Of a stretch of 64,000 nt of DNA, positions 1 to 64,000 are shown piece by piece (position 1 is the first letter of the stretch; every line of letters starts with the position of its first letter). The translations under genes were made by a program, and so were the position numbers. The DNA comes from Bacillota bacterium (GTDB lineage Bacteria > Bacillota > Negativicutes > CTSoil-072), in the NCBI GenBank assembly GCA_017889545.1, contig JAGFZV010000009.1:62001-126000 (forward strand), given 5' to 3'. The notes under the pieces are model-generated. The model saw nothing but the letters and a program-made list of their open reading frames with translations. It did no database searches and had not been told where the DNA came from.

Positions 1-830
1 TCCATGGTACAATACTGACCCAGCGATTCACCGACAGCGCCGCTGCGGATCATTTTAGTGATGATCGAATTGTCAACGCCGCGGCGAATTGCCATTTCGG
101 CGGCCTGGCCAATGCCATACATCAGAATATCCGGGCGCCGGATAATCTGCGCCAATTCACGAATATTGGCGTCGCTGGCAGTGATCACCTCCAGGGCTTC
201 TTCGCTGACCCCGTCGGGAATATGCAGCAGCCGGTACCGTCCGCCCAGCTTGGCCGCCATGACAGCGGCAATCGTGTTTGCCTGATGTTCCACCTGCTCG
301 CCCAATCCGCCCCGCGCCGGAACCACCAGCGTTCCGGGAGCATGCATGGTTACTGCTTCAGCCACTCTTGCCATCGTCGAACCGCCGCTTACGGCAACAA
401 TCATGTTATTGCCCAGAAACTGCCGCAGCAAGGAAGCCGCCGCCCGGCCCAATTCCCGCTGGACCGCACCGTCAGCATCACTGTCGCCGGGAATGATGAT
501 CACTCGCTTTAACCGCAGCTTTGCCGCCAGTTCTTCCTCCAGCGACGTAACATCGTGCAATAAGCGAATATACTCTGACATTTCCAGCAAAAGCTCCTGT
601 CCTTCCTTCGTCACCGTCATTCCTAGTGCCGAAAAAGCAACCAAGCCGCTGTTTTTGAGAAAGTCAACCTGAGCCCGCACGATGCGTTCCCCCATGTTCA
701 GCACCGTCGCCAGCGCCCGTCGGCCCACCGGTTGAGCATATTGAATGTGCCGAAGAATGTTGTACCGCTCTTCCAGCAGTTCGATCAGCTCCGGGGCCAA
801 TTTACGATGTAATTGAACAATTTTTTTCAT
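1..830 (-). CDS. cggR: CggR-type central glycolytic gene regulator (partial, 3' end outside the window)
   Basis: SorC/DeoR-family repressor that in Bacillus senses fructose-1,6-bisphosphate and controls the gap-pgk-tpi-pgm-eno operon. The translated 276 residues start MKKIVQLHRKLAPELIELLE and show a winged-helix N-terminus (about residues 20-75) followed by a sugar-phosphate-binding domain with the phosphate loop VSGGSTMARV (about residue 148) and the GVSEEALEV region. The ATG at 830 has AGGAG eight bases upstream. The gene runs off the left edge; the glycolytic genes would be expected beyond it. An operator-like site lies just upstream. A generic SorC sugar regulator is the alternative, but the start and N-terminal sequence fit CggR well. 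Confidence 0.88.
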   Translation of the reverse strand, partial: MKKIVQLHRKLAPELIELLEERYNILRHIQYAQPVGRRALATVLNMGERIVRAQVDFLKNSGLVAFSALGMTVTKEGQELLLEMSEYIRLLHDVTSLEEELAAKLRLKRVIIIPGDSDADGAVQRELGRAAASLLRQFLGNNMIVAVSGGSTMARVAEAVTMHAPGTLVVPARGGLGEQVEHQANTIAAVMAAKLGGRYRLLHIPDGVSEEALEVITASDANIRELAQIIRRPDILMYGIGQAAEMAIRRGVDNSIITKMIRSGAVGESLGQYCTM

Positions 831-844
831 AGCGGTCTCCTCTG

Positions 845-882
845 GGCAGATTATTGTCCATGGCGGAACAAATTTTGTCCCG
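845..882 (-). promoter_or_regulatory. CggR operator-like direct repeat
   Basis: Read on the minus strand, CGGGACAAAATTTGTTC is followed by a degenerate second copy, GGACAATAATCTGCC, immediately upstream of the cggR ribosome binding site. The first copy closely fits the CGGGAC-N6-TGTC half-site known for Bacillus CggR. The position, between any promoter and the start codon, suits autoregulation. The second copy is weak. Confidence 0.45.
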
Positions 883-999
883 TAAAAAGTAGATAGATAT
901 CCCTTTATATTTAGCCTTTCGCTGCTACTGGACGAAATCCTGCCGCGAACGATGAATTTTTTAGCATTTTTATTGTTGCAATGAATTAAAAACCGAAAA

Positions 1000-1057
1000 A
1001 TCAAGGAATGCGCATCAACCCGATATGGGGAAAGTGCTGCATCCCTTGATTTTTTTC
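1000..1057. terminator. Bidirectional terminator-like hairpin
   Basis: ATCAAGG-AATGC pairs with GCAT-CCCTTGAT around a 27-base loop, with a T-run on both sides (TTTTTT on plus, TTTT on minus). It lies downstream of the reductase operon read leftward. In the same 326-base gene-free stretch (831-1157) I otherwise see only the operator-like site and the second hairpin listed next. Confidence 0.55.
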
Positions 1058-1103
1058 GTCTTATAGAAAGTATAAATACTTTCTATGACATAAGTGCACC
1101 CAG

Positions 1104-1140
1104 CGGCTTACGCCGTCGCTAAAAAGCTCGGCGCAAGCCG
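1104..1140. repeat. GC-rich hairpin behind the nrfD-type gene
   Basis: CGGCTTACGCCG pairs with CGGCGCAAGCCG around a 13-base loop containing AAAAAGCT. It begins 18 bases past the stop of the membrane subunit gene. It lacks a T-run on the minus strand, so it may protect the transcript 3' end rather than terminate it. Confidence 0.5.
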
Positions 1141-1157
1141 GGTTTTCTAATTTATTT

Positions 1158-2117
1158 TCAGCCGAAGATTTGACCAGCATATAAAATATAGAGGCGAAGC
1201 AATAAAACACCGGCCAGCGCCAAAGCGGAATTCAGCAGCACGGTTTGCAATTTGTATACATGTCCATGAAGTGAAGTCACTGCAATCGCCACCGGCAGCA
1301 GCAGGCCCATTCCGACAACGCCGATCCAAAACACTTTGGCCCAGATGCCTGCTGTCAAGGCTGCATCGGCAACCGCCACATAGGAACCTCCGTGAAAATA
1401 CAACCCGGCAAAAAGCAAAAATAAAATGAACATTTCAAACGGGATCACCCGTAAATCAAGGGCCAGCAAAAATTTGAGATTATCCTTGGCTACTGTACTG
1501 CGAAAAACAGTCAAGCCAAGTAAAATATTTGCCGCTATACCGGCTGAGAGGCTGGACACGAGGAACAGCAAAGGCAAGACTGCGACATTCAACAATGGTT
1601 TCGCCACCAGGGCCGATAACAGAAAGCCAGTATATATGGCAATTCCAATTGCAAACGCGAACATAATGCCTTCAATAGACCGTATCTTTTCGAAGCGATT
1701 CAAAAACGGCACCAAGGGCTTAAACCACGCAGCGGAAAAATCATGGCTGCTAAGGATTTTTTTGAAAATACCTGCCGAAAAAAGCAATGACAGCGGCGTG
1801 TAAACGATTAGCAGAACAACACCAATAGACATAACAGAAGTCAGTTGATAGTGGATCATGAGTTGATAAAATGCAGTTGGACGGCTTAAGTCAACAATCA
1901 ACAAAGCCAGACCGAGCATAATCGTTGGCGGCGACAGTAAAGCTCCTGCTTTAATCAAACCATCCCAAGGCTGAGTTTCGTTCCCTTCAATCCATTTTAC
2001 CAGCAAAGCAGTCATCAGAGCGCCCGCGCTCAAGCCAGCCAGAAAAAGATAGACGGCAATCGGCCAGCCCCAATAAACTTCCGAATATTGAGCCGCATTT
2101 CCCCATACCGTATCCAT
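1158..2117 (-). CDS. NrfD/PsrC-family membrane subunit of a molybdopterin reductase
   Basis: Integral membrane quinol-oxidising subunit expected to anchor the catalytic and iron-sulfur subunits and exchange electrons with menaquinone. The 319-residue protein has about eight hydrophobic segments spread along its length, starting near residue 17 (WPIAVYLFLAGLSAGALMTA), a length usual for PsrC/NrfD. It is the last gene of a three-gene operon: its ATG overlaps the TAA of the iron-sulfur gene (TAATG) and GGAGGTG precedes it. I cannot tell from sequence alone whether the substrate is polysulfide, thiosulfate, or another oxyanion. Confidence 0.9.
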   Translation of the reverse strand: MDTVWGNAAQYSEVYWGWPIAVYLFLAGLSAGALMTALLVKWIEGNETQPWDGLIKAGALLSPPTIMLGLALLIVDLSRPTAFYQLMIHYQLTSVMSIGVVLLIVYTPLSLLFSAGIFKKILSSHDFSAAWFKPLVPFLNRFEKIRSIEGIMFAFAIGIAIYTGFLLSALVAKPLLNVAVLPLLFLVSSLSAGIAANILLGLTVFRSTVAKDNLKFLLALDLRVIPFEMFILFLLFAGLYFHGGSYVAVADAALTAGIWAKVFWIGVVGMGLLLPVAIAVTSLHGHVYKLQTVLLNSALALAGVLLLRLYILYAGQIFG

Positions 2118-2689
2118 TACACTTCACCTCCGCGCCAATTCGGAATCGTCCTTAACTTGGGTTTGGTTCCCAAATGCTCTTTGGGTTTTACCGTATATTG
2201 TTTGCCCAGTACGACACGGACCTCACTCTTAGAGTCATTCAGATCGCCAAACGTCAGCGCGTTAGTCGGGCAAGCGGAAACACAAGCCGGTTTCATGCCT
2301 TGGACGACCCGGCTTTCGTAGCAGAAGGTGCATTTGTCGGCAGCTCCGGTCTGAGGATTGACAAATCGCGCCTGATAAGGACAAGCAACGATACAATATT
2401 TACAGCCTACGCATTTTTTTATATCCACCATGGCTACGCCATCTTTGTTTATGTAGGAAGCGCCTGTCGGGCAGACCGGTACACAGGGCGCTTTTTCACA
2501 CATCACACAAGACTGCCGGTGAAAATCCATTGTCAAATTCGGAAATTTGCCCCGCGGTCCTTCAATCCATACCTGCAAGCGGGAGACGCCGTCCGGAACC
2601 TTATTTTCAGCTCGGCAAGCCACATTGCAGGATTGGCAGCCAATGCACTTATTACTGTCATACACCATGCCATAACGTTTTTCCGTCAT
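2117..2689 (-). CDS. Four-cluster 4Fe-4S ferredoxin subunit (PsrB/PhsB/DmsB type)
   Basis: Electron-transfer subunit between the NrfD-type membrane protein and the molybdenum catalytic subunit. The 190 residues carry sixteen cysteines in four ferredoxin-type sets: CIGCQSCNVAC near residue 15, CVMCEKAPCVPVCP near 62, CVGCKYCIVACP near 93, and CTFC plus CVSACP near 120-140. The length fits the DmsB family. GGAGGTGAGGG precedes the ATG. It is the middle gene of the operon, 16 bases after the catalytic gene. Confidence 0.92.
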   Translation of the reverse strand: MTEKRYGMVYDSNKCIGCQSCNVACRAENKVPDGVSRLQVWIEGPRGKFPNLTMDFHRQSCVMCEKAPCVPVCPTGASYINKDGVAMVDIKKCVGCKYCIVACPYQARFVNPQTGAADKCTFCYESRVVQGMKPACVSACPTNALTFGDLNDSKSEVRVVLGKQYTVKPKEHLGTKPKLRTIPNWRGGEV

Positions 2690-2705
2690 AAACCCTCACC
2701 TCCTC

Positions 2706-5006
2706 TTATACTTTTCGAATTGTGATCCCTGTGGTTTGCAGCGTCGTTCCGCAAACCGGCGCAACAGCCATCGGCAGCACCATATTGGAATTAGCACCCT
2801 GCTGATAAGCGCGCTTCAGCCCCGGCGATGTCCGTCCAAAACCAAAATAGGCGAACGTTGTGTCAGGCCGCACGCCGGCGGTAATAAGAACCTTCGCCTG
2901 ATACTTGCCGGTCGAAGATTCATACTCCACTTTATCGCCATCCTTCAACCCTATTTTGGCAGCTGTTTCCGGATGAATCCATAATCGGGCGGCTGGAAAC
3001 AGATCGAATAGCCATGGAACATTGTGCGTGTGACCATTCGTATGCAAAGCCGTCTTTCCCTGAACGAAAAAGAGTTGATTTTCTTCCGCTAGTTTTACCG
3101 GCCGATAAACGGGAACTCCCCGTCCGAATAGCGCTTGCGCCTGACTGGACAACAGTTCAATTTTTTTGCTTGCTGTTTTCAGATTCAGCAGCGGTTTGTC
3201 TATAATCCCCTGCTCATTCACCAAGCTCGCCGCCTCCGGAACCTTGGCCGCAAACGCAGCTACTGAATTTTTATCCCGCAGAAAAACCGGTTTAAACCCA
3301 AAGCTCAAAAAGCCTTTATCTTTTGTTTCTTTGACCAGGTCGGCCCGTCCGCCCATTTGCGCAAGGCGAATTTCATCAATCGAATGATAAGGAAAATAAC
3401 TGCCTAGTCCCATTTTTTCCGCCAAACTTTTGAAAATTTCCCAATGCGGTTTTGTATCATAAACCGGCTTGACGACCTGCTGTCGCAGAGTAAAGCCCGG
3501 CACCGCGCCATGCGACGCGTTGAAGCCTTCATCCCGTTCCAGGTATGTGCTTTCCGGCAGAACAACGTCCGCCATCCAGGCAGTATCCGTCATATAGATA
3601 TCGCAAACAACCAGCAAATCTAACTTTTTAATCGCGTCCATCACCCGTTGCGTGTGAGGAATAGTCGCTACCGGATTATACCGCAGCACAAACCAGCCTT
3701 TGACAGGATATGGCTGTTCCGTCAAGATCGCTTCCGGGATCGTTTGAACAACGCCGTCCGCCGGCGGAACCATGAAATTCGGCTGCCCTTTAACTCCGGC
3801 GCCATCAAGCCTTGGTTTTCCTGGCGCCGGGAAAGGAGGAGTTTTCCAGCCTTTCATATCTTGAACGACTTCTTTGCCGACAAGTCCATTGATAAATGCC
3901 GGACTTTTCACGAAAAATGTTCCGCCAGGAACCTCTAAATTGCCAAGCAGCATGTTTGTAATAACAATCGCTCTGCGCAATTCAAACTCTTCCGGCGTAG
4001 TTTGCGTGCGCCAGCCCCAGTCGACGACCGCTCTTGGCTTCGCCCCCGCCAGTTCTTTTGCAATACGTTCAATATCCGTTGACTTGATGCCGGTTTGCTT
4101 CTCCGCCCATGCCGGCGTATATTCGGTGATCGATCCTTTAAGAACTTCAAAACCATCCGTATATCTGGCGACAAAATCTTCATCATACAAACGATCGCGA
4201 ATTAGAACATGATTAATCGCCAACATCAGCGCCAAATCCGTTCCCGGTTTAATCGGGTACCACTCATGGGCCTTCATGGAAGTAATCGAATAGCGCGGAT
4301 CCACAGAAACCAATTTTCCGCCCTTGGACAGCGCATTCATTACGCCGCGCGCCTGAGCTACATGAATTCCTTCAAAATGATTGCGCCCCAAGGATAATAG
4401 ATATTTCACGTTGCCATAATCAATCCCCAGCGCCGGCGTGCCGAATGTAGCGTTCAATGCGACCGTACGGGCCTGCGGGCAAGTCGCTTCATGCGTAAAA
4501 GTATTCGGTGTGCCGAAAGCACGGGCCAAAGTGACCATATAAGCCATATGGGTCCCGCCGCGATTGGCAAAAGCCATTGCCTCCGGTCCATACTTCGTTT
4601 TGATGGCGCCCATTTTTTCGGCAATGAACGCATAGGCCTCATCCCAGCTTACTTCCCGCCATTTTCCTTCTCCGCGTTCCCCCGCACGGATCATTGGTTT
4701 TTGAATTCTCTGGGGATCATACAGCTGCGAAAACCCTGACCCGCCACGGGCGCATACGGTTCCGCCCGTGGCAGCCCAGTCAGGATTCCCATTGATCAAC
4801 ACAGTTTTTCCATCCACCACTTTTGCCTGTATCGGACAGCGTGAAGTGCACATTTCACAATAACTTCTTACAAAATCAGCTGATCCTTCAAGACTGGCCC
4901 CCTCTGCCCACGAAATCATTTTGGGCAAAGCCGGTACCGCTGCGATGGTCGCCGCAGCGGCTCCCGACCATTTCAAAAACGTCCTTCGCGTAAATTTTTT
5001 GTTCAT
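2706..5006 (-). CDS. Tat-exported molybdopterin oxidoreductase, polysulfide/thiosulfate reductase-like catalytic subunit
   Basis: Catalytic subunit of the DMSO-reductase family, 766 residues. The chosen ATG at 5006 is preceded by GAGGAGG and begins MNKKFTRRTFLKWSG, a clear twin-arginine signal, so the enzyme folds in the cytoplasm with its cofactor and is exported. C50-X2-C53-X3-C57-X27-C85 binds the 4Fe-4S cluster. Cys176 in THEATCPQ sits where PsrA/PhsA enzymes carry the Cys ligand to molybdenum, which argues against a DmsA-type serine enzyme. A molybdopterin dinucleotide-binding domain fills the C-terminus. An in-frame upstream start at 5060 would put 18 residues before the Tat motif and lacks a good ribosome site. 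Family members also reduce arsenate, tetrathionate or selenate; thiosulfate or polysulfide is the best guess. Confidence 0.9.
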   Translation of the reverse strand: MNKKFTRRTFLKWSGAAAATIAAVPALPKMISWAEGASLEGSADFVRSYCEMCTSRCPIQAKVVDGKTVLINGNPDWAATGGTVCARGGSGFSQLYDPQRIQKPMIRAGERGEGKWREVSWDEAYAFIAEKMGAIKTKYGPEAMAFANRGGTHMAYMVTLARAFGTPNTFTHEATCPQARTVALNATFGTPALGIDYGNVKYLLSLGRNHFEGIHVAQARGVMNALSKGGKLVSVDPRYSITSMKAHEWYPIKPGTDLALMLAINHVLIRDRLYDEDFVARYTDGFEVLKGSITEYTPAWAEKQTGIKSTDIERIAKELAGAKPRAVVDWGWRTQTTPEEFELRRAIVITNMLLGNLEVPGGTFFVKSPAFINGLVGKEVVQDMKGWKTPPFPAPGKPRLDGAGVKGQPNFMVPPADGVVQTIPEAILTEQPYPVKGWFVLRYNPVATIPHTQRVMDAIKKLDLLVVCDIYMTDTAWMADVVLPESTYLERDEGFNASHGAVPGFTLRQQVVKPVYDTKPHWEIFKSLAEKMGLGSYFPYHSIDEIRLAQMGGRADLVKETKDKGFLSFGFKPVFLRDKNSVAAFAAKVPEAASLVNEQGIIDKPLLNLKTASKKIELLSSQAQALFGRGVPVYRPVKLAEENQLFFVQGKTALHTNGHTHNVPWLFDLFPAARLWIHPETAAKIGLKDGDKVEYESSTGKYQAKVLITAGVRPDTTFAYFGFGRTSPGLKRAYQQGANSNMVLPMAVAPVCGTTLQTTGITIRKV

Positions 5007-5095
5007 TTTCGCCCCTCCTCGGTCAATCATTATCTTTTTCGGTTTTCGATCGAGAAACAATACAGTAATTCACGAGCAACTTCGCCTAGCTCAAA

Positions 5096-5142
5096 ATCTA
5101 TAATTGTATTAATGTATTAGTACAATTAATACAATTATAGAT
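5096..5142 (-). promoter_or_regulatory. Promoter inside a 47-bp near-perfect palindrome (reductase operon)
   Basis: ATCTATAATTGTATTAATGTA and TACAATTAATACAATTATAGAT are inverted copies with a single-base slip, around TTAG. On the minus strand the palindrome contains TTGTAC (5120-5125), 17 bases, then TATAGA (5097-5102), a plausible SigA promoter for the reductase operon with an untranslated leader of about 85 bases. No T-run follows, so an operator is more likely than a terminator. The regulator is unknown. Confidence 0.6.
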
Positions 5143-5235
5143 TGATTTGAAAAATCCTGCTTGTTTAAAAAAATTCTATTCATTTTTTTTTGAATGTTTT
5201 AAATTTCAATTTCTGCCGTTTTTTTCGATCAACAG

Positions 5236-5281
5236 AAAAAAAACTTAATGCAATCGGAGCAAAACTCCATTTACATTAAGT
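5236..5281 (-). terminator. Rho-independent terminator of the slipin gene
   Basis: On the minus strand ACTTAATG...GGAG pairs with CTCC...CATTAAGT and is followed by eight T residues. It lies about 43 bases after the slipin stop codon. It separates the GntR-slipin pair from the reductase operon. Confidence 0.85.
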
Positions 5282-5323
5282 CTTTGTCAGCAAGGAATCG
5301 AGCTTCATATTCTGGCGCCGGTT

Positions 5324-6268
5324 TTAGCTTTTGGGCGGAATATCCGGCTCAGCCGCTGCCGAACCAGAGACACTTTTACTGACCGCAAGCAATGATCCGA
5401 TATTTAGAGCATCCGCCACCCCAGACGGAGTGACGACCATGCCTCCTTTTTCTTTCAGCCCTTCGTAAAGAATATTCATAGCGCGCAGTTGCAGCGCAAC
5501 CGGATTATTGGCATACACATCGGCAGCGGCAACAAAACGGCTCGCAATTTCCGTTTCCGCTGTCCCCAAAATGATCCTGGCCCGCCGCTCCCGTTCGGCT
5601 TGCGCTTCTTTACTCATTGCATCCTGCAAAACTTCCGGAATCACGACGTCCCTGATTTCTACAGACTGGACAGTAATTCCCCATGGTTCAGTCCGTTGGT
5701 CAATAATTTGCTGCAGAAGTTTATCCAACGCCTCGCGGCCTGACAAGATATCAGACAGCATCGACCGTCCGACAACATCGCGCAGAGCCGTCTGCGCAAT
5801 CCAAGCAACTGCATCCTGATAATTTTCTACTTCCAGTGCAGCTTTTTCCGGATCCCAAACCATCCAAAACAGAATGGCATCCACATTTACCGGCACAGTG
5901 TCTTTCGTTAACGTTTGCTCTGCGACGAACGGCGTAGCCACCACACGTTGATCAATCCAATACGCGACAGTATCAATAACGGGGAAAACCCAAAAATGAC
6001 CGGGGCCTTTTAATCCCCTGTACTTACCCAGCCGAAGAACAACAGCTTTTTCCCATTCTGCCGCAACCCGAATCATCAAGCCCGGAAAAACGGACAAGAT
6101 TAGCATCGCTGCCAGTAACCACAACTGCTCCGTAACAAGATAAACCGCCACACTGACGGCCAAAAAGAAAATAACCAAAAAAAGAGGCAGCCAGCAGACT
6201 ACCTTGTGCTTGGGACCAATCGCCCGTTTTGCTTCCGCCTCAAAAGCAGGTTCTTTTTTTTCGGCCAT
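5324..6268 (-). CDS. Slipin/stomatin-like SPFH-domain membrane protein
   Basis: Membrane-anchored SPFH scaffold protein of 314 residues. Two hydrophobic stretches (about residues 25-65, with LFLVIFFLAVSVAVYLV and LLAAMLILSVFPGLMI) precede the SPFH core starting near AAEWEKAVVLRLGKYRGLKG and running to about residue 240; the helical stretch SKEAQAERERRARIILGTAE is typical of slipins. No NfeD partner is adjacent. The ATG at 6268 is favoured over GTG at 6274 because AGAGGTG is correctly spaced only for the former. It follows the gntR-type gene without a gap, and a strong terminator ends the unit. Slipins are linked to membrane microdomains and stress, but its job here is not known. Confidence 0.87.
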   Translation of the reverse strand: MAEKKEPAFEAEAKRAIGPKHKVVCWLPLFLVIFFLAVSVAVYLVTEQLWLLAAMLILSVFPGLMIRVAAEWEKAVVLRLGKYRGLKGPGHFWVFPVIDTVAYWIDQRVVATPFVAEQTLTKDTVPVNVDAILFWMVWDPEKAALEVENYQDAVAWIAQTALRDVVGRSMLSDILSGREALDKLLQQIIDQRTEPWGITVQSVEIRDVVIPEVLQDAMSKEAQAERERRARIILGTAETEIASRFVAAADVYANNPVALQLRAMNILYEGLKEKGGMVVTPSGVADALNIGSLLAVSKSVSGSAAAEPDIPPKS

Positions 6269-6270
6269 AT

Positions 6271-6666
6271 TCACACCTCTTTTTCGCCATCGGCCATATC
6301 CACGCGTCGAATATTTTCGATCACTGCCAATACATCATCAATCGTGAAACCCATTCCTGCCGCTTCCGTTAGCAACTGTTCCGCCAGCTGTTCCATCCGA
6401 CCCAATTTTTCATAATCGACAGCATTCGGCAAAGTGATAAACGTCCCCCTTCCTTGTTGAGTTGAGAGGACGCCTTCACGCTCCAGTTCGGCATAGGCCC
6501 GACTGACGGTATTGGCATTAATTTTCAATTGAACGGCTAATTGCCGGACCGTAGGCAGTTGAGCTCCCTGCGGATATACACCGGCTTTCACCGCATGTTT
6601 AATTGCATCCTTCAACTGCACATAAATGGGGACGCCGCTCGTATAATTCAGGCTGATCGCCAGCAT
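6271..6666 (-). CDS. GntR-family regulator, YtrA subfamily
   Basis: Short transcription factor of 131 residues. A winged-helix domain occupies about residues 8-75 (IYVQLKDAIKHAVKAGVYPQ, then LPTVRQLAVQLKINANTVSR, then QQGRGTFITLP), followed by only about 50 residues, too short for a large ligand-binding domain and typical of YtrA-type members. These commonly repress an adjacent membrane-protein operon and themselves. The start at 6666 follows GGGGAGGAG; an upstream in-frame ATG would place that sequence inside the protein. It is cotranscribed with the slipin gene, its likely target. Confidence 0.88.
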   Translation of the reverse strand: MLAISLNYTSGVPIYVQLKDAIKHAVKAGVYPQGAQLPTVRQLAVQLKINANTVSRAYAELEREGVLSTQQGRGTFITLPNAVDYEKLGRMEQLAEQLLTEAAGMGFTIDDVLAVIENIRRVDMADGEKEV

Positions 6667-6742
6667 TTGTGACTCTCCTCCCCGCCGCAGGGAACCGTGC
6701 ACTTCACTATAATACCATCATCTGCCATTATGATAAGAAAAT

Positions 6743-8143
6743 TTAGTACCGTTTCCGTTTTCCCGACGAAGCAATACCCATTTCTTCCCGGTATTTGGCC
6801 ACCGTGCGCCGGGACAATTCCATACCGCGTTTGGCCATCATCTCAGCCAAAACCTGATCGCTAAGCGGCTTTGCCGGATCTTCCGCAGTAATCACTTCGC
6901 GCAGTTCCTGCTTGATGCGGGAGGATGCCATGCATTCGCCATCCAGTCCTGTAATTCCAGCTGAGAAAAAGTGCCGCAGCGGATACAGGCCAAAAGGCGT
7001 AGTGGCATATTTGTTGGCAACAGTGCGGCTTACAGTGGATTCATGAATGCCCAGACTGTCAGCAACCTTTTTCATCGTCATGGGGCGCAAGTTTTTCGGC
7101 CCCTTGCGGAAAAAGTCATCCTGCATTTTCACAATCATATTCGTTACATTATACAGCGTCATTCGCCGCTGCTCTATGCTCTTAATCAGCCAGACCGCTG
7201 CATTAATCCGTCCCTCAACAAACTTTTTGGCTTCGCCGTCCGCATCGTCGCGCACGACCCGCCGATAGTAGGGATTAATCGTCAATCGCGGCACATCGCT
7301 GTCATTGACGGTGACCACAAATTCATTTTGGATCCGTTCAATCGTTACATCCGGTAAAACATAGCCCAAATTCCGGTCGCCGCCGAACATTTGCCCCGGC
7401 TTGGGCGTCAGCATGCGAATCATGTCCACCGCAGCCTGCACTTCATGGGGCGTGCAGCACAGCCTGTCGGCAATGAACCGGATCCGCCCATTCGCGACTT
7501 CATCCAAATAGCCATTGATAATCGCTTCCAAAAGCGGCTCATCAATTTCCTGGCGCTGCAGCTGCAGCAGCAAGCATTCTTTCAAATCCCGGGCCGCGAC
7601 GCCTGCCGGGTCAAACGTCTGAAGCAATTCCAATACCTGTTGTGCGCAGCATAGGGAAACGCCGACCGCTTCGGCAGCCTCCTCAGGCGTACAGCACAAA
7701 TAACCGTTGTCGTCGATGCAGCCGATAAAATAGTCGCCTATTTCACGCGCTTTGTCATTTTCGGTGCACAAATGCAGCTGCATTTCCAAATGCTCATGCA
7801 AGGAAGCCGGACCGGTAGCGGCAAAACCAATCGGCGACAAGTAGTCAGGATCCGCCTTTGCAGACCCGCGCTCGTCATAGCCGTTGTAATCATCCAGCCA
7901 ATCAAAATACTGATCCGTCAAAGATGGACTCGCCTGTTCCGTCTCCGCCGGGTGTTCACGCGCCTCCGCGTCCACCGCTTTTTTATCGTCCAATTCCAAA
8001 ATGGGGTTTTCCAGCCAAGCTTCTTCTACCTTTTCCGCCAATTGCAAGGAAGACAGCTGAAGAATCGCGATGGCTTGACACAACTGTGGCGTCATAGACA
8101 ATTTTTGACTGATTTCGAGTCTAAGACCATAATCCATATGCAT
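6743..8143 (-). CDS. rpoN: RNA polymerase sigma-54 factor
   Basis: Sigma-54 directs transcription from -24/-12 promoters with activator ATPases. The 466-residue protein has the activator-interacting N-terminus (MDYGLRLEISQKLSMTPQLC with LQLSSLQL), an acidic linker to about residue 95, the core-binding domain (STVSR near the helix-turn-helix at about 375), and the RpoN box SRRTVAKYRE near residue 448. Two ATG codons six bases apart (8143 and 8137) both have acceptable ribosome sites. It lies 55 bases downstream of hypE on the same strand and may be read from that operon. No sigma-54 activator gene is present in this window. Confidence 0.96.
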   Translation of the reverse strand: MHMDYGLRLEISQKLSMTPQLCQAIAILQLSSLQLAEKVEEAWLENPILELDDKKAVDAEAREHPAETEQASPSLTDQYFDWLDDYNGYDERGSAKADPDYLSPIGFAATGPASLHEHLEMQLHLCTENDKAREIGDYFIGCIDDNGYLCCTPEEAAEAVGVSLCCAQQVLELLQTFDPAGVAARDLKECLLLQLQRQEIDEPLLEAIINGYLDEVANGRIRFIADRLCCTPHEVQAAVDMIRMLTPKPGQMFGGDRNLGYVLPDVTIERIQNEFVVTVNDSDVPRLTINPYYRRVVRDDADGEAKKFVEGRINAAVWLIKSIEQRRMTLYNVTNMIVKMQDDFFRKGPKNLRPMTMKKVADSLGIHESTVSRTVANKYATTPFGLYPLRHFFSAGITGLDGECMASSRIKQELREVITAEDPAKPLSDQVLAEMMAKRGMELSRRTVAKYREEMGIASSGKRKRY

Positions 8144-8197
8144 ATCTCCAACTCCCTTCGACGAAAAAATTCGAACAACGTTCTCTTCCCATATTGT

Positions 8198-9208
8198 TTA
8201 ACAAATTCTCGGCAGCTGGTCACCAGTCAACATGTCCAGCAACCGGATACCACCGATCAAAGTGCGCATGCCAACCTGTCCGACCGGTTGGTCAGTCACC
8301 TTGCCAATAACTTTTGCTTCCCGCCCGTAAGAATGAAGACGCATTACCGCCAACAACCTTTCTGTATATTCTTGTTCGACAAAGACCACCATTTTTCCTT
8401 CGTTGGCCAAATACAGAGGATCAAACCCAAGGATCGCGCATACCGCTTGAACTTCCTGGCGTACTGGGATTTTTTCTTCGTCCAGAATAATACCGACATT
8501 GGCCTGCTTGGCAATTTCATTGAGTGTCGTCGCCAATCCGCCGCGTGTTGGATCCCGCAAAACCGCAATCTGCGGAACAGCTGCCAGCATTTCTCCGACC
8601 AACCCGCCCAAAGGAGCGCAATCGCTGGCAATTTCCGCCGGCAAGACCAGTCCGTGACGTTCACTCATCACGGCAATCGCGTGATCGCCCAAAAAACCGC
8701 TGAGAATAATATCCTGCCCCACACGCGCCTGGGAGGCCGAAATATTCGTAGCCGTCAGTTTTTCGCCCACGCCGGCCGTATTGATAAATAATCCGTCCAC
8801 TGCCCCCCGTTCTACCACCTTGGTATCGCCGGTGACAATGAATACTCCGGCTTCCGCCGCTGCCGCCCGCATGGACTCCGTCACCCGCTGCAAATCGGCA
8901 ATCGAAAATCCTTCTTCAATGACAAATCCCGCACTTAAATATAGCGGTTTGGCGCCGGACATAGCCAGATCGTTGACCGTTCCGCATACGGCCAATTTTC
9001 CGATATCGCCGCCGGAAAAGAACAATGGTTTGACTACATAGGAATCCGTTGTAAACGCCAGGCGCGCTCCGCCAATCGTCACTGCCGCCGCATCATGCAT
9101 CTCCGCCAGAATTTCATTGGAAAAAGCCGGTACCATCACCTGCGCAATCAAATCATGGCTCATTTTTCCGCCGCTGCCATGGGCCATTTGAATTTTGCCG
9201 TCCTTCAT
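8198..9208 (-). CDS. hypE: Hydrogenase maturation protein HypE
   Basis: HypE dehydrates the carbamoyl group received from HypF to a thiocyanate on its C-terminal cysteine and hands cyanide to the HypCD complex for the [NiFe] active-site iron. The 336-residue protein has the PurM-like ATP-binding fold (MAHGSGGKMS at the N-terminus; FTTDSYVVKPLFFSGGDIGK) and ends LPRIC, the conserved cyanide-carrying tail. The ATG at 9208 overlaps the hypD stop as ATGA and is properly spaced from GGGAG, so it is preferred over the ATG at 9217. It is the last hyp gene of the cluster. Confidence 0.96.
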   Translation of the reverse strand: MKDGKIQMAHGSGGKMSHDLIAQVMVPAFSNEILAEMHDAAAVTIGGARLAFTTDSYVVKPLFFSGGDIGKLAVCGTVNDLAMSGAKPLYLSAGFVIEEGFSIADLQRVTESMRAAAAEAGVFIVTGDTKVVERGAVDGLFINTAGVGEKLTATNISASQARVGQDIILSGFLGDHAIAVMSERHGLVLPAEIASDCAPLGGLVGEMLAAVPQIAVLRDPTRGGLATTLNEIAKQANVGIILDEEKIPVRQEVQAVCAILGFDPLYLANEGKMVVFVEQEYTERLLAVMRLHSYGREAKVIGKVTDQPVGQVGMRTLIGGIRLLDMLTGDQLPRIC

Positions 9209-10305
9209 AATTGCCATCTCCCGGAACCATATTTATACCAAGCGGCGCATGAACCTTCCACGGATACCATGCAGGAACCTACTGGATGATCCGGTGTACA
9301 CAGTTTCCCGAACAAGGGGCAGTTCGCCGGGGTTGTCACGCCGCGCAACACCTCGCCGCAGCGGCAGCCGACAGGCTCGCGCGTTTTTTCCACCGTTACC
9401 GGCAGTTGCACAACCGCATCAAAAGCTTGATAACTTTCTTTTACCGCCAAGCCGGAACCTGGCAGGGAACCAATGCCCCGCCATTCGGCCGCTGCTGTTT
9501 CATACACGGAATACAGCACCTTCCTGGCAACTGGATTTCCATCCGTCCGAACTACCTTGCCATAGGCATTTTCCAGTCGGGGAACACCCTCTTGCACCTG
9601 CCGCAGCAACATGAACACAGATCGTAGAATTTCAAGCGGTTCAAATCCTGCCACAACGGCCGGCGTATGAAACTGCTCCGTCAGAAACCGGTAAGGCGCA
9701 TCGATCCCGATAATCGCACTGACATGGCCCGGCAGCAAAAAACCATCCACCTTTGTTTCCGGAGCTTGCAAGAGCGCTGCCAATGCGGGAGGAACCAATT
9801 TATGCGCACTAAGCACGAAGAAATTTTTCAGGCCGGCCTTTTGTGCTGACAAAACTGCCGCTGCCGCCGTGGGCGCGGTTGTTTCAAACCCCACCGCCAA
9901 AAAAATCACCTTGCGATCAGGATGCGCCTGCGCCATCGCCACGGCATCCAAGGGCGAATACACGATCCGGACATCGGCGCCTTCCGCCTTTTCGCGCTGC
10001 AGGCTCGAAGACGAGCCCGGCACGCGCAGCATATCGCCGAATGTAGCAATGATCACATCCTGTTGACGGCTGTACGCAATTGCCGTATCCAAATATTGGT
10101 TCGGCGTCACACAGACAGGACAGCCTGGCCCGCTGACCAATTCAATCTCCGGCGGCAAAATCTGGCGAATTCCAGCCCGGAAGATCGCCACTGTATGGGT
10201 GCCGCAAACCTCCATAAACCGCAGCGGCCGTTCACTCAGGCGATGGATTTGCTCCACGAGAAGATCGGCGGTGCGCCGCACTTCTTCAGCCTGCATTTTC
10301 GGCAT
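9205..10305 (-). CDS. hypD: Hydrogenase maturation iron-sulfur protein HypD
   Basis: HypD forms the scaffold with HypC on which Fe(CN)2CO is assembled. The 366-residue protein carries the HypD signatures MEVCGTHTVAIFRAGI (near residue 35), SGPGCPVCVTP (near 68), GFETTAPT, and a C-terminal 4Fe-4S region with CRCGEVLRG and CPLFGKLC. The ATG at 10305 follows AAGGAGTTGGAG; the reading frame is open for another 90 bases upstream, but that part overlaps hypC and has no such site. Start overlaps hypC by 20 bases, stop overlaps hypE by four. Confidence 0.95.
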   Translation of the reverse strand: MPKMQAEEVRRTADLLVEQIHRLSERPLRFMEVCGTHTVAIFRAGIRQILPPEIELVSGPGCPVCVTPNQYLDTAIAYSRQQDVIIATFGDMLRVPGSSSSLQREKAEGADVRIVYSPLDAVAMAQAHPDRKVIFLAVGFETTAPTAAAAVLSAQKAGLKNFFVLSAHKLVPPALAALLQAPETKVDGFLLPGHVSAIIGIDAPYRFLTEQFHTPAVVAGFEPLEILRSVFMLLRQVQEGVPRLENAYGKVVRTDGNPVARKVLYSVYETAAAEWRGIGSLPGSGLAVKESYQAFDAVVQLPVTVEKTREPVGCRCGEVLRGVTTPANCPLFGKLCTPDHPVGSCMVSVEGSCAAWYKYGSGRWQL

Positions 10306-10516
10306 ACTGCTCCAACTCCTTAAACAAGGCCAAGGTCTGGCGCGCCTCTTCCTCATCAATCGTCTGGATGGCAAAACCGGCATGCACCAAAACATATTCT
10401 CCTATCGACGCTTCCGGCAACAGCATTAAACTGGTCTGTCTCTGAACCCCATTAATATCTACAACCGCCATTAAATCTTCCCGGGATAAGACTTTTCCCG
10501 GCACAGCCAAACACAT
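10286..10516 (-). CDS. hypC: Hydrogenase assembly chaperone HypC/HybG
   Basis: Small chaperone of 76 residues that carries the iron centre with HypD to the hydrogenase large subunit. It starts MCLAVPGKVL, with the essential N-terminal cysteine of the family exposed after removal of Met, and has the HypC beta-barrel sequence ASIGEYVLVHAGFAI. GAGGAG precedes the ATG. The stop of hypF is two bases upstream. Confidence 0.96.
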   Translation of the reverse strand: MCLAVPGKVLSREDLMAVVDINGVQRQTSLMLLPEASIGEYVLVHAGFAIQTIDEEEARQTLALFKELEQYAENAG

Positions 10517-10518
10517 CG

Positions 10519-12801
10519 CTACCGACTCCTCTCCCCGGCAATCACCGCTTGCCCCAAAGCCAAACCGCCGTCATTGGGCGGAACCTGGCGATGAATGTAA
10601 ACGGTGAAATTACTTTTTTCTAAAATTGTGAATAATTCGGCCAGCAATGTGCCGTTCTGAAATACTCCGCCACTGAGGGCCACTTCACGAAGGCCGCTTT
10701 GCAAAGCGATCCGGCGCACCATATCGGCAACCGCTGCCGCCATCGTTCGTTGAAAGGATGCCGCCAGCAATTCCGGCGCCGCTTTACGCCGGAGTCCGAA
10801 GGCCATTGCCGCAAACACCGGTGCAAAATCCAGCAAGAGCATATCGGCCGTCTGAATATCATACGGAAGAATCTTTCCTGGATCCGCTGACCGCAGTGCG
10901 GCCAATTCCAATTCGACAGCCGCCTGTCCCTCGTAATGGATGGAACCTCGTATCCCCGTTAAAGCCGCCGCCAAATCAAACAAACGACCGGCGCTGGAAG
11001 AAAGAGGACTATTGATACCCTTGGCCGACGCCTGCACAACCAGTTCCCATTCCGGCGGCAGACTGTGAACAAAGGGGATATCCCACGTTAAGAATTCGCG
11101 TCCATATAGATGATACAGCATCGTGGCCGCCAAGCGCCATGGCTCCTTGATCGCTTTTGCGCCGCCGGGCAAAGGAAGATAGCGGCAGTGTCCGACGCGG
11201 GTGAAATCGCGACAGTCCGCCAGCATAAACTCTCCGCCCCAGAGATGTCCGTCTGTCCCAAAACCGGTACCATCCAACGCCACGCCAATTACCTGACGGT
11301 TGATGCCATGCTCGGCCAGCACCGACGCGATATGGGCATGATGGTGCTGCACTCCGATTTTTTCAATCGATAAGGACTGCGCATAGCGGGTCGCCAAATA
11401 ATCCGGATGGAGGTCATAAGCGGCTATTTCCGGCCGCACGGCAAACAGCCGTTGAAAATGTTCGATCGTATCCGTATAAGTCTGATACGTGCTCATATTT
11501 TCCAAATCGCCGATATGGCTGCTCATAAAAGCCTGCCTGCCGCGTGTGAGGCAAAAGGCATTCTTTAATTCGCCGCCGCAGGCCAAAACCGGCGGATACG
11601 ACACAGCCAGAGAAACCGGTGCCGGGACATAACCCCGGCTGCGGCGCAGCGGATAGATTTCATCGCGGAACAAACGAACTACGGAATCATCCACCGGTCT
11701 GTGAATAACACGGTTATGCACCAAAAAAGCGTCGGCAATCCCAGCCAATCGTTCCAATGCATCCTGATCCTCATAAGCAATCGGCTCATCGCTGGTATTC
11801 CCCGAAGTCATCACCCAGATATCTTCCGGCTTCAACAATAGCCAATGAGGCGGCGCATACGGCAGCATCACCCCGACAAAAGGATTCCCGGGAGCAATGC
11901 TTTGGGCCAAGCTATAATCCGGCCCTTTTGCCAACAACACGATCGGCCGTTCCTTACTTGTCAAGACTTCCTGTTCCGAAGCCTTCATCACGCAATGCTT
12001 CCGGACTGCATCCACGCTGCCGCACAAAACGGCAAACGGTTTATCCTCGCGAGTTTTTCGTTCCCGCAGCTTCTGCACCGCTTGTCCGTTATACGCATCA
12101 CAAGCCAAATGAAACCCGCCAATTCCCTTGATGGCAATCACAGCGCCATCGGCAATCAATCTTCTGGCGGCTGCAAAAACATCTGCATCCGAGCCGGGAA
12201 TGATCCTGCCTTGCCGGTCCAGCAGCTGATAGCGGGGACCGCACACGGCGCAGGCATTCGGCTGGGCGTGAAAACGCCGGTCACCGGGATGATCGAATTC
12301 CTGCCGGCAATCCGGGCACATCACAAATTCAGCCATCGTCGTATAAGGTCTGTCATAGGGTATATCCTTGATAATTGAGTACCGGGGCCCGCAGTTCGTG
12401 CAATTGATAAACGGATAACCAAAGCGCCGGTCGTTGGAAGCCATCAGCTCACGCCGGCAATCCGGACAGGTGGCCATATCAGGCGACAGCAGCGCTGTCC
12501 TTGCCGCAAGATTGTCGCTGTGCCGGATCTGAAAGGTTTCCGATCCCTGAACCGGGCAAGAAGACAGGGTAATTTCATCGACCCGGGATAATGGCGGAGC
12601 TTCGGTCCGCAGACGCCGAATAAATTCAGCTACCGAATCAGGAGGTCCTTCCACTTCGATTTGCACGCCTCCGGCATCATTGCGCACCCAACCAAAAAGT
12701 CCAAGCTTCTCAGCCGTATGATAGACAAAAGGCCGAAAGCCTACTCCCTGAACAATGCCAGTGACCAAAACATGCTGTCGTTGAACATTCCTGTCTTCCA
12801 T
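10519..12801 (-). CDS. hypF: Carbamoyltransferase HypF
   Basis: HypF converts carbamoyl phosphate and ATP to a carbamoyl adenylate and loads HypE. The 760 residues show, in order, an N-terminal acylphosphatase domain (VTGIVQGVGFRPFVYHTAE), two zinc-finger pairs (CPDC/CTNC and CPDC/CAVC, about residues 105-185), a YrdC-like domain (about 200-380), and a Kae1-like domain with HHHAH and DGTGFGTDG. The ATG at 12801 is taken because the frame's earlier start encodes the ribosome binding site (GGAGGAGGG). First hyp gene of the run; hypA and hypB are not nearby. Confidence 0.95.
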   Translation of the reverse strand: MEDRNVQRQHVLVTGIVQGVGFRPFVYHTAEKLGLFGWVRNDAGGVQIEVEGPPDSVAEFIRRLRTEAPPLSRVDEITLSSCPVQGSETFQIRHSDNLAARTALLSPDMATCPDCRRELMASNDRRFGYPFINCTNCGPRYSIIKDIPYDRPYTTMAEFVMCPDCRQEFDHPGDRRFHAQPNACAVCGPRYQLLDRQGRIIPGSDADVFAAARRLIADGAVIAIKGIGGFHLACDAYNGQAVQKLRERKTREDKPFAVLCGSVDAVRKHCVMKASEQEVLTSKERPIVLLAKGPDYSLAQSIAPGNPFVGVMLPYAPPHWLLLKPEDIWVMTSGNTSDEPIAYEDQDALERLAGIADAFLVHNRVIHRPVDDSVVRLFRDEIYPLRRSRGYVPAPVSLAVSYPPVLACGGELKNAFCLTRGRQAFMSSHIGDLENMSTYQTYTDTIEHFQRLFAVRPEIAAYDLHPDYLATRYAQSLSIEKIGVQHHHAHIASVLAEHGINRQVIGVALDGTGFGTDGHLWGGEFMLADCRDFTRVGHCRYLPLPGGAKAIKEPWRLAATMLYHLYGREFLTWDIPFVHSLPPEWELVVQASAKGINSPLSSSAGRLFDLAAALTGIRGSIHYEGQAAVELELAALRSADPGKILPYDIQTADMLLLDFAPVFAAMAFGLRRKAAPELLAASFQRTMAAAVADMVRRIALQSGLREVALSGGVFQNGTLLAELFTILEKSNFTVYIHRQVPPNDGGLALGQAVIAGERSR

Positions 12802-12840
12802 CAAGGTCCTACTCCCTCCTCCGGCAACGAAAGTCATCTT

Positions 12841-12873
12841 TATTGGGAAGTATCCTTATTGCGAAGTATCCTT
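12841..12873. repeat. Tandem duplication across the maturase stop codon
   Basis: TATTGGGAAGTATCCTT is followed directly by ATTGCGAAGTATCCTT. The second copy encodes the last codons of the SCIFF maturase (KDTSQ, stop) and the first is an extra non-coding copy between it and hypF. Confidence 0.7.
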
Positions 12874-14235
12874 GGATAATTCTGTCTGTACCAGCAACGC
12901 GCATTCCAGACGTTTCTTCTGTAATTCACAGCCGATTTGGTACGGCTCCGTAATCGTTCCATGAACCAGCTGGGCATTGGCATGACAACCGCCGCTGCAG
13001 AAAAAACGCGCCCAGCATTCGCGGCAGGCCGGTTTATTCAGCACATGTGTATTGCGGAACGTTTCCGGCAAAACGTGGTTTTCAACACCGGTAAACACGC
13101 TGCCCAAACGATAGCCCTCCCTGCCGACAAATTGATGACAGGGATACAAATCCCCCTGAGGGGTTACAGCAAAGTATTCATGTCCTGCCCCACAGCCGCT
13201 GAGCCGTTTTGGCAAACAGGGGCCATGGTCAAGATCGACGTTAAAGTGGAAAAAATCGAACCCGTTCCCGGCGCGTTTGCGCTCCAAATAAGCTTTTGCC
13301 AACAGTTCATACTGACGGAACAGCTCCGGCAAATGCTCTTCACGCAACTCATAATCGCAGTCCTTGCCGACTACCGGTTCTACCGACAGCTGCGCGAACC
13401 CCAGGTCGGCCATCGCCAGCACATCCTCGGCAAAGTCAAGGTTGCGGGCGGTATACGTGCCGCGCACGTAAAAATATGTCCCGCGCGGATCATAGGCCGG
13501 ATCGGTCCTGGACGCAGTAACAGCCCGGATATTCTTCACCGCTGTATCCCAGCTTCCGCGGCCATTGGCGTTCGGGCGCATTTGGTCGTGAACGTCGCGG
13601 CGTCCATCCAGGCTCAATACCAGGCTGATCGCATTTTCATTCAAATATTGTATCGTTTCCGGATTCAAAAGAACGGCGTTCGTCGTTAAAGTCAATTTGA
13701 AGACTTTTCCCGTAAGCGCCTCCTTTTGGCGGATATATTTCACTACATGGCGGACAGTATCCATGTTCATCAACGGCTCGCCGCCAAAAAAATCAATCTC
13801 GCAATGCCGTCGGGCGCCACTATGGGCAAGAATAAAATCGACGGCTCTTTCTCCGACTTCCGGCGTCATCAACGAGCGATCATGCCCAAAATCTCCGGTA
13901 CCGGCAAAACAGTAATGGCAGCGAAGATTGCAATCATGCGCCACATGCAGGCACAACGCTTTGACTACCGGTTCTTGCTGAAACATGGCCGGTGAAACTT
14001 CCGGCGCAGAAGAAAACAGCTGTCCCTGCGCCATCAGACCACGCAGTTCAGCCATCGCTTCAATCAATTCCTCCCCGGAATAAACAGTCCGCAGCTGTTC
14101 CAGCACCTCTTCGTCATTATCACCGCGAAAAATATCCATAATATCGTAAACCAGCTTGTCCACAGCGTGTACAGCTCCGCTATTGACATCTAACAGCACG
14201 TAGGTTCCATGAAGAAAAAATTTATGAAAATCCAT
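12856..14235 (-). CDS. SCIFF peptide maturase, radical SAM/SPASM protein
   Basis: Installs Cys sulfur-to-carbon thioether crosslinks in the SCIFF precursor encoded just upstream. The 459 residues include a RiPP-recognition-like N-terminal region (about 1-90), the radical SAM motif CNLRCHYC near residue 108, the glycine motif FFGGEPLMN, and a C-terminal SPASM-type region with CGAGHEYFAV, CHQF and CRECWARFFCSGGCHAN, which holds auxiliary clusters. AAAGG precedes the ATG. It is separated from the peptide gene by a hairpin terminator and is followed by hypF after 54 bases. Family function is established for Clostridia; the native role of SCIFF in this organism is not known. Confidence 0.95.
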   Translation of the reverse strand: MDFHKFFLHGTYVLLDVNSGAVHAVDKLVYDIMDIFRGDNDEEVLEQLRTVYSGEELIEAMAELRGLMAQGQLFSSAPEVSPAMFQQEPVVKALCLHVAHDCNLRCHYCFAGTGDFGHDRSLMTPEVGERAVDFILAHSGARRHCEIDFFGGEPLMNMDTVRHVVKYIRQKEALTGKVFKLTLTTNAVLLNPETIQYLNENAISLVLSLDGRRDVHDQMRPNANGRGSWDTAVKNIRAVTASRTDPAYDPRGTYFYVRGTYTARNLDFAEDVLAMADLGFAQLSVEPVVGKDCDYELREEHLPELFRQYELLAKAYLERKRAGNGFDFFHFNVDLDHGPCLPKRLSGCGAGHEYFAVTPQGDLYPCHQFVGREGYRLGSVFTGVENHVLPETFRNTHVLNKPACRECWARFFCSGGCHANAQLVHGTITEPYQIGCELQKKRLECALLVQTELSKDTSQ

Positions 14236-14285
14236 AGCCGCAACCTTTCATTGTAAAACTCTTGTCAAGGAAAACCCTTGCCGGC

Positions 14286-14325
14286 AAAAACCAAGCCCCC
14301 GTGCCGTTAACACCGACCGGGGGCT
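14286..14325 (-). terminator. Terminator/attenuator between SCIFF and its maturase
   Basis: On the minus strand AGCCCCC and GGGGGCT pair around an 18-base loop and are followed by TGGTTTTT. Partial read-through would give many more peptide than maturase transcripts. Confidence 0.75.
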
Positions 14326-14333
14326 GTTTGCGG

Positions 14334-14480
14334 CTATTTCTGGCAGGCTTGATTCCCTACCGTGCATGATGTCTTGCAAGCAGATTGGCAAGACGTCTGG
14401 CACTCGCCGCACCCGCCGGTTTTGATCGTCTTTTGCAACTTGGCTGTATTCACAGTCCGAATGTGTTTTGCTTTTTCCAT
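14334..14480 (-). CDS. SCIFF ranthipeptide precursor (six cysteines in forty-five)
   Basis: A 48-residue ribosomal peptide that is the substrate of the adjacent radical SAM maturase. Translation gives an N-terminal leader (MEKAKHIRTVNTAKLQKTIK) and a core with six cysteines at 24, 27, 31, 35, 39 and 46, in the family order GGCGECQTSCQSAC then KTSCTVGNQAC. GGGAGG lies before the ATG. It has its own promoter region and a terminator behind it. The gene is short and easy to miss; the match to the SCIFF family is nonetheless very close. Confidence 0.96.
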   Translation of the reverse strand: MEKAKHIRTVNTAKLQKTIKTGGCGECQTSCQSACKTSCTVGNQACQK

Positions 14481-14524
14481 ATGATTGATCCTCCCAACGT
14501 TCATCAATAAAACTTGTCTTCTAT

Positions 14525-14577
14525 ATTGTATCTGTTTTTACTGCGAGAATCAAGAACTATTGCATAAACCATGCCAA
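14525..14577 (-). promoter_or_regulatory. SCIFF promoter region: SigA-type and a sigma-54-like element
   Basis: On the minus strand TTGATT (14548-14553), 17 bases, TACAAT (14525-14530) form a good SigA promoter. Just upstream, TTGGCATGGTTTATGCAA (14560-14577) has GG-N10-GC spacing and matches TGGCAC-N5-TTGCA at all but two positions, so it could be a -24/-12 promoter for RpoN, whose gene is in the same window. The same bases also form an imperfect palindrome, so an operator is possible. Confidence 0.5.
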
Positions 14578-14601
14578 TTGAATGAAAATCTCGATATTTT
14601 T

Positions 14602-15666
14602 TCAGTTCGGCACAATCAGCAAGCGAACCGGCAAATTCGAAGCACCCGGCGGACTGAACGTCAGCCACAACGACCGGCCTCCGGCAAAGATGCCAATCGA
14701 AGCCAGCTGCGGCTGCGGATTACGACCGAAGAACAATTTGTCAGCCGGAACCGGTCGCGGGTCACTCACGGTATAGTTATACTTCACACCCATTGCGCCG
14801 GCAAATTCACCGCCAAGCGGGTTCAACAACACCTGTAAATTTCCGTGGTGCGCCGATGGAATATACATATGATACACTACGCCATAATTCCCGTAATTCA
14901 CCGTCTGACTGCCATCGGTTGCATCAATGCCCTTCTGATACAAATCGATTTGATTATCCGCCAGCGTAAACGCCACCGGGCCATCCCGTTCGCCATCATA
15001 CGCCTTGTCCGGCATCAGCAGCCGGTCAGGACCATCAAACGTTCCCCGCAGCCGGTACCGGTCCTTCGGCAAAACAGCCAGTTTAAAAGCCATTTCATCC
15101 ACATTGGCGGCCAGCGGCATCATCATCATTTTTACGGTAAGCGGCCGGTCCGTCTGGAAATCATAAATCCCGTTCAGCAGCATGTTCGGTTCGACGGACA
15201 CGACATTCAGCACCGGCGCCAGGAGCGCCGTTCCACGCGGAGGAACATCCAGCAAATATAACTCCCCGGCAGCCAGATATTCCTGTTGGGCCGCCTTGCC
15301 TACCGCCAGATAATCTCCGCCGGGACCGGCTACCCCATGTTGATTGACCGTGACATGAGCGGCAGTATCACCGTCATTCACCAACAGCGCCACAATTTTC
15401 TTCGGTTCCATTGTGCCATTCACATGATGAAAAAACAATCTGGCTCTGCCGTTCACCGTATCCTGATACATGACCCCGTCTCCCGGAACGATTTCCGGGC
15501 TGTCGGACAAGAGCAGGCGGCCGCCAAACGAAGTCATTGTTACCGGCCATTCCGGCGCCTTCAGCAAATCACCCGGCAGGAGATTCCCATTTCCTGCCAA
15601 ACAAACAGCGCCGCTTTGCATGACAAGCAAAACAAGCGCTCCAATCAGCTTGCGAAACCATTTCAT
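14602..15666 (-). CDS. Secreted protein of unknown function
   Basis: I do not recognise this 354-residue protein. It begins with a classical signal peptide (MKWFRKLIGALVLLVMQSGA, probably cleaved after VCLAG or nearby), then a beta-rich, glycine- and proline-rich body with no cysteines after the signal peptide and no transmembrane segment. Short features such as VPPRGTALLAPV and VYHMYIP do not point to a family for me. GAGGGGGA precedes the ATG. It is followed 50 bases later by a secreted polysaccharide deacetylase on the same strand, which hints at an envelope or extracellular role; that is inference only. Confidence 0.8.
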   Translation of the reverse strand: MKWFRKLIGALVLLVMQSGAVCLAGNGNLLPGDLLKAPEWPVTMTSFGGRLLLSDSPEIVPGDGVMYQDTVNGRARLFFHHVNGTMEPKKIVALLVNDGDTAAHVTVNQHGVAGPGGDYLAVGKAAQQEYLAAGELYLLDVPPRGTALLAPVLNVVSVEPNMLLNGIYDFQTDRPLTVKMMMMPLAANVDEMAFKLAVLPKDRYRLRGTFDGPDRLLMPDKAYDGERDGPVAFTLADNQIDLYQKGIDATDGSQTVNYGNYGVVYHMYIPSAHHGNLQVLLNPLGGEFAGAMGVKYNYTVSDPRPVPADKLFFGRNPQPQLASIGIFAGGRSLWLTFSPPGASNLPVRLLIVPN

Positions 15667-15716
15667 TTGTCTTCCCCCTCGAAAGAAAACCCAAGGATCA
15701 CAGTTGCAAACAGCAA

Positions 15717-16496
15717 CTACCGCAGTCTGTTTTCCAATAATTCAAACCCAAAAACGATTTTTGCCCGCAATAGGCGGATTTTAAATTCCCAAAGTCCTAA
15801 CCGCGGTTTGGGAACATTCACACGCTTCAAACTATACCTGGAGGTATCCGGCGCGTTCAGACCGGGAATGCCCGAGCAAGCGCCATGATACCCGGCTGCC
15901 TGCAAAACGGCAACCGTTTCCGTTGTAAATTTCCCGTAAGGGTACGCCAAAAAAACAACCGGCGCGCCCAATTCTCTTTCCAGAATTTCTTTGGACTCGA
16001 CTGCTTCCCGAAGCTGTTCGGCCGGACTAATTTCACTCAGCGCCACATGGTTCATAGTGTGGGATCCAATTTCCGTCCCCCGCTTATGCAAAGCCCGCAC
16101 CTGATCCCACGACAAATACTCGCCTTGGCCGGCCTGCCCGGCCACAACAAATACCGTAGCCTTCATTCCATGCTTTTCCAGAATCGGCAAAGCAGTCAGA
16201 TAATTGTCCCTATAGCCATCGTCAAAGGTAATGATGACCGGTTTGGTCGGCAATACGGTCGTTCCCGCAAAGCCGGAAAACATTTCCTGCAACGAAACCG
16301 CCGTATAGCCGTTTTCTTTCAAATACGCCAGTTGCCGGTCGAACTCCGCCGGAGAAACACTATACAGTTCCTCCTCTTCCGCCCCTACCATATGATACGC
16401 CAGTACCGGCACCCCAGACGGCATCCAGCAAAACATGACAAAAAATAATAAGCCGGCTGTGACAACAGCCAGGCTAATCTTATGAACCCGTTTCAT
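15717..16496 (-). CDS. Polysaccharide deacetylase, NodB fold, membrane-anchored or secreted
   Basis: Carbohydrate esterase family 4 enzyme of 259 residues, probably removing acetyl groups from cell-wall or surface polysaccharide. The N-terminus MKRVHKISLAVVTAGLLFFV is a signal or anchor. The fold begins at VPVLAYHMV; TFDDGYRDN carries the catalytic Asp-Asp pair (about residue 90), GSHTMNHVALSE gives the metal-binding HxxxH-like motif, and AYPYGKF completes the site. The start overlaps the end of whiA by 17 bases, with AAGGAA upstream, so it is probably cotranscribed with the whiA block. Confidence 0.88.
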   Translation of the reverse strand: MKRVHKISLAVVTAGLLFFVMFCWMPSGVPVLAYHMVGAEEEELYSVSPAEFDRQLAYLKENGYTAVSLQEMFSGFAGTTVLPTKPVIITFDDGYRDNYLTALPILEKHGMKATVFVVAGQAGQGEYLSWDQVRALHKRGTEIGSHTMNHVALSEISPAEQLREAVESKEILERELGAPVVFLAYPYGKFTTETVAVLQAAGYHGACSGIPGLNAPDTSRYSLKRVNVPKPRLGLWEFKIRLLRAKIVFGFELLENRLR

Positions 16497-17436
16497 TGGT
16501 TCCTTCAGCCTCCATTTCGTCAGCAATCCGTTCCAGTTTGCGCAGGCGGTGATTGATCCCTGACTTTCCTACCCGCCCGCCTAATAAATCGACCAATTCA
16601 TACAAGGTGGCTTCGGGATAGGATAATCTGAGCTCCGCCGTTTCCCGGAGTGCCGGCGGCAAATCACTCAAACCCTGTTCCTGGACAATCCGTCGTATTT
16701 TCTCGATCTGGCGAACTGAGGCGTTCACTGTTTTTTGCAAATTAGCTGTTTCGCAATTTACCAGCCGGTTTACCTGATTGCGCATATCTTTCACCACTCG
16801 GATATTTTCAAACTGCATCAGCGCATCATGGGCGCCGATGACCTGCAAAAATGTGGTAATTGCGTCACCGTCTTTTAAATACACAATATATTCATTTTTC
16901 CGGTCTGTTACCCGCGCTGTGAGGCCGTAGGACTTCATCGCCCAGACCAGCGTTTCAGCAAAATTACCATTCTCCGTCACCAATTCCAAATGATAATTTC
17001 CTTCCGGTCTGTTGACCGACCCGCCGCCAAGAAAAGCGCCGCGCAAATAAGCGCGCCGGCAGCAAAGACGGCGCAGCAAGCTGCGGTCGGAAGCCACATT
17101 CAACTGTTCACCCTGCAAAAGACCAAGCTGAGCCAGAAGTTCGCTTACCAGCGGCGCGGGAGCGACCTTGATCGCATAAACAATCCGTTTTTTCAAACGC
17201 CTGCCTCGACTGACCAGCACTTCCGTCCGCAATTTGAAGTTCCGTTTGATCAAAGTCAGTACTTTACGGGCTACCGCCGGGTTTTCCGTCGTGAAATTCA
17301 TGCCGGGATGGCCGCGCCCGCTAATCAGGATCGTTCCGCCCATTCGCATCAACGCAGTCAATTCTGCCAGCTGACAGCACTCTTCCTCCGCCGAAACACG
17401 CGCTAATTCATTTTTTACATCTGTTGAAAACGACAT
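16480..17436 (-). CDS. whiA: DNA-binding protein WhiA
   Basis: Conserved Firmicute/Actinobacterial protein with a degenerate LAGLIDADG-endonuclease N-terminal domain and a C-terminal helix-turn-helix; it affects sporulation in Streptomyces and cell division and chromosome segregation in Bacillus. The 318 residues start MSFSTDVKNELARVSAEEEC (ATG at 17436, GGAG well placed; an upstream GTG at 17445 is less likely). The C-terminal SYPEATLYELVDLLGGRVGK-SGINHRLRKL is the HTH. Synteny rapZ-yvcK-whiA is the classical order. Confidence 0.95.
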   Translation of the reverse strand: MSFSTDVKNELARVSAEEECCQLAELTALMRMGGTILISGRGHPGMNFTTENPAVARKVLTLIKRNFKLRTEVLVSRGRRLKKRIVYAIKVAPAPLVSELLAQLGLLQGEQLNVASDRSLLRRLCCRRAYLRGAFLGGGSVNRPEGNYHLELVTENGNFAETLVWAMKSYGLTARVTDRKNEYIVYLKDGDAITTFLQVIGAHDALMQFENIRVVKDMRNQVNRLVNCETANLQKTVNASVRQIEKIRRIVQEQGLSDLPPALRETAELRLSYPEATLYELVDLLGGRVGKSGINHRLRKLERIADEMEAEGTNETGS

Positions 17437-17485
17437 ATTGTTCACTCCATCACGGGTTCAGGCTATTGATCTTTCAGAATGATCA

Positions 17486-18841
17486 TTACGCCTGCCGGTC
17501 TTTCTTCTGTCCGGCCAGCAAATAGTAATCCAGAAACTTGACTCTTTCCGCATGCGGTTTATGATCATATACCATCTTTAAAATTGACCGCGACAATCGC
17601 AGAGGATCATGACGGACCACATTCACTTCGCTGATGACCCGCCGCTTGACGGCTTTCACGCCTAACGCTTCAATGGCTTCCACATCGGCTGCAACCGGAT
17701 ACGCACCCTGCAAGGCGTATTGGGCCTGAAGCTGCGGATCAATTTTCTGGTCATTCACCAGCGCGTAATCAACCACACCCGAACCAACATGGTTCAATAT
17801 CGCAGCCACGTGCTGCGATGCCGAGTACCCATCCGTTTCTCCCGGCTGCGTCATGACATTACAAACATACACCTTCAAAGCGGAACTCGCTCGCAGCGCA
17901 TCGGCAACACCATTGACCAGCAGATTGGGTAAAACGCTTGTATACAAGCTGCCCGGACCGATAACGATCAGTTCCGCCTCCAAAATCGCTTCGATAGCCG
18001 TTTTCACCGGCACCGCATCCGCCGGATTAATAAACACCCGTTTGATCGGTTTTCCCGCCAGCGGGATCTGCGATTCTCCCTCCACAATCGTGCCGTCCAG
18101 CATTTCCGCTCCTAACCGGATATGTTGCGTGGAAGCGGGCAATACACGACCCCGTACTGCCAAAACCTTGCTTGATTCTTTCAGTGCCAGTTCTACATCG
18201 CCCAAAATTTCCGTCATTGCCGCAATAAACAAATTGCCAAAACTATGGCCTGCCAGCCCTCCGGCGCCGCCAAAACGATGTTGGAATAATTTTTCCATTA
18301 ATGGTTCCGTATCCGCTAAGGCAACCAGGCAATTCCGCAAATCTCCAGGTGGAATGATGCCGAAATCATCACGAAGACGCCCTGAAGAACCGCCGTCGTC
18401 AGCAACCGTCACGACCGCAGTAATATTGCTGGTTACCGCTTTGAGACCCCGGAGCAATACCGACAGCCCTGTGCCGCCGCCGATCACCACGATTGCCGGT
18501 CCGCGGTTCAGCTTTCGTTTTTGGAAAATCAGTTCAACCAGATTATCCGAACCTTCAGGTACAATGACACTGATTACCGACCGGATGATTTTCCTTGTTG
18601 CCAGCATCATGATCAATAAGCCGGCCAACATGACCACCGAGCCGAAAATGACTGTTGCCGTATAACTGTAAGTCCCTGTGACGCTATAGGTAAAACGGAA
18701 GATACTTTCTTCAATAAGACCGAGATATTTGTAGTTGAAAACAATTGCAATTCCCAAACTGCCCAAAATAACGCCGACGGCAAATAGCAACAGCCAGCGT
18801 TTAAATTTCATGCCGGGATACAGCCACTTGATAAAATGCAT
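17486..18841 (-). CDS. yvcK: YvcK/GlmR-family UDP-sugar-binding morphogenesis factor
   Basis: Binds UDP-GlcNAc in Bacillus and helps route carbon into cell-wall synthesis under gluconeogenic growth. The 451-residue protein is longer than the Bacillus homologue because of an N-terminal region with two transmembrane helices (about residues 15-35 and 62-82). The CofD-like core starts VVIGGGTGLSVLLRGLK and includes TVADDGGSSGRLRDDFG, GDLRNCLVAL, and the tail region VNDQKIDPQLQ. GAGGTG precedes the ATG at 18841. It lies 10 bases after rapZ. Confidence 0.93.
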   Translation of the reverse strand: MHFIKWLYPGMKFKRWLLLFAVGVILGSLGIAIVFNYKYLGLIEESIFRFTYSVTGTYSYTATVIFGSVVMLAGLLIMMLATRKIIRSVISVIVPEGSDNLVELIFQKRKLNRGPAIVVIGGGTGLSVLLRGLKAVTSNITAVVTVADDGGSSGRLRDDFGIIPPGDLRNCLVALADTEPLMEKLFQHRFGGAGGLAGHSFGNLFIAAMTEILGDVELALKESSKVLAVRGRVLPASTQHIRLGAEMLDGTIVEGESQIPLAGKPIKRVFINPADAVPVKTAIEAILEAELIVIGPGSLYTSVLPNLLVNGVADALRASSALKVYVCNVMTQPGETDGYSASQHVAAILNHVGSGVVDYALVNDQKIDPQLQAQYALQGAYPVAADVEAIEALGVKAVKRRVISEVNVVRHDPLRLSRSILKMVYDHKPHAERVKFLDYYLLAGQKKDRQA

Positions 18842-18851
18842 ACCTTACACC

Positions 18852-19748
18852 TCAGCCCTTGCCATCTTCTGCGGGCGCACAGACATTATGCCGGATATCG
18901 CGATGTTCCACATTCACCTTATATCCTTTATTGCGCAGACCTTCAAAAATTTTGTCGGCGACAAACACAGAACGGTGCATGCCTCCGGTACAACCGACCG
19001 CAATCACCAGCTGGCTCTTTCCTTCCTTAATGTAATTGGGTACCAGAAAATCGATTAAGCCGGTTAACTTTTCCATAAACTGTTTCGTGATCGGCCATTT
19101 CCAAATATATTCCGCAACTTCGGTCGTGTTGCCGCTCTTGCAGCGTAATGAATCGACATAGAACGGATTCGGCAAAAAACGGACGTCAAACACCATATCG
19201 GCGTCAATCGGCATTCCGTACTTAAAGCCAAAAGACAATACCGTAATGCTCATCCGCTCGTATTCATGCTCCCCGGCGTACAATTCGGCAATTTTGTTTT
19301 TTAACTCAGCCGTAGACAAAGAAGAAGTATCGATGATATGAGTCGCCCGTCCCCGGATCATTTCCAGACGTTCCCGTTCGCGGGTAATGCCTTCACTGAC
19401 CCGGCCGTGCAGCGCCAACGGATGGCGGCGCCGGCTTTCTTTATAGCGTCGGATCAAGGTTTCATCCGAAGCCTCCAAAAACAGTACTTCATACAAATGC
19501 CCCTGCTGTTCCATCTCCTCCAGCACCTGGATCAACGTGTTGAAAAACTCGCCGCCGCGAATATCGACCACGAGCGCAATCTTACTGACGCGGCCCCCGG
19601 ATTGCGCACAAATTTCAGCGAATTTGGGGATCAGCATTGGCGGCAAATTGTCCACGCAAAAATACCCCAAGTCCTCCATCGCTCGAGCAACTTGGGTTTT
19701 GCCTGCACCGGACAAGCCGGTTATAATGACCAAACGAAAATTATCCAT
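18852..19748 (-). CDS. rapZ: RapZ/YvcJ nucleotide-binding RNase adapter family protein
   Basis: P-loop protein of 298 residues. The start MDNFRLVIITGLSGAGKTQV contains the Walker A motif; VDNLPP and the C-terminal IAVGCTGGMHRSVFVADKI are diagnostic. In Enterobacteria the protein guides RNase E to GlmZ; in Bacillus YvcJ hydrolyses nucleotides and influences competence, so a GlmS-control role cannot be assumed here. The ATG at 19748 has AGGTGG upstream; an in-frame start 48 bases earlier has none. First gene of the rapZ-yvcK-whiA block. Confidence 0.95.
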   Translation of the reverse strand: MDNFRLVIITGLSGAGKTQVARAMEDLGYFCVDNLPPMLIPKFAEICAQSGGRVSKIALVVDIRGGEFFNTLIQVLEEMEQQGHLYEVLFLEASDETLIRRYKESRRRHPLALHGRVSEGITRERERLEMIRGRATHIIDTSSLSTAELKNKIAELYAGEHEYERMSITVLSFGFKYGMPIDADMVFDVRFLPNPFYVDSLRCKSGNTTEVAEYIWKWPITKQFMEKLTGLIDFLVPNYIKEGKSQLVIAVGCTGGMHRSVFVADKIFEGLRNKGYKVNVEHRDIRHNVCAPAEDGKG

Positions 19749-19860
19749 TTTACCACCTATGCGACCATTGCAAAAGTCCATCTGAAACTTTTTCAACCGG
19801 TCTTGTTATTTGTTGGAAATCTGCTGCCTTCGCAACAGAACCCGATAGTATTCCATATTC

Positions 19861-20592
19861 CTACGACAGCGGAACAGTTCGGTTCTGCCGCCGCAATAGA
19901 TGCTTCATCACCAATTCCGTCGACGTATTCAATACGTTCGCCGGCAAGATGCGATGCTCCGTTAACAGAGCATCAGCCGCCCCGAAGTCGCCCACAGTAT
20001 AGGCAAAATGGCTGTCGGATCCGGCCATCAGTTTGGCGCCATATTGACGGGCCATCATGGCAATCGCATCGCAATGCGGCTTACTGCCCTGCCGGGCTCC
20101 GGTCAAAGAACTATTGTTCACTTCCAAAGCGACATCATATTCTACAGCCGCCCTCACAATCCGTTCAATATCCACTAAATAATCCGGATTGCCCGGGTGT
20201 ACAATGACATCCACCCATGGGTTGCGCATGGCCCGGATCATCATTCTCGTATTTTCTTCCACCGAGGCACTGGGCGCGCAAAGCGCATGCAAGCCTGCCA
20301 AAACGATGTCCAAGCGGGAAAGGCGGTGTTCATCCAGGTCCAACGTGCCATTTGGGTCCATCACATTCGCTTCAATCCCTTTCAATATCCGAACGCCAAA
20401 CAACGATGCCGGGATGGTCGACAGATTGCCGAAATGGTAAGGATGCGGCCCGCCAGGCATAGACGGTCCATGATCGGTCATTGCGATCATCTCCAAGCCT
20501 TTGTCCGCTGCCACCCGGGCCATTTCCAGCACTGTGCTGTAAGCATGCCCGCTGGCAACCGTATGCGTATGCAAATCGGCAACAAACTGCAT
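19861..20592 (-). CDS. PHP-domain phosphatase, YcdX-like
   Basis: Metal-dependent phosphoesterase of 243 residues. Metal-binding motifs are visible in order: DLHTHT (residue 6), AMTDHGPSMPGG (near 39), GIEANV (near 71), VIVHPGNP, and GSDSHF (near 192). Length and motifs match the YcdX single-domain PHP group, acting on a small phosphate ester. AGGAGGGGG lies upstream of the ATG. It is on the same strand as rapZ with a gap of 112 bases. The physiological substrate is not known. Confidence 0.87.
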   Translation of the reverse strand: MQFVADLHTHTVASGHAYSTVLEMARVAADKGLEMIAMTDHGPSMPGGPHPYHFGNLSTIPASLFGVRILKGIEANVMDPNGTLDLDEHRLSRLDIVLAGLHALCAPSASVEENTRMMIRAMRNPWVDVIVHPGNPDYLVDIERIVRAAVEYDVALEVNNSSLTGARQGSKPHCDAIAMMARQYGAKLMAGSDSHFAYTVGDFGAADALLTEHRILPANVLNTSTELVMKHLLRRQNRTVPLS

Positions 20593-20665
20593 TGACTCGC
20601 CCCCTCCTATCTAAATAGTTTCGCATCATTTGCAATGAATTCCTGCTTACATCGGAAAAAGAAGC

Positions 20666-21811
20666 CTATCGCTTCAGCAGCATTCCGATCTTCAACAAGC
20701 GGCAAATCTGCTCCGCCGCATTTTCCACCAGAACAGGACCGGCTTCCATACATTCTTCCAATGACATCGGCTGCGGGACCACGCTGAAAATCGCGTCAAT
20801 CCCTTCCGCCAAAACATGTTCCGCCCCTTTGCCCAATCCGCCGGCCAGACAAACCACGGGAACGCCAAATTGTTTCGCAGCCTTCGCCACACCGACCGGC
20901 GCCTTGCCAAACGCCGTCTGAAAATCCGTCCGGCCTTCGCCGGTAAACACAAAATCCGCCTTGGACACCAAGCCGGAAAAACCAGCCGTTTCCAAAACAA
21001 TCTCAACGCCCGGCCGCAGTTGCGCATCGGAAAAAAACAACAAGCCCGCTCCAAGACCGCCTGCCGCTCCGGCGCCGGGCCATTCAGCCACTTCCTTACC
21101 GGTGGCCATCGCGGCACAAACCGCATATACTGCCAGAGCGGCATCCAACTCATCAATCATTTCCGGGGTAGCGCCCTTCTGAGGGCCGTACACCGCTGAA
21201 GCGCCCCTCGGTCCGCACAGTGGATTATCCACATCACACGCTACCAAAATTTTTGTTTGTGCCAAGCGCTGATCCATTCCCGCGATGTCAATTTTCGCCA
21301 AATTTCGCAGCGCCGCGCCGCCTTCCGGCAATTCTTTGCCGTCTTGATCCAAAAAACGAACGCCCAGCGCCTTGGCCATTCCCATACCGCCGTCATTGGT
21401 CGCACTGCCGCCAATACCAATAATCAGTTTCTTTACGCCTTTATCCAGAGCCGCGCGCATCAGCTGTCCCGTACCGTATGTCGTTGTGATCCGCGGATCG
21501 CGTTGCGGCTTCGGTACCAGCGGCAGTCCGGAAGCGGCAGCCATTTCGATCACCGCCGTTTTCTGATCACCAAGAATACCCCAGTATGCTTGCAAAGGCT
21601 TGCCCAGCGGGCCAATCACCTCTTGCATGATCATCTCGCCGCCGGTTGTTTCCACCAGAGCCGCAACCGTACCCTCGCCCCCGTCAGCAATCGGAACTTT
21701 GAATACCTCCGCTGCGGGAAATACCGTTTTAATCCCTTTTTCCATCGCTTCGGCCACATCCATGGCCGAAATACTGCCTTTGAACGAATCCGGCGCTACA
21801 ACAAAACGCAT
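20666..21811 (-). CDS. Glycerate kinase, GarK/GlxK family
   Basis: Phosphorylates D-glycerate, giving 2-phosphoglycerate (or 3-phosphoglycerate in some members), linking serine/glycerate or glyoxylate metabolism to glycolysis. The 381-residue protein starts MRFVVAPDSFKGSISAMDVA, has PIADGGEGTVAALVETTGG, IIGIGGSATNDGGMGMAKAL and FTGEGRTDFQT, all characteristic of this fold. AAGGAGG precedes the ATG at 21811, 19 bases after the stop of the HAD phosphatase gene, so the two form an operon. Confidence 0.93.
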   Translation of the reverse strand: MRFVVAPDSFKGSISAMDVAEAMEKGIKTVFPAAEVFKVPIADGGEGTVAALVETTGGEMIMQEVIGPLGKPLQAYWGILGDQKTAVIEMAAASGLPLVPKPQRDPRITTTYGTGQLMRAALDKGVKKLIIGIGGSATNDGGMGMAKALGVRFLDQDGKELPEGGAALRNLAKIDIAGMDQRLAQTKILVACDVDNPLCGPRGASAVYGPQKGATPEMIDELDAALAVYAVCAAMATGKEVAEWPGAGAAGGLGAGLLFFSDAQLRPGVEIVLETAGFSGLVSKADFVFTGEGRTDFQTAFGKAPVGVAKAAKQFGVPVVCLAGGLGKGAEHVLAEGIDAIFSVVPQPMSLEECMEAGPVLVENAAEQICRLLKIGMLLKR

Positions 21812-21830
21812 CTTCTCGCCTCCTTGACAG

Positions 21831-22631
21831 TTATTGACCCAGCACGTATTTCTCAATCGCCAGAGCGACTCCATCCTCATTATTGCCTGCCGTTACAACC
21901 TTCGCCGCCGCTTTGGCAGCCGGCCGCGCATTCGCCATCGCAACCCCCAGTCCGGCGTAGCGCAGCATTTCCACATCGTTCCCGGAATCGCCAATGGCCA
22001 TAATCTCAGATTGCGCAATACCGTACTTCGCCGCTAAAAAAGACAATGCCCGCGCTTTATTCACCTGCGGATGCACCATCTCCAAAAATACCGCCTTGGA
22101 ACTCGCCGTACACAATTGGTCGCCGAATTCCTGTGCGACCGCCGCCTCCATTTCCTGCACAAAATCGGAACTTGCCATCCCGAGAATTTTCGTCGGCGCC
22201 TGTTCGCAGTCAAAAAGACGTTCGCCGACTGGCATCGCCGTAACGCCGGCATAATCAGCATACGCCTGCGCCTTTTCCGATAAGGATTCCACATACAAAA
22301 CATCGTCAATATACGTTTGTACATACCAATTGCGCGCGCGAAAAAACGCCAGCACATCCTTCGCCAAATCGAGGGGTACCGGCTGATGAAACAGAACCTC
22401 GCCGGACTGCCCGGATTTAACCAATCCACCGTTATACACCACCAGCGGGACGTCAATGCCCAGCATCTCTGCATACGGCCGAGCCGAGCAATACATTCTT
22501 CCCGTTGCAATCGTCACCAGAACACCCTGGTCGGCGGCTCGCCGGATCGCTTCAACGTTGCGTTTTGAGATTTGCCGGTCATCGTTCAATAAGGTATCGT
22601 CCATATCCAATGCGACTAATTTTATTGTCAT
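21831..22631 (-). CDS. Cof-type HAD-superfamily hydrolase
   Basis: Phosphatase of the HAD IIB (Cof/YwpJ) type, 266 residues, probably acting on sugar phosphates or FMN-like substrates. Motif I is LVALDMDDTLLND, motif II TIATGR, motif III lysine in the VNKARAL region, and motif IV IMAIGDSGNDVEMLRYAGLG. ATAGGAGG precedes the ATG. It is the first gene of a two-gene unit with glycerate kinase. The substrate cannot be read from sequence. Confidence 0.9.
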   Translation of the reverse strand: MTIKLVALDMDDTLLNDDRQISKRNVEAIRRAADQGVLVTIATGRMYCSARPYAEMLGIDVPLVVYNGGLVKSGQSGEVLFHQPVPLDLAKDVLAFFRARNWYVQTYIDDVLYVESLSEKAQAYADYAGVTAMPVGERLFDCEQAPTKILGMASSDFVQEMEAAVAQEFGDQLCTASSKAVFLEMVHPQVNKARALSFLAAKYGIAQSEIMAIGDSGNDVEMLRYAGLGVAMANARPAAKAAAKVVTAGNNEDGVALAIEKYVLGQ

Positions 22632-22685
22632 AACTGCCTCCTATGCAAGTGCAAACTGCTGCATCAATTTTTCCATATTAGCAAG

Positions 22686-22712
22686 AAAAGCTGCCAGCAA
22701 TGAGCAGCTTTT
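22686..22712 (-). terminator. Terminator-like hairpin behind the YvlD-like gene
   Basis: AAAAGCTGC pairs with GCAGCTTTT around nine bases; the TTTT end serves as the U-run. It lies between the YvlD-like gene and the HAD gene, both read leftward. Confidence 0.55.
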
Positions 22713-22765
22713 CATATCTTCATTTTCAATGACCTTCGCGTCAAGCTTAAGCGAAAGGGTTCCTG

Positions 22766-23110
22766 TCAGCGATCTTCCACCACTTTTGACAAGGTAAAAC
22801 TGCATGCCGTCATGCAAACCAGTCCGGCCATCGACGACAGAATACTCAAGATCTGATATCCGGGCAAAGCAGCAATCACTGCCACCGGTGCAACGATATT
22901 GGTAAGAAAAGTATATCCGCCCAGCCGCCATTTGCAAACCGGCTTCGCCCCGCGAAACAATAGCGGGCGAATCAGCGCATTGGCAAGGCCGACCAGAAGA
23001 ACCCCCAATAAAGCGCCGCCAAGCGTGTCAACAAAGATCCCCGGCAATCCAAAAACCAACACGAACAAAACTACCGCATTCATCACGATCCGCAGCATAA
23101 ACCCGCACAT
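22766..23110 (-). CDS. Small membrane protein, YvlD / phage-holin-4-2-like
   Basis: A 114-residue protein with about four hydrophobic helices (around MNAVVLFVLVFGLPGI, LLGVLLVGLANALI, YTFLTNIVAPVAVIA and ILSSMAGLVCMTACS). The layout and the ALIRPLL segment after helix two resemble the YvlD family of PF04020. YvlD is not a real holin in Bacillus; it belongs to an envelope-stress operon. GGGGAGG is well placed for the ATG at 23110; a second ATG at 23098 is possible. No yvlABC partners are adjacent. Confidence 0.7.
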   Translation of the reverse strand: MCGFMLRIVMNAVVLFVLVFGLPGIFVDTLGGALLGVLLVGLANALIRPLLFRGAKPVCKWRLGGYTFLTNIVAPVAVIAALPGYQILSILSSMAGLVCMTACSFTLSKVVEDR

Positions 23111-23208
23111 CCAAGCAGCCTCCCCTTCCGGTTAGGGTAAAATAGCACCACTAATTATATATTATAGACTGCTTGATGCCATTGCGCAACAGGTTAATCT
23201 TCAAAGCC

Positions 23209-24225
23209 TTAGTACCAGAGGATATCCTCGCTTACGGCAGCCACATCCTTCGTACCGGTCAACACCATTGCATCGCGCAGTTCCCCGGCCATCCGGTTCA
23301 ATACCAATTCAACACCTTCCATCCCGCCGCCAACAGCACCGGTGATGATCGGACGGCCAACTAATACTGCATCGGCGCCCAATGCCAGCATTTTTAACAC
23401 ATCGCCGCCATTGCGGATCCCACCGTCAATCAAAATCGTCATCTTTCCCTGCACCGCATCGGCAATATACGGCAGCGCTTCCGCCGTACCGGGAGTATGA
23501 TCCATCACCCTTCCGCCATGGTTGGATACAACGATCGCATCCACACCGGCATCCAGACAAGCCGCCGCATCGTCCGCCATCATAATTCCCTTCACGATAA
23601 ACGGAATGGAAGTATTTTTCTTAATATAAGCCAGCTCGTCACGAGTTTTCGGACCAACCTTCTGCCCAGCCTTCGTCATGTTAACAAAAGCTGCGGTATC
23701 AATATCCATACCGAATGCAGGCGCTCCGGCCGCTTCCGCCATTTTCGCCAATTCAATGATCCGGTCCGTCTCCCGCGGCTTAATAACCGGAATTCCTTTG
23801 CCATTTTCCGCTTTCAAACATTTGATCCCCGTTAAAAACAATTCCGGATCCGGTCCATCGCCGGTCATCGCGATGGTACCCACTTTTCGGCAACCGGAAA
23901 CAACTGCCGACGCATATTCCATTTCCGTAAGAGCTCCATTCATATTCATCGCTCCGCCGCCAATCGGCGCGGCCATGATCGGAAACGCCAAATCCATTCC
24001 CAAGATCCGGCAGGCAAGTTTGGGCTCCGATACGGCGTGCACCGTACGCAGGCACAACCGGTACCCAGCCAACGCCGAAACGTTATTTTTAAAACTGGTT
24101 CCGGATCCTGCTCCTCCCATACCGGGAACTTCCCCCGCGCAGGCAAATCCGTCGCAAACCGGGCAGACCCGGCAAGCCCCGCGAAATTTACTTCTGGCGA
24201 TCTTGCGCATTTCCTTCCAATCCAT
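23209..24225 (-). CDS. FMN-dependent alpha-hydroxy-acid oxidoreductase with an N-terminal cysteine cluster
   Basis: TIM-barrel flavoprotein of 338 residues in the lactate/glycolate oxidase family. The conserved core is present: IMAAPIGGGAM, VKGIMMADDA, IVVSNHGGR with the catalytic His and substrate-binding Arg, and ILIDGGIRNGGDVLKML followed by VLVGRP for phosphate binding. It differs from textbook oxidases by an N-terminal C18-X2-C21-X2-C24-X4-C29 cluster that could hold iron-sulfur or zinc. In an anaerobe it is unlikely to use oxygen. Rubredoxin is encoded just upstream on the same strand. GGAGGGG precedes the ATG at 24225. The substrate is unknown. Confidence 0.85.
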   Translation of the reverse strand: MDWKEMRKIARSKFRGACRVCPVCDGFACAGEVPGMGGAGSGTSFKNNVSALAGYRLCLRTVHAVSEPKLACRILGMDLAFPIMAAPIGGGAMNMNGALTEMEYASAVVSGCRKVGTIAMTGDGPDPELFLTGIKCLKAENGKGIPVIKPRETDRIIELAKMAEAAGAPAFGMDIDTAAFVNMTKAGQKVGPKTRDELAYIKKNTSIPFIVKGIMMADDAAACLDAGVDAIVVSNHGGRVMDHTPGTAEALPYIADAVQGKMTILIDGGIRNGGDVLKMLALGADAVLVGRPIITGAVGGGMEGVELVLNRMAGELRDAMVLTGTKDVAAVSEDILWY

Positions 24226-24291
24226 ATGAACCCCTCCATTCAAATCTTATCCTTTGAAAGACTGTTACAGTCCCATATATTTTCAACTGTC

Positions 24292-24317
24292 AAAACCCTC
24301 CGCCATGGGAGGGTTTT
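24292..24317. terminator. Rho-independent terminator behind rubredoxin
   Basis: AAAACCCTCC and GGGAGGGTTTT pair around GCCAT. It sits 23 bases after the rubredoxin stop and can act in both directions. Confidence 0.8.
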
Positions 24318-24339
24318 GGTTATACTGCCAAATGACCAA

Positions 24340-24498
24340 CTATTGTTTTTCAAACTGATCCTTGCCTACTCCGCAAACCGGACAGACCCAATCTTCTGGG
24401 ATGTCTTCGAATTTCGTCCCTGGTGCAATGCCGTGATCAGGATCACCCTCGCTCTCAACATATTCATAACCGCATACCATACATTTGTAAACTGCCAT
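24340..24498 (-). CDS. Rubredoxin
   Basis: A 52-residue one-iron electron carrier. Cysteines C6-X2-C9 ([10 protein letters not shown]) and C39-X2-C42 ([10 protein letters not shown]) form the Fe(Cys)4 site, and the usual [12 protein letters not shown] stretch lies between. In anaerobes rubredoxin passes electrons to rubrerythrin, superoxide reductase or flavodiiron proteins. It is followed by a terminator and then the FMN oxidoreductase gene, so partnership with that enzyme is only a suggestion. Confidence 0.96.
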
Positions 24499-24584
24499 GC
24501 GTCACCAGCACTCCCTTCCACTGTCAGATTTTCTCTTTAATTTTATCATAAGTTACAGCAAAAACAAACAACAATCCACATCAT

Positions 24585-25187
24585 TTATTCCATCATGCCA
24601 TTTTTTTGCGCAGAAAACTCCGCCGGCGTATTAATATTGTCCAACGTCTTCAACTCCGGATCAAATTGCCTTAATTCCGCCGCCGTTATCCGCCGGAGAC
24701 GAATTTTGGGATAAAAATTCAATATCCGGTATTCCCCGGCTGCCAGCATAGGTTCAATCCACTGCAGGCAATTTCGATGATAAATCGCATGCAGCGGATG
24801 AAAATAACCGCCAACAAACGGGACGACAGCATCATACCCGTCAGCGGCGCCAGCCATAAATGCAACAGCATCCGTGCACAGAAACGGCATATCGCAAGCA
24901 ACGAAAAAACTAACTTCGTTTTTTGCCGCCAGCAACCCGGCCTGCATCCCGGCCAATGGTCCGCATTGCGGATAATAATCCGCCATTTGCCGAACATCCG
25001 GACGGAAAATGGTTCGCACGACATTGGAAATCACAATCAGCTCACTGCATACCGGGGCCAGACGATCCAGAACAGTATGCAGCAAATCGCTGTCGCCCCA
25101 AGGCAGCGAAGCCTTATCGCGCCCCATCCGCGAACTCAGACCGCCTGCCAGGACAATTCCAGTTAAATTCATCTTTTCTCTGCTCAT
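24585..25187 (-). CDS. mobA: Molybdenum cofactor guanylyltransferase
   Basis: Adds GMP to molybdopterin to form the dinucleotide cofactor used by DMSO-reductase-family enzymes such as the reductase at 2.7-5.0 kb. The 200-residue protein has the nucleotidyltransferase motif VLAGGLSSRMGRDKASLPWG near the N-terminus, and FFVACDMPFL near residue 100. The ATG at 25187 overlaps the uvrC stop as ATGA with GGAGGGAC upstream. The C-terminus LKTLDNINTPAEF is typical for MobA. Confidence 0.93.
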   Translation of the reverse strand: MSREKMNLTGIVLAGGLSSRMGRDKASLPWGDSDLLHTVLDRLAPVCSELIVISNVVRTIFRPDVRQMADYYPQCGPLAGMQAGLLAAKNEVSFFVACDMPFLCTDAVAFMAGAADGYDAVVPFVGGYFHPLHAIYHRNCLQWIEPMLAAGEYRILNFYPKIRLRRITAAELRQFDPELKTLDNINTPAEFSAQKNGMME

Positions 25188-26992
25188 GCTTGTCCCTCCA
25201 ATGGATGAAAAAAAAGGTATACCGCTTGTGCCGCTGGTTTTGTCATTCCCGGAGCCGCAGCCAATTCAGCCGGGTTTGCCGCCTTGATCTTTGCCAAGCT
25301 GCCGAAATGCTGCCATAAGGCAGCGCGGCGTTTAGCGCCAATTCCGGGTACATGATCCAGTACAGAAACCAGATTGCGCCGCGACCGCAGTTTACGATGG
25401 TACGTCACCGCAAAACGGTGCGCTTCGTCCCGGATTCGCTGCATCAGATATAACGCCTGTGAATAGCGGGGCAGCGCCAGCGGCTCACTTTCCCCTTCCC
25501 GAAAAATCAATTCAAACTGCTTTGCCAGACCGATCACAGGGATCTCGGATAACCCCACGCCGCGGATAACAGCCAGCGCCGCGCTCAACTGTCCCTTGCC
25601 GCCGTCAATCACGATCAAATCAGGCAGAGGATCAGCCGCCGCCCCATACCGCCGGGTCAAAACCTCCTGCATCGATCGGAAATCGTCCGGCGATCCTTCC
25701 ACCGTCTGTAATTTATATCGCCGGTATTCTTCCTTATTCGGCCGTCCGTCCGTGAAAACCACCATTGACGCCACCGTTTCCGCTCCCTGAATATGAGAAA
25801 TATCAAAACACTCCATGCGTCTTGGCGGCGTCGTGAGATTCAAATAACGGCCCAATTCCTGCAGTGCGCCTTCCGTATGATCGAAATCCGCCTCGAGCTT
25901 GGCCGTTTCCGCCGCCAACGCCGTCAACGCATTGCCATTTGCCATTTCCACCAGGTCTTTTTTGGTCCCGCGATGAGGCCTGCCGACCCGCACCCGGCCC
26001 GCCTTCAACCCGCTCAGCCACTCGGCCAGCAAATCCTGTTCCGGCACTTCTCTGGGCAACAGTATTTCCCGGGGAATAAACGCGGCGCGGCTATAATATT
26101 GCTTGACGAAGGCCGCCAACACTTCCGCGTCCTCTTCTTCTTCGCCCCCGCTGATCAAAAAATGTTCTCTGCCGACCATTTTGCCGCTGCGAATAAAAAA
26201 AACCTGAACGCAAATCCCCTGGGCCGAGCGCGCCAACCCAAGCACATCCTGATCGCCGCTGCTGGTCACCATGTTTTGCTTTTCCGTTACCTTTTCCACA
26301 GCCGCCAGCTGATCCCGCAACGATGCCGCCAATTCAAAGTTCAGCGTTTCGGCCGCCCGTTCCATCCGGCGGCGCAATTCACGCACTACCGTTTCGCTGC
26401 GGCCTTCCAGCAACAAACAAACTGCCTGGATCATCTCTGCGTATTCTCGCTTGCAGACTTTGCCGGCGCAGGGCGCCAAACAGCGTTTGATATGATGCTG
26501 CAAGCAGGGACGGCCTGCATTCATCTGCCGGCACGTACGCAACGGAAACAATTTCTTCAGCATATGCAGCGTTTCATGCACTGCTCCCGCATCCGTATAG
26601 GGACCAAAGTAACGGGCGCCATCCTTCAAAACCCGCCGGGTGACAAATACGCGCGGATAGTCCTCATTCAGTGTCACCTTCACATACGGATACGTCTTGT
26701 CATCCCGCAAACTGATATTATATTTGGGCCGGTGTTTTTTAATCAGGTTGCATTCCAGAATCAGCGCCTCAATCTCTGACGCAGTAATAATGGTTTCCAA
26801 ATCTTCAATCCGCGCCGTCAAAGCCTTCACTTTGGGCGAATGGCCCCTTCCGGACTGAAAATAGGAACGCACCCGATTTTTCAAATTGATCGCTTTGCCC
26901 ACATAAATAATCCGTCCCTGAACATCTTTCATCAGATAGACTCCGGGGCGGTCCGGCAACAGCGTCAGTTTTTCCGTAAGCTCTTCGTTCAT
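25184..26992 (-). CDS. uvrC: Excinuclease ABC subunit C
   Basis: Nuclease that makes the dual incisions in nucleotide excision repair with UvrA and UvrB. The 602 residues show GIY-YIG (GVYLMKDVQGRIIYVGKA), a UVR helical hairpin (about 195-230), the RNase H-like second nuclease domain (CFDISHIQGAETVASMVVF), and a C-terminal helix-hairpin-helix region (HVPGIGAKRRAAL). The ATG at 26992 is chosen: it has GATGAGG upstream and a SigA promoter whose -10 box covers the earlier in-frame ATG at 27025. Confidence 0.96.
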   Translation of the reverse strand: MNEELTEKLTLLPDRPGVYLMKDVQGRIIYVGKAINLKNRVRSYFQSGRGHSPKVKALTARIEDLETIITASEIEALILECNLIKKHRPKYNISLRDDKTYPYVKVTLNEDYPRVFVTRRVLKDGARYFGPYTDAGAVHETLHMLKKLFPLRTCRQMNAGRPCLQHHIKRCLAPCAGKVCKREYAEMIQAVCLLLEGRSETVVRELRRRMERAAETLNFELAASLRDQLAAVEKVTEKQNMVTSSGDQDVLGLARSAQGICVQVFFIRSGKMVGREHFLISGGEEEEDAEVLAAFVKQYYSRAAFIPREILLPREVPEQDLLAEWLSGLKAGRVRVGRPHRGTKKDLVEMANGNALTALAAETAKLEADFDHTEGALQELGRYLNLTTPPRRMECFDISHIQGAETVASMVVFTDGRPNKEEYRRYKLQTVEGSPDDFRSMQEVLTRRYGAAADPLPDLIVIDGGKGQLSAALAVIRGVGLSEIPVIGLAKQFELIFREGESEPLALPRYSQALYLMQRIRDEAHRFAVTYHRKLRSRRNLVSVLDHVPGIGAKRRAALWQHFGSLAKIKAANPAELAAAPGMTKPAAQAVYLFFHPLEGQA

Positions 26993-27023
26993 TGCTACCT
27001 CATCATATTCATCTATACTTTCC

Positions 27024-27051
27024 ATTATAGACAGCGGATTTCTCTTGTCAA
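27024..27051 (-). promoter_or_regulatory. Consensus SigA promoter of uvrC
   Basis: TTGACA (27046-27051), 16 bases, TATAAT (27024-27029), read on the minus strand. Transcription would begin about 25 bases before the uvrC ATG at 26992, which settles the start codon. Confidence 0.85.
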
Positions 27052-27089
27052 ATGCATCAAAGTATGCGATAATACATTATAACCAGATA

Positions 27090-27108
27090 CTAATATCAGA
27101 TATTAGTT
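27090..27108. promoter_or_regulatory. 19-bp perfect palindrome upstream of accC
   Basis: ACTAATATC-A-GATATTAGT is a perfect inverted repeat with one central base, in the divergent uvrC-accC region. It lies 130 bases before the accC start and 39 bases upstream of the uvrC -35 box. It looks like a repressor operator; the regulator is unknown. Its half-sites run opposite to those of the FapR fatty-acid operator. Confidence 0.5.
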
Positions 27109-27237
27109 TGAAACTTCATTTATTTCAAGGGATTTATTTTTTTTCACTAAGAACGTTACATTCAACAATCGTATTTTCTCCACAGCGCAAAATAGTGTAA
27201 GTTTTTGACATTCAAATGCTTATGGGAGGTTAAAAAG

Positions 27238-28563
27238 ATGTTTAAAAGACTATTAATCGCCAACCGGGGCGAAATCGCCGTACGGATCATCCGGGCCTGC
27301 CAAGAGCTGGGGATCGAAACCGTTGCCGTCTATTCGGACGCCGACGTTGATTCCCTCCACGTCCAACTCGCTGATTATGCCTGCAATATCGGGCCGGAAG
27401 ACGCCAGCCTCAGTTATCTCAACGGCACGAATATCGTCGCTGCCGCTCGCGCAATGCAAGTCGACGCAATCCACCCAGGATACGGTTTTCTGTCCGAGAA
27501 TGCCGATTTTGCCGATCTAACAACGCAAGCCGGATTCACTTTTATCGGTCCACGGGCCGAAACGATCCGCAAAGTGGGGAATAAAGATGCCGCCCGCGAA
27601 GCGATGCTGCAAGCCGGTCTGCCGATGGCTTCCGGCAGCGAACAAATCACCGAAGCAGCGGATGCCTGCCGGATTGCCGCCGAAATCGGTTATCCCGTTA
27701 TTCTTAAGCCAATCGCCGGCGGAGGCGGAAAAGGAATGTTTATCGCCAACAACCAAACCGAGTTAATCGCTGCCGTTAACAAAGCAGATATTCTTTCCAA
27801 CGCATGTTATCTGGAAAAATACATCGCCGACGCCCGTCATATCGAAGTGCAAATTATGGCTGACAATTACGGTCATATTCTTCATCTCGGCGAACGGGAA
27901 TGCTCTCTGCAGCGCCGCAATCAAAAAATCCTGGAGGAAGCCCCTTCTTCCGCTCTTACCGCTGAAATGCGGCGCAAGGTCGGCGATTTGGCGATCCGCG
28001 CGGCCAAGAGTGTCCATTACACCAATATCGGCACAGTAGAGTTTTTGATGGACAAAAATACGGGTGAATTTTATTTCATGGAGATCAATCCCCGCATTCA
28101 AGTGGAACATGCGATTACGGAAATGATCACCGGCATCGATCTGGTTCGCAAACAGATCCGGATCGCCGCCAATGAACCACTGAACGTCAAGCAGCAAAGC
28201 ATTACGTTCCGTGGTCACTCCATCGAATGCCGCATCAATGCCGAAGACCCCAGCTGCAATTTTCTGCCTTCCCCCGGACAAATCGGTTTCTACCACCAGC
28301 CGGGCGGCCCGAACGTCCGGGTCGACAGCGGAGTTTGCGCCGGTTCTGTCGTTCAACCGTACTATGATTCTCTGATCGCCAAAGTGATCGTCCACGGACG
28401 CACCCGCGGCGAGGCAATCCGCATCATGAAGCGGGCCCTGTCGGAATTTCGCGTCAACGGGATCAAAACCACGATCGGTTTTCAGCAGGAAGTTCTCAAC
28501 GATCCGCACTTCTGCAGCGGGGATATTGATACGCAGTTTGTGTATAAACGCATGATCTCCTAA
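27238..28563 (+). CDS. accC: Biotin carboxylase subunit, AccC type
   Basis: Carboxylates biotin on a carrier protein using ATP and bicarbonate. The 441-residue protein has the full biotin carboxylase layout: N-terminal LIANRGEIAVRIIRACQELG, ATP-grasp domain with KPIAGGGGKGMFIA, ERECSLQRRNQKILEEAPS, catalytic FMEINPRIQVEHAITEM, and C-terminal domain RINAEDP. GGGAGG is seven bases before the ATG. No accB, accD or accA gene adjoins, so the partner carrier is elsewhere; it could serve acetyl-CoA carboxylase or another biotin-dependent carboxylase. It is the only plus-strand gene for tens of kilobases and sits between uvrC and uvrA. Confidence 0.93.
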   Translation: MFKRLLIANRGEIAVRIIRACQELGIETVAVYSDADVDSLHVQLADYACNIGPEDASLSYLNGTNIVAAARAMQVDAIHPGYGFLSENADFADLTTQAGFTFIGPRAETIRKVGNKDAAREAMLQAGLPMASGSEQITEAADACRIAAEIGYPVILKPIAGGGGKGMFIANNQTELIAAVNKADILSNACYLEKYIADARHIEVQIMADNYGHILHLGERECSLQRRNQKILEEAPSSALTAEMRRKVGDLAIRAAKSVHYTNIGTVEFLMDKNTGEFYFMEINPRIQVEHAITEMITGIDLVRKQIRIAANEPLNVKQQSITFRGHSIECRINAEDPSCNFLPSPGQIGFYHQPGGPNVRVDSGVCAGSVVQPYYDSLIAKVIVHGRTRGEAIRIMKRALSEFRVNGIKTTIGFQQEVLNDPHFCSGDIDTQFVYKRMIS

Positions 28564-28614
28564 AGAGACCGTTGAAAAAGTCCAGCTGCTGTGCACCCGC
28601 AAGGGGTATGCCGC

Positions 28615-28645
28615 CAACTCTAAGGCGCTAAAGCGCCAAGAGTTG
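28615..28645 (+). repeat. Hairpin downstream of accC
   Basis: CAACTCT-AA-GGCGC pairs with GCGCC-A-AGAGTTG around TAAA. It has no T-run. It sits 52 bases past the accC stop within a sequence beginning GTTGAAAAAG that resembles the start of other intergenic hairpins in this window. Confidence 0.5.
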
Positions 28646-28687
28646 CGCAATCGCGACTACGTTTGCTTCCATTAATCTTGTTTCTTA

Positions 28688-28728
28688 TCACGAGTCTGTC
28701 ATTCAGTGACAGGCCCGTGATTTTTTTT
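28688..28728 (+). terminator. accC terminator overlapping the uvrA 3' end
   Basis: TCACGAGTCTGTCA pairs with TGACAGGCCCGTGA around TTCAG and is followed by eight T. The distal arm and T-run encode the last ten codons of uvrA in the other direction. Confidence 0.85.
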
Positions 28729-31539
28729 CAGCACCGTCTTCAAATAATGTCCAGTATAAGAAGCCTCAACAGCAGCGACTTCCTCCGGCGTTCCGACGGC
28801 GACCACTTCGCCGCCGCGCAGCCCGCCTTCCGGACCGAGATCAATGATATAGTCGGCCGTTTTGATCACATCCAGGTTATGCTCAATCACCACAACCGTA
28901 TCACCGCCATCCACAAGCCGCTGGAGCACCTCGAGAAGCTTGTGGATGTCTGCCGTATGCAGCCCTGTCGTTGGTTCGTCGAGAATATACAGCGTCTTGC
29001 CGGTACTGCGCCGCGACAATTCGGCTGATAGCTTGATCCGCTGCGCTTCCCCGCCGGACAGCGTCGTTGCCGGCTGACCGAGCTGGATATAGCCTAATCC
29101 GACATCCTCAAGCAATTGCAGTTTGCGGGCAATCTTCGGTATATTGCGGAAAAATTCCACCGCTTCGGTTACAACCATGCTCAGCACCTGGGCGATGTTT
29201 TTTCCTTTATAACGGACTTCCAGCGTTTCACGGTTGTAGCGGGCGCCCTTGCAGACTTCGCACGGCACATAGACGTCCGGCAAAAAATGCATCTCAATCT
29301 TGATGATCCCGTCCCCGCGGCAGGCTTCACAGCGTCCGCCTTTCACATTGAAGCTGAAACGGCCCGGCTTGTAACCCCGCGCTTTGGACTCCGGCGTCAG
29401 ACTGAAAATTTCCCGGATCGCATCAAACAAGCCGGTATAGGTTGCGGGATTTGAACGCGGCGTCCTGCCAATCGGCGACTGGTCAATATCAATAATCTTA
29501 TCAATGTTTTCCATTCCCTGGATCGATTCATGCGCACCGGGGCGGTTTCTGCTGCCATACAACCGGGCCGCCAACCCTTTGTACAAAATTTCGTTTACCA
29601 AAGTGCTCTTGCCGGATCCGGACACGCCGGTAACCGCCGTAAACACTCCCAGCGGAAAACGGGCGGTGATCGTCTTCAGATTATTTTCTCGCGCTCCGAC
29701 AACTTCCAAACACTTCTCGCCGATTGCGCGCCGCAGCGGCGGAACCGGGATCGACAACCGGCCGCTGAGATATTGTCCGGTGATCGACGCCTCGCATTTC
29801 TTGATCTCCTCAACGGTCCCTTGCGCCACTACCTGACCGCCGGCCTCACCGGCCCCAGGTCCCATATCAATAATTTGATCCGCAGCATACATCGTATCTT
29901 CATCATGTTCAACCACCAGCAGCGTATTACCCACATCGCGCAGCTGCTGGAGCGTCGCCAACAGACGGTTATTATCCCGCTGATGAAGGCCGATGCTCGG
30001 CTCGTCCAAAATATACAGCACACCCATTAAGCCCGATCCGATCTGTGTTGCCAGCCGGATCCTCTGCGCTTCCCCGCCGGACAATGTCCCTGCGGCGCGA
30101 TCCAACGTCAAATAATCGAGACCAACATTCAGTAAAAAACCGAGTCGGGCATGAATTTCCTTCATGATCTGCCTGGCAATAATTTGTTCCCGCTCCGTCA
30201 GTTCCAACTGCTGAAAAAACTGCAGAGAGTCCGCAACCGTTAACCGGGTAACTTCATAAATATTATTGCCGCCCACCTTCACAGCCAGCGACTCCGGCTT
30301 CAACCGCGCTCCCTGACAGCTTGGACAGGGCTTGGAGCTCATGTACTCTTCGATTTCCTCCCGCGACCAGTCCGATACGGTTTCCCGGTAGCGGCGGTTC
30401 AGCAGCGGGAGCACTCCCTCAAACGGGGAGTGGTATTTTTTTTGCTCGCCATACATATTCTCATACTCGAATACAAACCGTTCCACGCCCGCGCCATACA
30501 AAATCGTATGCTGCATCTGCTCCGGCAGACTGTCCCACGTATCCTGCAGCGAGTAACCGAAGTGCGCCACAACGGCTTCCAACTGGCACATAAAGTAAGA
30601 ACTGGTATTCTTGCTCAAGGGCGCAATGGCCCCGTCAATCAGCGCCTTGCTGCCATCCGGAATCACCAGCGCCGGATCAAATTCCATATTGTTGCCGAGC
30701 CCAGTGCAGTTTGGACAAGCGCCGTAAGGGTTGTTAAACGAAAACATTCGGGGCGCAATTTCCGGCAGACTGATCCCGCAGTCCACGCAGGCGAAGTTCT
30801 CGCTGAACATGATCTCCCGCTCGCCGTCCACTTCAACGGATACCATTCCGCCGCCCAATTTCAAGGCTGTCTCCAAAGAATCGGCCATGCGGGTTTCAAT
30901 TCCCGGCCGCACCACAATCCGGTCGATCACAACTTCAATCGTATGTTTTTTATTCTTGGCCAGATCGATGTCTTCCGCCGCGTCGCGAACTTCGCCATCA
31001 ATCCGGACCCGGATATAACCGTTGCGCCGGATCTCCTCCAGCACCTTGTGATGCTCGCCTTTTTTGCCGCGGATCACCGGGGCCATCATAACCAATTTCG
31101 TCTTTTCCGGCAATGCCGCCAGCTGATCCACCATCTGCTCGACTGTCTGCTGGCTGATCGGCTTCCCGCACTGCGGACAATGCGGCCGGCCGGCGCGGGC
31201 AAACAATAACCGCAGATAATCATAAATTTCCGTCACTGTCCCCACCGTGGAACGGGGATTCCGGCTGGTCCCTTTTTGGTCGATCGAGATCGCCGGGGAC
31301 AGCCCTTCGATGGAATCCACATCCGGCTTATCCATTTGGCCCAAAAACTGGCGGGCATACGCCGACAAAGATTCGACATAACGCCGCTGTCCTTCCGCAT
31401 AAATCGTATCAAAAGCCAGTGAAGATTTTCCTGATCCGCTCAAACCGGTAATCACCACCAGCCGGTCACGCGGAATCTCCACGGTAATATTTTTTAAATT
31501 GTGCTGCCGGGCGCCTTTTATTATTAGATTCTTTTCCAT
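28699..31539 (-). CDS. uvrA: Excinuclease ABC subunit A
   Basis: DNA damage-recognition ATPase of nucleotide excision repair, 946 residues, the standard length. Two ABC modules are present: [14 protein letters not shown] near residue 31 and [14 protein letters not shown] near 640, with signatures [12 protein letters not shown] and [12 protein letters not shown]. Zinc modules appear as CVDC/CPNC (about 253-283) and CEAC/CEVC (about 740-765). GGAGAG precedes the ATG. It lies 65 bases after uvrB and converges with accC. Confidence 0.97.
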
Positions 31540-31604
31540 ACCATTCTCTCCTTCAAACTATCAAAAGGGTAATCTATTTCTTCTTCTCCGGCGTGCGTTC
31601 TTGC

Positions 31605-33695
31605 TTATCGTCTCCGCGAACGGTTCTCCTTGAGCGCCTTCGGGTCTTTCAGCGGTTCGCCCGTCGCTCCTTTGCCGGATGCCAATCGCTGGCGCAATTC
31701 GACAATCATATCCCTGAGTTCAGCCGCTTGCTCAAATTCCAATTGTTTTGAGGCTTGGCGCATCTCTTTCTCCAGCTTTGCAATCATTTCCAACGTTTCT
31801 TTGCGGCTCAATTCGGTCAACCGCTTCGGCGCATAGTTTGCCGGACTTTCTGCAACACGCGTCGTTTCAATCAATTCCTTCACCTTTTTTTGGATCGTCG
31901 CAGGCGTGATTCCATACCGTTGATTATATTCCTGCTGGATCAAACGCCGCCGGTTCGTTTCTGACAAAGCCCGCTGCATCGAATCTGTGATCCGGTCGGC
32001 ATACATAATCACCCGGCCGTTGACATTCCGCGCCGCACGGCCAATCGTCTGGATCAAAGACGTGTCAGAACGCAGAAATCCTTCCTTATCCGCGTCCAAA
32101 ATCGCCACCAGGGATACCTCCGGCAAATCAAGTCCTTCGCGCAGCAAATTAATTCCAACCAGCACGTCAAACACTCCGGCGCGCAAGTCACGGATGATTT
32201 CCACCCGCTCGAACGTTACAATCTCCGAATGGAGATAGCGCACCTTAACACCCAATTCCTTCAAAAATTCCGTTAGATCTTCCGCCATTTTTTTCGTCAG
32301 TGTTGTAACCAGCACCCGTTCATGCGCTTCAGCGCGCAGCCGGATCTCGTGCAGCAGATCATCCATCTGTCCGGCAATCGGGCGCACTTCCACTTCCGGA
32401 TCCACCAGCCCCGTCGGCCGGATCACCTGCTGAACCACCTGCTGTGACTCTTTCAGTTCATAAGGGCCCGGTGTGGCCGAACAATAAATCACCTGGTTAA
32501 TCCGTTCTTTGAACTCTTCAAACGTAAACGGCCGGTTATCATAAGCCGACGGCAGACGAAACCCATTTTGCACCAGAGAATCCTTCCGTGACCGGTCCCC
32601 TGCGTACATCGCCCGCAACTGCGGCAACGTCACATGCGATTCATCAATCACAATCAAAAAATCCTCCGGGAAATAATCGACTAGGGTAAATGGCGCCTCG
32701 CCGGGTTTTCGGGCCGTCAGATGGCGGGAATAATTTTCAATCCCGGAACAATAGCCCATTTCCTGCATCATTTCCAGATCATAGCGAGTACGCTGCTCCA
32801 AACGCTGCGCTTCCAAAACCCGGCCCTGCGCCTTAAAAACAGCAAGCTGCTGCTCCAGCTCCGCCTCAATATCCACGACGGCGCGCAGCAAATTTTCCCG
32901 CGTTGTCACATAGTGAGACGCCGGATAAATTGCAATATGCTTGCGTTCCGCCAATACCTCCCCGGTCAGCGTGTCAATCTCCTGGATCCGTTCCACCTCA
33001 TCGCCGAATAACTCCACCCGCACTGCCTTTTCTCCATAAGCAGCCGGAAAAATTTCGATCACATCGCCTCGCACCCGAAACTTGCCGCGAACAAAATTAA
33101 TATCATTGCGCTCATACTGAATGGCAATCAGCTTGCGCAAAATATCATCCCGGTCCCGGATTTGCCCCTGACGCAAGGACAGCACCAAACCGTGGTATTC
33201 TTCCGGCGAGCCTAATCCGTAAATGCAGGATACGCTGGCCACAATAATGACATCCCGGCGCTCAAACAACGCGCTGGTCGCCGAATGCCGCAGCTTATCG
33301 ATCTCATCATTGATCGAAGCATCCTTTTCAATATAGGTGTCCGTATGGGCGATATACGCCTCCGGTTGATAATAGTCGTAATAACTGACAAAATACTCCA
33401 CTGCATTATTCGGAAAAAACTCCTTGAATTCACTGGCCAGCTGTGCGGCCAGCGTTTTATTATGAGCGATCACCAGCGTCGGCTTTTGCACCTTCTCAAT
33501 CAGCTTGGCAATCGTAAATGTCTTACCGGTTCCGGTCGCCCCCAACAGCACCTGCGAGCGGTGCTTCGCCTCGATTCCATCCGCCAGGCGCTCAATCGCT
33601 TCCGGCTGATCGCCGGTTGGCACGTACGGCGCCATGACGCGAAACGGAACGCCTCCATCCTGAACAAATTCATTTGTTTTCAATATCTTTGCCAT
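31605..33695 (-). CDS. uvrB: Excinuclease ABC subunit B
   Basis: Helicase-like damage-verification subunit, 696 residues. Walker A is GATGTGKTF; the beta-hairpin reads [21 protein letters not shown] is the DEAD-like box; [20 protein letters not shown] is helicase motif VI; and a UVR domain closes the protein ([19 protein letters not shown]). The start [10 protein letters not shown] at 33695 is chosen, with AAGGGATGG upstream; the frame opens earlier within the preceding gene. Confidence 0.96.
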
Positions 33696-33718
33696 ACTAC
33701 CATCCCTTACATTCCGCT

Positions 33719-34963
33719 TTAACGCCGTCGAAACTTCGTTTTGAGCCAATCCACCAGCCCAAAGCGGTCTCCCGCCAACTCGACAAAAACGGGTTCATCC
33801 CCTTGCGGAACCGGAATAACGCCCAGTTGCCGTTTGCCTTCCATAAATTCGATTTCAACGTGCATCAGTTTTGAGTCGCGTTGAAAAGTCAATATAAACC
33901 GCGCCGGAGCATAATAAAGAGCCGTCCCCAAATCCAGGTTCGTGTTCACCGGATGCTCCTCAATGCTCAGCAGAATATCGCCGGAACGCACACCGGCCCG
34001 TTGCGCCACACTGTTATGAACGGTTTCCAGCACCATAACCCCTTGTGCCGGCGGAACAAAGAACGGTTTCCCACCCATTTCCCGCCGATTATCCATCTGG
34101 ATCAGGAATTCATGTCCCAACGGCGACAACAGAGCTGCCGCAATCTGCAGCCATGTAAATTTTGCGGATAACAGCGCCAGCACTAGCAACGTCGCACTAT
34201 AGGCTGCCAAATGCAAAGCCGAGCGGCGCCGGCGTTCGACCGGACGGCTGGAAATCGCCATATCGCTATAGCCCAATGCCGCAACGACCGGGAACATCAG
34301 ATGAAGCAATTCTTCGCCCGCTGCCGGCGTAACCCCGGATGGCAGCAGCGGCCACCAGTCCGGCATGGATAGCATGCCCTGTTCAAATTCACCAAGCGGC
34401 ACCGACACCGCTGCCAGCAAAACCAACGGCAATGGCCAAAAATTCTGCAGACTGAACGCGCCGACCACCCGGCCGTCCGGCCGTTTCAAAATCAACGGCG
34501 CCGCACTGGACCGTCCGCTGACCGCAATCAAAAAACTCTCCGTAATATGCAAAATGGCGACAAGCGACAGCACCTGCGGCACATTCACTTCCGGCCAGCC
34601 AAACAACACATTCGATACGGCGATCAAACCGCCGGCATAGGCAAAACACAAAAAACGCATATTGATCAGCATCAATAGCAGCGCCACCGGCCAAATATAG
34701 CTAAGGCCCAGCTGGTTCAACGTAACCCCGACCACCGTCGTCAACAGACTGGCCAACAGTCCGCCCATAACCCCATACAAAGCGGCAATCACGATCTGCC
34801 GCACCAAGGAGTGGCCATACACGCCGAACATCCGCTCCTGCGTCTTGCGCAACTGCCAATATTGATAGCCTACCAACGCCAAAATCATCCAAAAAAACGA
34901 TTCAAAAAACACCGCGAACATGCCGCGAACAATTAATTGTATAATTTCCTGCCAAGGAAACAT
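33719..34963 (-). CDS. MinJ-like polytopic membrane protein with PDZ domain
   Basis: The 414 residues have about seven to eight hydrophobic segments in the first 280 residues, then a PDZ domain (about 290-370; [20 protein letters not shown] followed by [13 protein letters not shown]). In Bacillus the gene between ctpB and uvrB on the ftsEX side is minJ, whose PDZ membrane protein links DivIVA to MinCD. Position and architecture match; sequence orthology I cannot test. The ATG at 34963 follows GGGAGAGG; the frame opens upstream through a repeat-containing spacer that is unlikely to be translated. Confidence 0.8.
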
Positions 34964-35067
34964 CCTGCCACCTCTCCCACTCCAAAGATACTGTCTTACT
35001 GAAAATAGTAGCATACAACGCCGCAAACTACAAACTGGAAAAACAAATTCTGCATTACCGGCAGACG

Positions 35068-35150
35068 AAGAGAAGCACGGGGACAGGCACTTTGCTTCTT
35101 TTTTTCTTGCTGCGACATGGGAAACAAATTGCCTGTCCCCATGTTTCTTC
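35068..35150. repeat. GGGGACAGG-type inverted repeat, copy 1
   Basis: GAAGCACGGGGACAGGCA and TGCCTGTCCCCATGTTTCTTC are inverted copies about 35 bases apart. It lies in the 280-base spacer before the MinJ-like gene. Related GGGGAC sequences occur at 39273, 52540 and 62672. The spacer holds no other feature I can support. Confidence 0.65.
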
Positions 35151-35243
35151 AAGCGATAGAGTCGGAGCGTTGGTTGACCCCATCATTGACATTCAAGAGA
35201 TTGCGGCAAAAAGCGGCGGGCCAATGGCCCGCCGCTCGCAAAC

Positions 35244-36416
35244 TTACATCTTGGTCTTGATAATCTCAATCGCCTTATCCAACTGCACATCCTGACCGGC
35301 CGCCGGGCTTGCCGGCATCTCCACAACCACATCCGGCATAATACCGGTACCGTTGATCGAACGATCCGACGGCGTGTAATATTTGGCGATCGTCAGCTTG
35401 ATTGCGGTTTGCATATCCAGGCGCAATAACGTCTGAACCGACCCTTTGCCGAACGTTTTTACTCCGACCAATGTGCCGGAACCAGTATCCTGAACCGCAC
35501 CGGCCACGATCTCCGAAGCGCTCGCGCTGCCGCCATTCACCAATACGACAGCCGGGTACGGAACCTTTTCCAACGTGGAAGAATGGACATCGCGCTTGCC
35601 GTCACGGGTCACCACCGACACAATCGGCCCCTTCGGAACCAGTTTGCCGGCAACCTTCACACTTTCTTCCAGCAAACCGCCGGGATTATCCCGCATATCA
35701 AGGACCAGGGCCTTCATCCCAGCCTGTTCCAATTCCTGATACTTGCGAGTGAAGTCATTCCCCGTATTCTCGTTGAACATCGAAATCCGGATGTAGCCTA
35801 TTTGATCTTCCAGCATTTTGCCGGCCACCGTTTTAATTTGAATATTGGAGCGGGTCACCGGGTAATCCTTCGGTTCAGATCCCGGCCGCAGGATCGTCAG
35901 TACCACCTGCGTGCCCTCCGGGCCGCGAATTTTTCCTACCGCTTCATCCAAGGCCATGTTTTTTGTTTCCTGGCCGTCAATTTTTACAATCTGATCGCCG
36001 CTTTTAATGCCGGCTTTCTCGCCAGGTGTTCCTTCCACCGGCGCAATCACCGTCAAAATCTTGTCCTTAACGCCGATAACAATGCCCACACCGCCAAATG
36101 AACCCTCTGTCTGGATCATGAATTCCTTGTACATATTGGCATCCATATACACCGAGTGCGGGTCGCCCAGCGAAGTAACCATCCCTTTGATCGCCCCGGC
36201 CATCAGTGTATCGACAGGAACTTCTTCCACATAACGCGTCTTAACGAGCTGCATCGCCCGGAAAAGTTTGACCGCCCCCGCTGCATCCGGACTTTTCAGC
36301 CCCAGGAGGTAGATAAAAGCGCCGGAAGTCAAAATAAAAGTAGCCAGTACCAGAAATACAGACCCCAAGATCAGCTTACGCCGACTGGTCAATGACAACA
36401 CCGCCAATCCCTTCAT
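35244..36416 (-). CDS. ctpB: S41-family C-terminal processing protease with PDZ domain (CtpB-like)
   Basis: Exported serine protease of 390 residues. An N-terminal membrane anchor (about residues 12-35, LILGSVFLVLATFILTSGAF) precedes a PDZ domain (about 85-165) and the peptidase domain with catalytic Ser in GGSASASEIVAGA and Lys in TFGKGSVQ. In spore formers CtpB cleaves SpoIVFA; in other bacteria such enzymes trim envelope proteins. The ATG at 36416 has a poor ribosome site; a TTG at 36452 is possible. It sits between the M23 peptidase and the MinJ-like gene as in Bacillus synteny. Confidence 0.93.
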   Translation of the reverse strand: MKGLAVLSLTSRRKLILGSVFLVLATFILTSGAFIYLLGLKSPDAAGAVKLFRAMQLVKTRYVEEVPVDTLMAGAIKGMVTSLGDPHSVYMDANMYKEFMIQTEGSFGGVGIVIGVKDKILTVIAPVEGTPGEKAGIKSGDQIVKIDGQETKNMALDEAVGKIRGPEGTQVVLTILRPGSEPKDYPVTRSNIQIKTVAGKMLEDQIGYIRISMFNENTGNDFTRKYQELEQAGMKALVLDMRDNPGGLLEESVKVAGKLVPKGPIVSVVTRDGKRDVHSSTLEKVPYPAVVLVNGGSASASEIVAGAVQDTGSGTLVGVKTFGKGSVQTLLRLDMQTAIKLTIAKYYTPSDRSINGTGIMPDVVVEMPASPAAGQDVQLDKAIEIIKTKM

Positions 36417-36469
36417 TCGCCAGACGCCCTGCCTGCCGTTACCCTTGCACAATGAATCGTTTGCTTGCC

Positions 36470-37612
36470 TTATGGCAAATAATCCAGCGGATTCGTCGGC
36501 GAACCGTTCAGGCGCACCTCAAAATGAACATGCGGTCCTGTCGAATATCCGGTGGAACCGGCTCTGGCAATGACCTGCCCTTTGTTGACCCGCTGGCCTT
36601 CGCCAACTACCAAATCGGAATTATGCCCGTAAAGCGTAGACACTCCGCTGCCATGATCGATAATTACAGCCTTGCCATAGCCGCCCATCCAATCGGCATA
36701 AATTACCACGCCGCTATCGGCAGCAACTACAGGATCCCCATAATCAGCGCCAATATCCAGACCGGAATGATAGCGCGAGGTGCCAAAAATCGGATGAATA
36801 CGCCAGCCAAACGGCGACGTGATCGGACCGGACAGCGGCCACATCATCCTACCGGAACCGATACCGGCCGCTGAACTGCCGCCGGATTGGATATTGCGGA
36901 TCATCTGTTCAATCTGCCGGGACATTTCCACCAGTTCCTGATACGCCTGCTCCGCCATATCCCGTTCATAAACGGCTGAATCCAATACTGCCTTCCGTTC
37001 CTGGCGGCGCTTATCCGCTATTTGACGGTTCACTTCGGCCGCCTTCTGCAATTCGAGCAGTGCGGCGCGGTCCCGTTCCAATGCTGCTTTCTTCTCCAAA
37101 ACCAGCTGCCGCTCCGCCGCCACCTTGGCAATCAAAGCCGCATCCTGGTTCAATACTCTTTTTAAAATTTCCGTACGGGTGGCGAAATCAATAAAATCAG
37201 CCGAACCCAGCAAGACATCCAGATAATTTACCTGACCATTTTCATAGATATCGCGCATCCGTTTACTCAATACCTTATTACGAACAGCCAGATCTTTTTC
37301 TGTTTTTGCTAAAATTTCCGCATTCGTTTCAATCTGCTGCTCGGTGTATTTGCGTTTTGCTTCGATCGCCTTATATTCGCGCTGTGCAATATCCAAATCC
37401 GCTTCAATAGACCGCAGCTGTTCCGATATGCTGGCCACCTTGCGCTGAGCGGCATTTGTACGGCTCTGCTGAACCTCCATTTGTTCCTGGATCTGGCCCA
37501 GTTCCTGCTGCCGTTGTTGCACCTCATCCGCCAATACCGGAGCAACCGTAGTGAACAGCAGCGCACCAACGAGAAAAGCCGCAACGCCATAACGCGCCTT
37601 TTGGATCATCAT
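36470..37612 (-). CDS. Coiled-coil M23 murein hydrolase, probable FtsEX partner
   Basis: Secreted endopeptidase-type protein of 380 residues. Signal peptide (about 1-28, cleaved near VLADE), a long coiled coil (about 30-240, rich in Gln, Glu, Lys and Arg), then a LytM/M23 domain with HSGLDIGADYG and HVHFEVRLNG carrying the zinc ligands. This is the EnvC/PcsB-like arrangement used for FtsEX-gated hydrolases, though unlike EnvC the metal ligands are intact, so it is probably catalytically active. It starts 11 bases after ftsX. Two adjacent ATG codons (37612 and 37609) are both possible. Confidence 0.92.
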   Translation of the reverse strand: MMIQKARYGVAAFLVGALLFTTVAPVLADEVQQRQQELGQIQEQMEVQQSRTNAAQRKVASISEQLRSIEADLDIAQREYKAIEAKRKYTEQQIETNAEILAKTEKDLAVRNKVLSKRMRDIYENGQVNYLDVLLGSADFIDFATRTEILKRVLNQDAALIAKVAAERQLVLEKKAALERDRAALLELQKAAEVNRQIADKRRQERKAVLDSAVYERDMAEQAYQELVEMSRQIEQMIRNIQSGGSSAAGIGSGRMMWPLSGPITSPFGWRIHPIFGTSRYHSGLDIGADYGDPVVAADSGVVIYADWMGGYGKAVIIDHGSGVSTLYGHNSDLVVGEGQRVNKGQVIARAGSTGYSTGPHVHFEVRLNGSPTNPLDYLP

Positions 37613-37622
37613 TATCCCCCCA

Positions 37623-38516
37623 TCAGACTTTCATAAACCGTCTTAGCGAGATTGTACTGCCCAAAGCGCCAATCATCGCGCCAAGGACCAGCAACAGACC
37701 ACTGATATTGGCAATAAACGGCGAACGGGGAATTAACGGCAGGAACGCCAACGATTCATAGACCTTGCTGGTCAGCATCCCATACGCCTCCGCCAGGAGA
37801 AACACGGCAATCAAAGCGCCGCCCAACCCCAAAATCACGCCTTCAATTAAAAACGGCCAACGGATAAACCAGTCGGTAGCCCCGACATACTTCATAATGC
37901 CAATTTCTTTGCGACGGGCAAATACCGTGATCCGTATCGTATTCGAAATAATAAACAATGCCGCCAATGCCAGAAAAAGAATCAGCAAGACGCCAAACCA
38001 GCGCACCATCTTGGTCAGACTAAATAAATGTTCTACTACTTCCTGACCGAATTTCGTGGTTTCAATTCCTTTGAATTGGGCAATCGCCTGCGCAGTCGGC
38101 TTGACCATTTCCGGCTTGTCTACCTTGACCTCAAATCCATTCGGCAAAGGATTCGTATCGCCGAGAGCGGACAGCAACCCTTGCTGTTCCCCCAACCGCT
38201 GCTTGAAGCGGGTCATCGCTTCCTCCTTGCCGACAAACGTCACCATCGTTACACCGGGCAATTTGGTGATTTTCGTACCAACCTCACGCATCTCCCGGTC
38301 ACTCAGATTGTCTTGCAAATAGACCGAGATTTGCACCTGCGACTCCAAAACGGAAGCCATATGGTTCAAGTTCAGCACCATCACCAGAAACAAACCCAAA
38401 ATCAACATCGACAACGCTACCGTGCTGACCGAAGCGATGCTCATCAAACCATTGCGCTTGAGCGAGACAATAGCCTCGCGAATAAAATATTCCACTGTTC
38501 TAACCTTCATAGCCAT
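37623..38516 (-). CDS. ftsX: Cell division ABC transporter permease FtsX
   Basis: Membrane half of FtsEX, 297 residues. Topology is typical: one helix near residues 25-48, an extracellular loop of about 120 residues, then three helices in the C-terminal half (about 175-195, 225-245, 268-288). The loop is where the hydrolase partner would bind. AGGGG precedes the closely spaced ATG codons at 38516 and 38510. The start overlaps the ftsE end by 17 bases. Confidence 0.95.
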   Translation of the reverse strand: MAMKVRTVEYFIREAIVSLKRNGLMSIASVSTVALSMLILGLFLVMVLNLNHMASVLESQVQISVYLQDNLSDREMREVGTKITKLPGVTMVTFVGKEEAMTRFKQRLGEQQGLLSALGDTNPLPNGFEVKVDKPEMVKPTAQAIAQFKGIETTKFGQEVVEHLFSLTKMVRWFGVLLILFLALAALFIISNTIRITVFARRKEIGIMKYVGATDWFIRWPFLIEGVILGLGGALIAVFLLAEAYGMLTSKVYESLAFLPLIPRSPFIANISGLLLVLGAMIGALGSTISLRRFMKV

Positions 38517-39186
38517 ATACCCCTATTGCTTCATCGCGGACGATGCGGCCTTTTTCGATCGCAATAACCCGGCGTTTCATCGCGTCCACTACCGTCTTAT
38601 CGTGTGTCGCCATCACCAAAGTTGTTCCATCTTCGTTAATTTTCTCAAAAATCTTCATGATTTCCCAAGAAGTATCCGGATCCAGGTTGCCGGTCGGCTC
38701 ATCGGCAATAACCACCCGCGGCTTATTCACAATCGCCCGCGCGATCGCCACCCGCTGCTGCTCGCCGCCGGACAGTTCAGACGGCAAATTGCGGGCCAGG
38801 TCCCGCAGACCCACCAATTCAAGGACATGATTCACCCGCTTTTGAATTTCCCGGCGCGGCGCCTCAATCACTTCCATCGCAAACGCGACATTTTCGTGCA
38901 CGCTTTTATTGGGCAGTAAGCGATAATCCTGAAAAACAATCCCCAAACCGCGCCGCAAAAACGGCACCTCACGGAGTGACAATTCGGTTATATTGCGGCC
39001 ATTCACAATAATCTGCCCGTTCGTTGGCCATTCTTCCCGAAAAATCAATTTAATAAACGTCGATTTTCCAGCTCCGCTTGGTCCAACGACAAAAACAAAA
39101 TCCCCTTCGGCAATATTCACTGAAACGTCGGAGAGGGCAACAGAGCCATTGCTGTACACTTTGGAAACATCAGTCATTTGTATCAA
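38500..39186 (-). CDS. ftsE: Cell division ATP-binding protein FtsE
   Basis: ATPase half of FtsEX, 228 residues. Walker A GPSGAGKST, signature [14 protein letters not shown], Walker B VVIADEPTGNLD and the H-loop ATHDK are present. I place the start at a TTG (39186) that gives MIQMTDVSKVYSNG, the conserved FtsE N-terminus, with GGAG eight bases upstream; the ATG at 39177 would cut off three residues and is farther from GGAG. Confidence 0.95.
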   Translation of the reverse strand: MIQMTDVSKVYSNGSVALSDVSVNIAEGDFVFVVGPSGAGKSTFIKLIFREEWPTNGQIIVNGRNITELSLREVPFLRRGLGIVFQDYRLLPNKSVHENVAFAMEVIEAPRREIQKRVNHVLELVGLRDLARNLPSELSGGEQQRVAIARAIVNKPRVVIADEPTGNLDPDTSWEIMKIFEKINEDGTTLVMATHDKTVVDAMKRRVIAIEKGRIVRDEAIGVYGYEG

Positions 39187-39251
39187 AAATCCCACTCCCC
39201 CAGGCAATTTTGCCCATATCACACTTGCATTTCGACATGACGACCCAAAAC

Positions 39252-39325
39252 CCTTTTTTTACAAGCCAAAAAGCGGTTCGGTCAGGGTCGGGCAGTCAAC
39301 AGAACCGTCCCCCTGACCGAAAACC
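39252..39325 (-). terminator. Terminator with GGGGAC repeat motif, copy 2 (behind transketolase)
   Basis: On the minus strand CGGTTTTCGGTCAGGG pairs with CCCTGACCGAACCG, the loop carrying GGGACGGTTCTGTTGACTG; TTTTTGG follows and a longer T-run comes after. It ends the transketolase genes and belongs to the GGGGAC repeat family. Confidence 0.7.
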
Positions 39326-39359
39326 GTCGCTCAAACACATTCGCCAGCTTGCAAAAAAC

Positions 39360-40295
39360 CTACGCTTTGCGGGCAATGACCCGCTTTGCTGCAGCAACAA
39401 TATCCGCGGCAGTCAATTTATATTTTTTCAATAAAGCGGCCGGTGTTCCCGACTCGCCAAAAGTATCCAGAATCCCAACCCGTTCGGCCGGCGCCGGCGC
39501 ATGTTCCATCAGTACTTCGGCCACTGCACTGCCGAGACCGCCGTAAATGCTGTGTTCTTCACAAGTCACAATCGCCCCCGTATCCTTGGCAGCTTTCATA
39601 ATTGCCTGCGCATCAATCGGCTTGATCGTGGCCATATTTAAAACCCGCGCTTCCACTCCGTCCGCTTTAAGCAATTCAGCGGCTTCCAGAGCCGCAGCAG
39701 TCATCAACCCACAGGCAATCAGCGTGACATCGGCGCCCTCGCGCAATTGCGAGGCCCGGCCCAGTTCAAATTGATAATCAGCGCCAAACAGGTCCGGTAC
39801 CGCCATCCGCCCCAGGCGAATATAAACGGGCCCTTGATGCTTCACTGCAAATTCAATCGCGCCGCTTGTTTCCGCCGCATCGGCCGGCACAATCACCGTC
39901 ATATTCGGCAGCGTCCGCATGAGGGAAATATCCTCGACCGTTTGGTGCGAGGCACCGTCTTCGCCGACCGTCAAACCGGCATGCGTCGCCGCAATTTTCA
40001 CATTCAATTTCGGATAGCAAACCGAATTGCGGACCTGCTCATAGGCACGGCCGGTCGCAAACATCGCAAACGTCGAGGCAAACGGGATTTTGCCCGCAGC
40101 AGCCAACCCGGCCGCCGTCCCAATCATATTCTGTTCCGCAATCCCGCAGTTAAAAAACCGGTCAGGATATGCTTTGGCAAACACATTCGTTTTTGTTGAC
40201 TTTGACAAATCCGCATCCAACACAACAATATCTTTATTCACAGCGCCGAGATCCTTCAGCGTTTCTCCGTACGCATCGCGAGTTGCTTTAGCCAT
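39360..40295 (-). CDS. Transketolase, C-terminal (pyrimidine/transketolase-C) subunit
   Basis: Second half of a two-subunit transketolase, 311 residues, supplying the pyrimidine-binding part of the thiamine diphosphate site and the C-terminal domain. Markers include GIAEQNMIGTAAGLA, FATGRAYEQVRNSVCYP and THAGLTVGEDGASHQTVEDI. It follows the N-terminal subunit by 27 bases. Split transketolases are common in Clostridia and Archaea. Either pentose phosphate chemistry or a related ketose transfer is likely; 1-deoxyxylulose phosphate synthase is excluded by the split size and motifs. Confidence 0.94.
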   Translation of the reverse strand: MAKATRDAYGETLKDLGAVNKDIVVLDADLSKSTKTNVFAKAYPDRFFNCGIAEQNMIGTAAGLAAAGKIPFASTFAMFATGRAYEQVRNSVCYPKLNVKIAATHAGLTVGEDGASHQTVEDISLMRTLPNMTVIVPADAAETSGAIEFAVKHQGPVYIRLGRMAVPDLFGADYQFELGRASQLREGADVTLIACGLMTAAALEAAELLKADGVEARVLNMATIKPIDAQAIMKAAKDTGAIVTCEEHSIYGGLGSAVAEVLMEHAPAPAERVGILDTFGESGTPAALLKKYKLTAADIVAAAKRVIARKA

Positions 40296-40322
40296 CGTTC
40301 ATCACACCTCAATCTTTTAAAA

Positions 40323-41159
40323 TTAATCCAGCAAATCCTGCAAAAATAACTCGCATTGCTCCGCAGTCGGCGCCTTGCCATGCCAGTCAACCACATTTTC
40401 CATCTGACATACGCCTTTTCCTTTGACGGTGCGGGCGACAATCATCGTCGGTTTGCCTTTGACTGTCTGGGCGATTTGCACTGCATCGTAAATCGCCTGG
40501 TAGTCGTGGCCGTCAATCTCCAGGACATTCCAGCCAAACGCCCGCCACTTTTCGGGGATCGGCAGCGGCGACATGATTTCGCCGATCGGACCGTCGATCT
40601 GCAGACCGTTATAATCCACAAACGCCGTCACGTTGTCCAGCTTGTAATGGGCGGCCAGCATCGCTGCTTCCCAGACCTGTCCCTCTTCCAATTCTCCATC
40701 GCCCAGCATCGCATATACGCGGTAATCCCGGTTATCCAACCGGGCCGCCAGCGCCATTCCATTCGCAGCGCTCAAGCCCTGTCCCAACGACCCGGTCGAC
40801 ATATCCACTCCGGGCACGTCCTTCATGCTCGGGTGGCCCTGCAGCCGGCTGTCAATTTTGCGGAAAGTCAGCAATTCCTCCTGGGGAAAATAGCCCCGCT
40901 CAGCCAAAACCGAGTACAAGACCGGTGCAGCGTGACCTTTGGACAGTACAAAGCGATCCCGGTTAGGATCCGTCGCCTGATCCGCCCCTGTTTTCAGCAC
41001 ATGAAAATACAACACCGTTAAAATATCCGTTGCTGACAACGAACCTCCCGGATGTCCGGATTTCGCTTCTGTAACCATTGAGATAATGTTCCGGCGAATT
41101 GAAGTCGCATGTTTTGTCAATTCTTGCAGCTGCGCGTCTGTCAATTTGATTGTTTCCAT
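40323..41159 (-). CDS. Transketolase, N-terminal (TPP-binding) subunit
   Basis: First half of the split transketolase, 278 residues. The thiamine diphosphate motif is MLGDGELEEGQVWEAAMLA, ending in DNVTAFVDYNGLQIDG; SGHPGGSLSATDILTVLYF near residue 34 and KGHAAPVLYSVLAERGYFP are also typical. The ATG at 41159 is preferred over one six bases upstream because AAGGGGG is spaced correctly only for it. Confidence 0.94.
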   Translation of the reverse strand: METIKLTDAQLQELTKHATSIRRNIISMVTEAKSGHPGGSLSATDILTVLYFHVLKTGADQATDPNRDRFVLSKGHAAPVLYSVLAERGYFPQEELLTFRKIDSRLQGHPSMKDVPGVDMSTGSLGQGLSAANGMALAARLDNRDYRVYAMLGDGELEEGQVWEAAMLAAHYKLDNVTAFVDYNGLQIDGPIGEIMSPLPIPEKWRAFGWNVLEIDGHDYQAIYDAVQIAQTVKGKPTMIVARTVKGKGVCQMENVVDWHGKAPTAEQCELFLQDLLD

Positions 41160-41228
41160 CGTCATCCCCCTTAAAACTCGAATTAAATTCTCTCTAAGAG
41201 TTTCTTTACATTTTGTTATGCAAATATC

Positions 41229-42332
41229 CTAAAATCGGCGCCGTTTCGCCAGCAGTTCCAGCGCGAGTTCCGCGTTGCGGAAAGCTTTGGCCCGCAAACC
41301 GCTGATCGGTTCCTCCCAGTCTTTTCGATTGCTTTTTCCGGTCAGCCCCAGCGCTTCCACTTTTGCCATCAGCCCTTCCACCGTTACGTTCTGCAGCGTC
41401 CCGGCATTCCGGTCCCCCAACGTTTCCAAAAACCGGTCGATCTTCGGATCATAGGAAATCCCAATCAAAGGCGTGCGCATGACCGCGGAAAAAATCAGCG
41501 CATGCAGACGGACCGCGATCAGCAGATCCAGATTTCCAACCAGGGACAGCAATTCGGCTGTTGTATATTCTTCCTGCAGGACTACGGCCTGCTGTTTCAT
41601 CTGCTTCGTAATTTTACGAGCCGCCGCAACATCATCCGGCGACTGCATCGGAATAAAAACCACCCGTGCACCCATTTCAGCAATCAGGCGATCCGCTGTT
41701 TGTGCAAGCACACGCTTATAATGCAGCCAATCACGCCATTCCCGCACAAAAAAACCAACGAGCGGGGCTGCGCCCTCCAAGCCATTCTTCCGCAGAATCA
41801 GCCGCCCGATTTCCTTATCCACCGGGTGCAGAGCCAATACCGGATCCGCGGTAACATGCACCGGCGGTTTGGTAATTTGCAAATAACGCAATTCCTCACG
41901 GGAGCCTTCGTCGCGAACCGTAATCAGATCCACGCGATTGCCAACGCGCCGCATCATCGCTTTCGCCAGCGCACCGCGCACCGGCCCAATGCCCTGCGCA
42001 TACAGCATAACCGGTTTACCCAGTTTCTTGGCCAGCCACACAACGCTCAGATAATAATATAAGCTCCGGTTGCTGGTGACATCCTGCAACAGGCTCCCTC
42101 CACCGCTGATCAACAGGTCGCTGCGTGCCAAAACACGCGCCATGCCCGCATAATTCATGCGATGCACCGCCGCAACTCCGTGACGGCGGCGGGTATCTTC
42201 CGGATCACCGGACATCACAGTCAATTTTATCTTCGGATCCAAATCTTCGAACGCTTCGATCATAGCAGCCAGCATCGCTTCATCACCGGCATTACCAAAA
42301 CCGTAATAACCGGAAATTACAATCTCTGTCAT
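41229..42332 (-). CDS. csaB: Polysaccharide pyruvyl transferase CsaB
   Basis: Adds ketal-linked pyruvate to a secondary cell-wall polysaccharide, the ligand of SLH-domain proteins in Bacillus. The 367-residue protein starts MTEIVISGYYGFGNAGDEA, has SGGGSLLQDVTSNRSLYYY and the C-terminal half-fold RLHALIFSAVMRTPLIGISYD with the conserved His. The ATG at 42332 overlaps the end of the DUF5693 gene by four bases (ATGA), so the two are coupled. In Negativicutes SLH proteins bind polyaminated peptidoglycan, so the acceptor here is uncertain. Confidence 0.93.
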   Translation of the reverse strand: MTEIVISGYYGFGNAGDEAMLAAMIEAFEDLDPKIKLTVMSGDPEDTRRRHGVAAVHRMNYAGMARVLARSDLLISGGGSLLQDVTSNRSLYYYLSVVWLAKKLGKPVMLYAQGIGPVRGALAKAMMRRVGNRVDLITVRDEGSREELRYLQITKPPVHVTADPVLALHPVDKEIGRLILRKNGLEGAAPLVGFFVREWRDWLHYKRVLAQTADRLIAEMGARVVFIPMQSPDDVAAARKITKQMKQQAVVLQEEYTTAELLSLVGNLDLLIAVRLHALIFSAVMRTPLIGISYDPKIDRFLETLGDRNAGTLQNVTVEGLMAKVEALGLTGKSNRKDWEEPISGLRAKAFRNAELALELLAKRRRF

Positions 42333-44380
42333 CGGCGGGCGGTCTCCTTCCCTAAGCAAAACGACAGATAATGCAGAATCTGAACACCAACCACCGCTAA
42401 AATTCCCACCACAGCGCCCAACGCCAGCCCGTCAAGACCGCGAACGAATGACATGAACACCGGCGTACGCATATGAGCAAAGGTCTCCACCAAGGAACCC
42501 TGACCGATCGTCGCCAGGATAACCAGCCCAAAATGCAGCATCCGCGGCCATTGTCGCCAAGCTGCCATAACAGCCAGGAAAAATGCCGGATGACCGATTA
42601 AAAATTCTTTCTCGCGCGGTCTGGCATACATCGCATCTTCCAAAAATGCACGCAGCCGCAGTTCAAAATCAGGTACCGGCACGCCTGCCGTATGGCCGGA
42701 CCGTCCGACAAAAACCCATGCAACCAGAGCAACCCCGGCTGCAATCAGCATCGTCTTCACATACAGAGGATAATCCAGGAGCTTGACAACCTGTTCCCAT
42801 GCCCCTCGTACATCATGCGCCCCTGTAGTCTTAAATACTTCATAACGGGTCAAATACACCAACGATATCAAAATCAACGGCATCACAAACGTCAATTTTA
42901 CGCCGCGATAAATTTCCATCTCCAGGAAAAAACGAACATCGCCTAACGCGGCACTAATATAAAAGCCGCCGATCATCGACAGCAAAACCGTAATCGTCAA
43001 ACCGCACAGCCCGTCACGAAGGATGCGCAGCACCGAAGCGCCTCTTGCAGGCGCAAGACTCCGCCAACGGTCCAACTGCCAAGTCATTGCCAATACGGGG
43101 AACAAGACCGCACTCGCCAATGCAGTCGCCTGCCGCACCAGCATGCCACCGCCTTTCAATACGGGTACCGCCAGCAGCAGCGTCAATAACAGCCACAAAA
43201 CATATTGATACCTTGGCGCAAACGGCCGCAGCTGCGTCAGGAATAAGACACCGGCCGCCACTGCCCCCGCAATCACAACCGTCAGCAGCCACGGACTTGG
43301 AAAGAAAGGCGGAAACGTTCCGGCTTTCCCGATCAACAATCCGCGCGCCGTCATCTGGTCCCGCACGCCGGCAATATATTCCACATTCGTTTCCAGCAGC
43401 GTTTTCCCCGGCTCAGGTTTATCAAACTTACGCAGCAGATTAATGCGAATATTGCGTTCCAAATCGGTGATCGCCCAGCGGTGCACCGCCTCACTCAGTT
43501 TGAGTTTCGGCTGTTCTTCCTTTGGAATCACATACACCCGGGCGGCTTTGTAGCCATTCAAAGCCGCAAGAGCCATAAGGCCCTCCTGCTTCACAAACTG
43601 CAGCTGCAGCGGATGCTCAATCATCCCCAGCGTCAAATCCCGCTCCCGCATCTTCTCTACGGTCAAATTCAACTGTCTCGGATACCCCAAGGCCTCTTCG
43701 CCAACAAACATCAGCATCGATACCTGCTCCACCGACGACAGGCGGTCAAACACCGCCTCCACATCCTCCGCCCGTACCTTAACATAGTTCGTCGGCCGCG
43801 CGACAACAAAAAAACCATACCCCGCGACATCCTTCATCTCTGAAACCGATAATCCCAGGTTCCACTTGACCACCTTTTCATAATTCGCCTTGGCCGCCAA
43901 AATATTGCTGCTCCCTGGCAGCAGCCGCACCCGGTCGGGGCTTAGCCGGCGGATCAGATCGCTCTGCACCTCGGCAAATACCGCCGGATCCTGTCCGATC
44001 ACATAAATATCTTCCGCTTCAATCTGTCCCATTTCAACCATCGACCGCCAATAAGGGTCAGACAGCGTCCCGGTGCGATACTGATGCAAAAAATGCGTTC
44101 CGGGCATCGCAGTCACTTTGCCGCTCTTGTTTAATTTTTCCAATGTTGTTTCATACACAGCCAGAGAAGTCAATCCAGCGTCCTTAAATTGCTGCATCAA
44201 AACAGGCGCAGGAACTCCTTCCACCTCCGCCAATTCCACAATATCTTCATAATCCATCACCATTTCAACACGCAAGTTGGCGCCTTCCAACGCGTGCCGC
44301 TGCCAACCAATAGCCAGAGCAGCGATTAGCCCGAGAAAGATCATCACGATCAAAACCCGGTTATACCTGCAATCCGTCAA
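42329..44380 (-). CDS. DUF5693 family membrane protein
   Basis: A 683-residue protein with one N-terminal anchor (about residues 9-25), a soluble region of about 330 residues, and a C-terminal membrane region of about eight or nine helices (about 360-680). I recognise it as the DUF5693 family, which commonly neighbours csaB; no biochemical function is known to me. It starts with TTG (44380), GGTGGGAG being well placed. The stop overlaps the csaB start. The pairing suggests a step in synthesis, export or ligation of the pyruvylated envelope polymer; that is inference. Confidence 0.85.
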   Translation of the reverse strand: MTDCRYNRVLIVMIFLGLIAALAIGWQRHALEGANLRVEMVMDYEDIVELAEVEGVPAPVLMQQFKDAGLTSLAVYETTLEKLNKSGKVTAMPGTHFLHQYRTGTLSDPYWRSMVEMGQIEAEDIYVIGQDPAVFAEVQSDLIRRLSPDRVRLLPGSSNILAAKANYEKVVKWNLGLSVSEMKDVAGYGFFVVARPTNYVKVRAEDVEAVFDRLSSVEQVSMLMFVGEEALGYPRQLNLTVEKMRERDLTLGMIEHPLQLQFVKQEGLMALAALNGYKAARVYVIPKEEQPKLKLSEAVHRWAITDLERNIRINLLRKFDKPEPGKTLLETNVEYIAGVRDQMTARGLLIGKAGTFPPFFPSPWLLTVVIAGAVAAGVLFLTQLRPFAPRYQYVLWLLLTLLLAVPVLKGGGMLVRQATALASAVLFPVLAMTWQLDRWRSLAPARGASVLRILRDGLCGLTITVLLSMIGGFYISAALGDVRFFLEMEIYRGVKLTFVMPLILISLVYLTRYEVFKTTGAHDVRGAWEQVVKLLDYPLYVKTMLIAAGVALVAWVFVGRSGHTAGVPVPDFELRLRAFLEDAMYARPREKEFLIGHPAFFLAVMAAWRQWPRMLHFGLVILATIGQGSLVETFAHMRTPVFMSFVRGLDGLALGAVVGILAVVGVQILHYLSFCLGKETARR

Positions 44381-44534
44381 AATACTCCCACCTTGCTTTA
44401 ATCTTTTCCATCCTAAGCCAACATCCAGTTGCTTATTTTCAAAGTATGCATAACATGATTTTTATTCGGGATACGCAGTCAAATTCCTGCCGCTGTCAGA
44501 AATCTTAGTATTCGGACAACCGTCTACCCGCGGA

Positions 44535-45227
44535 TCAAAGAGACCGGCTATCCATATACACGATTATCCTGCCTTGCTCCATCACAATTTCGCGCACTCC
44601 CACGGCAAACGGCAACTGCCGCAAATCAGCCAATGGGATTTCCGTCAGCAAAGCACCGCTGATATTGCCCGCCAGCCCATCATTCAAACTAAAATGTTCC
44701 GTGACAAAACGGATCTGCCGATCATCACCGACAATCCGTCCATCCAGATTCACTTTGACCGCGATTGGCCCGATAATAACCAATTGAGCGTCGATCGCTA
44801 CCCGACCGTCACGCACTGTCACGGCCGCATTTTTGACGTACTTCACATTTGCATTCAAATAACGGGACAGTTCTTCCTGCGTAATCACACCGGACAATTC
44901 GATTTTTTCAGCCGATGACAAAACAAGGCGCCGGTCGCGCAAAAGCGCAGGCATATCAATAGACGCAGCCGAAATCACTACATTCATTTCCTGAAATACA
45001 AGCCGGCCCGTTTGCGCCTTGACTGCCGAAATCGCCACCTCGTCAAACGTACCGCCCAACATAAGAAATGCCGGCGTTTTCGTGACTTTGGCAGTAATCT
45101 GCTCCGTCTGCATCTGATTTCCCACACTGCGGGCAATAAAATCCGAAACGAGCCAAGGGAGAACAAATTGCGCCGCTATACCCAGTAACAACGCTAATGC
45201 CAGCAAGCCGGCAAACCAACGTCTCAT
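44535..45227 (-). CDS. DUF2993 (LmeA-like) lipid-binding protein
   Basis: A 230-residue protein with an N-terminal signal/anchor (about residues 5-25, FAGLLALALLLGIAAQFVLP) and a beta-rich body matching the DUF2993 pattern (FIARSVGNQMQTEQITAKVT; VRDGRVAIDAQLVIIG). LmeA of mycobacteria is a periplasmic phospholipid-binding protein needed for lipomannan elongation. ATG 45227 is preceded by GGGGTGA, which contains the prfB stop; a GTG at 45236 is an alternative. It follows prfB and precedes DUF5693-csaB on the same strand, so an envelope role is plausible. Confidence 0.82.
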   Translation of the reverse strand: MRRWFAGLLALALLLGIAAQFVLPWLVSDFIARSVGNQMQTEQITAKVTKTPAFLMLGGTFDEVAISAVKAQTGRLVFQEMNVVISAASIDMPALLRDRRLVLSSAEKIELSGVITQEELSRYLNANVKYVKNAAVTVRDGRVAIDAQLVIIGPIAVKVNLDGRIVGDDRQIRFVTEHFSLNDGLAGNISGALLTEIPLADLRQLPFAVGVREIVMEQGRIIVYMDSRSL

Positions 45228-45232
45228 ACCGC

Positions 45233-46337
45233 TCACCCCGTTATGCCGCTTTTCAAATACGCCTCGATAAACAAGTCCAGTCCGCCGTCCATCACAGCTT
45301 GCACATTGCCGGTTTCCGCATTCGTGCGGTGATCCTTAACCATGCTGTAAGGATGGAAAACATAGGAACGGATTTGGCTTCCCCACTCAATCGCCTGGTA
45401 TTCTCCGCCAATCTCCGAAATTTTGTCTTGCTGTTTCTGCTGTTCCAGCTTAAACAATTTCGCCCGCAGCAGCCGCAGGCATTGCTCGCGGTTCTGAATC
45501 TGCGACCGTTCGCTCTGGCACTGCACAACCACTCCGGTCGGCAGATGCGTCATCCGTACGGCGGAATCCGTTTTATTGATATGCTGACCGCCCGCCCCGC
45601 TGGCGCGATACGTGTCCACCCGCACGTCCTCCATATTAATGACGACTTCCACAGTATCCTCAATATCCGGCATCACATCCAGCGCCGCAAACGACGTATG
45701 CCGCCGGGCATTGGAATCAAACGGCGAAATTCGCACCAACCGGTGCACGCCCTTTTCCGCCTTCAAATAACCGTACGCATTCTTGCCGGATACCAGCAGC
45801 GTTGCGCTTTTCACACCCGCTTCGTCACCGTCCAGAAAATCCAGAGTTTCCACCTTAAATCCGTTCTTCTCCGCCCACCGCATATACATTCTGAGCAGCA
45901 TCTGGGCCCAATCCTGCGCCTCCGTTCCGCCGGCGCCGGCATGCAGCGTCAAAATTGCGTTATTCGCATCGTACGGTCCGGATAACATCAGGTTCAATTC
46001 CAAATGCTCCACATCCTGCCGCAGCTTTTCCATCCCGGCGACGACCTCCGGATATACGCTTTCTTCCTGCTCATCCATGCCCAACTGCCACAGCACCTTG
46101 ATATCGCTGTACCGTTCGGACAGGCTGTTATATTGATTGACATCATCTTTCAATGCAGTCAATTCCTGCATAATCTTCTGCGCTCCGACCGGCTCATCCC
46201 AGAAACTCGCATCGCCGATCATTGCCTCCAGTTCAGCAATTTTCTCTTCTTTGCCGGCTACGTCAAAGAGACCCCCGTATTGCATCTAGTTTTGCCTGAA
46301 AATCTTCAACCTCACGCCGTAAATCCTCTAATAACAT
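45233..46337 (-). CDS. prfB: Peptide chain release factor 2, expressed by programmed +1 frameshift
   Basis: Class I release factor for UGA and UAA, 367 residues after the shift. The first frame encodes MLLEDLRREVEDFQAKLDAI and four more residues and stops at UGA (46265-46263); the second frame continues DVAGKEEKIAELEAM to the end. The tripeptide anticodon SPF lies in RISPFDSNARRHTSFAA and the catalytic GGQ in GASGAGGQHINKTDSA. AGGGGG precedes the ATG at 46337. Two separate open frames would otherwise look like a broken gene. Follows secA/hpf order only loosely here, with the activase trio between. Confidence 0.96.
46262..46277 (-). promoter_or_regulatory. prfB programmed frameshift site
   Basis: CGGGGGTCTCTTTGAC: an internal Shine-Dalgarno-like GGGGG, three bases, then CUU-UGA-C. 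This is the classic RF2 autoregulatory slippery site, with the ribosome moving +1 on CUU when RF2 is scarce. Confidence 0.95.
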
Positions 46338-46372
46338 CGTAATCCCCCTAAAAAAATGTGATCCAAGACTAA

Positions 46373-46401
46373 ATTTTAACACCATACCGAAGATAAAGCA
46401 A
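46373..46401 (-). promoter_or_regulatory. SigA promoter of prfB
   Basis: TTGCTT (46396-46401), 17 bases, TAAAAT (46373-46378) on the minus strand, just after the upstream terminator and about 30 bases before the prfB start region. Confidence 0.6.
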
Positions 46402-46419
46402 ACCGAAAACAGCCGCCAA

Positions 46420-46448
46420 TAAAAAAAAGACTTAGCATGTACTAAGTC
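46420..46448 (-). terminator. Rho-independent terminator upstream of prfB
   Basis: GACTTAG and CTAAGTC pair around TACATG, followed by nine T on the minus strand. It ends transcription coming from the activase operon before the prfB promoter. Confidence 0.9.
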
Positions 46449-46539
46449 GCTTGCTTGCAATAGTGTTCATTCATAGCAAATTGATTTTTTCAAGGTATCA
46501 TAATAAAATGTACAGTTTTTATAATCCAATCAAAGCCAA

Positions 46540-46662
46540 CAAGCGGTTCAAAAGGGTTGAGATGCAAGAAACAGCAAGGCTTGCGACGCGACGCGTACAA
46601 ATCGTACGTGGAGCGAGCAAACGCAGCTGTGACGCAGCAGATTAGCCCTTTTCAACCGCTTG
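46540..46662. repeat. MITE-like element with 19-bp terminal inverted repeats
   Basis: CAAGCGGTTCAAAAGGGTT at the left end and AGCCCTTTTCAACCGCTTG at the right end match at 17 of 19 positions when inverted. The 85-base interior is GC-rich with internal symmetry around CGTACAAATCGTACG. It has no open frame and lies immediately after the activase gene. It looks like a non-autonomous mobile or REP/ERIC-like unit; only one complete copy is seen in this window. Confidence 0.55.
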
Positions 46663-46670
46663 TCTATTAT

Positions 46671-47645
46671 CTACGCGACGACGATGCTATTAGACCATCT
46701 CCCGCACTTATCTCCCCACATCGCTACAACACGGTCATCCATCATCACTTTCACGACCTCGCAAACATTCGCGCAGCCGTTGCAGATAAAGCTGGTTGGC
46801 TTGAAGGAAGATTCCAGCGCCGCATACCCCCGAAACGCGGTCGTCCGGCCTGTATTGGCGATATATTCGCGCGCCAAAATCGCCGCGCCGATCGCGCCCA
46901 TCACATTATAATAGCGCGGCACAATGACCTCATGGCCGATCTCAGCCTCAAACGCCGCCTTAATCCCTTTATTCGCTGCAACACCGCCCTGGAATATGAA
47001 CGGCGGCGTCAATTCGCGCCCCCGGCCCAAATTATTGATATAATTGCGGACCAGCGCTTCGCATAGGCCGCGGATAATTTCCGCCTTGGAGAAGCCGTAC
47101 TGCTGCTTGGCGATCATGTCTGACTCGGCAAACACCGTGCAGCGTCCGGCAATACGGACTGTATCCTTCGCACTGAGAGCCAGGTCGCCAAATTGCTCAA
47201 TCGGGATTTTCAGACGCTCCGACTGATGATCCAGGAAAGAACCGGTACCGGCCGCGCAAATGGTATTCATGGAAAAATCCGTCACCATCTGATTGCGCAA
47301 AATCAATATTTTTGAATCCTGACCGCCGATTTCAAAAATCGTTCGTACATCCGGGTGAAAGGTCACAGTCGCTGTTGCGTGAGCTGTGATTTCATTCTTA
47401 ATAATGTCCGCACCGACCAGCAACCCTGCGAGTTGACGGCCGCTGCCGGTTGTTCCGATCCCTTGCACCCGCCATCCGGCATCGAGCGAATTCATCAGAT
47501 CGCCCAAGGCCTTTTTCAGAGAAGACACCGGCTGACCCTCCGTCCGGTTATAGGACGAATACAGCACCGTGTTTGCATTGTCTATTGCGATAATATTAAT
47601 ACTTACCGAGCCGACATCGATACCGATAAAAACATTTTTTACCAT
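46671..47645 (-). CDS. BadF/HgdC-type CoA-enzyme activase ATPase
   Basis: ATP-driven electron-injecting ATPase of the ASKHA fold, 324 residues. FIGIDVGSVSIN and GIGTTGSGRQL bind phosphate, EIGGQDSK is the conserved switch region, and C130 (CAAGTGSFLD) and C169 (GRCTVFAESD) are the two ligands that let a homodimer share one 4Fe-4S cluster. Compared with HgdC (about 260 residues) it has a C-terminal extension with CNGCANVC and DKCGRWS, four or more extra cysteines seen in the DUF2229-linked activases. GGGGAGGAGG precedes the ATG. It is the last of three genes; the two upstream ones encode its likely partners. Confidence 0.9.
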   Translation of the reverse strand: MVKNVFIGIDVGSVSINIIAIDNANTVLYSSYNRTEGQPVSSLKKALGDLMNSLDAGWRVQGIGTTGSGRQLAGLLVGADIIKNEITAHATATVTFHPDVRTIFEIGGQDSKILILRNQMVTDFSMNTICAAGTGSFLDHQSERLKIPIEQFGDLALSAKDTVRIAGRCTVFAESDMIAKQQYGFSKAEIIRGLCEALVRNYINNLGRGRELTPPFIFQGGVAANKGIKAAFEAEIGHEVIVPRYYNVMGAIGAAILAREYIANTGRTTAFRGYAALESSFKPTSFICNGCANVCEVVKVMMDDRVVAMWGDKCGRWSNSIVVA

Positions 47646-47666
47646 CGTGTAACTTTCCTCCTCCCC

Positions 47667-48779
47667 TTAGCGAGCCGCCAGTCCCGGAACTCCGGCACGG
47701 CGAATTTTTTTGCCCATGGCCAAATCCAGAAAAGCCTCCAAGCGAGTCTGAATATTGGCAGTACCACGCTGTTCATCCAACGCCAAGGAGACGATCGGCA
47801 TTCCCAAGTCTTTGGAAATGCGCGGGATAATGCTTTGTGTCACCAACTCCGGCATACACGCAAACGGCATCAGATGAATAACCCCATCCAACCCTTTTTC
47901 CCAGTAATCAATCATATGAGCAATATTTTCCTGTTCATGACCACCCAAATCCAATTTTAAATACGGTTTCGCCTTCGCGATAATTTTTTCCATGTGCGAT
48001 TTGCGCCAGGGCAAAATCTGCAACCGCTGTTTCAGCCAATGCGATACATATTGCGAGTTGACAACCTCCACGCCCATCGCGGCCAGGGTTTCCTCAATCT
48101 CCTGATTGGCATGCCCTTCCATCGTCACATAAATTTCACCGACAATTCCGATCCGCATCGCCTGTTTCGGGTCCCACAGTTCAACCGGTACGGAATGCAG
48201 GATTTTCCAAGCTTTTTTTTCCGTCTCCCGCACATCCTGCCGGTCATAGCAAGTGTCAAACAGCTCTTCAATGTCCCGCCAGGCCCGGGTAAAATCACCC
48301 TTATTCTTTTCATGCGCCCGCAAAATACGGATCCGCTCCTGTATCCGGTCCATCGCGGCAATCAGGTCATAGCAAAAATGAATGGTTCCCAGTGCGTGCC
48401 ACCACGAATATTTTCCCTTCAGATCACGAATGCTGCCGATAAAATCACGCGGGTGCTTAAACAACGATTCGATCACAAAAAACTGCACGTTATAACCCAG
48501 ACTGGCCAAAATACGCCGATGCACTTCCGCATAAAAACCTGCCCGGCAATTATCGTCGCCGCCCGTCGTCACGATGGCTTCAGCCCCGGCTTCCAATGCC
48601 TCGATGTAAGTTCCCATCAAACACTTAAACGGAAAACAAAGGAACTCCGGGCTGTATTTCGTCGCCAAATCAAACGTCCCCTGGGTTGGCTTCTGTGGCA
48701 TAATCACCTCATGGCCTACCGCTTCCAACAACTTTTTATACGCAAGCACCGGACCCATGTATGGAAATGTCACCTTCAC
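47667..48779 (-). CDS. 2-hydroxyacyl-CoA dehydratase-like / DUF2229-type protein B
   Basis: A 370-residue soluble protein. Cysteines in FLCFPFKCLMG (about residue 47), DDNCRAGF, FCYDL and FACMPELV fit the iron-sulfur-binding pattern of the dehydratase superfamily and of the activase-associated DUF2229 family. C-terminal LALDEQRGTANIQTRLEAFL resembles the same region of its upstream neighbour, so the two are paralogous or correspond to two halves of the very large fused activases of other Firmicutes. The start is taken as GTG at 48779, with AGGTGG spaced correctly. Twenty-one bases separate it from the ATPase gene. Substrate unknown. Confidence 0.8.
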   Translation of the reverse strand: MKVTFPYMGPVLAYKKLLEAVGHEVIMPQKPTQGTFDLATKYSPEFLCFPFKCLMGTYIEALEAGAEAIVTTGGDDNCRAGFYAEVHRRILASLGYNVQFFVIESLFKHPRDFIGSIRDLKGKYSWWHALGTIHFCYDLIAAMDRIQERIRILRAHEKNKGDFTRAWRDIEELFDTCYDRQDVRETEKKAWKILHSVPVELWDPKQAMRIGIVGEIYVTMEGHANQEIEETLAAMGVEVVNSQYVSHWLKQRLQILPWRKSHMEKIIAKAKPYLKLDLGGHEQENIAHMIDYWEKGLDGVIHLMPFACMPELVTQSIIPRISKDLGMPIVSLALDEQRGTANIQTRLEAFLDLAMGKKIRRAGVPGLAAR

Positions 48780-48791
48780 TACCCACACCAC

Positions 48792-49778
48792 CTATCTCAC
48801 TGGGAATTTTTTTCGCCTCAGCATATCCGTAAACGCTTCCACTCTGGTGCTCAAATGCGCCTCGCCGGTATGCTCATCAACCCGGATCGTCATAAACGGT
48901 TTCCCATGATCCACTGCGATGAACTCCAGCAAGCGGCCCAGCATCGAATCCGGCCCGCACCCGAAAGCCGTCACATGGATCATGCCATCAATCTTAGGAT
49001 CCTCAAAAAAATCATAACCGGCGCCCAGCAGCTTGTTGGTGAACGTCCAAGGCGTGGTTTTCGAATAACGCTGTAATTTTTCCGCCACCGAGCCATCATC
49101 CAGCATCTCGAACGTAACCACGTCCGCCCCCATCAACCGCAGCTTTTTGATAATATCCATGCCAACAAAGGAATCATAAATATTGTAAACATATCCCAAT
49201 ACCGCAATCGTTAGCCGCTTTTCGTTTTTTGGCGGCTCGTATACAGGATTTTCTTTCTTATTCAGCGCAGCCATCGCCTCATCAATATTCATACCGGAGC
49301 GATGATAACGCCGAAATACCTCCCACTGCTCACTGGCCACCGCGAACGCCCGCTTCACTTCCCGGCCGCTCTTGCCCAACATTTTGGCAAGGCTCTCATA
49401 ATCCTGCGCGTCTGCCAGTGACTCCTGGCGACATTGAATATCCGGATCCAACAGACGTCCTTCCAGTCCGGGAACCGTATACCGCATCATATCAGGCAAT
49501 CCGAGAAACTTAGGACAAAACCGCTTACGTTCTTCCACCGTTATCATCCGGGGTATAAAGACTGCATCTACATCCGTGGCCAGCAATTCCACCACGTGAC
49601 CGCAGAAAATCTTAATCGGCACGCAAATTTCCGCGACCGAATTCCGCACCCCGTTATCCACAATATGAGGAGTCGTAGCCCCTGACGTTACTGTTTCAAT
49701 GTCTAAAGCATGAAAAAACGCTTGCCACAGTGGATCATAATAGTAAAAAAGCAGAGCCCTCGGCAATCCCACTTTCAT
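48792..49778 (-). CDS. 2-hydroxyacyl-CoA dehydratase-like / DUF2229-type protein A
   Basis: A 328-residue soluble protein beginning MKVGLPRALLFYYYDPLWQA, the typical N-terminus of DUF2229-type activase-associated proteins. Cysteines occur in AEICVPIKIFCGHV (about residue 50), RFCPKFL, and AFGCGPDSMLGRLLEF; RVDEHTGEAHLSTRVEAF matches the end of protein B. AAGGAGGTGAG gives a strong ribosome site. First gene of the trio. It lacks the sequence context of true HgdA/HgdB subunits, and no CoA-transferase or acyl-CoA dehydrogenase gene is nearby. Confidence 0.82.
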   Translation of the reverse strand: MKVGLPRALLFYYYDPLWQAFFHALDIETVTSGATTPHIVDNGVRNSVAEICVPIKIFCGHVVELLATDVDAVFIPRMITVEERKRFCPKFLGLPDMMRYTVPGLEGRLLDPDIQCRQESLADAQDYESLAKMLGKSGREVKRAFAVASEQWEVFRRYHRSGMNIDEAMAALNKKENPVYEPPKNEKRLTIAVLGYVYNIYDSFVGMDIIKKLRLMGADVVTFEMLDDGSVAEKLQRYSKTTPWTFTNKLLGAGYDFFEDPKIDGMIHVTAFGCGPDSMLGRLLEFIAVDHGKPFMTIRVDEHTGEAHLSTRVEAFTDMLRRKKFPVR

Positions 49779-49866
49779 ACTCTCACCTCCTTAGGCAAAC
49801 GAATAATTACATGGGTTCATAATGGTAGAATTATCTGTGAATAGTCATTTTTCCTGCTTCACCATT

Positions 49867-49914
49867 AAAAAAAACGGAGAAAAGCGCGTACTTTTTTCAA
49901 TACATCGTTTCTCC
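49867..49914 (-). terminator. secA terminator
   Basis: On the minus strand GGAGAAACG pairs with CGCTTTTCTCC around a 19-base loop, followed by eight T. It begins 28 bases after the secA stop. Confidence 0.8.
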
Positions 49915-49941
49915 CCATTTTCCGATCCGGTAAAATTGTTG

Positions 49942-52452
49942 TCACTTGCCGCAGCAGCGCTTGTATTTCTTGCCGCTGCCGCAGGGACACAATTCGTTGC
50001 GACCGATATGATCCTTGTTCACCATCGGCTTGTGGGCCGTCTCCTCTTCATCGCCATGGCTTGCATGAGCCTGGCTGAGACGATCCTCGGCTTGCGGCTG
50101 CGTAACGATATTCACCCGGTAAATATATTTGACAACCTCATCCTGGATGTTTTCGATCATCGCCTGGAACATATCAAACGCTTCCAATTTGTATTCAATC
50201 AACGGATTTTTCTGGCCGTACGCCCGAAGACCGATCCCTTGGCGGAGCATATCCATCGCATCCAAGTGATCCATCCATTTCGAATCCACGACCTTCAGCA
50301 TGACGACTTTTTCCAATTCACGCATATTATCAGGCCCGAACATTTCTTCGCGGCCCTCATAAGCGTCCACTGCCGCTTCCTTGAGCTCCTCAGCCAATTC
50401 CTCGCGGCTCATCGGTTCCAGATCTTCCTTGGTCAGCGCATGATCGGCCAGGGCAAAGTTCTCCTGACAGAAATCGATCAAACCGTCATAATCCCATTCT
50501 TCCTGGTATACTTGGGGATTTGCGTACAGATTCATCCCATTCTCAATCACTTTATCGACCATCAGAAGGATGTTTTCCTTCAGGTTGTCATTGGTCAAAA
50601 TCTTATGGCGCTGGCTGTAAATCACCTCGCGCTGCTGATTCATGACATCATCATATTCCAGCACGTTCTTGCGGATATCAAAGTTGCGGGCTTCCACCTT
50701 TTTCTGCGCTTGCTCAATCGAGCGGGTGATCAGCTTATGTTCGATCGGCTCGTCCTCATCAATACCCAGCTTTTCCATAATGCCGGCAATATTATCAGAA
50801 CCGAACAGCCGCATCAAATCATCTTCCAGCGACAAATAAAAGCGGGAAGAACCGGGGTCGCCCTGCCGGCCGCACCGGCCCCGCAGCTGATTATCAATCC
50901 GGCGGCTTTCGTGCCGTTCCGTGCCGATAATATGCAATCCGCCCAAAGCGGCTACGCCTTCGCCCAACACAATATCCGTACCGCGGCCCGCCATATTCGT
51001 GGCAATCGTTACCGCGCCGCGCTGGCCTGCCTGCGCCACGATTTCCGCTTCCTTATCATGATGCTTAGCATTCAGCACATTGTGTTCAACACCTTGCCGT
51101 TTCAGCATCGCGCTCAATTCCTCGGACTGGGCGATCGACGTCGTCCCGACCAAAACCGGCTGACCGGTCTGATGGCGGGCGGCAATTTCAGCGACTACCG
51201 CTTTATACTTGGCCCGTTTATTCTTATAAACGACATCCGAAATATCTTCCCGAATCATCGGCCGGTTCGGCGGAATCACAATTACATCCAGGCGATAAAT
51301 TTTGCGGAATTCATCTTCTTCCGTCTTCGCCGTGCCGGTCATACCGGACAGTTTTTTGTACATCCGGAAGTAGTTCTGGAACGTAATTGAAGCCAGCGTT
51401 TGACTTTCGCGCTCGATCTTCACGCCTTCCTTCGCTTCAATCGCCTGATGCAGCCCGTCGGAATACCGCCGGCCGAACATCAGACGGCCGGTAAATTCGT
51501 CAACAATAATGACCTCGTCATCTTTCACCACATAATCGCGGTCCCGCTTCATCAGCGCATTCGCCCGCAACGCCTGATTAAAATGGTGTGACATTTCAAT
51601 ATTTTCACTGTCATATAAATTTTTTACATTCAGCATTTTTTCAGCTTTGGCAATGCCGCTTTCCGTAGGCGCTACAGTGTGGGCTTTCTCATCCACCGTG
51701 TAGTCCTCGCCTTCCTTCAGCTTCGGCACAATTTTTGCCAATACGAAATACAGATCCGTGGATTTTTCACCCGGTCCGGAAATAATCAGCGGCGTCCGCG
51801 CTTCATCGACCAAGATACTGTCCACTTCATCGACAATCGCATAGTTCAGCGGCCGCTGCACCATCTGATCAGCATAAATGACCATGTTATCCCGCAGATA
51901 GTCGAACCCGAACTCATTGTTGGTGCCGTACGTGATATCGCAGCTATACGCCTCCCGGCGCTGGGCAAAATCCAGAGAATGAACAATCAACCCCACCGAA
52001 AGACCCAAAAAGCGATAAATCTTTCCCATCCACTCGCTGTCGCGTTGGGCCAGGTATTCGTTTACTGTCACCACGTGAACGCCGTTGCCGGTCAATGCAT
52101 TCAAATACGCCGGCAGCGTTGCGACCAGGGTTTTTCCTTCCCCGGTCCGCATCTCAGCGATATTCCCTTCATGCAGTGTAATGCCGCCCAGCAGCTGCAC
52201 ATCGAAATGCCGCATTCCAAGCGTCCGGCGGGAAGCTTCCCGCACCACAGCAAACGCTTCATGCAGCATCGAATCCAATGTTTCGCCGTCTTCCAGCCGC
52301 TGGCGGAATTCTGCCGTCTTGCCGGCCAGGGAAGCATCGCTCATCGACTGGAGATTGCCTTCCAATTGATTGATTTTCTCCACATGCTCCATCATCCGCT
52401 GGATCTCTTTATCGTTATCATCACCAAATAATTTCTTAAAAAATTTCAGCAA
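49942..52452 (-). CDS. secA: Preprotein translocase ATPase SecA
   Basis: Motor of the Sec export pathway, 836 residues. [17 protein letters not shown] is Walker [21 protein letters not shown] Walker [14 protein letters not shown] and [11 protein letters not shown] lie in the helicase domains, and the zinc-binding tail is [15 protein letters not shown]. The start is TTG (52452) giving [12 protein letters not shown], the conserved SecA start, with AAGGGGTG upstream; no ATG fits. A SigA promoter lies 36 bases before it. A long open frame on the opposite strand is a shadow. Confidence 0.97.
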
Positions 52453-52487
52453 CCAAGTTCACCCCTTAACACACGTCTATTCATGAT

Positions 52488-52516
52488 ATTCTATCAAAAT
52501 CGCCGCTAAAAGTCAA
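52488..52516 (-). promoter_or_regulatory. SigA promoter of secA
   Basis: TTGACT (52511-52516), 17 bases, TAGAAT (52488-52493) on the minus strand; the predicted start lies about 30 bases before the TTG start codon. Confidence 0.75.
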
Positions 52517-52539
52517 AATTCTGGTCAAAACCCACAGTA

Positions 52540-52634
52540 AAATGGTCAAGGGGACGGTTCTGTTGACCAAAGCTGTTTTGCGTGGTCAAGGAGAAGCATG
52601 GGGAGAGAAGCATGGGGACGTTCTTTTTGCTTCT
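52540..52634. repeat. GGGGAC-type repeats, copies 3
   Basis: TGGTCAAGGGGACGGTTCTG ending in TTGACCA forms a hairpin, then GAGAAGCATGGGGA occurs twice in tandem, the second copy continuing GACGTTC. The unit shares GAGAAGCAYGGGGAC with the element at 35068. It fills the spacer between the hpf terminator and the secA promoter. Confidence 0.65.
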
Positions 52635-52648
52635 CGCACAAAATGCAG

Positions 52649-52695
52649 CAAAAAACAGGCTGTTGAAAAAGGTCTCACCCTTTTTCAACAGCCTG
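52649..52695 (-). terminator. hpf terminator
   Basis: CAGGCTGTTGAAAAAGG and CCTTTTTCAACAGCCTG pair on the minus strand around TGAGA-type loop bases, followed by six T. It starts 11 bases past the hpf stop. Confidence 0.85.
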
Positions 52696-52705
52696 TCCGT
52701 CCGTC

Positions 52706-53245
52706 TTAGAATTCCGGCTCAATCAGCCCATAATTGCCATCACGGCGGCGATACACCACATTCACGTTTTCTGATTCAGAATTGGTGAACACATAGAAAT
52801 CATGATTGATCAGGTTCATCTGCATAATTGCTTCTTCAATATCCATCGGCTTCCAAGCATACCGCTTGGTTTTTACAATTTTGAACTCTTCTTCCGGTTC
52901 TGCCGGAGCCGGAACGCTCGCAGCCATTTCGCTTCTCAGTCCCTCCCGGAGTTTGCGGTCAAAGCGGCTTTTATATCTTTCAATCTGTTTATCCAGCTTA
53001 TCTGTTACAGAATCAATGGAAGTGTACATATCCAACGTTGATTCTTCGCCACGCAACAGCATCCCATTCACTACAGGGATCGTGACCTCGACGATGTGAC
53101 GCCCTTTTTCTACGGTGAGGACTACAGCAATTTCACCTAACATTCGGCTGTTGAAATACTTAGTAATCTTACCAACACGCTTTTCAACATAGTCTTTTAA
53201 TGCTGGTGTAATCTGAATGTTTTTTCCGCGTACAGTCATTGCCAT
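52706..53245 (-). CDS. hpf: Long-form ribosome hibernation promoting factor
   Basis: Dimerises 70S ribosomes into 100S particles in stationary phase. The 179 residues have the RaiA-type N-terminal domain (about 1-100; MTVRGKNIQITPALKDYVEK) and the C-terminal dimerisation domain (about 122-179; RYAWKPMDIEEAIMQMNLIN then HDFYVFTNSESENVNVVYRR) found only in long-form HPF. ATG 53245 and ATG 53239 are both possible, AAGGGG lying upstream. A SigH-like promoter element precedes it. secA follows, the usual Firmicute order. Confidence 0.96.
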   Translation of the reverse strand: MAMTVRGKNIQITPALKDYVEKRVGKITKYFNSRMLGEIAVVLTVEKGRHIVEVTIPVVNGMLLRGEESTLDMYTSIDSVTDKLDKQIERYKSRFDRKLREGLRSEMAASVPAPAEPEEEFKIVKTKRYAWKPMDIEEAIMQMNLINHDFYVFTNSESENVNVVYRRRDGNYGLIEPEF

Positions 53246-53279
53246 AATACTTCATCCCCTTTCCAGTGTCCTAATTATA

Positions 53280-53308
53280 GTATTCACCAAATGTCTGAAA
53301 ACTCCTAT
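53280..53308 (-). promoter_or_regulatory. SigH-like promoter of hpf
   Basis: On the minus strand ATAGGAGTT (53300-53308), 11 bases, GGTGAATAC (53280-53288), against the SigH consensus RNAGGAWWW and RNNGAATWW. One mismatch per box. The Bacillus hpf homologue yvyD is under SigB and SigH, so stationary-phase control would make sense. A TATAAT immediately downstream lacks a matching -35 box. Confidence 0.5.
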
Positions 53309-53370
53309 CGAAATATTGAAAGAATAGAAATTATTCTGGGGAAAAATTGTCAAAAGACCATGTTTCAGAC

Positions 53371-53398
53371 AAACTAAAAACCCGGCTCACCGCCGGGT
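53371..53398 (-). terminator. Cold-shock gene terminator
   Basis: ACCCGGC and GCCGGGT pair around GGTGA, followed on the minus strand by TTTTTAG. It begins 16 bases past the stop codon. Confidence 0.85.
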
Positions 53399-53414
53399 CC
53401 AATTAGCAAGTTAA

Positions 53415-53612
53415 TTAAGCTTTAATGACGTTGGCTGCTTGCGGTCCACGAGAGCCTTCAACGATTTCAAAATCGACTTGTTGGCCTTCGGTTAAAGTTT
53501 TGAAGCCTTCATCTTGAATAGCAGAGAAATGAACGAATACGTCGCCGCCATCTTCTCTTTCAATGAAACCATAACCTTTTTCTGCGCTAAACCATTTTAC
53601 TTTACCGATCAT
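53415..53612 (-). CDS. Cold-shock protein, CspA family
   Basis: Single-stranded nucleic acid-binding RNA chaperone of 65 residues. RNP1 is KGYGFIE and RNP2 VFVHFSAI; the sequence starts [26 protein letters not shown] precedes the ATG. It has its own strong promoter and terminator. The predicted leader is only about 45 bases, too short for the long thermosensing leader of E. coli cspA, so it may be constitutive. Confidence 0.96.
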
Positions 53613-53663
53613 CAGAAATTCCTCCTAAATATGTACTACAGACCATACCTGGCCACAAAGTAG

Positions 53664-53692
53664 AGTATAGCACCGCTGGTTATAACTGTCAA
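53664..53692 (-). promoter_or_regulatory. Consensus SigA promoter of the cold-shock gene
   Basis: TTGACA (53687-53692), 17 bases, TATACT (53664-53669) on the minus strand. The -35 box lies immediately past the glnQ stop codon. Confidence 0.85.
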
Positions 53693-53693
53693 C

Positions 53694-54416
53694 CTACAAT
53701 ATCTTTGATAAGAACGTCTTTGTCCGTTCTTCTTTCGCATTATAAAAGACTTCGTTGGGCGTTCCTTCTTCGATAATCCGGCCTTCATCAATAAAAATAA
53801 CCCGACTGCCAACCTCACGGGCAAAACCCATTTCATGCGTCACAACAACCATCGTCATGCCGTCTTTTACCAGGGTTTTCATGACATCCAGAACTTCCTT
53901 GACCATTTCCGGATCCAGCGCCGAAGTCGGTTCATCAAACAGCATCACCCGCGGACGCATTGCCAGCGCCCGGGCAATTGCCACCCGCTGCTGCTGACCG
54001 CCGGATAACTGCTCCGGATACGCGTGCGCCTTATCCGCCAGCCCAACCTTGTCCAGCAGGTCCAGCGCCACTGTTTCCGCTTCCTTCGCAGACATTTTCC
54101 GTACTTTTACCGGCGCCAATTCAATATTTTCCAATACCGTCATGTGCGGAAACAAATTAAACCGCTGGAACACCATTCCCACTTCAGCCCGCACCTTGTT
54201 AATCACGCTCTCCTGCTTGTTCAGCGTAATTCCGTCCACAATAATTTCGCCTTCGCTCGGCTCTTCCAAATAGTTGATGCAGCGCAAAATAGTGCTTTTC
54301 CCCGAGCCGCTCGGTCCAATGATGACAACGACCTCGCGCTCTTCAACCTTTAGGTCTACGCCCCGCAGCACATGCAGATTACCAAATTTTTTGTGTAAAT
54401 TCTTAATGCTTATCAT
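53694..54416 (-). CDS. Polar amino acid ABC transporter ATP-binding protein
   Basis: ATPase of a glutamine/polar amino-acid importer, 240 residues. Walker [21 protein letters not shown], signature [17 protein letters not shown], Walker [16 protein letters not shown], and the H-loop [11 protein letters not shown] are those of the GlnQ/HisP group. It overlaps the permease end by 14 bases. Substrate within the polar amino acids cannot be told from the ATPase. Confidence 0.95.
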
Positions 54417-55068
54417 CGATTTTATACCTCCGCTCCAGATAATCCACCAAGCGGGAAATCGTCAGCGTCATAATCAAATAGAGAAAGGCTACCGTCATCC
54501 AGATTTCAAAAGAACCGTACGTCCGGGCAATAATCAATTGTCCCCGGCGGGTCAGTTCCTCGAAACCAATCACCGATACCAAGGAAGAATCCTTCAGCAT
54601 CGCAATAAACTCATTGCCCAACGGCGGAATAATCCGCTTGAACGCCTGCGGCAAAATAATATAACGCATGGTCTGCGGCCACGACATCCCCAGGGAACGC
54701 CCGGCTTCCATCTGTCCCTTGTCGATCGACTGGATACCGCCCCGGAAAATTTCCGCAATATACGCCCCACTGTTAATACTGCATGCCGTCACCGCCGCCA
54801 CGAACGGATCAATTCGCTGACCGGTCACAACCGGCAATGCAAAATACATTAAAAAAATCTGGACCAGCAAAGGCGTGCCACGAATAAAATCAACATACAC
54901 CGTAGCTACCATCTTGACAGCCCAAATTTTTGACAGCCGCGCCATTCCCATAAACATCCCGATAAACATGCCGAAACCTACACTAAGCAACGTGATCTGC
55001 AGCGTGACGCCGGCGCCTAAAATCAGCAGGGGAATGGAATTAATAATCAAATCAAAATCAAAATTCAT
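54403..55068 (-). CDS. Polar amino acid ABC transporter permease
   Basis: Inner membrane permease of 221 residues, His/Glu/Gln/Arg/opine family. About five hydrophobic helices, [19 protein letters not shown] in the first half, and the EAA loop [20 protein letters not shown] contacting the ATPase. GGTGAG precedes the ATG. A single permease gene suggests a homodimer. Confidence 0.94.
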
Positions 55069-55149
55069 TCATCTCACCCTATCAAACGGAATTCCCTTCA
55101 CTTGTAAATACAGTAAAATTATATGCGCGGACCGGTACCCTGTCAATAC

Positions 55150-55218
55150 AAAAAGAATAGGCGCGACCCATGTCGCGCCTCGTATTATTGAAAAAGGCCG
55201 ACCTTTTTGAACAATACG
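55150..55218 (-). terminator. Attenuating terminator and second hairpin between glnH-like and permease genes
   Basis: On the minus strand AGGCGCGAC and GTCGCGCCT pair around ATGG, followed by TTCTTTTT (55150-55180). Just upstream a second long hairpin, CGTATT-AAAAAGG with CCTTTTT-AATACG, spans 55181-55218. Partial termination here would yield more binding protein than permease and ATPase. Confidence 0.75.
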
Positions 55219-55239
55219 TTATTCCTTACAGTATATTAC

Positions 55240-56022
55240 TTATTGCGGCGGTTTTTTACCGAACCATTTCACGTAAATTTTTTCATATTCACCATTTTTC
55301 TTCAACTCATCCAACGCCTTGCTGATCTTCTCGCCCAATTCCGGATTTTTCTTGGAAGTAGCAATGCCGTATTCTTCCGAATTCAGCGGCTCGCCAACAA
55401 TCTTGGCATCTTTGCTTCCTGCTTTGGCAATATAATATTCGTTAACCGGCAAATCGTTGACTACTGCATCCACGCCGCCGTTTTTCAGCTCCAGGAACGC
55501 TTCCGGAGCTGTATTGAACTCACGAATCTTCGCATTTTTAATCTTTTTGGCTTCCTCAGCACCGGTGGTGCCAATTTGCACGCCGATATTTTTGCCTTCC
55601 AGATCCTTGAAGCCTTTTAAAGTATTGTTATCCGAGCGGACAACAACCGATAGGCCGGACTTATAATACGGTTTGGTGAAATTCACTTTCTTGGCCCGTT
55701 CTTCTTTGATGGTCATGGCGGAAATAACAACATCGATATTGCCGGATTCCAACGCAGGGATCAAACCATCAAAGCCCATGCCCTGGATCTGGACTTCATA
55801 GCCCATCTGTTTGCCGATCGCCCGAATCAGATCCATATCAAAGCCGGTATACTCTTTTGATTTTTCATCCTGGAATTCAAACGGAGCAAAGGCGGTATCC
55901 GAACCAACCTTCATCACCTTAGGCTTCTCCGGCGCTGCCGCTTTCTGTCCGCCGCAGCCAACCATGGCGATCGACAGAGCAAACACGCTTAGAACAATAA
56001 ACACAATCAGTTTTTTAGACAC
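55240..56022 (-). CDS. Polar amino acid ABC transporter substrate-binding lipoprotein
   Basis: Solute-binding protein of 260 residues, SBP family 3. The signal ends in a lipobox (AMVGCGGQ), so it is lipid-anchored. FAPFEFQDEKSKEYTGFDMD, then ISAMTIKEERAKKVNFTKPY, and GVQIGTTGAEEA are the family landmarks. I take GTG at 56022 as start because AGGAGG is seven bases upstream; the TTG two codons earlier abuts AGGAGG. First gene of the transporter operon. Confidence 0.94.
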   Translation of the reverse strand: MSKKLIVFIVLSVFALSIAMVGCGGQKAAAPEKPKVMKVGSDTAFAPFEFQDEKSKEYTGFDMDLIRAIGKQMGYEVQIQGMGFDGLIPALESGNIDVVISAMTIKEERAKKVNFTKPYYKSGLSVVVRSDNNTLKGFKDLEGKNIGVQIGTTGAEEAKKIKNAKIREFNTAPEAFLELKNGGVDAVVNDLPVNEYYIAKAGSKDAKIVGEPLNSEEYGIATSKKNPELGEKISKALDELKKNGEYEKIYVKWFGKKPPQ

Positions 56023-56060
56023 GTTCAAACCTCCTAATAATTAGTAATCTGCTATCCACA

Positions 56061-56089
56061 ATTATACAAACAGTATCGCTAAAACGCAA
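56061..56089 (-). promoter_or_regulatory. SigA promoter of the amino-acid transporter operon
   Basis: TTGCGT (56084-56089), 17 bases, TATAAT (56061-56066) on the minus strand, about 40 bases before the start codon. No operator motif is evident beside it. Confidence 0.7.
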
Positions 56090-56113
56090 TTCTTTTTTCA
56101 CAAACTTCCAGGT

Positions 56114-56147
56114 AAAAAAACACAAAGCCCGGAATATCTTCCGGGCC
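56114..56147 (-). terminator. Terminator of the zinc-ribbon gene
   Basis: GGCCCGG and CCGGGC pair around AAGATATT on the minus strand; a run of seven T follows after GTG. It lies 30 bases past the stop codon. Confidence 0.75.
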
Positions 56148-56176
56148 AAAGCCATCATGCCATACTTATATATGTA

Positions 56177-56467
56177 TTATTGATCTCGTTTTTTCGCAAA
56201 GCACTCCCGGCAATAAATCGGACGATCATTGCGTGGCTTGAATGGGACTAACGTGGTTACTCCGCACTCAGCACAAACCGCCTCATACATTTCCCGTGAT
56301 CCTGATGAACCGCCATTGCGCTCCCGCTTACGGGCATCCCGGCACTCACGGCATCGGGCGGGTTCATTTTCAAAACCTTTTTCGGCGTAAAACTCCTGCT
56401 CACCCACCGTGAAAACGAAATCTTGACCACAGTCTTTACATTTGAGAGTTTTGTCCTGAAAAGCCAT
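56177..56467 (-). CDS. CxxC-x17-CxxC zinc-ribbon protein
   Basis: A 96-residue protein with two zinc-ribbon modules: LKCKDCGQDFVF with ARCRECRDARKR, and AVCAECGVTT with IYCRECFAKK, each giving four cysteines. The start MAFQDKTLKCKDCGQDF at 56467 is the conserved one, with GAGGG upstream. The family is widespread in Firmicutes and Cyanobacteria without an established function; zinc-dependent nucleic-acid binding is a reasonable guess. A long leader with paired segments precedes it. Confidence 0.85.
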   Translation of the reverse strand: MAFQDKTLKCKDCGQDFVFTVGEQEFYAEKGFENEPARCRECRDARKRERNGGSSGSREMYEAVCAECGVTTLVPFKPRNDRPIYCRECFAKKRDQ

Positions 56468-56656
56468 TAATGAAATCCCTCTTCTCTTCTCGAAAATTAA
56501 AAACCCATGCTTAGCCGACCTGGTCTTTGCCCCCACACTCGCCTACTGGAAGGTTCGCTACCAGAAACTTAATTCCCCTCAATCGATTTTCAACCACAGA
56601 CCTAAGCAATATGGTTCTTTAAATTAAATTATAGAATTCCTATACGGAAAATGCAA
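56468..56656 (-). promoter_or_regulatory. Promoter and structured ~150-nt leader of the zinc-ribbon gene
   Basis: On the minus strand TTGCAT (56651-56656), 17 bases, TATAAT (56628-56633) predict a transcript start near 56621. The leader has a closing helix GCTTAG/CTAAGC (56602-56607 with 56509-56514), an inner GTCT/AGAC helix (56598-56601 with 56523-56526), and a hairpin CTGG/CCAG (56561-56564 with 56546-56549). A T-rich stretch follows the closing helix. I do not recognise a known riboswitch. Confidence 0.45.
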
Positions 56657-56829
56657 GTAAAATCAAAAAATTCTTTGCTTGGCCTTCGCTCACTGGCAGA
56701 ATTGACGAAGCTGCCGCTGAAGATTATATTGCGGAAATGCCAGAATATTAGTAAAATAACAGCATAGGCCCAGGCAGAGATTCGAACGCACAATCCCTGT
56801 TAATCCGGGTCGGCAAGGCGGCACAGCGG
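56657..56829 (+). other. Intergenic stretch with a possible gene remnant
   Basis: A plus-strand reading frame without a start codon runs to a TAG at 56751 and would end SLTGRIDEAAAEDYIAEMPEY. It reads like the tail of a degraded gene, but it is short and could be chance. A GATTCGAAC-like string near 56776 is not a tRNA. I see no clear promoter for the following gene. Confidence 0.2.
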
Positions 56830-59817
56830 ATGTCGGTAAAAAAACACAGTATATTGATAGGAATAATGATTTGGCTGTTCACGTTTGCCCTCCCCTTTCT
56901 TTCCGGACTGTGTCCCGCTGCAAAAGCCCAATCGCAACCGGATATCATCATCCTGAACTCCTACGCCCGAGACATGGAGTGGACGAATGAACAAATCCGC
57001 GGGATCATGAAGGACTTTATCGATTCCAGCCTTCAAGCCATTTTCCATGTTGAATATCTGGACGGAAAATACAGCCCGGATCCGCAAAATCCGCAGCTGA
57101 TGCGCCAACTGTTTACGCTGCGTTATATGGAGAAAAAAATAGATCTATTGATCACCACAGATGAAGTTGCTCTGGAATTTGCCCTCAAATACCGTGGCGA
57201 AATCTTTTCGGATGCGCCAATTGTCTTCACTGGAGTATCACCGGCAACGGCAGCCCCGTTAATTGCCGGTCGATCCAACGTAACGGGCGTTTACGAAGTC
57301 CCGGATGCGCAAGAAACGGTGCGTCTGATGCAAACCTTCAATCCCGCACTGCAAACGATATACTTCGTATATGACAATACAGAGCGCGCCTTGCAAGCGA
57401 GGCAACCGCTTGAGGAGGCCGTCACGAAAACGAACCCCCGCCTTAACGTCGTGCATCTAAACGAACTTCCTTCTCAAGCCATTGCCGAGCAGCTGCAAAA
57501 AGCCTCCGACAACAGCGCGGTTCTTGTTGCCGCGTATTCCCGTGATACCGCCAACGTCAGCATGGAAGCCCGTCAATTTGTCGAACTGTTTAGCGCCAGG
57601 AGCCGTGTTCCGGTCTATATCCTCTACGATATCCAAATGGTTTCCGGTCCGGTTGGCGGCAGCTTGGTCTCACCTCATCTCCAAGGCCAGAATGCAGCCC
57701 AGCTTGGCCTGCGAATATTAAACGGCGAACCGGCCACCGCCATCCCTCCAGTCGCCGCTTTTAACACCGTACTGACGATTGACTACGATCAATTACTGCG
57801 CTATCATCTGCCGACCGATCAAATCCCGCCCGGCAGCACAGTGTTGAACAAGCCGGCGCCGCCCGCGCCGCCCGCGTCAATTTACACCGAATACAAAACG
57901 ATTATTTGGACGGCTGTCGTCCTGTTTTTGCTGCCCCTCCTCTATATCACCATCTTGGTCAATACCGTCAGAAAACGTAAAATTGCCGAGATCAATTTGA
58001 AGAAAAACAACGAAGAACTGGCTGCCCTGTATCAACAGGTCGTCGCTTCGCAGAATGATCTGCACATCCAGTATAAAAAACTCACAGCCCTTCAAGAAGA
58101 GCTGCATAAGAGCAAGGAACGCTACAAGCTGGCATTAACGGGCGCCAACGACGGCTTATGGGACTGGGATATCAAAAATCAGGAAATTTATTTCTCTGAC
58201 CGTTGCTGCGCGATTCTTGGCCTGGAAAAAAATTGGTGGAAAAGCACCGACGAAAAATTGAAAACCTACCTGAAAAGCATCGTATCACTCAAGGATCAAG
58301 GCCGCTCCATTCTCGCGCTAAAGCGCCACTTTGCCGGCAAAACAGCCTACTATGCCTGCGAGCAAAGAATATATGCCCCGGACGGAGAAAAGTGGATCAT
58401 GACCCGGGGAAAAGCCTTAACGGATAAAAACGGGCAACCCGTGCGCATGGCCGGCTCGATCGGTGACATCACGGAACGAAAAAAATTCGAGACGGAAATC
58501 ACTTATCTGGCTTACCATGATTCTCTGACGAGATTGGCAAACCGCGTGGCTCTGCATGAACGGCTGGACCATATTCTGGAAGATTGTTCCGCCCCAGACT
58601 GCTCGGGGGCAGTCCTGTTCATCGATATCGATAATTTTAAATTCATCAACGATACCTATAGCCATTCCTATGGTGACCGACTGCTGATCAATCTGGCGCG
58701 GGAGTTTGAAAAAATCGCCAAAGGCCGAGGCATTGTCGCGCGCATGGGCGGCGACGAGTTCGTGATGCTGCTGGAGAATATCAAGGATCAAGAAGAAGCG
58801 GATCTCTTTGCCAAGAAAGTAGTCAATCTGTTTGCCAAGCCGTTAAAAGTAAAGGATAAAAGTTTCCAAGTCACCGTCAGCATCGGAATCACCCTCTATC
58901 CGGCGAATGGCGACACCGCCGGAGAATTGTTGAAAAACGCCGATTTGGCAATGTACCGGGCCAAGCGCCAAGGCAAAAACCAGTATCTATTTTTTGATCA
59001 ATCCATTGCGACCGCTTTACGCGAAAAATTGGTCATGAGCCACAACCTGCATAATGCCCTCGCCAACAATGAACTCTGCTTATGGTACCAGCCGCAAATC
59101 GAGCTCGCCACGCAAAAAACCACCGGTTTGGAAGCTCTGCTCCGCTGGCAAAGCAAGGAACACGGCTTCGTAATCCCCCTCAACTTTATCGACCTGGCGG
59201 AAGATACCGGTTTGATCGTTCCCATCGGTCTGCATGTCATCAAAGACGCCTGCCGCTTTGTCACGGCTTTGCATCAGGAAGGCTATGCCGGCCTCACGGT
59301 CACAGTCAATATTTCCGTTCTGCAATTGCGCCAAGAGGACTTTGTCTCCTCCGTCGGGTCCATCCTCAAAGAAACAGGGATCGTTCCCGGCAGCATTGGC
59401 TTTGAGATCACGGAAAGTGTTCTGATGGAAAATATCGAACTCCATCAGAATAAATTGCTGCAGCTCAAAGAAATGGGCGTCATCATTTACCTGGACGATT
59501 TCGGCACGGGCTACTCCTCCCTTAAATATCTCAATTCCCTGCCGATCGACGTAGTCAAAATTGATAAATCCTTTGTGGACGGCATGCTGATCGAGGAAGG
59601 AACCAGCGAGCTGACAAAAGTCATCATCAACCTCGCCCATCAATTGGGCTTGTCAACCACCGCCGAGGGAGTGGAAACGCCGGCGCAACTGGCAAAACTG
59701 GCCGAATACCGCTGCGATACGGTTCAGGGCAACTTATTCAGCAAAGCAGTGCCGGAAAGCCAAGTCCGAAAAGTGCTGGAAGCCGGCTGCAAAAAAAGCG
59801 ATGTTGTTAACAAGTAA
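56830..59817 (+). CDS. Periplasmic-sensor PAS-GGDEF-EAL c-di-GMP protein
   Basis: A 995-residue membrane signalling protein. Signal/anchor (about 8-30), an extracytoplasmic ABC-substrate-binding-like domain (about 37-330; DIIILNSYARDMEW, VFTGVSP, SNVTGVYEV), a transmembrane helix (about 358-380), a coiled coil, a PAS domain (about 432-545; WDWDIKNQEIYFSDR), GGDEF (about 550-715, intact RMGGDEF) and EAL (about 730-975, with TGLEALLRW, NISVLQL, DDFGTGYSSL, AEGVET). The upstream RxxD product-inhibition site is absent. Both enzymatic motifs are complete, so either activity is possible. The ribosome site is weak; the ATG at 56830 is kept for its positively charged signal start. Neighbour to a flagellar cluster, consistent with motility control. 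Confidence 0.93.
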   Translation: MSVKKHSILIGIMIWLFTFALPFLSGLCPAAKAQSQPDIIILNSYARDMEWTNEQIRGIMKDFIDSSLQAIFHVEYLDGKYSPDPQNPQLMRQLFTLRYMEKKIDLLITTDEVALEFALKYRGEIFSDAPIVFTGVSPATAAPLIAGRSNVTGVYEVPDAQETVRLMQTFNPALQTIYFVYDNTERALQARQPLEEAVTKTNPRLNVVHLNELPSQAIAEQLQKASDNSAVLVAAYSRDTANVSMEARQFVELFSARSRVPVYILYDIQMVSGPVGGSLVSPHLQGQNAAQLGLRILNGEPATAIPPVAAFNTVLTIDYDQLLRYHLPTDQIPPGSTVLNKPAPPAPPASIYTEYKTIIWTAVVLFLLPLLYITILVNTVRKRKIAEINLKKNNEELAALYQQVVASQNDLHIQYKKLTALQEELHKSKERYKLALTGANDGLWDWDIKNQEIYFSDRCCAILGLEKNWWKSTDEKLKTYLKSIVSLKDQGRSILALKRHFAGKTAYYACEQRIYAPDGEKWIMTRGKALTDKNGQPVRMAGSIGDITERKKFETEITYLAYHDSLTRLANRVALHERLDHILEDCSAPDCSGAVLFIDIDNFKFINDTYSHSYGDRLLINLAREFEKIAKGRGIVARMGGDEFVMLLENIKDQEEADLFAKKVVNLFAKPLKVKDKSFQVTVSIGITLYPANGDTAGELLKNADLAMYRAKRQGKNQYLFFDQSIATALREKLVMSHNLHNALANNELCLWYQPQIELATQKTTGLEALLRWQSKEHGFVIPLNFIDLAEDTGLIVPIGLHVIKDACRFVTALHQEGYAGLTVTVNISVLQLRQEDFVSSVGSILKETGIVPGSIGFEITESVLMENIELHQNKLLQLKEMGVIIYLDDFGTGYSSLKYLNSLPIDVVKIDKSFVDGMLIEEGTSELTKVIINLAHQLGLSTTAEGVETPAQLAKLAEYRCDTVQGNLFSKAVPESQVRKVLEAGCKKSDVVNK

Positions 59818-59851
59818 TCAACGAATTCATAAGACCTGTTGAAAATGCTTA

Positions 59852-59900
59852 AAGAGGGATAAGCCTGAAGGTGTTCAACACCTTCAGGCTTATCCCTCTT
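59852..59900. terminator. 49-bp perfect palindrome between convergent genes
   Basis: Two 24-base arms, AAGAGGGATAAGCCTGAAGG plus TGTT and its exact complement, face each other around one C. It lies between the c-di-GMP gene and the convergent flagellar operon and should act as a terminator for both, although neither side has a long T-run. Confidence 0.75.
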
Positions 59901-59903
59901 GTC

Positions 59904-60233
59904 TTATGCCCGTATATTGTTTAGGCGGCTGCCGGCAGTTGATGTTCGAAACGCATCATACGCGCCGGAAACCGTTTGTTGCTGCTGCATCTTATTGCGA
60001 AGCATCTGCAAGGCAGCGGCAATCTGCTGCTCCTGCGCCATGATCGACGTCAGCAAAGCCTGACCGGCGGGTGATCCGCGGTACGCTTTGTCCCCTGCTG
60101 CCGAAATCATTTCCTGCAATTTTTCCCGTTGCTCCAATAGTGTGTTCACCAGGGAGAAATCCCGTTTGGTGACAAACTTAATCATTTCACGCGTTAAAAA
60201 CGCATATTCCTGCCATAACTGTTCCGTCGTCAT
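59904..60233 (-). CDS. FliT-like flagellar chaperone candidate
   Basis: A 109-residue, mostly helical, Gln- and Met-rich protein (QREKLQEMI near residue 36; AQEQQIAAALQMLRNKMQQQ near 67). It is encoded one base after fliS in the order fliD-fliS-here, where other Firmicutes carry fliT. Size and composition fit FliT/FlgN export chaperones, but the sequence itself is weakly conserved, so the call rests mainly on position. GGTAGGAAG precedes the ATG. Confidence 0.6.
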   Translation of the reverse strand: MTTEQLWQEYAFLTREMIKFVTKRDFSLVNTLLEQREKLQEMISAAGDKAYRGSPAGQALLTSIMAQEQQIAAALQMLRNKMQQQQTVSGAYDAFRTSTAGSRLNNIRA

Positions 60234-60234
60234 C

Positions 60235-60627
60235 TTATCTTCCTACCGCTTGAGCAGGGCGTATTTGCTTCATAGCCTGAAACCATGCATCGCGCAGTTC
60301 CGTCAAAAGCCCTTTCGCCTCCATCAGCATCTCCTTATCCTTTTTCACATTGGCTTGAATCAAACGATATTCAATGTACTCATACAGCCGAAGCCAGTCC
60401 TGTGAAAGTTCATACTGCATATCCAGCGTACACATAAACTCCTTCACAATATCCTGTACCCGCATATTCTTATGATGGCATTTTTGCAAATCGCCCGCTT
60501 CCAAAGCCACGATGCTTTCGCTGACGAAGCGAATGGCCCCGTTGTATAACATCAACGTCAATTCCTCGGGCGGCGCAGTCATAATCTGTTGCTGCTTGTA
60601 TGCATTTGCTGATGCATTGGCGTTCAT
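60235..60627 (-). CDS. fliS: Flagellin chaperone FliS
   Basis: Export chaperone for flagellin, 130 residues. NAYKQQQIMTAPPEELTLML, then YNGAIRFVSE, is the family landmark; the helical bundle continues to about residue 120. AAGGGGGAA precedes the ATG. It lies 42 bases after fliD and directly before the FliT-like gene. Confidence 0.95.
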   Translation of the reverse strand: MNANASANAYKQQQIMTAPPEELTLMLYNGAIRFVSESIVALEAGDLQKCHHKNMRVQDIVKEFMCTLDMQYELSQDWLRLYEYIEYRLIQANVKKDKEMLMEAKGLLTELRDAWFQAMKQIRPAQAVGR

Positions 60628-60668
60628 GAACGTTCCCCCTTATCCAATGTAACCGTTATCTTTATCCA

Positions 60669-62159
60669 TTATGAACTGGTTCCAAACTGCTGCGCCAGCC
60701 AGGAACTCTGGGCTGATAATTTTTGCAGCACCTCATCCATCGCTGTAAACTGGTCGTAATACCGGTCTTCAATATCCTGCAGCCGTTCGTTCAAATTAAC
60801 CATATCCTTAGTATACGCAGTAATTTGTTTTGCCAGGCTGCTCTTGGTATCGCCGCTTACGGAAGCCGTAACACCCGCCTGGGATACAATCTTGTCCATT
60901 CCCGTCTTCAGCGTGTTATAAAGACGCACAGCAATCCCTTGCTGGTTGCTGGCCGTTCCTGATGATCCGAATATTTTCTTCACCGCATCCGGATCCGCCG
61001 CCAATGCAGTACGTAATTTAGTTTCATCCAGATACAGCTTGCCGCCCTCCGAATACAAACCGGTCGTAATGCCGATCGACGAAGCCGTGTTGTAATTCCC
61101 CGTGATACCCTCGACCGGACTGGAAACATTGTTTCTCGCGCCATTGATCAATTCCTGCATAATGGAGTCATGCCGCAGCAAACCGCTTTTGGCTTTTTCT
61201 GTCCAAGCCGTGATATCGGCCTCTTTCATCTCAGCCTTCTGGTCGTCAGTTAATGGAGAATAATCGGCATAGCGGGCCTCTGATATCTCTCCATTCACCT
61301 TGGCCAGCATCGCATTATACGATTCAATAAAGCTTTTTACATTCTCCACGGTTTTGTCGATGTCCGGGGCAGCCATAATCCGAACCGGGTTTTCAGTTGA
61401 TCCGCCCACCGACTTCAACGAATAATTGATGCCGGAAATCGTAAAATTATTCGTCGCCTGGACAAGATCAATCCCGTCAAGCTGAAACTGCGCATCCTTG
61501 CCGGCGACTGCTGCGGTGCTGATCTTCAGATTATCCGCAAGGAAGCTCAATCCAGCCGCGTCGCTGCCCGAAAAATCGAGACCTGATCCGGAACCGGTAC
61601 CGTTCGTATACAGGAAAAACCGGTCCAGCGTCGTATCGTAGCTGGCCGTCACATTCGCGCCGGAACTGTTGATGCTGCTGACCAATTCATAGATGCTCTT
61701 GCTGCTGTCCACCGCAATCGTTTTCGTCGTATCACCGTTTTTGATACTGATGTTGAACGAACCGCTGATCCCAAACTGGGCTGCCAGCGTATCCTTTGTA
61801 TTTCCTTCGGCGGTAATCGCTGCACTGCTGATTTTCTTTACACCGTCAGCCAATTGCGAGACCACCAGATCATGGTTGATCGTCACCGCGTCCGCATTAG
61901 CGGTTACCGCCGCCACGGATGCATTGCTGGATGACGCCGTCTTCGGCGTCAGGTTTGCCTGCAGCTTATATGTAAAAACCGTATTGCGAAAATCGTTAAT
62001 CGTATTGTACATCGTATTATAATCGGCTTTTTTCCACTCCAGCGCAATTTTATTCTGCGCCATCTTGTCGTATCTTGCCCGCCGGGCCTTCATCAGATTC
62101 TTGACCGCCTCGTCAATATCCAGACCAGAGGCGCCCAAATTGGAAATCCTCGTCGTCAT
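60669..62159 (-). CDS. fliD: Flagellar filament capping protein FliD
   Basis: Hook-associated protein 2, which caps the growing filament and helps flagellin fold in; 496 residues. The N-terminal domain starts MTTRISNLGASGLDIDEAVK and the C-terminal helical domain ends LNERLQDIEDRYYDQFTAMD then EVLQKLSAQSSWLAQQFGTS. The middle is a variable exposed region. AAGGAGG precedes the ATG. The gene follows flaG and precedes fliS, the usual order. Confidence 0.95.
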   Translation of the reverse strand: MTTRISNLGASGLDIDEAVKNLMKARRARYDKMAQNKIALEWKKADYNTMYNTINDFRNTVFTYKLQANLTPKTASSSNASVAAVTANADAVTINHDLVVSQLADGVKKISSAAITAEGNTKDTLAAQFGISGSFNISIKNGDTTKTIAVDSSKSIYELVSSINSSGANVTASYDTTLDRFFLYTNGTGSGSGLDFSGSDAAGLSFLADNLKISTAAVAGKDAQFQLDGIDLVQATNNFTISGINYSLKSVGGSTENPVRIMAAPDIDKTVENVKSFIESYNAMLAKVNGEISEARYADYSPLTDDQKAEMKEADITAWTEKAKSGLLRHDSIMQELINGARNNVSSPVEGITGNYNTASSIGITTGLYSEGGKLYLDETKLRTALAADPDAVKKIFGSSGTASNQQGIAVRLYNTLKTGMDKIVSQAGVTASVSGDTKSSLAKQITAYTKDMVNLNERLQDIEDRYYDQFTAMDEVLQKLSAQSSWLAQQFGTSS

Positions 62160-62219
62160 CCCTTTTCCTCCTTGATCTTACACGGACATCCTTGCCCGTT
62201 CGTCTTCGCCGCAGGATCA

Positions 62220-62582
62220 TCAAACTTTCTTGTCCAGCAATCCTCCGATATACTTGCTGATCGCCGCCAATGTATCCAACAACTGATGGGGCGGGAACTC
62301 TTTGAGAACAGCATCGTTTTGCTTATCAACGACCTTCACGACGAGCCTGCCGGTTCCTTCATGGATCGAAAACGCGATCTCCGTATTCAGCGACTTCATA
62401 AACTCCGTCATTTGGTTCGTGATCTTCTCCATATCTTCACGGTTCAATGACTCATCGCTGCGGCTTTTCACCGTTTCCGCGTCCGTTTTCTTTTCTGACG
62501 GTTTCTCCTTCGCAGCGGAAACCGTCCGCACAGCAGTCACATTTACACTTACATCCTGTGAGACTAGCGGATTCACTTCCAT
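62220..62582 (-). CDS. flaG: Flagellar protein FlaG
   Basis: A 120-residue FlaG-family protein. The N-terminal half is Lys/Glu-rich and probably disordered; the conserved C-terminal part reads LNTEIAFSIHEGTGRLVVKV and VLKEFPPHQLLDTLAAI. The ATG at 62582 (MEVNPLV) is chosen because GGGGTGA is well spaced; earlier in-frame ATG codons are either too close to it or too far from GAGGG. FlaG affects filament length in some bacteria. First gene of the flaG-fliD-fliS unit. Confidence 0.88.
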   Translation of the reverse strand: MEVNPLVSQDVSVNVTAVRTVSAAKEKPSEKKTDAETVKSRSDESLNREDMEKITNQMTEFMKSLNTEIAFSIHEGTGRLVVKVVDKQNDAVLKEFPPHQLLDTLAAISKYIGGLLDKKV

Positions 62583-62624
62583 GTTCATCACCCCATACTG
62601 CAAAATATTTACCCTCTGAGAATA

Positions 62625-62652
62625 CTATCGAATGATTTCGTCATTTTCATTA
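62625..62652 (-). promoter_or_regulatory. Weak SigD/sigma-28-like promoter before flaG
   Basis: On the minus strand TAAT (62649-62652), 16 bases, TTCGATAG (62625-62632) resemble TAAA-N15-GCCGATAT. Two to three mismatches, so this is tentative; the location before flagellar late genes is suitable. Confidence 0.35.
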
Positions 62653-62671
62653 GTCCTTCAGGAAAAAAGAT

Positions 62672-62712
62672 ATGGGACAAGGGGACAGGTTATTTGTCCC
62701 CTTGTCCCACAT
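62672..62712. repeat. GGGGACA-type hairpin, copy 4
   Basis: ATGGGACAAGGGGACA pairs with TGTCCCCTTGTCCCACAT around a seven-base loop, one bulge. It lies in the divergent region between flaG and the acyl-CoA synthetase gene and belongs with the elements at 35068, 39252 and 52540. Confidence 0.7.
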
Positions 62713-62796
62713 GACGGAAAAAGAGGACTTGCGTGCGACACCGCGAAGTAATTCAACATTTGACAGTAACGGTTGCTGAACAGAAAGGGTGTTGTG

Positions 62797-64000
62797 ATGC
62801 ATAGTGTTCGTACAATCGATCATGTGGCCCGTCAGGCAGCAAAAAATCCGAATCACCCAGCTATTTTCACACCGGATAAAAGATTTATTAGTTACAAGCA
62901 GTTAGAAACGAAAATTAATCAAGTCTCTGAGCAATTATTGCAGTCAGGCCTCAGCAATCGGCGCATAGCGGTTGTTCTGGCAAACGGACCTGATATGCTC
63001 ATCTCCTTCTACGCCATTTCCAGTGTGGCAATCTTTGTTCCCCTCAATCCCGCTTATTCGACTGAAGAATTTAAAAACTACATGAAACTCCTTCGAGTCG
63101 ATGCTTTGGTTGTGAAGGAAAGCACCTGCGAGGCGGCAAGGCTGGCTGCGTTTGAACTTTCCCTTCCGTTGCTGCTTTTGCACACAAATGAAAGCGATGA
63201 TCTGGGCGACTTCGAAATACGCTATACAGGAGACCCAAAACCGGCAGATCCATCCCAGATCTCCCAAGACAAGGATATCGCGGTTGTACTTCATACCTCC
63301 GGAACAACCGAAAAACCCAAAATCGTTCCATTGACCCATGATAATCTCAATGGGTTTATCAAAAATACGGCCAGCAATTTCAACATCACAGAACAAGATC
63401 GCTGCATCAATATCATTCCCTTATTTCATGTTTACGGTATTGTAAGTCCGGTGCTATCCTCAGCAGTTGTAGGGGGAAGCGTAATTTGCGTCGAATCGTT
63501 TGAACCAGGAGAATTTTTCCGAATCCTTGAAGAACTATCTCCCACCTGGTATGCTGCAAGCCCGGCAATCCACCAATCCGTTGCAGAGTACGCTGAAAGC
63601 AGGGGAACGACACCAGAACGTTACGCGTTGAAGCTCATCCGTTCCGGCGGCGCGCCTTTGCCCATCAAAATCGCGCAAAAATTGGAAAAGCATTTCGGCG
63701 CGATCGTAATCCAAGGCTACGGCCTCACCGAAACCTCCGGCATGGGCACCTGCAATCCACCTGTGCCCGGAAAAATCAAACACAACTCTGTCGGCATCGC
63801 TTTGGGCTGTGAAGTAGGTATCATAGACGATGATCACTGTTTTTTGCCTTCCGGCAATATCGGACAGATTGTCATCAAAGGAACCGGGGTAACTGCAGGC
63901 TATGAAAATGATGAGGAGGCCAATGCCCGTTCTTTTCATAACGGATGGTTTGCCACCGGAGATCAGGGTTATTTTGATGAAGACGGATATCTGTTTATCA
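62797..64000 (+). CDS. AMP-binding acyl-CoA synthetase/adenylating enzyme (partial, 3' end outside the window)
   Basis: ANL-superfamily adenylate-forming enzyme; 401 residues are visible. It starts MHSVRTIDHVARQAAKNPNH and shows the P-loop LHTSGTTEKPKIVPLTH (about residue 167), IPLFHVYGIVSPVLS, the adenine motif GYGLTETSGMG (about 309), and the ribose-binding WFATGDQGYFDEDGYLFI near the right edge. These fit a CoA ligase of fatty, aromatic or small acids, or a stand-alone adenylation domain; the acceptor domain is outside the window. AAAGGG precedes the ATG, and a GTG one codon earlier is possible. Confidence 0.88.
   Translation, partial: MHSVRTIDHVARQAAKNPNHPAIFTPDKRFISYKQLETKINQVSEQLLQSGLSNRRIAVVLANGPDMLISFYAISSVAIFVPLNPAYSTEEFKNYMKLLRVDALVVKESTCEAARLAAFELSLPLLLLHTNESDDLGDFEIRYTGDPKPADPSQISQDKDIAVVLHTSGTTEKPKIVPLTHDNLNGFIKNTASNFNITEQDRCINIIPLFHVYGIVSPVLSSAVVGGSVICVESFEPGEFFRILEELSPTWYAASPAIHQSVAEYAESRGTTPERYALKLIRSGGAPLPIKIAQKLEKHFGAIVIQGYGLTETSGMGTCNPPVPGKIKHNSVGIALGCEVGIIDDDHCFLPSGNIGQIVIKGTGVTAGYENDEEANARSFHNGWFATGDQGYFDEDGYLFI

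Follow-up and report, generated by a model that had tools for sequence, protein, structure and literature searches.

We identified, in the 64,000-nucleotide stretch of DNA analysed here (the window), a three-gene operon that probably encodes a two-component ATP-driven iron-sulfur reductase, a separate branch of the superfamily comprising 2-hydroxyacyl-CoA dehydratases, benzoyl-CoA reductases and DCCP. Activases of this ATP-driven type yield some of the strongest biological reductants, and their characterised partners fall into these same three groups. The present branch occurs widely among anaerobic Bacillota and has a cysteine signature of its own. The locus comprises the following features.

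49779..49941, minus strand: intergenic region between secA and the gene for protein A, with a good ribosome-binding site, aggaggtga, ahead of the ATG of A
48792..49778, minus strand: protein A, 328 aa, DUF2229 with an HGD-D-like C terminus; predicted catalytic/electron-accepting subunit
47667..48791, minus strand: protein B, 374 aa, HGD-D/DUF2229-like partner subunit
46671..47645, minus strand: activase, 324 aa, ASKHA ATPase of the BadF/HgdC type
46429..46448, minus strand: terminator-like hairpin separating the trio from prfB; 8 bp stem, 8 T's

The trio (46671-49778, minus strand) has the gene order A, B, activase. B starts at the base directly after the stop codon of A and the activase gene follows 21 bp further on; from this tight spacing the three genes form one unit, and the open reading frames were found where the sequence-only reading had placed a single leftward unit. 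A promoter scan of the secA/A intergenic region gave a best match of 9/12, nothing convincing. The terminator scan of the region returned a count no higher than in its shuffles, so the hairpin at 46448-46429 is called on shape and position, not on statistics. A repeat element also intervenes between the trio and prfB. Control by an RNA element was rejected, as an Rfam scan of the whole window gave zero matches. A functional tie to the local hpf, secA and prfB genes was considered and rejected because trio orthologs elsewhere sit among different neighbours; the hairpin and the repeat element separate the trio from prfB.

The activase scored 157 bits against PF01869 (cut-off 31.5) and 180 bits against TIGR00241 (cut-off 125). 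A phmmer search matched it to HgdC (1hux, E 1.5e-32) and also to HadI (4eht), MbdQ (9gai) and DCCP-R (7yyl), all activators of solved structure whose partners are known dehydratases, benzoyl-CoA reductases or DCCP. Its ASKHA ATPase motifs are invariant among homologs, and six cysteines (C130, C169, C288, C291, C295 and C314) are kept in 82 of 82 homologs. The ATPase assignment, cluster cysteines 130 and 169 and extra C-terminal cysteines noted earlier are thus all present and invariant. C130 and C169 correspond to the cysteines that would hold a bridging inter-subunit [4Fe-4S] cluster. The other four form an invariant CX2CX3CX18C tail (C288, C291, C295, C314); all of the phmmer alignments stop at or before residue 263, ahead of this tail, which is absent from the HgdC-type (dehydratase) activases compared. 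The activase scored 92 bits against the BcrA model (cut-off 578) and 87 bits against the BzdQ model (cut-off 380). An ATP-driven role in electron transfer, as first suggested, follows from this homology and anatomy.

Profile-profile comparison shows proteins A and B to be related (probability 99.9, E 5e-33). They carry the cysteine motifs C-V-P-I-K and GCGP in A and C-F-P-F-K and ACMP in B, in agreement with the sequence-only reading of two kindred proteins with C-x-P-x-K and GCGP/ACMP. A matches PF09989 (DUF2229) with 161 bits and PF06050 (HGD-D) weakly, with 31 bits, yet over the cut-off; B matches PF06050 with 39 bits and PF09989 with 33 bits, both over the cut-offs. Each protein has exactly three invariant cysteines, C52, C88 and C274 in A (103/103 homologs) and C52, C82 and C312 in B (97/97 homologs); cysteine conservation in the trio is far above the chance level. 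AlphaFold2 models of A (pLDDT 84.8) and B (pLDDT 84.5) gave HadC as the best Foldseek match (3o3n_B, E 6e-8, followed by DCCP and BzdNO, for A; 3o3m_B, E 2e-9, for B). All PDB chains matched at E <= 0.001, 12 for A and 20 for B, come from this superfamily, with moderate TM-scores (0.46-0.60, rmsd 7-10 Å) and models built from 18-sequence alignments. By predicted fold, A and B belong to the HgdA/HgdB/DCCP/BzdNO family.

At the sequence level the kinship is more confined. Similarity of A and B to Hgd/Had proteins is limited to the last ~60 residues. The third cysteine of each aligns with the cysteine of DCCP and HadC, and the best PDB profile match of A is DCCP (E 1e-4). Global hhalign comparison failed to align A or B meaningfully with individual HgdA/HgdB sequences; all three cysteines aligned in one case, that of B with a single-subunit HGD-D protein encoded in this genome. 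None of the curated NCBIfam equivalogs claims A or B (the best for B is HadC, 12.6 bits against 700). A and B thus share a predicted fold family with HgdA/HgdB and lie outside the named dehydratase equivalogs. The earlier label 'undescribed' has to be read as uncharacterised rather than rare: the family already has a name, DUF2229, and is common in anaerobes.

The cysteine pattern bears on the type of cluster. The [4Fe-4S]-OH2 site of BzdO is held by Cys95, Cys128 and Cys380, and the double cubane of BzdN requires six cysteines (PMC11971306). The spacings in A (36/222) and B (30/230) resemble those of BzdO (33/252). With three cysteines per protein, the sites look like those of dehydratases, which hold one open [4Fe-4S] cluster each, and unlike a double cubane with its six or more cysteines. 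A three-cysteine set can also hold a purely structural cluster, and the sequence would allow for a cluster that A and B share at their interface.

Judged by its profiles, the trio corresponds to the fused activase/DUF2229 proteins (~1300-1450 aa, annotated 'acyl-CoA dehydratase activase-related', PF01869+PF09989) in split form; the two share domain types, cluster cysteines and the same kind of activase cysteine tail. The same genome encodes one such protein of ~1430 aa (L015 6285-10574) with the layout activase-like (1-280), activase with cysteine tail (301-623), A (660-962) and B (1011-1429). The three profiles of the trio match consecutive parts of it, and its A, B and cysteine-tailed activase parts retain their cluster cysteines, bearing out the earlier suggestion of a split version of fused Firmicutes proteins. 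Since one polypeptide of this genome combines all three parts, ordered activase-A-B, the members of the trio very probably act together. The window form differs from the fused activase-activase-A-B arrangement in having three genes and one activase rather than two, and its A shares only 28% identity with the fused counterpart.

We propose that the favoured two-component reductase would work as follows. The activase dimer would carry a bridging [4Fe-4S] cluster on C130 and C169 from both subunits, and each activase subunit an additional cluster on the CX2CX3CX18C tail, supplied with electrons by ferredoxin or flavodoxin. Binding and hydrolysis of ATP would shift the bridging cluster to a lower potential and dock the activase on an A-B heterodimer, whereupon electrons would reach A and B singly, at their open three-cysteine [4Fe-4S] sites. 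A substrate at these sites would be reduced, or dehydrated via a radical. The function of the trio would be house-keeping or condition-specific, distinct from amino-acid fermentation.

A closely related known architecture is that of HgdCAB/HadIBC (1hux, 4eht, 3o3m), which likewise has an activase with two bridging-cluster cysteines and two related subunits of this fold with three-cysteine sites (the fold being predicted and the cluster putative in the trio). An ordinary (R)-2-hydroxyacyl-CoA dehydratase of the HgdC/HgdA/HgdB type, acting by ketyl-radical dehydration on an unrecognised substrate, would account for the two related subunits plus activase and for sites unlike those of double-cubane proteins. 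We nevertheless regard it as decidedly unlikely: A and B are unclaimed by the curated dehydratase models and resemble Hgd/Had in sequence only in their C-terminal ends, identity over the fold alignments is 13-15%, they fall in a Pfam family of their own, and the compared dehydratase activases lack the cysteine tail. No CoA transferase, hydroxyacid dehydrogenase or acyl-CoA dehydrogenase/ETF gene is linked to the trio in the window or in 14 relatives of its clade. Moreover, a canonical 2-hydroxyacyl-CoA dehydratase operon lies elsewhere in the genome (L017), complete with CoA transferase, EtfAB, acyl-CoA dehydrogenase and hydroxyacid dehydrogenase. Given this separate operon the trio is not the fermentation enzyme, and an amino-acid fermentation role, which the sequence-only reading had considered not indicated from the adjacent genes, was rejected. 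It is highly improbable that A or B holds a double-cubane [8Fe-9S] cluster and that the trio is a small-molecule reductase akin to DCCP. DCCP (6eno, 7yyl) ranks among the top fold matches and heads the PDB profile matches of A, and DCCP/DCCP-R share with the trio the fold, an ATPase partner and the lack of linked catabolic genes. The double-cubane reading was, however, rejected on the cysteine counts, three in each protein against six in BzdN (PMC11971306), and the NCBIfam double-cubane model NF040772 scored 14 bits against a cut-off of 350. DCCP is also homodimeric, with one gene for the catalytic protein, whereas the trio has two different subunits from separate genes, and DCCP-R (243 aa) lacks the cysteine tail. 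The class I benzoyl-CoA reductases BzdNOPQ/MbdONPQ (8s02, 9gai) share the catalytic-pair fold, ATP-driven activases and the BzdO-type site spacing; the trio differs in having one activase gene instead of two, no six-cysteine subunit and, in the window, no adjacent aromatic catabolism genes.

Relatives of the trio are present in 208 of 250 genomes of the window's class, mostly in the fused form, and more than 570 matching stretches were found in GTDB genomes. A, B and the activase lie on a single strand in 66 of 100 loci examined (Bacillota, Thermotogota, Calditrichota, Asgard), and in almost every locus separate, neighbouring genes encode A and B. A substrate gene set, which would have counted against the earlier reading, was sought among the 14 clade relatives, and none accompanies the trio. 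This absence, with the wide spread in the class, would also suit a maturation or activation machine that reduces the cofactor of another enzyme or builds a complex cluster, with no metabolite as substrate; a scaffold or cluster-maturation role would give the same sequence picture. The activase is related to methanogenesis marker 15, a methanogen-specific family (TIGR03286, 113 bits, under the cut-off of 455.75), and in methanogens a CoA-substrate-specific activase is listed next to McrC-like genes (PMC4153887). We consider such a machine unlikely: a target enzyme gene is likewise not linked, and the marker 15 likeness is restricted to the activase domain. We found no functional or biochemical study of this branch in the literature searched (DUF2229, COG3580/3581, SMU.438c). 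An activase and a dehydratase subunit are listed near Se genes in Slackia (PMC5322559), a different context and perhaps a different branch.

The sequence-only reading had found no genomic context for the trio; among sister operons a conspicuous one exists, the spoVA sporulation operon. In 31 loci a sister A-B-activase operon comes immediately after the spoIIA-sigF-spoVA genes, at a median gap of 24 bp, and in many spore-forming relatives the sister version is thereby part of the main sporulation operon. SpoVAD is encoded in 42/42 split-form genomes examined in the window's class versus 9/37 others. Searches for literature on spoVAD with hydroxyglutaryl-CoA dehydratase found none, and a broader search on sporulation and these reductases gave nothing relevant by title or abstract; the link thus appears to be new. 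On one reading the trio is primarily a sporulation system that survives here as a relic from an ancestor able to sporulate; the window genome keeps Spo0A and lacks SpoVAD and SpoIVA. We think this reading improbable. Without SpoVAD and SpoIVA, sporulation cannot be the role of the trio in this genome; the spoVA linkage is absent from the window's clade (15 rows), which includes Halanaerobium, a Thermotogales and a Calditrichales bacterium, lineages not known to sporulate; and the window copy retains every invariant residue and is therefore apparently under selection in the absence of sporulation of the SpoVAD/SpoIVA type. We tentatively suggest, as a possibility short of an even chance, that anaerobic spore-formers of the sister clades run an ATP-driven low-potential iron-sulfur reductase within a spoVA/sigma-F-linked programme, for a reductive step in forming or germinating spores that aerobic Bacillus does without, and that the window's clade has a vegetative version in which the catalytic pair is of a distinct type and the activase carries an additional cluster for electron entry. 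The precise link to a sporulation operon in the sister lineages makes the function testable through sporulation-timed expression, spore phenotype and the cluster content of the three-protein complex.

The sequence-only reading had placed three ORFs at 46671-49778, and these were confirmed as a single minus-strand unit encoding A (328 aa), B (374 aa) and an activase (324 aa):

48792-49778, minus strand, ORF of A
47667-48791, minus strand, ORF of B
46671-47645, minus strand, ORF of the activase
46448-46429, minus strand, hairpin then eight T's, downstream, between the activase gene and prfB

B starts at the base next to the A stop, and 21 bp separate B from the activase gene. The 163-bp spacing between secA and A, upstream of A, contains a good ribosome-binding site; no convincing promoter was found in this gap. 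An MITE-like repeat of ~125 bp (46539-46663) lies between the activase gene and prfB. Its terminal inverted repeats of 27 nt are imperfect (81% complementary), and 12 further copies or parts, 71-90% identical and including tandem pairs, are present in the genome. The adjacent prfB starts at ATG 46337 on the minus strand and carries the classical RF2 site for programmed +1 frameshifting, in which CTT TGA C stands in frame behind a GGGGG run (~46265-46337); the ORF finder output contains its downstream frame only.

Family scores identify the activase as a BadF/HgdC ATPase (PF01869, 157 bits; TIGR00241, 180 bits against a cut-off of 125) and A as a DUF2229 member (161 bits). B matches both HGD-D and DUF2229 weakly, above the cut-off in each case, and profile comparison relates A to B with an E of 5e-33. 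Cysteine conservation was counted across homologs drawn from 20 same-class loci and from 80 named loci in GTDB genomes, the latter being best matches only. C52, C88 and C274 of A are kept in 103/103 sequences and C52, C82 and C312 of B in 97/97. All 82 activases retain C130 and C169 as well as a C-terminal tail of four cysteines (C288, C291, C295 and C314). This tail is absent from the genome's two other short activases (266 and 273 aa), and the match of solved activators to the window activase stops by residue 263. The catalytic [4Fe-4S]-OH2 site of BzdO is formed by Cys95/128/380 (PMC11971306), a spacing close to that in A (36/222) and B (30/230), whereas the double cubane of BzdN is ligated by six cysteines (PMC11971306), twice the three found in each of A and B.

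AlphaFold2 models of A and B, built from 18-sequence alignments, were confident (pLDDT 84.8 and 84.5, respectively). At E <= 0.001, their only PDB matches were chains of 2-hydroxyisocaproyl-CoA dehydratase, the double-cubane cluster protein DCCP, BzdNO and MbdON. The query-normalised TM-scores of 0.46-0.60, together with sequence identities of 11-19%, argue for fold membership rather than close kinship; as modelled, A and B are members of this fold with large domain differences. Profile searches of PDB sequences with A and B aligned no more than the C-terminal ~65 residues, which surround the third cysteine.

Family activators (HgdC, HadI, BzdPQ and DCCP-R) are ATPase dimers with a bridging [4Fe-4S] cluster, and ATP hydrolysis drives the injection of low-potential electrons into their partner. 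By homology and cysteine anatomy, the trio activase would be expected to work in the same way, with A-B as the electron acceptor carrying one open [4Fe-4S] in each subunit and the Cys tail as a putative additional entry cluster for electrons. For this scheme we infer cluster occupancy, an A-B heterodimer, an electron donor and a substrate. We consider it quite likely that the trio is an ATP-driven electron transfer system. A dehydratase, a DCCP-like enzyme and a maturation machine would all share the same electron path; the confidences given to these rivals do not sum to one with that of the electron transfer reading because they partly overlap with it. As the data give no pointer to a substrate, none is named.

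The same genome also encodes a 1429-aa fused protein (L015, 6285-10574), on which the trio profiles map in order: residues 301-623 correspond to an activase bearing a similar Cys tail, 660-962 to A and 1011-1429 to B. Ahead of these, residues 1-280 form a further activase-like stretch that is more divergent. By position, the cysteines of A are retained as C706, C747 and C916 and those of B as C1056, C1091 and C1349. The ordered mapping and retained cysteines bear out the earlier proposal that the trio is a split form of such fused proteins. An A relative is present in 208 of the 250 genomes surveyed in the class, most of which have the fused form. A role for the trio as a fermentation enzyme was ruled out, as a full dehydratase operon is located elsewhere in the genome (L017), comprising an activase, two HGD-D subunits, CoA transferase, EtfA, EtfB, acyl-CoA dehydrogenase and an FAD-linked hydroxyacid dehydrogenase (accessory functions named by eye from sequences). 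At L016 (7096-10575), also in this genome, genes for an activase and a single-subunit HGD-D protein lie with a hydantoinase-like gene between murI-like and rph-like genes; activase and HGD-D protein make up another putative, uncharacterised ATP-driven Fe-S pair.

In sister groups, a spoVA gene lies directly ahead of A on the same strand at 31 loci (L136, L147, L107, L140 and 27 others; median gap 24 bp). These are A-B-activase operons or A-B pairs, mostly of anaerobic Bacillota, spanning Desulfotomaculaceae, Syntrophomonadaceae, Moorella, Thermincola, Halobacteroidaceae and one member of the window's class (L060). The full order at L136 and L147 is dacF-spoIIAA-spoIIAB-sigF-spoVAEA-spoVAF-A-B-activase-lysA, and that in Moorella thermoacetica (L140) is spoVAC-AD-AE-AF-A-B-activase; lysA or a TrpB-like gene follows some of these operons. 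Pfam was used to check one representative each of SpoVAD, SpoVAE, SpoVAC/AEB, GerA-type SpoVAF and the spoIIA/sigma genes; other spo genes took their names from clusters containing these, and dacF and lysA were assigned by eye. Within the class, SpoVAD occurs in 42/42 split-A genomes versus 9/37 with either the fused form alone or neither form (Fisher p 7e-14, which ignores kinship between genomes and overstates the evidence). Neither SpoVAD nor SpoIVA was found in the window genome (assembly 96% complete), which keeps Spo0A; the window-type trio thus works without SpoVAD/SpoIVA-type sporulation. The sporulation link is a property of the sister groups and not of the window-type trio. Omp85 is present in the window genome, the only one of its order among the genomes covered, which represents a diderm lineage that has probably lost sporulation. 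Since the class is diderm and includes spore-formers, it may be Negativicutes.

The most frequent arrangement is A-B-activase on a single strand (66/100 loci). In a tree of concatenated A+B, the window trio falls in a 15-row clade with support of 100, which includes three genomes of the same class (63-64% identity) and, as more distant members at about 40-50%, Lutispora, Natronincola, Alkaliphilus, Tindallia, Tepidibacillus, Halanaerobium, a Thermotogales and a Calditrichales bacterium. No recurrent neighbour gene of the trio was found across this clade, so that the substrate cannot be read from context. A hemerythrin-like gene adjoins the trio in Natronincola and Alkaliphilus (L075, 12129-12695; L079, 6559-7125), and Fur-like and FMN-binding-like genes do so at L076 and L077, all named by eye; at these few loci, an oxygen or redox link is possible. 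In several genomes of the class, additional divergent A-B pairs that lack a dedicated activase lie beside the main trio or near spoVAD (L071, L070, L060 and L066), and such pairs perhaps share one activase.
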